Program-made: the position numbers and the translations under genes
Notes under the pieces: model-generated
Told to the model about the DNA's origin: nothing
What the model saw: only the letters and a program-made list of their open reading frames with translations
The model's database searches: none
Shown here: positions 1 through 22,429 of the stretch, piece by piece
How positions within the stretch are numbered: position 1 is the first letter of the stretch
Layout of the letters: each line of letters begins with the position of its first letter
Source of the DNA: a virus
Virus record (IMG/VR): IMGVR_UViG_3300009159_000354
Span: 1 to 22,429 of that record
DNA length: 22,429 nucleotides
Direction: 5' to 3' (one strand)

Positions 1-60
1 ACATTAGTAGGATCAGTGGTAATCAGCGCGGGCATTGATACTGTGCAGGTGACAGCGTGA
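1..60 (+). CDS. 3' end of a tail assembly protein (partial)
   Basis: The window opens inside a frame that stays open for 19 codons and stops with TGA at 58-60. Its last residues end in VQVTA. The stop overlaps the GTG start of the next gene as GTGA, the same coupling seen many times in this window, which argues for a real gene end. In lambda-like tails the gene just before gpJ is the tail assembly protein I (preceded by K), so that role is the natural guess from position. The fragment is too short to recognise by sequence. Confidence 0.55.
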   Translation, partial: TLVGSVVISAGIDTVQVTA

Positions 61-3000
61 GCACTTTAATTGCTGGCGCTGGCGGTGGCGGCGGAAAAGG
101 TGGCGGCAAAGCATACAACCCAACCACAGCACGGGATGGCCTTGATTCGGGTCAGTACGCCAAGGTTATTGACCTCATCAGCGAAGGCGAAATTGAAGGT
201 TTGAAGGACGGCCACAAGTCCATTTACATCAACAACACACCGTTACAAAACGCAGACGGAACCTACAACTTCCAAAACGTTTCGGTTTACACCACCAACG
301 GCACGCAAAACCAAGCCGCCATCCCCATTAGCAATGAAGTCAACAGCGAAATAGGAGTTCAAACGCCAGTACTTACTGGTCTGCCTGTTGTCAAATCAAT
401 AACTAGGGCAAATGTAGATGCGGCGCGCATTACAATTTCAATCCCCCAATTACAATCAATTAGCGACAAGGGCGACATCAACGGAACAAGCGTTCAATTA
501 CAAATAGCCCTGCAATATGCTGGCGGTGGTTTTACAACCGTTGTTGACGACACAATTTCTGGACGGACAGGTGACTTGTACCAGAAAGATTACATCGTTA
601 ATTTTACTGGATCAAGGCCAGTTGATATTCGCGTAACTCGCATAACACCTGATAGCGCAGACCCTAGGCTGACAAATGCTTTTAGCTGGGCTTCATACAC
701 CGAGATCACCTACGCAAAACTACGCTACCCCAACAGTGCGGTGGTTGGTCTGCGAATAGACGCTGAGCAATTTAATAACATTCCATCCCGCAGCTACCTG
801 GTTCGAGGTATTAAAGTACGCATTCCCAGTAATGCAACCGTTGATCCCATCAATGGCCGCTTAATTTATGCAGGAATGTGGGATGGTACGTTTGCTGCTG
901 CTGCTTGGACAACGGACCCTTGTTTTATACTTTATGATTTACTAACATCAACACGGTACGGATTCGGTGATTACATTCAAAATGCAACGCTAGATAAATG
1001 GGCATTTTATTCCGCGTCTCAGTACTCCAGTGCACTTGTTGACTCGGGGCGTCGAGCAGAAAACGGTTCCGTTATCTACGAGCCACGCTTCTCGTGTAAT
1101 GTCAACATCCAAACCCAAGAGGAAGCGTTCAAGTTAATCAATGATCTTGTTTCAGTATTTCGCGCTCAGGCGTACTGGAGCGCAGGCTCGTTGACGATCA
1201 GCCAGGACAAGCCATCTGATGCTGCTTATTTGTTTACGCTGGCCAATGTAATTGAAGGCGGTTTTACCTATCAAAACAGCAGCAAAAAAACCAGGGCTAC
1301 AGTTGCGGTGGTGTCGTACCTGGACCTTGGATATTACGATCCTGTCCAAACAAGATGGATTGACGGATCCAGGGAAGTTGCCTACGAAGCCGTAGAAGAT
1401 GCACCGGCCATTGCCAAATATGGCGTACTGACGACACAAGTTTCAGCTTTTGCCTGCACCTCTCGCGGTCAAGCCAACAGAATTGGCAAGTGGTTGCTGT
1501 TTGCCGAGAATTACGAATCTGAAACCGTTGCGTTTGTCACATCCCTTGACGCTGGTGTCATTGTCCGCCCTGGTCAGGTCATCGAGATTGCCGATCCCAT
1601 GCGCGCTGGATCCCGGCGTGGTGGACGCATCAGATCTGCAACGACAACAATCATCACAGTTGACGACGCCACATTCCTGACCACGGCCAACTCGCCAACA
1701 TTGTCCGTCATTTTGAGTGATGGATCTGTTCAAACACGAGCGGTTACAAACATCGCCGGCAATGCCATCACGGTTGGCAGTGCATTTACTTCTGCACCAC
1801 TTACCAATAGCATCTGGGTTTTTGAATCCACCGATCTACAGACCAGCACCTGGCGCGTACTTGGTGTAGCAGAACAGGAGCAAAGCCAGTATGCCATTAC
1901 GGCAATTGCCTATAACGCCACCAAATACGCCAACATTGAAGACGGCACACCGCTTCAATTTAGGGATACTACCAACCTTAACGAAATACCCGACGCCCCC
2001 ACGGATCTATCGTTCAATGAAGTTCTTTACACGAATCAAGCTGAGGTACGCTCAAAAATTATTGTCACCTGGAAGCCCGTTGTTGGCGTCAATCAATACG
2101 AAGTTCGCTGGCGCAAAGATTTAGACAACTGGACAATAAGCAAGCAACCATCTCTTGACTTTGAACTTCTTAACATAACGCCGGGTCTGTTTGACTTTAA
2201 GATTTACAGTCTTAATGCAGGCGGCAAACCGTCAACAACAGCACTCACGGGATCTATTGCCGCACTAGGCAAAACCGCACCGCCCAGTAATATCACAACA
2301 TTCAGCGCCACGCTGGATCCTGATGTCGGGGTCACACTGAACTGGGAGCCCATTACAGACCTCGACCTCCAAGGTTACGAAATCTGGCAAGGCGAATCAT
2401 GGGATAACGGCATCAAGCTTGGTCTATTTGCTGCCACCAGCAAAAAACTTGGATTGGTTGCACCTGGAACAACAACATGGTGGATCAAGGCCCTTGACAC
2501 CAGCGGCGTCTATAGCGAAACAGCAATTAGTGCATCACTCACAATTGTTGGCGCACCAGCACCGCGTGTTAACGGGCAGTTTGCCGGAGAGAATTTTATT
2601 CTGTCTTGGGATGCTGTAACCGGTGATTTAGCAACTGCTATTTACGATATCCGTTACGGAACAACTTCCGACACTTACGCAACAGCAATACTTTTGGGCA
2701 CCGTTAAAGCAACCACATTCACCACCAAATGGGATCCCAGTGGAGCACCGTTTGCCGGTACACGTCGGTTTTTTGTTGCGGCAGTTGATCTTAATGGAAC
2801 ATACGGAACTAGCAATTATGTTGACGCCGTTGTTATACCACCAACCCAGCCACAAATCGGCCAACAGGTTATTGACAACAATGTATTGCTGCAATGGAAC
2901 GACTGCACCCGGACATTGCCAATCAGTGTTTACGAACTGCGCAAGGGTGCAACCTGGGCAGGTGCCACGGTAATTGGCACCAAGCAAGGCAAGTTCACGA

Positions 3001-3824
3001 CCGTGTTTGAAACCGCATCAGGCACCTACACCTACTGGTTGGCAGGCATCGATTCTGCTGGCAATTACGGAACACCAGGCAGCATCTCCGCCCAAGTCAA
3101 CCAACCGCCTGATTACATACTCAAACTGGATCAGAACAGTACCTTCAGCGGCACAAAAACAAATCTTGCAACTGAAAGCGGCAAGCTATATGCCACCGTC
3201 AATACTACCGAGACGTGGCAATCACACTTCACTAGTCGTAGCTGGACCACACCACAAGATCAAATCACAGCAGGTTATGCCTACTACGCAATGCCAACCG
3301 AAAGCACAGGACAATACACAGAAACGATCGACTATGGCACACTGCTAGCGGGCACCAGGGTCAGCACCACAATGACATCAAACAACATTGTTGGTTCTGT
3401 TGCAGTCACTCCAGCAATCAGCGTTAAGAAATTTGTTGGTGATGCCTGGACTGTTTACGCAGGTGTTAGCTCAGTATTTGTTACAGACTTTCAATTTGTC
3501 CGCATTCAATATGATTTTGTAAGTACGGGTAACAACGACATTTTGGAAATTACCAACATCAACACCAAGTTGGACGCCAAGCTGCGTACCGACTCGGGCA
3601 GTGGTACTGCCAACTCAGGCGATAGCGGCGGCACGACCGTAACCTTCAACATCCCATTTATCGACGTTGACAGCATCAGCGTGACAGCCGCTGGCACCAG
3701 TGCTGTCATTGCAATCTATGATTTTGTTGACGTACCCAATCCGACCACGTTCAAAGTGCTTCTCTACAACACATCAGGTAGTAGAGTAAGCGGAGGATTT
3801 AGCTGGAGCGCACGAGGCGTTTAA
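57..3824 (+). CDS. Tail tip / host-specificity protein, lambda gpJ-like, with fibronectin type III domains
   Basis: This 1255-residue protein should form the distal tail tip that contacts the host and starts DNA injection. The N-terminus has the glycine/lysine-rich stretch typical of gpJ proteins (residues about 7-17), followed by the family signature VIDLISEGEIEGL near residue 40 and SIYINNTPLQNADGTYNF. Residues up to about 630 are the conserved core. From about 645 to 1020 there are about four fibronectin III-like repeats, beginning near PDAPTDLSF, APPSNITTF, APAPRVNGQF and QPQIGQQ, each with a conserved Trp in a W-x-x-strand. Residues 1030-1255 form a variable C-terminal region likely involved in receptor contact. 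The GTG start overlaps the upstream stop (GTGA), and the next gene's ATG follows the stop directly. Length is close to lambda gpJ (about 1130 residues). The family call is strong; receptor binding is inferred. Confidence 0.93.
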   Translation: MSTLIAGAGGGGGKGGGKAYNPTTARDGLDSGQYAKVIDLISEGEIEGLKDGHKSIYINNTPLQNADGTYNFQNVSVYTTNGTQNQAAIPISNEVNSEIGVQTPVLTGLPVVKSITRANVDAARITISIPQLQSISDKGDINGTSVQLQIALQYAGGGFTTVVDDTISGRTGDLYQKDYIVNFTGSRPVDIRVTRITPDSADPRLTNAFSWASYTEITYAKLRYPNSAVVGLRIDAEQFNNIPSRSYLVRGIKVRIPSNATVDPINGRLIYAGMWDGTFAAAAWTTDPCFILYDLLTSTRYGFGDYIQNATLDKWAFYSASQYSSALVDSGRRAENGSVIYEPRFSCNVNIQTQEEAFKLINDLVSVFRAQAYWSAGSLTISQDKPSDAAYLFTLANVIEGGFTYQNSSKKTRATVAVVSYLDLGYYDPVQTRWIDGSREVAYEAVEDAPAIAKYGVLTTQVSAFACTSRGQANRIGKWLLFAENYESETVAFVTSLDAGVIVRPGQVIEIADPMRAGSRRGGRIRSATTTIITVDDATFLTTANSPTLSVILSDGSVQTRAVTNIAGNAITVGSAFTSAPLTNSIWVFESTDLQTSTWRVLGVAEQEQSQYAITAIAYNATKYANIEDGTPLQFRDTTNLNEIPDAPTDLSFNEVLYTNQAEVRSKIIVTWKPVVGVNQYEVRWRKDLDNWTISKQPSLDFELLNITPGLFDFKIYSLNAGGKPSTTALTGSIAALGKTAPPSNITTFSATLDPDVGVTLNWEPITDLDLQGYEIWQGESWDNGIKLGLFAATSKKLGLVAPGTTTWWIKALDTSGVYSETAISASLTIVGAPAPRVNGQFAGENFILSWDAVTGDLATAIYDIRYGTTSDTYATAILLGTVKATTFTTKWDPSGAPFAGTRRFFVAAVDLNGTYGTSNYVDAVVIPPTQPQIGQQVIDNNVLLQWNDCTRTLPISVYELRKGATWAGATVIGTKQGKFTTVFETASGTYTYWLAGIDSAGNYGTPGSISAQVNQPPDYILKLDQNSTFSGTKTNLATESGKLYATVNTTETWQSHFTSRSWTTPQDQITAGYAYYAMPTESTGQYTETIDYGTLLAGTRVSTTMTSNNIVGSVAVTPAISVKKFVGDAWTVYAGVSSVFVTDFQFVRIQYDFVSTGNNDILEITNINTKLDAKLRTDSGSGTANSGDSGGTTVTFNIPFIDVDSISVTAAGTSAVIAIYDFVDVPNPTTFKVLLYNTSGSRVSGGFSWSARGV

Positions 3825-5438
3825 ATGGCTGACTGGTCCCTGCCAACGCTTAGCAGCACCTACACCAATTTTTTGGCTGAGGTCAAAAGCCGCGACACCG
3901 ACTTGGCGTTGCAGTTTGATGGCACGACCAGCACCAACATCCCAACGGGTGCAATTCGCTGGACCGGTGCATCCAACACGTGGCAAAAGTGGACGGGCAG
4001 CGCCTGGGGCGCACTGTCAAGCACGTTTGCGTTCCCAGCAATTTCAGTCACCGGCACCGCCGCCGCCCAATACTTTTCCGTCAATGCCACAGGTACGGCT
4101 GGCAGCGTTGCCAACGGGATCTTTTCGCCAGCAAGCAACACGCTGGGGTTAACGACCAACTCAACATCACGGATTCACATCGGCAGCTCGGGCGATGTGG
4201 GAATTGGAACAACGTCCCCTGGCTATCGGCTCGACGTTCAAGGTGGCAATGCAAGAGTATTTGCTGGCGGCGCTGGCACATCAATCGAGGTTGGCGTTGG
4301 AACAAGCGGCAACCAATACGCTAACCTTGATTTAGTTGGTGATACAACCTACACGGATTATGGTCTACGGCTAATTCGAGATAACGGTGGGGCCAATAGT
4401 ACTGCCAGCATCAGGCATCGCGGTACCGGTGCTTTTGTAGTTGCGGCTGAAGAGGCAGCGCGAATCACGTTTGCAACCAGCAACCTCGACCGGATGACGG
4501 TCGGAGCAGACGGCAATGTGGGCCTTGGTACGACCGCCCCAGCTACAAGTCTGGATGTCCGTTTTCCCTCCGCAAGTGGAACCACTGGCAACATACGCAT
4601 CGCCCCATCCACAGCAGGGCAAGCCCGCTACCACCTCTATAACAATGGAGCAACTGCCGAATGGTTGCTTGGTCAAAAAACAAGCACTGACCATGCTTTT
4701 AAACTATCTAAATCTGTTGCTGGAACCGAAGTTGATTACATTACTGTTGACACTATAGGCCGCGTAGGCATTAGTACCATTACTCCCGGCTATCAACTTG
4801 ACGTTCAAGGAGGTGGCGCACGAATTCTTAATCAAGGTGGTAGCTCCACCATTGAATTAGGCCAAGGGACAACAACCAGCCAATACGCCTTTGTCGATTT
4901 AGTTGGTGACACAACCTATACAGATTATGGGTTGAGAGTTATGCGGGGTGATTCGGGCGCCAACACATCGTCGTTCGTAACTCACCGTGGGACAGGTGAT
5001 TTATTGTTGCAAACAGAAGATGCCGCCGCAATCTCTCTCCGCACTGCGAATACTGAGCGGTTCAGAATCGGGAGCGATGGAGCGCAATCATCTGTCATCC
5101 CAAGCGGTTCTACCCTTTATCCGCAGTTTGGCTGTCGGGCATGGGTAAATTTCAATGGCACTTTCGCATCAAGTCCATTTACCATTGCAAATGGTGGCAT
5201 TCGCGGAGCCGGAAACGTAAGTAGCGTTACCGATAACGGCACTGGGGATTACACTGTAAACTTTACAACTGCAATGCCGGATGCAAATTATGCAACAACA
5301 GCTTCCTTGGAGCAAGATGGAAGGGATAACTGGTGTACAATTAGTACTTTAACAACCACTTCATTTAAGGTGTACTCGAAAGATATTTCATTCAATTTTG
5401 AAGACTCGCCTACTGTCTGCGCATCTGTATTCCGCTAA
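3825..5438 (+). CDS. Tail fibre-like protein with duplicated VGIG units
   Basis: A 537-residue protein beginning MADWSLPTLSSTYTNFLAEVK, an N-terminus I recall from cyanophage fibre proteins and likely the virion attachment end. The middle carries repeats with the fibre signature (G-x-VGIGTTSPGYxLDVQGG), once at about residue 123, a shorter copy at about 230 and a third at about 312. The C-terminal 100 residues (CRAWVNFNG, then NVSSVTDNGTGDYTVNFTTAMPDANYATT) match a common phage fibre tip domain. No chaperone-type S74 peptidase motif is seen at the C-terminus. It follows the tail tip gene with no gap and no strong Shine-Dalgarno sequence. The likely role is host recognition or a side fibre; the specific receptor cannot be told from sequence. 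Confidence 0.85.
   Translation: MADWSLPTLSSTYTNFLAEVKSRDTDLALQFDGTTSTNIPTGAIRWTGASNTWQKWTGSAWGALSSTFAFPAISVTGTAAAQYFSVNATGTAGSVANGIFSPASNTLGLTTNSTSRIHIGSSGDVGIGTTSPGYRLDVQGGNARVFAGGAGTSIEVGVGTSGNQYANLDLVGDTTYTDYGLRLIRDNGGANSTASIRHRGTGAFVVAAEEAARITFATSNLDRMTVGADGNVGLGTTAPATSLDVRFPSASGTTGNIRIAPSTAGQARYHLYNNGATAEWLLGQKTSTDHAFKLSKSVAGTEVDYITVDTIGRVGISTITPGYQLDVQGGGARILNQGGSSTIELGQGTTTSQYAFVDLVGDTTYTDYGLRVMRGDSGANTSSFVTHRGTGDLLLQTEDAAAISLRTANTERFRIGSDGAQSSVIPSGSTLYPQFGCRAWVNFNGTFASSPFTIANGGIRGAGNVSSVTDNGTGDYTVNFTTAMPDANYATTASLEQDGRDNWCTISTLTTTSFKVYSKDISFNFEDSPTVCASVFR
4191..5081 (+). repeat. Two 108-codon direct repeat units inside the fibre gene
   Basis: Positions 4191-4514 and 4758-5081 encode two units of equal length (108 codons, offset 567 bp). 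Both open with G-x-VGI-(T)-PGY-x-LDVQGG, share LVGDTTYTDYGLR in the middle, HRGTG after it, and close with a (D/E)R-x-x-(V/I)G-x-DG turn. At DNA level the match is patchy, with long shared stretches around 4336-4365 and 4903-4932, so this is an older or selected duplication. Confidence 0.8.
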
Positions 5439-5444
5439 CTCATC

Positions 5445-5693
5445 ATGACAAACGCAATTATCTACCCCCAAGACAACGGCACCATCGCCATTGTCATCCC
5501 AACTGGTGAACTTCCTATCGAGGACGTTGCCCAAAAGGACGTTCCCGCAGGCATCCCCTACCTGCTGATCGATGCTGCGGACATCCCAGCGGATCGGACA
5601 TTCCGTGGCGCCTGGGAAGCTGACTTCAGCAACCCTGACGGTCACGGCATCGGTGCTGATGCTTACTTTGCTGCCCTAGAGGCCGACCAATGA
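5445..5693 (+). CDS. Small conserved phage protein after the fibre gene
   Basis: An 82-residue acidic protein (MTNAIIYPQDNG, then PTGELPIEDVAQKDVPAG, then FRGAWEADF). I recall similar short proteins next to fibre genes in cyanophages, where they are usually left unnamed. It has no membrane segment and no catalytic motif. It starts 6 nt after the fibre stop and its own stop overlaps the next gene's ATG (ATGA at 5690-5693), so the pair is probably translated together. A role as fibre assembly or accessory protein is inferred from position only. Confidence 0.75.
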   Translation: MTNAIIYPQDNGTIAIVIPTGELPIEDVAQKDVPAGIPYLLIDAADIPADRTFRGAWEADFSNPDGHGIGADAYFAALEADQ

Positions 5694-5923
5694 TCACCAT
5701 CAACATGGACAAGGCCAAGACCATCGGCCATCAACTGCGCCGCGCTCAACGGGAGGTTGAGTTTGCACCGCTTGACGCGATCATCAGCAAGCAGATTCCT
5801 GGTGCTGACGCTGCTAAAGCTGAAGAGACGCGCCAGGCCATCCGTAACAAGTACGCACTTGTGCAAGATGCCATTGATGATGCCGACACTGCGGATAAAA
5901 TCAAGGTAGCCCTTGACATCTAA
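5690..5923 (+). CDS. Small helical tail-fibre-associated protein
   Basis: A 77-residue, mostly helical protein (MITINMDKAKTIGHQLRRAQREVEFAPLD in segments, then QIPGADAAKAEETRQAIRNKYA). The pattern of an N-terminal MITIN-DKAK strand, a charged helix, P-D-x-x-I-x-KQIPG and a second helix recurs in small proteins beside phage fibre and baseplate genes, some annotated as tail assembly proteins. It overlaps the previous gene by 4 nt. After its stop there is a 29-nt gap with a good ribosome site for the next fibre, so it ends a small translational block. Confidence 0.75.
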   Translation: MITINMDKAKTIGHQLRRAQREVEFAPLDAIISKQIPGADAAKAEETRQAIRNKYALVQDAIDDADTADKIKVALDI

Positions 5924-5942
5924 AACTAGACTGTCATTACGC

Positions 5943-5948
5943 AAGGAG
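5943..5948 (+). promoter_or_regulatory. Strong Shine-Dalgarno site for the second fibre gene
   Basis: AAGGAG lies 4 nt before the ATG at 5953. It is one of very few near-perfect Shine-Dalgarno sequences in the window and fixes the start of the 481-residue fibre. Confidence 0.7.
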
Positions 5949-5952
5949 TCTT

Positions 5953-7398
5953 ATGGCTAACCGCAGAATCACGGATCTTACGGCACTGACAGCACCAGCG
6001 ACTGGTGACCTGTTGCCAATTGTTGACATCAGTGAGGCCGCAGCAGCCGATAAAAACAAGAAGATCACCTATGGCGAACTACTTGCCAGTGCGCCAGCCG
6101 GTTCAGCAGCCGCGCCAAGCTTTAGTTTTGATTCAGACCCAAATTCAGGGCTGTATTTGGCAGGTGCTGACCAAGTAGCTATTAGCACTGGTGGCACGGG
6201 ACGTTTGTTTATTACTCCGGCAGGTAATGTAGGAATTGGCAATAGCAGCCCTAGTTACACGCTAGATGTTAATGGACAAATTAGAGGTGTTGGCAGCGCC
6301 TCTGCGCTACGTGCTTCAAATGGCTCAGGTAGTGGACAAACAAGTATTGGTTTAATCAGAGAAGGTGCTCCTACTGATCAAAAAACATGGGAAATTTTCA
6401 CCGGGTCAAGCGGAGAATTTTTAATTCGCACAATTAGCGATTCATACGCGAGCGGTCAAGACGTTTTTGTTGTTTACCGTGGATCAGGCGTCGGCGTTGA
6501 TAATGTTAGGCTGCACACCAACGGATCTGAACGCCTACGCATCGACAGCTCCGGCCGCGTAGGGATTGGGACTAGTAGTCCTAACTACACACTAGATCTT
6601 AACAGTGGAGGAGTAACTCCCGCACAGATTAGTACAACAGCAAACTGGAATTTCCCCGGTTTTATATTGCGGCGCAACGCTTCAAATGTAACAACAGCAA
6701 AAATGCTGAGCATGATGCTGCAAGGTGATACTGATAGTGACACTACTCTTACCAACCACCTTAATATCTGGGGCACTTATAGCGCAGCTCCAACTACCGG
6801 TTCAACAACTGCTGGACTTAGCGGTGTCATGAACCTTGGAGCGCCGTCTGGTATTGCGCTGCATGTTAATAACTCTGAACGCCTACGCATCAACTCCAGT
6901 GGCGTACTGTTACTAGGGACGTCTAGTGGCAGGGCTTCAAGGCTTAACACTATCAGTTTTAGCTCTGTTCTCCAAATTGAATCAAACACTGAAGCCGCTC
7001 AGTCTGTAACAAGATGGTCGGCGAGTAATGACAGCGGTAGACTACACATCCAGAAAGGTCGTGGAACTATTGCGGCTCCTACGATAGTCTTAGATAATGA
7101 TTTCCTAGGCGAACTTAGTTTTAGCGGCTACGACGGCGCAAATATGTCAAATGGCGCCCGCATCAGCGCCCAAGTAGACGGCACTCCGGGCACTGACGAC
7201 ATGCCAGGCCGCCTGGTGTTCTCCACCACTGCTGATGGTGCTTCAAGTCCTACTGAGCGGATGAGGATTAAGTCCACTGGCATCATCAACTTCTCCAACG
7301 CCCCCACCTACGCCGACAACACCGCTGCCACCGCTGGCGGACTTGCTGTTGGCGATGTCTATAGGACTTCCACAGGTCAGCTAATGATCCGTTATTGA
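5953..7398 (+). CDS. Second tail fibre-like protein with VGIG repeats
   Basis: A 481-residue protein starting MANRRITDLTALTAPATGD and LLPIVDISEAAAADKNKKIT, an N-terminal module I recall from many cyanophage fibres. Repeats of the GNVGIGxSSPxYTLDVNG type occur near residues 94 and 200, each preceded by an (S/N)ERLRI(D/N)SSG turn, and a decayed third copy lies near 310 (SERLRINSSGVLLLG). The C-terminus ends with a short GGLAVGDVYRTSTGQLMIRY tail, also common in this fibre class. It shares the VGIG architecture but not the N-terminus with the fibre at 3825-5438, so the two are partial paralogues with different attachment ends. The start is supported by the AAGGAG just upstream. Likely a virion surface fibre. 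Confidence 0.85.
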   Translation: MANRRITDLTALTAPATGDLLPIVDISEAAAADKNKKITYGELLASAPAGSAAAPSFSFDSDPNSGLYLAGADQVAISTGGTGRLFITPAGNVGIGNSSPSYTLDVNGQIRGVGSASALRASNGSGSGQTSIGLIREGAPTDQKTWEIFTGSSGEFLIRTISDSYASGQDVFVVYRGSGVGVDNVRLHTNGSERLRIDSSGRVGIGTSSPNYTLDLNSGGVTPAQISTTANWNFPGFILRRNASNVTTAKMLSMMLQGDTDSDTTLTNHLNIWGTYSAAPTTGSTTAGLSGVMNLGAPSGIALHVNNSERLRINSSGVLLLGTSSGRASRLNTISFSSVLQIESNTEAAQSVTRWSASNDSGRLHIQKGRGTIAAPTIVLDNDFLGELSFSGYDGANMSNGARISAQVDGTPGTDDMPGRLVFSTTADGASSPTERMRIKSTGIINFSNAPTYADNTAATAGGLAVGDVYRTSTGQLMIRY

Positions 7399-7455
7399 TC
7401 AGTGCGTAGCCAACCAGTTGCGCCCACACCTACACTGCACAAAACACTTCAAGCC

Positions 7456-7788
7456 ATGGCCAAAGCTACTAAAACCACTGCAACACCAACGACTGCAATC
7501 ACCTGGGCTATTGCTCAATTGGAACGTCAGACCGCTGACGGCTTTGTTTTTCACGCTCACTGGACAACTAATGCGCGTGATGGTTCCTATTCAGCAGCAG
7601 CCTATGGCTCAATCGGTTTGGAGCGTCCCGAGAACCTGATACCTTTCGCAGACCTCACCGAAAGCTTAGTGGTCGGTTGGGTAAAAGATACCCTCGGTAA
7701 AGAAAAAGTCGAGCAGGTGGAAGCCGCCTTACAGGAACAAATTGACCAGAAACGCACTCCCACCCAAGCCGCTGGCGTCCCCTGGTAA
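7456..7788 (+). CDS. Small phage protein, DUF7936-like
   Basis: The frame is open from a GTG at 7402, but the ATG at 7456 (MAKATKTTATPTT) gives the better start because the preceding 18 residues look unconserved. The product is then 110 residues. The core (ITWAIAQLERQTADGFVFHAHWTT, ARDGSYSAAAYGSIGL in segments) fits the DUF7936 pattern of a short beta domain with V-F-x-AHW and a later helix (LTESLVVGWVKDTLG) ending in W. Proteins of this type are frequent near phage structural genes and are unassigned in function. It lies between fibre genes, so a virion or assembly role is inferred. No strong ribosome site is seen for either start. Confidence 0.75.
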   Translation: MAKATKTTATPTTAITWAIAQLERQTADGFVFHAHWTTNARDGSYSAAAYGSIGLERPENLIPFADLTESLVVGWVKDTLGKEKVEQVEAALQEQIDQKRTPTQAAGVPW

Positions 7789-7791
7789 GCC

Positions 7792-7929
7792 ATGGCAGTA
7801 CGTGCAAAGGCTGGTGCGTCACACATCATCCACCAGCCTGGTCGGCCAAAGCTGACCAACCAAGGCCAAGGCAAACGATCACGTCCCAACCATGGCCGAA
7901 AAAAGCGCCGTGGCCAAGGCAAAGGCTAG
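7792..7929 (+). CDS. 45-residue very basic small protein
   Basis: A short frame begins MAVRAKAGASHIIHQPGRPK 3 nt after the previous stop, at an ATG in good context, and ends in GRKKRRGQGKG with TAG at 7927-7929. About one third of residues are Lys, Arg or His. The closing pattern of GRPK, then a Gln/Gly/Lys stretch, then RKKxRGQGK is one I recall from tiny basic proteins of T4-like and other cyanophages next to structural genes. The function is unknown; a nucleic-acid-binding or virion-packed peptide is possible. It fills an otherwise unexplained gap between 7788 and 7939, which supports it being real. Confidence 0.65.
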   Translation: MAVRAKAGASHIIHQPGRPKLTNQGQGKRSRPNHGRKKRRGQGKG

Positions 7930-7938
7930 ACTGTCACC

Positions 7939-8277
7939 ATGGCAGTAACTCCTGGCACATATAACATCAGCCTGCAACGCCGGGCGGATTACAGCGTCAC
8001 GCTTCAGTTCAAGGACAGCACTGGTGCAGCCATCAACCTGACCGGTTGGACGGTTGCTGCCCAAGCGTGGAATCAGGATCGCACAACAAAATACGCTGAC
8101 TTTACCGTTACCTATACCAACCGCAGTACAGGAACCATTGCCATTGCATTAACAAGTGTTCAAACAACGACCTTATCCAACGAAGCATATTACGACGTAT
8201 TGCTTACAAACGGTAGCGGCCTCAAAGAGTATTACCTTGAAGGCATTATCTATGTATCAGAAGGTTACACAGCATGA
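7939..8277 (+). CDS. Small virion structural protein, Ig/baseplate-like
   Basis: A 112-residue beta-rich protein (MAVTPGTYNISLQRRADYSV, then LTGWTVAAQAWNQDR, then ATGTIAIALT-like strand). The pattern of a GTYN strand, an RRADYSV-LQFKDS strand and a D-L-TGWT turn is typical of small phage appendage proteins that resemble the N-terminal domain of baseplate upper proteins. It overlaps the next gene by 4 nt (ATGA at 8274-8277). The likely role is an adaptor or fibre component on the virion; this is inferred from fold pattern and neighbours. Confidence 0.72.
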   Translation: MAVTPGTYNISLQRRADYSVTLQFKDSTGAAINLTGWTVAAQAWNQDRTTKYADFTVTYTNRSTGTIAIALTSVQTTTLSNEAYYDVLLTNGSGLKEYYLEGIIYVSEGYTA

Positions 8278-8606
8278 CAACAGTTAACGTCACTTCTGTA
8301 ACCAATACGGTAACCGTAACTGAAAACGGCACTAGCGCCGTTGTGACGGTTCCCGTCACCTCAACCGTAACTGCAACGAGTGTTGGACCTCAAGGTCCAA
8401 AAGGGGATGTAGGTGCAGCTTACGATTTCGTTCAGTCCAGCTCGTCAGCTACCTGGACCATTAACCACAATCTTGGTTACAAACCCGGCGTTGACGTCTA
8501 CGACAGTGGTAGTCAGCAGATTCAAGCTGAGGTGTCACATACAAGCATCAACCAAACAGTTATCCTATTAACAGTATCCACCGCTGGTTTTGCGAGGTTG
8601 ACCTGA
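8274..8606 (+). CDS. Short fibre protein with a collagen-like GPQGPKGD turn
   Basis: A 110-residue protein. The first 35 residues are a Thr/Val-rich beta stretch, followed by GPQGPKGD (two Gly-X-Y triplets and a start of the third), the shortest form of a collagen-like hinge seen in many phage fibres. Residues about 50-110 form a small domain (SSATWTINHNLGYKPGVDVYD) that I recall as a trimeric tip domain in phage fibres. It is coupled to the gene before by ATGA and lies 1 nt before the next gene. The likely role is a small fibre or fibre tip. Confidence 0.75.
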   Translation: MTTVNVTSVTNTVTVTENGTSAVVTVPVTSTVTATSVGPQGPKGDVGAAYDFVQSSSSATWTINHNLGYKPGVDVYDSGSQQIQAEVSHTSINQTVILLTVSTAGFARLT

Positions 8607-8607
8607 C

Positions 8608-9396
8608 ATGGCCAAGAAGATTTTTACCGACTTTGACTTCCAGTCGGTTTCTAAAGTCATCAACCTGCCAAGTCCGTCGAGCAGCGGCGACGGGGTGCCG
8701 AAATCCTACGTTGACAGCCTTGTCGAGGGCCTAGCGTGGAAAGATTCCTGTCGCGTGGCAACGCAATCCAACCTAAACCTTGCCAGTCCTGGTGCCACGA
8801 TTGATGGCATCACAATGGCCAGTCAAGATCGGGTACTGGTGCGAGCGCAATCCACCGCATCAGAAAACGGTATCTATGTATGGAACGGTGCTAGCACCGC
8901 CATGACCCGTTCGCTCGATGCCAGCACCTTCGCCGAACTGGAACAGGCGGTTACCACTGTTGAAGAAGGGACCAGTGCAGCGGCCACCTACCGTCAAGAT
9001 CAAGTCAACGGAACCATTGGCTCCAGCACTATCAGCTGGGTTAGCTTCGGCACGTCGGCCCCGGCGGCCAGTGAAAGCACGGCTGGCATTGCTGAGCTGG
9101 CAACGCAAGCCGAAACGGATGCTGGCACTGACGATCTCCGTATTGTCACCCCGCTAAAACTAGCCACGTGGTCTGGCCGCATTAAAAAGTACTCGGTCAG
9201 CATTGGTGATGGTAGCGCCACCAGCTACACAGTTACCCACAACTTGGCTAGCCGTGATGTGCATGTAACTATTTACAACTCCAGCACATACGACGAAGTA
9301 TTTACCGATGTGACGCATACCACTACCAACACACTGACCCTTGTGTTTGCAACAGCTCCTGCCTCTAATGCTTATCGCGTGGTGGTAGTTGGATAA
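8608..9396 (+). CDS. Tail fibre-like structural protein
   Basis: A 262-residue protein. Residues 1-45 (KVINLPSPSSSGDGVPKSYVDSL in segments) match the common phage fibre motif of a sheath segment ending in PKSYVD. Residues about 45-150 (WKDSCRVATQSN, GITMASQDRVLV, ENGIYVWNG) form the well-known phage fibre domain that follows it. The C-terminal part from about 195 (KYSVSIGDGSATSYTVTHNL) is a beta domain similar in style to the tip domain of the previous gene. It follows the upstream stop by 1 nt and its TAA overlaps the next ATG as TAATG. A role as adhesin or fibre subunit is well supported by the domain pattern. Confidence 0.82.
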   Translation: MAKKIFTDFDFQSVSKVINLPSPSSSGDGVPKSYVDSLVEGLAWKDSCRVATQSNLNLASPGATIDGITMASQDRVLVRAQSTASENGIYVWNGASTAMTRSLDASTFAELEQAVTTVEEGTSAAATYRQDQVNGTIGSSTISWVSFGTSAPAASESTAGIAELATQAETDAGTDDLRIVTPLKLATWSGRIKKYSVSIGDGSATSYTVTHNLASRDVHVTIYNSSTYDEVFTDVTHTTTNTLTLVFATAPASNAYRVVVVG

Positions 9397-10076
9397 TGAG
9401 TAACACGTTTTTAACAGCAATCCAACTACCAGCGGGTACTGCATCAAATGCACCGCTAAACCTGCAATCAGGCACAAGCCTGACAAGTGCAGCAGCTGGA
9501 GCAATAGAGTACGACGGTACAACTATTTTCACAACTACAAATGCGACATCTGGTAGAAGTGTTTCCCCTTCCACGTTACTTTACCGATTAAATAGTGACA
9601 AGGTAGGGACTAACACATCTGCCACACAATCATTGTTTGGCGTTGGGCTTTCGCTTCCAGCTAGCACGGTATATGTTTTTGAGTCTGGATTTACTTTGCA
9701 AAAAACCGCAGGCACAACTAGCCACACTATTGACATCTCATTTGCAGTTACTGCAGCGCTAAATAATATCAGATACCAAGGAATTGTCAGCACATATTTA
9801 ACCCCCTCGACGACAGGCTTAAGTACAAGCACAAGTAACTTTTGGAGCACAAGTGTTGGCGCTTTGACAATTACCGCCGCAACCACCACACTTGGAGTAT
9901 TGCATTCGGTCACGTTAAAAGGCACATTCTCAACCAATAACGCTACAACGCTGACGCCTTCCTACTCTGGCAGTAGCGCTCCGGGTGGTGCCTACAGCAC
10001 AAAAATTGGCTCGTACTTCTCGCTTTGGCCTATCGGCGCCGCTGGCGCCAACACCTCCGTCGGATCCTGGGCATAG
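9396..10076 (+). CDS. Virion appendage protein, C-terminal beta domain
   Basis: A 226-residue Ser/Thr/Ala-rich protein with a beginning like fibre-class proteins (LPAGTASNAPLNLQSGTSLT, then GAIEYDGTTIFTT). The AGTASxAPLxLxSGT and GAIEYDG signatures occur widely in phage proteins predicted to coat or decorate the virion. It is predicted all-beta, without a catalytic motif. It starts inside the previous stop (TAATG) and is the last gene before a small membrane protein. It is therefore probably the end of the fibre operon section. Confidence 0.72.
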   Translation: MSNTFLTAIQLPAGTASNAPLNLQSGTSLTSAAAGAIEYDGTTIFTTTNATSGRSVSPSTLLYRLNSDKVGTNTSATQSLFGVGLSLPASTVYVFESGFTLQKTAGTTSHTIDISFAVTAALNNIRYQGIVSTYLTPSTTGLSTSTSNFWSTSVGALTITAATTTLGVLHSVTLKGTFSTNNATTLTPSYSGSSAPGGAYSTKIGSYFSLWPIGAAGANTSVGSWA

Positions 10077-10080
10077 ACTT

Positions 10081-10089
10081 TGTTAAAAT
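10081..10089 (+). promoter_or_regulatory. Candidate extended -10 promoter before the lysis genes
   Basis: TGTTAAAAT reads as an extended -10 element (TGn followed by TAAAAT, five of six consensus bases). It lies in the gap between the last fibre gene and the small membrane protein at 10111, 21 nt before its start. No -35 box is seen. It could give the lysis genes their own transcript. Confidence 0.3.
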
Positions 10090-10110
10090 GTGGGCACCTA
10101 ACCGCCTGCC

Positions 10111-10353
10111 GTGTCAACCCCTGAACCACAACCAGGGTTTTGGCGTGGCGTTCGTCAGGAAGCTTTGGCTGGCATTGTTGTCCTTGCAGTTGGCAGCGCT
10201 GGCGCTGGCATCTTCTACCTCTGCTACACCGTCCCAACCAAGCTGGATGACGTGCTGAGCAACCAGCAGTTGATCCAAAAAAAGCTTGGTGACGTTGAAG
10301 ACAAAGTGCTCGACCATGACGTGCGTATTATCAAGCTGGAACTAGCCCGCTAA
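10111..10353 (+). CDS. Small membrane protein, holin candidate
   Basis: An 80-residue protein from a GTG start (MSTPEPQPGFWRGVRQEALA). Residues about 18-40 form one hydrophobic segment (AGIVVLAVGSAGAGIFYLCY) and the rest is a charged helix (LSNQQLIQKKLGDVEDKVLD), a likely coiled coil. One transmembrane helix plus a charged coiled-coil C-terminus, positioned shortly before a cell-wall hydrolase, fits a phage holin or a lysis-associated membrane protein. It also resembles short membrane proteins I recall from cyanophages that remain unnamed. The GTG start is chosen because the upstream frame has no better start. Membrane location is well supported; the holin role is inferred. Confidence 0.7.
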   Translation: MSTPEPQPGFWRGVRQEALAGIVVLAVGSAGAGIFYLCYTVPTKLDDVLSNQQLIQKKLGDVEDKVLDHDVRIIKLELAR

Positions 10354-10355
10354 GC

Positions 10356-10538
10356 GTGACGGAACGTCTAATCATCCATAGCACTGACATCGGCCAGGGC
10401 TTTACCATCGACCAACTTGAAAACGAGCGTGGCGAACTATACTACCGCGTTTGCAAGGGCAGTTTTTGCCGGTATTGCGAGGACGAATACTTCACCCGTA
10501 TGTACGCCGCCGAAATGGGCTGGAGCCCTACTGACTGA
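10356..10538 (+). CDS. 60-residue protein with a CxxxxCxxC cluster
   Basis: A short GTG-start frame begins 2 nt after the previous stop. The cysteines C33, C38 and C41 lie in VCKGSFCRYCEDEYF, suggestive of metal binding, but with only three Cys. The sequence ends GWSPTD. The last 11 bases overlap the end of the opposite-strand HNH gene. I do not recognise the family. Its tight spacing and lack of frame alternatives support it as coding. Confidence 0.65.
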   Translation: MTERLIIHSTDIGQGFTIDQLENERGELYYRVCKGSFCRYCEDEYFTRMYAAEMGWSPTD

Positions 10539-10836
10539 GCCAGTACAAAATTGCATCCTCTAGATGCGGCTCCCAAAAATGCTGTGTGCGAAACCATTCT
10601 TTCCATTCGTTGGAACTTTTGCGCACATTACAATTAAAACAAGCTGCAACTAAGTTGGATGTTGAAGTTTCTCCACCTTTGGATTTTGGGCGCACGTGAT
10701 CAAGAGTTCCAGACTTACCTAGATGTTCTCGACAATATGCGCACTTATAGTCCCATCCCTTCAGTATTTGATCTCGAAACCTAGCCTTAGCCTGGCGTTT
10801 ACTTACAAAGCCGAGTTCCTCGTCGATGTAGTCCAC
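10528..10836 (-). CDS. HNH endonuclease (free-standing, opposite strand)
   Basis: A 102-residue HNH nuclease. Zinc-site pairs C32-x-x-C35 (CAYC) and C66-x-x-C69 (CFNC) bracket the active site, with the LDHVRPKSKGG motif giving D46-H47 and later N61 (SNLV) and N70. The C-terminus (WFRTQHFWEPHLEDAILYWLSQ in segments) is typical of phage HNH proteins I recall from cyanophages. It uses a GTG start and is the only leftward gene in the rightward module, overlapping the upstream Cys-rich gene by 11 bp. HNH proteins of this type make DNA nicks or double-strand breaks and commonly act as mobile homing nucleases, or help terminase. Its reversed placement between lysis genes favours a mobile insertion. 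Confidence 0.88.
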   Translation of the reverse strand: MDYIDEELGFVSKRQAKARFRDQILKGWDYKCAYCREHLGKSGTLDHVRPKSKGGETSTSNLVAACFNCNVRKSSNEWKEWFRTQHFWEPHLEDAILYWLSQ

Positions 10837-10847
10837 GCGAGGTCGAA

Positions 10848-10864
10848 GCTACCCAAACGGTAGC
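10848..10864. repeat. Short inverted repeat upstream of the HNH gene
   Basis: GCTACC and GGTAGC flank a 5-nt loop (CAAAC). It lies in the 97-bp gap between the HNH start and the small gene at 10934. No T run follows on either strand, so it is not an intrinsic terminator. It may be an operator or leader structure. Confidence 0.35.
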
Positions 10865-10933
10865 CCAAAAAACACGGTACCGCTGGACAACCCCGATACC
10901 AGTTGTAGACTTACACAAGTTAGCTCTATATCC

Positions 10934-11080
10934 ATGGACATCCTTCACAACGCCGGTTTCTGGGTCGTGATTGCCGCAGCATCCGAGTTGATCGCGCTAA
11001 ACCCCAAACTCAAAGCAAACAGCATCATCCAACTGACATTCCAGATCCTGAACCTTCTGCGTCCCAGGAAACGTGGCTAA
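10934..11080 (+). CDS. 48-residue hydrophobic protein, second holin candidate
   Basis: A short frame (MDILHNAGFWVVIAAASELI, ending RPRKRG) with TAA at 11078-11080. Residues about 8-22 are hydrophobic and the C-terminus is very basic (LRPRKRG), a topology like small holins or antiholins. I recall similar short proteins before endolysin genes in cyanophages. Its stop overlaps the hydrolase start by 8 nt (GTG to TAA), the same coupling used by neighbours elsewhere in the window. This overlap supports the call. A possible weak promoter lies 3-30 nt upstream. Function is inferred from position and topology. Confidence 0.6.
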   Translation: MDILHNAGFWVVIAAASELIALNPKLKANSIIQLTFQILNLLRPRKRG

Positions 11081-12188
11081 TCCCAACGCCATCAGGCTGC
11101 TGGATCTAGTGCGGTTTTACCGTAGCTTGCCGTACCAGATGGCGGCTATCTCCGAACTGGAGGAGGCCATCAACAAAGCCAACCCCCACATCCTGGGGCG
11201 CGACCAAGCCTGGTTCAAAACCTGGAGCCAGGCCAAAAAGCAAGTCGAAATCAACAACGACTGGAACGGCATCGTCACAGCTGCCCGCATTGCCGGTGCC
11301 AAGTATCCCGAACTGGTAGCCGCCCAATGGACTCTGGAATCAGCCCAAGGCAAAATTGTCTCAGGCCGTAACAACTTCTTTGGTCTCAAGGGCGATGGTA
11401 CCTTGACCACTACTCAGGAATTTGTAAACGGTAACTGGATCACAATTCGTGACAACTTTCTAGATTTTCCCGATATTCAGACAGCCGTTTGCTATTTGGT
11501 AACTCGCTGGTACAAGGACTACAAAACCTGGAAAGGCTGTAACAACGGCCAAACCCGAGCTGAAGCAGCTAAGTGGCTACAGAAAGACGGATACGCCACC
11601 GACCCCGAGTACGCCAACCGCCTAATCCAACTGATGGATGAACACCAGCCCGCTGACACAAAGGAACACCTGCTAAAGGTGACCTACGAATACCAACTGG
11701 ACAACAAGTCTGGTACAGGTTACCGCGAGTGCTTCAGTTCCAGCTGCGCGATGGTGGCCCGCTACTGGGGCAAGATCGGCAATGACGACAGCTACAACCT
11801 CGTCCGCAAAAAATACGGTGATACCACCGATGTCCACGCCCAAGTCGCAGCCCTCAAGGAACTGGGACTACGGGCCACCTTCATCATGAATGGAACTGCT
11901 GCTGACCTGGAAGGCGAAATAAACATGGGCTACCCAACCCCCGTTGGTTGGCTCCACCGTGGCAGCGTCACCAAACCCACAGGCGGCGGCCACTGGAGCG
12001 TGGTGATCGGCTACACCCCAACCCACTTTGTGTTGAATGACCCGAATGGGGAGGCCAACCTTGTTGCAGGCGGTTACGTCAGTAACAAAGGCGGCGCTGG
12101 AGTGGCCTATTCTCGTAAGAATTGGCTACCTCGCTGGCTCGTTGACGGGCCCGAGTCTGGCTGGTTCCTGCGCGTTAGGCCCGTATGA
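11073..12188 (+). CDS. Two-domain cell-wall hydrolase: glucosaminidase (GH73-like) plus C39-like peptidase
   Basis: A 371-residue lysis or virion-associated enzyme. Residues about 62-195 resemble the FlgJ/GH73 glucosaminidase fold, with WTLES (candidate catalytic Glu at residue 89) followed by NNFFGLKG, which would cut the glycan chain. Residues about 202-371 resemble the C39-like peptidase fold: the first Cys in ECFSSSCAM (C220) aligns with the catalytic Cys of CGPxxLAM, with H307 in GGGHWSVVIGY and D323 in NDPNG as the other two catalytic residues. This half would cut peptides. The N-terminal 55 residues are a helical region of unknown role. It uses a GTG start overlapping the previous stop by 8 nt. 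No signal peptide is seen, so export would need the holin. A structural lysin role cannot be excluded. Confidence 0.87.
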   Translation: MANPNAIRLLDLVRFYRSLPYQMAAISELEEAINKANPHILGRDQAWFKTWSQAKKQVEINNDWNGIVTAARIAGAKYPELVAAQWTLESAQGKIVSGRNNFFGLKGDGTLTTTQEFVNGNWITIRDNFLDFPDIQTAVCYLVTRWYKDYKTWKGCNNGQTRAEAAKWLQKDGYATDPEYANRLIQLMDEHQPADTKEHLLKVTYEYQLDNKSGTGYRECFSSSCAMVARYWGKIGNDDSYNLVRKKYGDTTDVHAQVAALKELGLRATFIMNGTAADLEGEINMGYPTPVGWLHRGSVTKPTGGGHWSVVIGYTPTHFVLNDPNGEANLVAGGYVSNKGGAGVAYSRKNWLPRWLVDGPESGWFLRVRPV

Positions 12189-12406
12189 ATCTGATTGAGC
12201 AAACCCTAGAAGCTAAGCTCAGTGAACGCAGTACAGCCGACATGTTGAAAAAGCGCTACGACGAAAAGGACTGGAACGGCCTTCTCGAAGCAGCGCTTTT
12301 GTTGAATACGCTCCATCACATGGAACGTGCCAAGTCAGCCTGGGCTATCCGCGAAGCAGCTAGTAACCTGGGTGCCAACAACGGCATGGACCGCGACTCT
12401 GCCTAG
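12185..12406 (+). CDS. 73-residue helical protein, last rightward gene
   Basis: A helical protein (MNLIEQTLEAKLSERSTADM, then KKRYDEKDWNGLLEAALLLN). It has no Cys, no membrane segment and no known motif. It overlaps the hydrolase stop by 4 nt (ATGA) and its own TAG at 12404-12406 lies inside a CTAG that also gives the stop of the opposite gene. The position after the lysin suggests an accessory or regulatory role, but I do not recognise the family. Confidence 0.7.
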   Translation: MNLIEQTLEAKLSERSTADMLKKRYDEKDWNGLLEAALLLNTLHHMERAKSAWAIREAASNLGANNGMDRDSA

Positions 12407-12564
12407 ACCGCAAAAATATCCTTGTACTGTTGAGCAAGTCCGGTGTACAAACTGTGCATGGGGTGCGTTTCGTTCGTTCGCCCATCCAACTTGTACAACC
12501 ATTCCAAGTATTCCTGGCGATCATCTTCGATCACCACTTTCTGCCAAGGCTGTAGTTCAGGCAT
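12403..12564 (-). CDS. 53-residue small protein (MPELQPWQKVVIEDDR)
   Basis: The frame is open to an ATG at 12603, but I chose the ATG at 12564 (MPELQPWQKVVIEDDRQEYL) because it overlaps the upstream stop by exactly 8 nt (ATGCCTGA), the pattern repeated at several other junctions here. The longer start would add 13 residues (MAAPHPNVVVLNA) and a 47-nt overlap. The core with LYKLDGR and HPMHSLYTGLA is one I recall from unnamed cyanophage proteins. It is the last gene of the leftward module and shares its stop codon bases with the rightward gene. Function unknown. Confidence 0.68.
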   Translation of the reverse strand: MPELQPWQKVVIEDDRQEYLEWLYKLDGRTNETHPMHSLYTGLAQQYKDIFAV

Positions 12565-12784
12565 TGCGTTGAGTACGACGACGTTGGGGTGTGGGGCGGC
12601 CATAGTTTTCTGACCGCACCAGGGAAGTGCATTTGGCAGCCAAGGGCGGGATTTCCACTAGACAGCCGACATGCTGCAATTTAGCTGCTTCGATGGCTTC
12701 TGGAATTGTGCGCCCCTTAAAGATGTCCCTAAGGGCCCCACGACCTGGCAACCAAACCAGCAGCTCAAAGTAATCGTCAGCCAT
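12557..12784 (-). CDS. 75-residue small protein (MADDYFELLVWLPGRG)
   Basis: The frame continues upstream to 12853, but the ATG at 12784 overlaps the previous stop by 8 nt (ATGGCTGA) and gives a natural small protein, MADDYFELLVWLPGRGALRD. The upstream extension (MVFLNQWRICFLLVSAACLS) would look like a lipoprotein signal but overlaps 77 bp of another gene and is more likely a shadow. The N-terminal 60 residues look like an alpha/beta domain (helix around TIPEAIEAAKL); the tail is Arg-rich. I do not recognise the family. Confidence 0.65.
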   Translation of the reverse strand: MADDYFELLVWLPGRGALRDIFKGRTIPEAIEAAKLQHVGCLVEIPPLAAKCTSLVRSENYGRPTPQRRRTQRNA

Positions 12785-13070
12785 TGGACACCCTGATAAA
12801 CACGCTGCACTCACCAGCAAAAAACAGATTCTCCACTGGTTCAGGAAAACCAATGGAGCATTTGTTGCCTACCCATAAAGCACACGATGCACAGGAATGG
12901 GCAGCTGCAGACTTGCGCCTGGGAATTTCAGGAAACAGTTTTCTGTGACCAACCCCAAACCAGATCTGCTCGACAGTGTGGCGCGATATGCCATGCCGTT
13001 GAGCAGTTACCTTGGGGCTATCTGGCGATAGCAGAATGTCGCGGACAGCTTCAGGAGAAACTTTCGTCAT
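12777..13070 (-). CDS. HTH protein with a C-terminal four-Cys cluster, likely transcription regulator
   Basis: A 97-residue protein. Residues 6-42 form a helix-turn-helix of the AVRDILLSPDSPKVTAQRHG / ISRHTVEQIWFG pattern. Residues 60-88 hold C60-x-x-C63, C71 and C88 in SCASCALWVGNKCSIGF and GECSVF, a candidate zinc site. I recall the same HTH plus Cys-rich layout, with PEIPRR between the halves, in many cyanophage genomes. It is therefore likely a small DNA-binding regulator. It follows the previous leftward gene by 6 nt and overlaps the next by 8 nt. Targets are unknown. Confidence 0.78.
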   Translation of the reverse strand: MTKVSPEAVRDILLSPDSPKVTAQRHGISRHTVEQIWFGVGHRKLFPEIPRRKSAAAHSCASCALWVGNKCSIGFPEPVENLFFAGECSVFIRVSNG

Positions 13071-13076
13071 AGTTTG

Positions 13077-13313
13077 TCACTCTGCTGCCCGGCCAATGGA
13101 CGTCCAACTCCTGGGGTAGTCGGACTCCTCAATAGCATGGATAGCAACAGGAGCACCATTCCAGTCAGCAGCAATTCGCGCCGCTTCAACCGCCCTTTCG
13201 TAGGTAAGCCACGACCCCGCATCATCCCTGGAATAGGTAAGGCTAATAATCCGCGTATTCGGCTGACAGGCCGCAATGTACTTGTCATCACAGACAACGA
13301 TGTACCGGGTCAC
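13077..13313 (-). CDS. 78-residue hypothetical protein
   Basis: A GTG-start protein (MTRYIVVCDDKYIAACQPNT) with a pattern of alternating strands and a helix (YERAVEAARIAADW, then PVAIHAIEESDYP). It looks like a small alpha/beta domain of the kind that binds a protein partner rather than an enzyme. It begins 3 nt after the upstream stop and ends 6 nt before the next ATG. No family recognised. The GTG is the only start that avoids overlapping the upstream gene. Confidence 0.68.
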   Translation of the reverse strand: MTRYIVVCDDKYIAACQPNTRIISLTYSRDDAGSWLTYERAVEAARIAADWNGAPVAIHAIEESDYPRSWTSIGRAAE

Positions 13314-13316
13314 AGA

Positions 13317-13580
13317 TCAGGCTCCGGTTTCGGCTTGCTTGGGACGCATCCTTCCTTGTACCCGCCTCTTCACCGAGTCCGCCCATGCTGCATGATCCGC
13401 CGCCTCCGCAGCCCTGTACTCCGACCCTGGAACAGCCTTTTCCAATGCGGCATAAACCATATCCCGCAAGTACGCCGTTACCCGCTTGCCTTCCCGAACA
13501 GCCAGCTGCTCCACCAACTCGTAACGATTCCTATCCAACAACAGCTGGCAATAAAACTTCTGTCCGTGCTTAAGCGGCAT
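13317..13580 (-). CDS. Ribbon-helix-helix-like small DNA-binding protein
   Basis: An 87-residue protein. Residues 8-45 (KFYCQLLLDRNRYELVEQLA, then GKRVTAYLRDMVYAALEKAV) follow the ribbon-helix-helix pattern: a beta strand, a helix, a G-K turn and a second helix. The C-terminal part is helical and Arg-rich. I recall similar MPLKHGQKFYCQLLLD starts in cyanophage and cyanobacterial proteins. It is the first gene after a 43-bp gap that contains a candidate promoter, so it may head a transcription unit. A regulatory role is inferred from fold pattern. Confidence 0.75.
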   Translation of the reverse strand: MPLKHGQKFYCQLLLDRNRYELVEQLAVREGKRVTAYLRDMVYAALEKAVPGSEYRAAEAADHAAWADSVKRRVQGRMRPKQAETGA

Positions 13581-13602
13581 AACCTGCAGTCTACTCTGCT
13601 AC

Positions 13603-13611
13603 ATAGTATCA
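13603..13611 (-). promoter_or_regulatory. Candidate extended -10 promoter for the last leftward genes
   Basis: Read leftward, TGATACTAT is an extended -10 element (TGn plus TACTAT) 23 nt before the ATG at 13580, in one of the few gaps of the leftward module. No clear -35 box is seen. The gap also carries the shared TATGTAGCAGAGTA motif. Confidence 0.35.
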
Positions 13612-13623
13612 CAATGTACCACA

Positions 13624-13839
13624 CTAGCCGCCCCACCTGACATCCTGATCCACCTTTTTCCGCCACGCCCCAAGCTGCGCCTTCCGACTGGTGCTCCGAG
13701 TCTTGGCACATCCCTTGCGTATATCCCTAGCCCACGCCAAAAAACCGGCCATACGCTGGAGATCCGCAGTTTTAGCCTGCCGAATCTCCTCATACAGCCA
13801 GTCGAGGATAATTTGCCTTCCCGTCCGCGCTGGACTCAC
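13624..13839 (-). CDS. 71-residue basic helical protein
   Basis: The frame is open to an ATG at 14112, but that upstream part lies over the polymerase C-terminus and the 52-residue gene. The natural start is the GTG at 13839, which overlaps the previous TGA as GTGA. The product (MSPARTGRQIILDWLYEEIR) is helical, with an Arg/Lys-rich C-terminus ending in VDQDVRWGG. The composition suggests nucleic-acid contact, but no motif is recognised. The GTGA junction matches that at 57-60. Confidence 0.62.
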   Translation of the reverse strand: MSPARTGRQIILDWLYEEIRQAKTADLQRMAGFLAWARDIRKGCAKTRSTSRKAQLGAWRKKVDQDVRWGG

Positions 13840-13994
13840 GGGTCTTGGTTTGAGACTGTCATGATTTTGACGATGGTGTCCTGTGGAAAACGTGCCAAGG
13901 CCAGTTGCCTGGCATGGAACGCATCCTCTGCCTCGACCGTGTAGGCATGTATCACTCCCTGCTTGGGACGGAGTAGTACCTGGTAATACGTCAT
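13836..13994 (-). CDS. 52-residue small alpha/beta protein after the polymerase
   Basis: A frame starts at ATG 13994 inside the polymerase stop (ATGA) and runs MTYYQVLLRPKQGVIHAYTV to VSNQDP. The layout of strand, strand (GVIHAYTVEA), helix (AEDAFHARQLALARF) and strand (TIVKIMTV) is a plausible complete mini-fold. The frame is closed by TGA at 13836-13838, which overlaps the GTG of the next gene. Overlaps at both ends support it as real. Function unknown; the position suggests co-expression with the polymerase. Confidence 0.65.
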   Translation of the reverse strand: MTYYQVLLRPKQGVIHAYTVEAEDAFHARQLALARFPQDTIVKIMTVSNQDP

Positions 13995-15814
13995 TTCGCT
14001 TGGTCCCATGAATCTCCGATTTTGGCCTCCGCCAGGGGTGGAACGGCATCAAGCCACTCTGCCTCAGCATCCTGCATGATGGCGGCCAGCTGCTCGGCCC
14101 AGTGCTCGGCATGATCCTCCCGCACCAACAAGATCACCTCGTCATGCACCACGCCAGCTAGACGCACGATGTCTTCCCCGTCTGCGTGGAGTGGCTCCCA
14201 CAGTTTGCCAAGGGTCCGTTTGAGAACAGCTGCGCCAGCACCCTGGATCGGTGTGTTGCAGCGCGTGGTGAGCTTGTTGTTCTCGCCAGGAAGAAACCGC
14301 CGGAACCCCGAGCGGCGAATGTAGATGGGTGCAAGGCCCGAAGACGCATCAGCAGCCCGAGCATTCTCCCGCTGCCACCTGCTGATCCCCTTGTAAGCAG
14401 CGTGGAACTTTTCCCGAATCTCCGCAGCCTCAGCCAAATCCATTTGGATTCCCATCGCGGCAGCGTAATTCCGCAATCCTTTAGCTCCCGACCCATACAG
14501 CAAACCAAAGTTTGCCGACTTAGCAATTTGTCGCTGGTCCTTGGTGACATCTGCCTCTTCAACGCCATAGATCTGCATCGCCGTCAGTGTGTGCAAGTCC
14601 GTCCCTTCCTGGAACGCCTGGATCATCAGCGCATCGTTGGCCTCGGCTGCAGCCAGCCTCAGCTCCATCTGCGCGTAGTCCGCAACCACCAGTTTGAATC
14701 CCTCTGGCGCCTGAACGCAGGCCCGAAACCTTACGTCTCTTGGTATTTGCTGGAGGTTGGGCGACATGCAGGACATACGGCCCGTATCAGCGCCAAGTTG
14801 CATGTAACTGGCCTTGATAAAGCCATCATCTGTAACATTTTTAAACAAAGTTTCAGCCATCTGGCGCCGCTTCTCCAGTCGCTTCCACTTCAAGTACTCC
14901 GCAATAACCGGGTGGTTTCCGATGTACTCCTGAAGCGCCAACTTGCTGGAACTCGGCTTACCAGATTTCTGATCAATCGGTGGCTCACCCAACAACGCAG
15001 TGAACTTCTTCAACAACTGAACTGGACTATTTAAGTTGAAAAACTCTTTAGTGCCAGCACGTTCGGCATCCTCTTTTTTATAGAGGATAGTGTTGTGTTC
15101 AGGATCCCTGGGTAACTTGTGATCGTCAGGTAAAGCAGCATCAAAGTTAGCGATAAAAGCTTCTCCAGCCTCAAAGTGGTCATCATCAAGATCGTCGATA
15201 AGTTTGTCGAGCAGTTGCTTGTTAAAGGGAAGGCCCGTTCGGTTTAGTAGGGCCATGGACCGGAGTGCCCGACACTCCAGATCCCAAGCCCTATGCAGGT
15301 TACCCTCAGCCATCCGCTGGTTGATAGGACCATCCAGCTGGATCAACAACTCGGCATCGTAGGCGGCATAGTCCAGTTGCTCAGCGGTTAAATCGCCAGA
15401 CCAGTCGCTCTTCTGCTGCTCCTTGGAAACGTCCAGCTTCAAGTATCGCTTGACCACATGGGCCAAGCCATGCTTGAGGTTGGGCATCCCGTTGGTCAAG
15501 ATGCGACTAGCCAGCATGGTGCAGCGAATGGTACCTACGGGGTGGATACCATGCACCTGAAGCCATCCGATGTCAAACGCAGCATTGTGCGCCAGCCAAA
15601 ACCGCTGTTGGTTGAACAGATCCAGCAACACATTCCAGCCATCGTCATCTAAATCCCAGCAATCAACAATCACCGGTGTCCTATCAAGTGCTGCAAACTG
15701 CAGCAACCGTAGACCCCCAGGTGTGGGCTGAAGGCCAGTGGTTTCACAGTCAAATGCAATCGTGGTTGCATTCTGCATCGAGGCAACATGCTCGATGCCC
15801 ATTAAGTAGTTCAT
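13991..15814 (-). CDS. polA-like: DNA polymerase, family A, with 3'-5' exonuclease
   Basis: A 607-residue replicative polymerase. The exonuclease half shows Exo I (FDCETTGL, D22/E24), Exo II (HNAAFDIGW, N77/D81) and Exo III (YAAYD, Y149/D153). The polymerase half shows motif A (VVADYAQMELR, D379), motif B with R428-K432-F436-Y440 (RQIAKSANFGLLYG) and motif C (HDE at 557-559). There is no 5'-3' exonuclease domain, as in T7 and many other phage enzymes. F436 matches Phe762 of E. coli Pol I; this position is Phe or Tyr in many virulent phages and often Leu in temperate ones. It sits 3 nt after a small gene and overlaps the next by 4 nt. A second in-frame ATG at residue 5 is a possible start. Confidence 0.96.
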   Translation of the reverse strand: MNYLMGIEHVASMQNATTIAFDCETTGLQPTPGGLRLLQFAALDRTPVIVDCWDLDDDGWNVLLDLFNQQRFWLAHNAAFDIGWLQVHGIHPVGTIRCTMLASRILTNGMPNLKHGLAHVVKRYLKLDVSKEQQKSDWSGDLTAEQLDYAAYDAELLIQLDGPINQRMAEGNLHRAWDLECRALRSMALLNRTGLPFNKQLLDKLIDDLDDDHFEAGEAFIANFDAALPDDHKLPRDPEHNTILYKKEDAERAGTKEFFNLNSPVQLLKKFTALLGEPPIDQKSGKPSSSKLALQEYIGNHPVIAEYLKWKRLEKRRQMAETLFKNVTDDGFIKASYMQLGADTGRMSCMSPNLQQIPRDVRFRACVQAPEGFKLVVADYAQMELRLAAAEANDALMIQAFQEGTDLHTLTAMQIYGVEEADVTKDQRQIAKSANFGLLYGSGAKGLRNYAAAMGIQMDLAEAAEIREKFHAAYKGISRWQRENARAADASSGLAPIYIRRSGFRRFLPGENNKLTTRCNTPIQGAGAAVLKRTLGKLWEPLHADGEDIVRLAGVVHDEVILLVREDHAEHWAEQLAAIMQDAEAEWLDAVPPLAEAKIGDSWDQAK

Positions 15815-15817
15815 GGA

Positions 15818-16093
15818 TCAGGAGTGCATTGCTTGGTGTTGAGCCCATGCACCACTGTGCATCTCAGCCATGGTGACACCAGGCTCTTCCGCGTACTGGG
15901 GCGTAGGATCGTATTCAATGTCGTCGATAGCTGCCTGGAGCAGCGGGAGCATTTCATCCTCCAGCAACATCAAAAGGCTGGGAGGCATGTGGGCATCCAT
16001 CATGTGACGGCTGGCGTCACGCTTGACAATCACCTCCAGCTTGCACTGGAACTCTGCAATAAGCTTGGAGGCTTGGTCAAAGTCATTGATCAT
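15818..16093 (-). CDS. 91-residue acidic protein upstream of the polymerase
   Basis: A helical acidic protein (MINDFDQASKLIAEFQCKLE) with Met-rich segments (HMMDAHMPPSLLMLLEDEML). It has no catalytic or zinc motif. It is followed by the polymerase after 3 nt, so co-translation is likely and a polymerase accessory role is possible. I do not recognise the family. It starts after a 59-nt gap that holds the shared CATGTAGTACAGTA motif. Confidence 0.68.
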   Translation of the reverse strand: MINDFDQASKLIAEFQCKLEVIVKRDASRHMMDAHMPPSLLMLLEDEMLPLLQAAIDDIEYDPTPQYAEEPGVTMAEMHSGAWAQHQAMHS

Positions 16094-16152
16094 GGTGTGG
16101 CCTGTGTGGGGCGAACTCGATTACTGTACTACATGGGCAAGGGCACCGTGGC

Positions 16153-16458
16153 TCATGGTGCAATGGAGTTGCAGTAGTCAGCCTTAACGCTATCCAGCTC
16201 AGACTCCAAGCAGAGTCGCATCTGGGCATGAAGGGTCGGCGACTCCAGATGGTCCCACTGAACTCGAACGTAAGGAGTTTTTCTGCCTGTGCGGGTGGTT
16301 TGATACACGTAACCGAGAACAGTTCCCAAGCGTTGTGTACGGTACTGGGCAATCCGGTCGTTAGTTGCTTTGTTGTTGACTTGGATGTAGCTTGCCTTAG
16401 GTTTTTCGGCAACCCGATCACCTTCACAAAACTTGACAACCGGAACTGATTTAGACAT
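16153..16458 (-). CDS. Small KOW/SH3-like protein, conserved in cyanophages
   Basis: A 101-residue protein (MSKSVPVVKFCEGDRVAEKP, then QRLGTVLGYVYQTT, then YVRVQWDHLESPTLHAQMRL). The GDRVAEKP start, RxGTV turn and later VxVQWD strand fit a small SH3/KOW-like beta barrel, and I recall the same pattern in T4-like and other cyanophages. Its function is unknown. The start overlaps the upstream stop by 8 nt (ATGTCTAA). Such domains usually bind nucleic acid or protein, so a role in replication or transcription is possible. Confidence 0.78.
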   Translation of the reverse strand: MSKSVPVVKFCEGDRVAEKPKASYIQVNNKATNDRIAQYRTQRLGTVLGYVYQTTRTGRKTPYVRVQWDHLESPTLHAQMRLCLESELDSVKADYCNSIAP

Positions 16459-16795
16459 GGGTCCACGCTTTGCGATTGATGATTCTAGAAATAACAGTCG
16501 GGCTGACCCCGAATATCTTTACAAGTTCTACTTGTTTTGTTCCTTTTTGATACATATATCTAAGCCTTATTACATCAGCTTCAGTTAGTACTGATTGATG
16601 ATTTTCAGATCCAATTTGCTTGGGACCTGTTTTAGACCCTACCTTTGGACCTGGCTTAAACACTGCATATGTTTCTCTTGTTGTGTAGCGTGCTGTGCAG
16701 TCTAAACACCTACAGTAACGCAATGTTACTGTTGAATGTTTGTAATCAGTGCATGTAACACGGGTGTTACGACTGTTGCATGTGCGACATCTCAT
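16451..16795 (-). CDS. Zinc ribbon plus HTH protein (candidate regulator)
   Basis: The frame continues to 16903, but the ATG at 16795 overlaps the upstream stop by 4 nt (ATGA) and begins with the zinc ribbon, giving 114 residues. C3-x-x-C6 and C30-x-x-C33 (MRCRTC and RCLDC) resemble the NrdR-type ribbon with TARYTTRETY after the last pair. Residues about 70-114 (LTEADVIRLRYMYQKGT, then VSPTVISRIINRKAWTHV) form a helix-turn-helix like that found at the end of many phage HNH proteins, but no nuclease is present. The gene is about 39% GC by hand count, against about 60% in the next gene, which suggests recent acquisition. A transcription regulator is the most likely role. Confidence 0.75.
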   Translation of the reverse strand: MRCRTCNSRNTRVTCTDYKHSTVTLRYCRCLDCTARYTTRETYAVFKPGPKVGSKTGPKQIGSENHQSVLTEADVIRLRYMYQKGTKQVELVKIFGVSPTVISRIINRKAWTHV

Positions 16796-17001
16796 TGCCC
16801 CTCCAGTTCGGCGGCGATGGCGAGGAGTTTTAGGTGATCTTGCACACACTCCATCATTGGCGCAGCAGCTCGCAGGGCGGCGGCCATCCCGGCCTTGTGG
16901 CAAAACTTGTAGTACTTGCCATTGTCTTCTTCGTCGGGCGTCCAGGACAAATCCCTGTAGGCGCAGAGCACTGCCTGCGCGGCGGGGGAGAGGTTAGTCA
17001 T
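16792..17001 (-). CDS. 69-residue small protein (MTNLSPAAQAVLCAYRDL)
   Basis: A short protein with a helical N-terminus (AAQAVLCAYRDLSW), a charged loop (DEEDNGKYYKFC) and a second helix (AALRAAAPMM, ending AAELEGQ). I recall MTN-SPAAQAV proteins as a common type in cyanophages, often unnamed. It overlaps the previous gene by 8 nt and the next by 4 nt. Function unknown. Confidence 0.72.
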   Translation of the reverse strand: MTNLSPAAQAVLCAYRDLSWTPDEEDNGKYYKFCHKAGMAAALRAAAPMMECVQDHLKLLAIAAELEGQ

Positions 17002-17326
17002 TGGGCAACGCCTCCAGTGCGCGACGGATGGAATCGAAGTCGCTCGGGCAGGGCGTGGCCCCGTGCTCGATGTCTGCCAAGCAGTTCAGCGCCTGCTCCT
17101 TCAAGCTCGGCGGCTTGGGGCGGCGGGCAACGCGGAGCTTGTCGGCTGTTTCGATGTCCGTCCAATCACGAACAAACCATTCACAACACGCCTCCAGCTC
17201 CTGGTCGGCGCCCCAGCGGGCGGCTTGGGTGGCGAGTATCTGAGCAGCATCACTGCGAGATTTACCATGGCCGTCCCACAGCTGCACCAACTCAGGCGGT
17301 GGGGTGATTGGATGTTGGTTAGTCAT
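16994..17326 (-). CDS. 110-residue conserved cyanophage-type protein
   Basis: The protein begins MTNQHPITPPPELVQLWDGH and has a typical WGADQELEACCEWF segment and RRPKPPSLKEQAL followed by SIRRALEALPND. The same order of motifs is familiar to me from many Synechococcus phage genomes, where it is a hypothetical protein. It has no catalytic motif; the two Cys (ACCEW) are adjacent and are not a zinc site. It begins after a 25-bp AT-rich gap. Function unknown; the neighbours suggest early or replication-phase expression. Confidence 0.8.
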   Translation of the reverse strand: MTNQHPITPPPELVQLWDGHGKSRSDAAQILATQAARWGADQELEACCEWFVRDWTDIETADKLRVARRPKPPSLKEQALNCLADIEHGATPCPSDFDSIRRALEALPND

Positions 17327-17351
17327 TTGCTATTTGCGAATTGCGTAGTGT

Positions 17352-17624
17352 TTACTGATCAGTGTTTAAACGGTTAGCAACAAGTTGGGCGTAACCAGCA
17401 ATGTCATGCCACGAGTCTGCATAGTCTGGATCACCATTTAGGATCCGCCCAATCTTGTGGCAGATCATATCCAGTGCTTCCTGCTGATCAAACTCCAGCT
17501 TTTTACCGCGTGTTATTGCATACTGAGCAATAATGCCTTTTAGCTCACACGTAATTTCTGCGTGGCCCATGAAATCACCGTAACGTGATCCACGTTCATC
17601 AAGTGTTGCCTGAATGTCGTTCAT
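17352..17624 (-). CDS. DUF6378-like protein
   Basis: The frame is open to 17741, but the ATG at 17624 overlaps the dCTP deaminase stop by 4 nt (ATGA) and begins MNDIQATLDERGSRYGDFMG, giving 90 residues. The ERGSRYGDF start, then a helical part ending in MICHKIGRILNGDPDYADSW and HDIAGYAQLV, fits DUF6378. I recall such proteins in many phages near nucleotide-metabolism genes. Conserved His and Asp residues in CHK and DSWHDIAGY recall all-alpha nucleotide hydrolases, but this is only a resemblance. Coupling to dcd suggests shared dNTP handling. Confidence 0.78.
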   Translation of the reverse strand: MNDIQATLDERGSRYGDFMGHAEITCELKGIIAQYAITRGKKLEFDQQEALDMICHKIGRILNGDPDYADSWHDIAGYAQLVANRLNTDQ

Positions 17625-18133
17625 GTTTTGGAAGCGGTAACGGTTGGGTCGTTGTTGTAGTGGCCAGTAACTGAATAATCTTGAGCTGGAGTCTGCGACA
17701 TGCGATGGAATACAATCTGCCCAATACGCATCCCAGGCCAAATAGCAACAGGGTGCATAGAACGTGCATTTTGTAACTCCAACGTAAGTTTCGATCCCCT
17801 CCAGCCAGGATCACAATAACCAGCCATCAAGTGCTCAATGCCTGATCTTGCCCTGGAACTCTTAAGTGCAAACTGCCCTGCGATATTTGTAGGCAGGTAG
17901 AACGTTTCTTCCGTACAAGCCAACACAAATTCGTGAGGCTGTAAGTAGAAAGGTTCCGACTCAGTGTGACCACCGATGTCAATCGGGATCATGGCGGGCC
18001 ATTCAGCCACCTCAACCAGTAAGTCGCAACCAAGTCTCACATCGAGACTGGCCGGATTGACAAGGGCTGGATCGTAGGGAGTCACAAGGCCCTGCTCACA
18101 CAGGGCCCGGATCTCTGTATCACAGAGAATCAT
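17621..18133 (-). CDS. dcd: dCTP deaminase (Dcd-like; possibly also dUTPase)
   Basis: A 170-residue enzyme that converts dCTP to dUTP, feeding dTMP synthesis. NPASLDVRLG (26-35) is the family N-terminal signature, KSSRAR (91-96) the phosphate-binding loop, and TLELQN (with E119 as candidate catalytic Glu) the active-site strand; WPGMRIGQIVF (132-142) is the conserved C-terminal motif. Residues 104-111 read AGYCDPGW; the AG-aromatic step there resembles the AGF and AGW of bifunctional Dcd-Dut enzymes (M. tuberculosis and M. jannaschii, from memory), not the AHR of E. coli Dcd. It may therefore yield dUMP directly; this is inference. It overlaps both neighbours by 4 nt. Length is slightly below the usual 190. 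Confidence 0.92.
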   Translation of the reverse strand: MILCDTEIRALCEQGLVTPYDPALVNPASLDVRLGCDLLVEVAEWPAMIPIDIGGHTESEPFYLQPHEFVLACTEETFYLPTNIAGQFALKSSRARSGIEHLMAGYCDPGWRGSKLTLELQNARSMHPVAIWPGMRIGQIVFHRMSQTPAQDYSVTGHYNNDPTVTASKT

Positions 18134-18507
18134 GCGGCAACCGACTGGAGTTGAACGTGGTTCCAGGTCTTGCCGTACTTGATGGCATTGATGGTGGTCA
18201 CATGCACCTTGTAATCCCGGCAGATGATCGCAGCCCGCTCACCAGCAGCAAGCCGCCGCTTGATCTCCAGCACCTTGCTTTCAGTCAGCAGTGCCCTTGC
18301 ATGGCGCTTGGACTTACGAGTCTTAACTTGAGACTGAACTGGAGCTTTTTCTTGGGGCGTCAGTACAGAAGGCGTGATCGCTGTCTCGTCCATGTGAACA
18401 GTCTGGGCACCACCAATAATGAAAGTGATGTTGTCCATGGCAGCAGCAATCTCAGTCACATAAGACGTGAGTTGATGTGTTTCGCGGTCAGAAAGAAGAG
18501 TGATCAT
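18130..18507 (-). CDS. HTH protein with HNH-type C-terminal helix-turn-helix
   Basis: A 125-residue protein. The first 65 residues have a helical segment and a low-complexity linker. Residues about 62-70 are basic (KTRKSKRHAR). Residues 74-118 (LLTESKVLEIKRRLAAGE, then YKVHVTTINAIKYGKTWNHV) form a helix-turn-helix ending in W-N-HV, closely parallel to that of the zinc ribbon protein at 16451-16795 (LTEADV to WTHV). This HTH type is common at the C-terminus of phage HNH nucleases, but no HNH motif is present. It overlaps the deaminase gene by 4 nt. A DNA-binding regulator or a decayed homing nuclease are both possible. Confidence 0.75.
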   Translation of the reverse strand: MITLLSDRETHQLTSYVTEIAAAMDNITFIIGGAQTVHMDETAITPSVLTPQEKAPVQSQVKTRKSKRHARALLTESKVLEIKRRLAAGERAAIICRDYKVHVTTINAIKYGKTWNHVQLQSVAA

Positions 18508-18543
18508 GTCAAAAAAGTTGGTTGGTACGTTGACGAGAAGCAG

Positions 18544-18804
18544 CTATGGGCTGTTCTTCTCGATCTGGATCGCAGACTGGAAGTAGCTCGCCACCTTCAT
18601 ACGGTAGAAAATTTGCCCAGCCTCCTTGGACTGGCGATCATCGAGATTGGCATAATCATGTCGAGCATCATTCAGCGCGGTAAGTGTTTCGATGTTTAGC
18701 GTCTCCAGATCCACATCAGAGATGTCTTTGATGTCTTCCAGTGAAAAAGTCTTGCCAAGCAAGAACGATCTGAAGAATGGAGCGTTAGTTGGCGTTTGGG
18801 TCAT
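18544..18804 (-). CDS. 86-residue hypothetical protein
   Basis: An acidic, probably helical protein (MTQTPTNAPFFRSFLLGKTF, then LEDIKDISDVDLETLNIETL). The second half (AGQIFYRMKVASYFQSAIQ) is a long helix. No motif is recognised. It overlaps the previous leftward gene by 20 nt and is followed by a 36-nt gap before the HTH gene. It looks like a small adaptor or phage-specific inhibitor by size, but this cannot be shown from sequence. Confidence 0.68.
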   Translation of the reverse strand: MTQTPTNAPFFRSFLLGKTFSLEDIKDISDVDLETLNIETLTALNDARHDYANLDDRQSKEAGQIFYRMKVASYFQSAIQIEKNSP

Positions 18805-19120
18805 TGAAACTTGGATCCTGGGCTTTGAGGTCTAACAGAGTGGAGCTTGGAAGGCTGAGGATTTCGTGGATCACAAGCCGGGCCAGCTTCTGGCTATCCA
18901 CAGTATCAGCAAGTTCGAGCTTGGCAATGATCTTGTGGAAAAGCTGGGTAAGGGTTGTAGGTCTGACCCAGCTTGTGTCGGATGGAATCGGCTCGGTGCC
19001 GTATTCCCAGTCGTCGTAGTCGTCAGAGTTCCGAAGGTTTCTGGCGTTAGACGTCCCAATCCGACGTGTCCACCAGCTCCCAGTTGTCGATGCGTTCTGC
19101 GAACAGTTGTTTGAGTCCAT
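18785..19120 (-). CDS. 111-residue hypothetical protein with a 74-nt overlap at its start
   Basis: The only ATG available (19120) gives 111 residues and a 74-nt overlap with the upstream gene's end. The part after the overlap (DDYDDWEYGTEPIPSDTSWV, then TQLFHKIIAKLELADTVDSQ) looks natural, with an acidic start and a helical C-terminus. No ATG, GTG or TTG lies in frame between 19047 and the acidic segment. If a rare ATT start at 19060 were used, the protein would have 91 residues and start just before the upstream stop. No family recognised. Confidence 0.6.
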   Translation of the reverse strand: MDSNNCSQNASTTGSWWTRRIGTSNARNLRNSDDYDDWEYGTEPIPSDTSWVRPTTLTQLFHKIIAKLELADTVDSQKLARLVIHEILSLPSSTLLDLKAQDPSFNDPNAN

Positions 19121-19310
19121 CGTCAGTTGCTGGAATCAGCTCCTCACCAGAAAAGTAGAAGGAGCCTCGGCACAGGGCAGGACAATACTCCTCTGGGTCA
19201 TCGTGGCTCTGAGGGTTAGCAATGGCCGCGTCCTCGACAATAGCCTGCACCACGCAGAGATCGTCATCGGTAAACGTAACGTCGTAGATCTCAAGGATGT
19301 CGAGGTTCAT
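19047..19310 (-). CDS. 87-residue acidic protein
   Basis: A strongly acidic protein (MNLDILEIYDVTFTDDDLCV, then EEYCPALCRGSFYFSGEELI, ending WELVDTSDWDV). The balance of strand and helix suggests a small alpha/beta fold; C50 and C54 might bind metal or pair. It overlaps the previous leftward gene by 4 nt (ATGA). High negative charge is common in phage proteins that mimic DNA or inhibit host factors, but that is only a possibility here. Family not recognised. Confidence 0.7.
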   Translation of the reverse strand: MNLDILEIYDVTFTDDDLCVVQAIVEDAAIANPQSHDDPEEYCPALCRGSFYFSGEELIPATDDGLKQLFAERIDNWELVDTSDWDV

Positions 19311-19546
19311 TTGGCAAGTTCCTTGGTGGTGTTGGTGGATCCCAGGCTGTCCATGTAAACGTCCCAGGACATCTTCAGGAACTGCTCAAGCTCCTGTAGG
19401 TGCTGGAGGCTGTGACGGTCATAGCTGCAGTTAAGGCCGAGCTGCTCCAGGTCATTGATGCGCTGCTGGAACACCAGAGCGGAGTAGCGAACAGCAAAGT
19501 ACCAGGGGCTGAGGTTTTCGTTGGCCAATTCAGTGTGGGTAAGCAT
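19307..19546 (-). CDS. 79-residue helical protein after the structured gap
   Basis: The frame is open to 19654, but the upstream 36 codons lie in the structured intergenic region and look unconserved. The ATG at 19546 (MLTHTELANENLSPWYFAVR) gives a clean helical protein (LVFQQRINDLEQLGLNC, then HLQELEQFLKMSWDVYM). It overlaps the next gene by 4 nt. No known motif. It is the first gene after the gap at 19547-19720 and so heads a chain of overlapping leftward genes. Confidence 0.66.
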   Translation of the reverse strand: MLTHTELANENLSPWYFAVRYSALVFQQRINDLEQLGLNCSYDRHSLQHLQELEQFLKMSWDVYMDSLGSTNTTKELAK

Positions 19547-19720
19547 GTTATGTAGTAGAGGATTGAGGCAGGAAGCTTCCGCCTCCTGCACAGTAGTGTT
19601 ACACAACACCAGCGACCTGGCAAGTGTGCCAGTTGCAAAAGTACACAATCCCAAGCATGATCGCTGAAAAGGTTTGCAGCGCAGGCATTCTCAGCGATTC
19701 AATGAGCAACTTAAGAAGTT
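19547..19720. repeat. Structured intergenic region with four inverted repeats
   Basis: This 174-bp stretch has no convincing gene. It holds four inverted repeats in a row. At 19565-19585 there are 5-bp outer arms GAGGC/GCCTC around the GGAAGCTTCC palindrome with one bulged A. At 19596-19609 GTGTT and AACAC flank ACAC. At 19660-19698 ATCGCTGA and TCAGCGAT flank a 23-nt loop. At 19708-19727 AACTTAA and TTAAGTT flank GAAGTT and overlap the stop of the 19721-20047 gene. No T run follows any of them, so simple terminators are unlikely. Operator sites, a processed leader or a small RNA are possible. Confidence 0.6.
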
Positions 19721-20047
19721 TTAAGTTGTGGGCACCCCTAGCTGCTCTGGGGTGTAGGCGGTAAGGACGCAGACATCCGCACCCATCCGCAGGGCCTGCC
19801 CCACGGTGTAGTGAAAGATGTGCTCCACCTCATCGCACTCGTCGATCTGGAACTGATCCACCTCGACAGGCCGCCCAGCCCGGTACCAGGTCAACCGCAC
19901 GATGGAATGGATCTCGTCCGGCAGTGGTCCGGTGGTAAACCCCAGCGTGGGGCGCCGGGGCGATTTGGGCTGGGGCTTACGGGCCATGGGGAAAAGTAGC
20001 CACGCGGCTACACGCATCAGACCAAGGTAGAAGTTCGGCATCTTCAT
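19721..20047 (-). CDS. 108-residue hypothetical protein after the primase-helicase
   Basis: The ATG at 20047 overlaps the primase-helicase stop by 4 nt (ATGA), which favours it and gives a hydrophobic N-terminus (MKMPNFYLGLMRVAAWLLFP). A second ATG at 19987 (MARKPQPKSPRRPTLGFTTG) would remove that segment and give an 88-residue soluble protein. The core (SIVRLTWYRAGRPVEVDQFQ, then HYTVGQALRMGADVCVLTAY) looks like a compact alpha/beta domain that I recall as an unnamed cyanophage protein. The stop lies inside an inverted repeat. Function unknown. Confidence 0.72.
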   Translation of the reverse strand: MKMPNFYLGLMRVAAWLLFPMARKPQPKSPRRPTLGFTTGPLPDEIHSIVRLTWYRAGRPVEVDQFQIDECDEVEHIFHYTVGQALRMGADVCVLTAYTPEQLGVPTT

Positions 20048-22429
20048 GACCAGAAGCTCCGAGCGTCTTCGATCAGGGTGTCGATCTCAGCTTTGGAACG
20101 TTCTGTCTCTTGGGGGGTTACAGAATTCGTGTCCCAGCACTCGGAATCCGCATCAACACTGGGAAGTGTGGTGGGACAGGCTTTTTGGTGTCCCACCACT
20201 TTGGGCAGTTCGACGGATCGGAGAGATTGACTTGGTTTTGAGGGCTCCAAATCGCCCTCAGAGTGCTGGGACACCCTTACCCCCTGTCCCACCACTATTT
20301 CCTGTTCCACACTGGGTTTTGGAGTGGTGGGACACTTACTACTACACATATCACGCGAGAGCACTGCAAAGTACCGATTGACCTTGGTGCCCTTCTTCTG
20401 AGGGTGTGGTTCCACAACACTTTCAACCAACCCCCTAGCCATTAAGCGCTGGAGCGCCTTCCTAATCGCCACCACCGAGCCACCACACTGAGGATCACTG
20501 TGCAGTTCACCTTGGGTACGACCCGTAGGGCTAACCCGCAGCCTGGTAAGCACCCGATCCACGATTGAAGCCGGACTGGTGCTCTCAGCACTCAGTTCCA
20601 CGTAGTCCTTCAGCTCGAAGGTGAGATCCTCCAGCATCTTGAGCAGGAGCTTGGCGCCACCACGGCCTGTACGGCTCTTCTCTATGCGGATGATGCGCGT
20701 GGAGGCACCGACCTCCTCCTGTTCCCGTTCAGAGGGCTTCCTGAGGCTCCAGACCTCATCTACGGCGTCCCTGATGGCGGTGGTACCCCTAAAGCCGCCG
20801 GACTTGTTGCTGTGGTGGACCAGCAGGATCGTGCAAGCCGGGAACAGGCGGCCATTGTTGTTGGCCAGCCAGTAGATGGGGCCAGCAAACTCCTTGCGGT
20901 TCTCGTCAAAGGCCGAGCCCCTGGAGCAGCCGGTGATGGAGTCAATAATGACCAAAGCAGGCTTGTGCTTCTGGATCAACTTGACGAACCTGAGATACCA
21001 GTTCAGATCCCAGCCCATAACAACGCGGATTGGATCGTTGCCATTGAGGTCCAGATCCTGCATCTGCTGCTTGACCTGCACCTCTGACTGGTCCCCGTTC
21101 AGGATCAACACCTTGCCTTGTTTAACTGGAACCATGTCTCCACGAATGGAGAAGGGCAGGCCCCGAGCCACATGCTTGGCCAAGGTCCAAGCGGTCATGG
21201 ATTTGCCATCACCACCAGCACCGTGAATCATGACGACACCAGGGCTAGGCATCAGATCTGGGATGAGGTACTCCAAGGTCAGATCCTTCTCCAGCAACTG
21301 GCCAATATCCATGTCATCATCGCGCTGCTCGTATTGGATCTGGCTGATGAGTAGCCGCTCCAAAGCACCAGCATCCCGATAGCCAGCCTCTAGGGCCAAA
21401 GCATTCATGCGGTGGGCCATCTCCGCAGGATTATCCAAATCCTGGAGTTCCTTAGCCCGCTTAATCACCTCGGCATAGCTGATAGTGACGTTGCGAATCC
21501 TGAGGGTGGTGTCACCCTCAACGTCAGCAACCATCTTCCGCAGATCCTCGGACAGCCACAACCGACCAGGCATCTGCTGGTCGGCCATCCAGAACAGCGT
21601 CCCAAGGCTCACAGAACCCCGCTTGAAGCTCTTCCAGACCTCCTCACAGGGATTGGTGCCCTTAGACCACTCGTCGCTGTACTCAGGGTCCTCAGCAGAC
21701 CACGCAGACCACAACGTCAAGCCCAGATCAGTAGGCAGCTCGCTGTGGATTGCCATGCCCACCTTGACCCATTGGTCTCGGCTACCAGCACCCTGCCCAG
21801 GAATCACCTTCAGCGCCGACTGGATAATCTCAGCCACCTCACCTGGATCTCGATCTGAGAAATCCAGAGCCTTCCGGTTTTTGATGAAGCCGCCATCACT
21901 GACACCTTTTCCACAGGCATCCCGCATCTCAGCCAGCAACCACTCCGGCGCTTCTGGGACATCCGTGAGATCCCCCTCAAAGCCGTAATGACCTCCTGGA
22001 GCCTTCCCATCACTAGAGCCCGGATACGCCCCGTAGATGACCCCCTGACGGCCCCAGAGCACCTCGTAGCCAGCGCCGGTATCAGACAACCCAATGCCCT
22101 TTACCTGGCCCCACAAAGCCTCTGGGACGCGGAACAGGTACTTGGCAGCGTTGCTCTTAGTCGAGGTAACAACTGGAGCACCATCCAAGGTGTTGCCCCA
22201 ACCTTTTTTCAGCCTGGCCAAGTTGCGATCCACGTCCAGGATCACCAGGCCATTGCTCCTAGCCCCAGTAAACACACCAACAGCCTGGAACACCGCAGGC
22301 TTACGGGCGATCTGGAGCGCAACGTCTCCAGGCCCCATCACGACATGGTGCGACTTCTCCAGGGGCGTCTTGCCCTTGCTCTCCTTACCAGAGTGCAAAT
22401 GCGCTCCTTTGACGTAAATCGGTGCATAT
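20044..22429 (-). CDS. Primase-helicase: PrimPol N-terminus, PriCT-like, RecA-like ATPase, winged helix (5' end beyond window)
   Basis: The frame is still open at the window edge (YAPIYVKGAHLHSGKESKG just before the edge), so the start is missing. A TTG at 22398 with AAAGGAG upstream is an alternative start, but the upstream codons look like part of the PrimPol domain. Counting from that TTG: LVILDVD (51-57, D55/D57) is the PrimPol catalytic pair, residues about 180-270 (RDQWVKVGMAIHSE, then LWSAWS) fit a PriCT-type linker, GAGGDGKS (393-400) is Walker A, ALVIIDS (481-487) Walker B, and LLVHHSNKS with RGTTAIRDAVD a sensor region. Residues about 605-670 form a winged helix. The last 100 residues are a low-complexity linker built from repeats. 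It would prime and unwind phage DNA. Confidence 0.93.
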   Translation of the reverse strand, partial: YAPIYVKGAHLHSGKESKGKTPLEKSHHVVMGPGDVALQIARKPAVFQAVGVFTGARSNGLVILDVDRNLARLKKGWGNTLDGAPVVTSTKSNAAKYLFRVPEALWGQVKGIGLSDTGAGYEVLWGRQGVIYGAYPGSSDGKAPGGHYGFEGDLTDVPEAPEWLLAEMRDACGKGVSDGGFIKNRKALDFSDRDPGEVAEIIQSALKVIPGQGAGSRDQWVKVGMAIHSELPTDLGLTLWSAWSAEDPEYSDEWSKGTNPCEEVWKSFKRGSVSLGTLFWMADQQMPGRLWLSEDLRKMVADVEGDTTLRIRNVTISYAEVIKRAKELQDLDNPAEMAHRMNALALEAGYRDAGALERLLISQIQYEQRDDDMDIGQLLEKDLTLEYLIPDLMPSPGVVMIHGAGGDGKSMTAWTLAKHVARGLPFSIRGDMVPVKQGKVLILNGDQSEVQVKQQMQDLDLNGNDPIRVVMGWDLNWYLRFVKLIQKHKPALVIIDSITGCSRGSAFDENRKEFAGPIYWLANNNGRLFPACTILLVHHSNKSGGFRGTTAIRDAVDEVWSLRKPSEREQEEVGASTRIIRIEKSRTGRGGAKLLLKMLEDLTFELKDYVELSAESTSPASIVDRVLTRLRVSPTGRTQGELHSDPQCGGSVVAIRKALQRLMARGLVESVVEPHPQKKGTKVNRYFAVLSRDMCSSKCPTTPKPSVEQEIVVGQGVRVSQHSEGDLEPSKPSQSLRSVELPKVVGHQKACPTTLPSVDADSECWDTNSVTPQETERSKAEIDTLIEDARSFWS
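20129..20335. repeat. Six copies of a 12-bp motif in alternating orientation
   Basis: Consensus AGTG(G/C)TGGGACA, nearly always with perfect 11-14 bp matches. Copies at 20129-20142, 20188-20200 and 20285-20296 read as the reverse complement on the + strand; copies at 20167-20178, 20261-20274 and 20323-20335 read forward. A degenerate reverse copy lies at 20303-20313. All lie inside the 3' part of the primase-helicase gene, in its low-complexity linker, where they encode CPTT, VVG(H/Q), VSQHS and CWDT. No other copy is seen in the window. Confidence 0.8.

Follow-up and report, generated by a model that had tools for sequence, protein, structure and literature searches.

Replication origins built from iterons and recognised by their own initiator are, as a kind, already known. 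In both phage P4 (alpha protein, ori/crr) and pRN1 (ORF904), a single protein unites primase and helicase with a winged helix that binds the origin; the helicases are of the SF3 type, and neither system is known to have its origin sites arranged as a dyad array within the linker region of the gene itself. In SV40 and the papillomaviruses, the origin sites lie outside the initiator gene. There, opposed short sites direct head-to-head hexamers of the initiator-helicases T-antigen and E1 (PMC9894130). In the SaPI Rep-ori system and SCCmec Cch2, a self-loading helicase uses a C-terminal DNA-binding domain to read short repeats near its own gene, and the opposed repeats are thought to load two hexamers (PMC7581432, PMC9894130). 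The lambda origin has the O iterons inside gene O, and the stretch of protein that they encode is believed to make no DNA contact (PMC7466680).

In this study, we analysed a window of 22,429 bp, the entire virus record IMGVR_UViG_3300009159_000354, and an array of short sites in the 3' part of a minus-strand Prim-Pol/PriCT_2/AAA_25 gene (20044-22428). The gene, assigned as a primase-helicase by Pfam, PHROGs and AlphaFold, is cut at its 5' end by the contig end and encodes a product (P0001) of 794 aa. This protein comprises a Prim-Pol domain (residues 48-163), a PriCT_2 domain (residues 202-282), an AAA_25 RecA-fold ATPase (residues 373-544), a winged helix (residues ~619-692; 20353-20574, minus strand) recognised by AlphaFold, Foldseek winged-helix matches and covariation, the array-encoding linker (residues ~693-777), and a C-terminal helix (residues 779-793; 20047-20094 corresponds to residues 779-794). 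Nearby are genes for DNA polymerase A, dCTP deaminase, tail proteins and an endolysin. The next gene overlaps the primase gene, and the array is located inside the operon, directly before that gene. With 56% identity between its endolysin and the one from Synechococcus phage S-CBS1, the phage probably has a picocyanobacterial host.

A first-pass annotation of this DNA had described six copies of AGTG(G/C)TGGGACA in strictly alternating orientation within 207 bp. A motif scan confirmed the six copies, five of them exact, at 20130-20334, in the order R F R F R F on the plus strand. The outer site 1 (AGTGGTGGGACA, 20323-20334, plus strand) has its GGACA core at 20330-20334. Site 2 (AGTGGTGGGACA, 20285-20296, minus strand) follows 45 bp away, core to core, and site 3 (AGTGCTGGGACA, 20262-20273, plus strand) lies 16 bp from site 2 and 61 bp from site 1. 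In the other arm, site 4 (AGTGGTGGGACA, 20189-20200, minus strand) mirrors site 3; site 5 (TGTGGTGGGACA, one mismatch, 20167-20178, plus strand) is 15 bp from site 4 and mirrors site 2; and the outer site 6 (AGTGCTGGGACA, 20130-20141, minus strand) is 44 bp from site 5 and mirrors site 1. The complementary pairs reported earlier, 20129-20142 with 20261-20274 (14 bp) and 20285-20296 with 20323-20334 (12 bp), were also correct. The central spacer between the arms (20194-20268), whose length varies in relatives, is not notably AT-rich. We also found a second element, ACTGG, inside one arm (20158-20162, plus strand), ~29 bp inward of the outer core, with a variant, ACAGG, at equal distance from the outer core in the other arm (20301-20305, minus strand).

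When up to two mismatches were allowed, the scan of the whole 22,429 bp returned only the same six matches, all clustered and none scattered. Their total is not above that of shuffled sequence (mean 4.3), whereas the packing of five exact copies into 207 bp is.

Relatives were gathered from metagenome contigs by three protein searches and two spacing-only DNA searches of viral contigs. The resulting set contained 119 distinct related gene tails and ~50 more distant ones, giving ~170 distinct genes of metagenomic phages, and in nearly all of them 6-10 sites sharing the invariant core GGACA form a dyad-symmetric array. The arrays fall into three classes, all mirror-symmetric; in the notation used here, R denotes TGTCC and F denotes GGACA as read along the coding strand. 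Class A, R-45-F-16-R-(34, 46, 67/68, 79/80, 92 or 103)-F-16(15)-R-45(44)-F, has the commonest spacing, with both half-arrays present in 92/119 distinct tails, and includes the window (45-16-80-15-44). Class B, R-45-F-26-R-22-F-27-R-44-F, occurs in relatives that are ~58-60% identical, and class C reads R-51-R-10-R-10-R-10-R ... F-10-F-10-F-10-F-51-F. In both arms and all three classes (120 arrays), same-orientation inner sites are located 51, 61, 71 or 81 bp from the outermost site, on a 10-bp lattice. Thus the strict alternation holds in the window, but it is the appearance of the window's class and not the governing rule: other classes run R RRRR FFFF F, and what the relatives share is dyad symmetry, the 10-bp lattice and the GGACA core.

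For sites of opposite orientation in the relatives' arrays, the distance to the outer site is fixed as well, at 45 and 95-97 bp. The central spacer is restricted to a few lengths (34, 46, 67/68, 79/80, 92 and 103, core to core), which are near multiples of ~11.4 bp and are partly forced by the reading frame. Several contigs (loci L158, L160, L303, L312 and similar) break off at the array or shortly ahead of it, as though assembly had failed on the repeats; the window also terminates within the primase-helicase gene, but at the opposite end from the array.

The spacing-only pattern was found in 96 stretches of viral contigs, and every examined one was inside a primase-helicase gene. In 257 Gb of bacterial and archaeal genomes it gave 2 unrelated matches (L327 and L328), which were discarded as relatives because no such gene is present there; no relative was confirmed in the bacterial and archaeal genomes searched. 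The cultured phages of the collection contained no close relative of the primase-helicase gene, and the nearest genes in the annotated phages S-CBS4, Caulobacter GB2A, ctVRi840 and PA-SR01 showed no comparable array at their 3' ends. In two relatives (L212 and L216), a different C-terminal domain replaces the winged helix and the array is absent, so that winged helix and array appear to have been lost together. Each 40-47 kb genome has a single array. Because this array keeps a fixed position and a fixed spacing, the earlier suggestion that it is the remnant of a small mobile repeat was rejected.

All copies in one phage have similar bases at the five positions preceding GGACA, but these bases differ between phages (GTG, GGG, ATG, GCT, GTT, ACT, AAAGA, AATCG and others); further motif classes among the relatives' arrays include GGGGGACA and CAGCTGGACA. 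Copies within one phage agree despite different reading frames and both strands. At positions -5 to -1, the within-locus agreement was 0.55-0.85, compared with 0.30-0.44 between loci, and little or no excess was found outside the motif. Codon usage at the sites is fixed against that of the rest of the gene: glycine is encoded by GGA at 56/57 array sites against 5% elsewhere in the gene, and cysteine by TGT at 110/110 sites against 35% elsewhere. The ACTGG element is present 29 bp inward of the outer core in 63/79 and 60/91 distinct class A arms. It does not vary with the specificity class and may be the binding site of a second, conserved factor.

We compared these observations with what the protein alone would produce. 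A repetitive linker peptide under low constraint might yield DNA repeats as a coding artefact, and the linker is predicted to be disordered and has the recurring dipeptides CP, GQ and VS. However, 2000 synonymous recodings of the linker peptide failed to reproduce the array, giving a mean of 0.14 exact sites and a maximum of 2, compared with the 5 observed. Rare codons are fixed at the sites, and sites in different frames and on both strands change together, which leaves the coding artefact with a negligible probability. A chance origin of the array was rejected by the within-locus agreement, the recoding test and the fixed rare codons. In the relatives' 3' ends, whose alignment the first-pass annotation had proposed as a check, the DNA geometry is kept where the linker peptides change. 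We observed neither conserved linker peptides over an unconserved DNA motif nor frequent unclustered copies elsewhere. Taken together, these sequence comparisons demonstrated that the array sites are under strong non-coding constraint, dyad-symmetric and helically phased.

The winged helix is located directly upstream of the linker (AlphaFold, mean pLDDT 75). In this model, the recognition helix spans residues 652-665, including 656, and the wing spans residues 675-681, including 680/681. In the full-length AlphaFold model, only the winged helix, the array-encoded disordered linker and the conserved C-terminal helix following it could be interpreted. This last helix (residues 779-794) could be a docking peptide for a replication partner. 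We found that residue 656 tracks bases -2/-1 of the sites (R with TG, K with GG, G with CA, T with CT), while wing residue 681 tracks base -3 (S with G, R/K with A).

To quantify this relationship, motif distance was compared with residue and domain divergence in 59 dereplicated loci, with 300 permutations. Motif distance had no relationship to primase-ATPase distance (r=0.01), but its association was 0.45 for residue 656, 0.53 for residue 680 and 0.61 for residue 681. The controls reached at most 0.20 over 342 primase/ATPase columns, 0.13 in the tail after the array and 0.20 in the 300 permutations. The association was almost unchanged after stratifying by the divergence of the rest of the winged-helix/linker module. 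The top column was 656 for bases -1 and -2, and 681 for bases -3 and -4. In the dereplicated set, base -1 was G in 15/15 loci with K656, A in 8/8 with G656 and T in 5/5 with T656, and base -3 was G in 23/24 with S681 and A or T in 19/19 with R681; these counts span related sequences, for whose kinship stratification and permutations correct only in part.

Switches recurred on different branches of the core tree: R to K together with TG to GG twice, and K to R together with GG to TG three times. A tree-branch co-change test was significant for residue 656 (p=0.002), but it is not our main evidence because the signal is not specific to 656. Other module columns co-change with the motif too, so recombination that swaps winged helix and array as one unit may account for some of the association. 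Overall, the comparison across loci demonstrated that the specificity bases and winged-helix residues 656 and 680/681 of the protein from the same gene change together. Since the motif tracks 656 and 681 while the primase and ATPase columns show no link, the primase-helicase very probably binds the array sites through its own winged helix. The recognition helix would read the bases immediately before GGACA, and the wing those preceding them; this assignment is strongly inferred.

This covariation also bears on the possibility that the inverted copies act as hairpins in RNA or single-stranded DNA (in mRNA stability, attenuation or as a priming signal) and not as duplex sites. Adjacent inverted copies can indeed pair, and their complementarity is kept through concerted changes. 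But pairing needs neither a common sequence, an invariant GGACA, an exact 16- or 45-bp spacing nor direct 10-bp repeats, and it predicts no covariation with recognition-helix and wing residues. We therefore regard hairpins as very improbable. With the geometry kept and the motif co-varying with the winged helix, the first-pass propositions that the sites are not protein-driven, and that they form an array within a replication gene that is bound by a protein, are strongly supported.

Binding by the winged helix might serve gene regulation, with the array as a roadblock or autorepression site in the operon that tunes the primase and downstream genes. The Foldseek matches are general winged helices, with resemblance to MarR/ArsR/PadR-type regulators, and the array is placed immediately before the overlapping next gene. 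On the other hand, there is no second set of sites at a promoter: copies of GTGGGACA were all in the array in genomes G001, G002 and G017, and in G003 the array held 6/7 of them. A roadblock would also need far less than a dyad symmetry held rigidly, with 10-bp phasing, across 150-230 bp. Thus, while protein binding is well supported, the autoregulatory role suggested earlier is less likely because promoter-side copies were absent from the genomes searched with their own motif, and we consider regulation in general unlikely.

We propose instead that the array is the phage replication origin and lies within the initiator gene itself, in its 3' part, and judge this likely on the comparative evidence. 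An origin is the simplest function, since there is one array per genome, almost no motif copies occur elsewhere, and the half-arrays are opposed. A self-recognised start site of genome copying is most likely because the sequence tags change together with two winged-helix residues. A single array per genome would also suit a non-replicative nucleoprotein site recognised by the primase-helicase, such as a pac/cos-like packaging start or a recombination or partition site, and dyad-symmetric multi-site layouts are known in recombination and partition sites as well. However, the covarying reader is a primase-polymerase/helicase and not a terminase or recombinase, which makes such a site quite improbable.

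Origin iterons, as first suggested, remain the best reading of the array, but GC skew and AT content give no support to it. Cumulative GC skew, which had been proposed as a check, was followed in five relatives of 42-47 kb and did not switch at the array, and no AT-rich unwinding element was found at the array centre (44% AT, compared with 45% in the arms and 38% upstream). For the proposed origin, the opposed half-arrays, once bound, would assemble two oppositely facing primase-helicase complexes, which would open the DNA and prime both forks. Since the linker is predicted to be disordered and is followed by the C-terminal helix, it could serve as a tether that tolerates any peptides the sites dictate.

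The array shares the clustered, near-identical short sites of iteron-type origins and, as in the lambda origin, these lie inside the initiator coding sequence (PMC7466680). Lambda, however, has direct repeats beside an AT-rich tract and an O-type initiator that is not a helicase and recruits one via P, whereas the phage array is opposed, has no clear AT-rich tract, and belongs to a Prim-Pol/AAA_25 fusion, a primase-helicase, as its putative initiator. The possession of an own DNA-binding domain together with opposed site arrays resembles the SaPI, SCCmec Cch2 and SV40 initiators (PMC7581432, PMC9894130), and the dyad symmetry corresponds to the oppositely oriented repeat sets of SaPIs. In SaPI/SCCmec, the origin is downstream of the gene and the Rep helicases are AAA+ proteins of the DUF927 or D5/Primase_Cterm type; here the array is inside the coding sequence, the motor is a RecA-fold AAA_25 domain fused to Prim-Pol, and the spacing follows a 10-bp lattice. 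Opposed short sites are also found in the SV40 and E1 origins, and we propose double-helicase loading at the phage array by analogy with the SaPI and SV40 origins (PMC9894130, PMC7581432). T-antigen and E1 belong to an unrelated protein family and carry their dsDNA-binding domain on the N-terminal side (PMC7581432).

We found no description of this origin or family in the open-access papers searched. What appears to be new is the joint occurrence of an in-gene location, a dyad 10-bp lattice, an initiator of the Prim-Pol/AAA_25 type and a two-residue specificity code. At this locus, moreover, the DNA sites and not the encoded protein dictate the coding sequence of part of a gene. More tentatively, and with somewhat less than even confidence, we suggest that this phage family diversifies its replication specificity by a readable two-residue code. 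Primase-helicase and in-gene origin would switch in tandem between numerous types that do not recognise one another, so that relatives and satellites infecting the same cell would have "replication channels" of their own. The platform would be a dyad array phased at 10 bp, onto which RecA-fold primase-helicases are loaded in opposite directions. If the array is an origin, the replication start of a widespread group of uncultured probable cyanophages has been identified from sequence alone. Nature would then offer a series of about a dozen origin/initiator pairs that differ in specificity according to a simple amino-acid-to-base code. With these, one could test directly how initiator-origin specificity evolves, how co-infecting phages cross-talk, and how a primase-polymerase/RecA-fold fusion loads two helicases.
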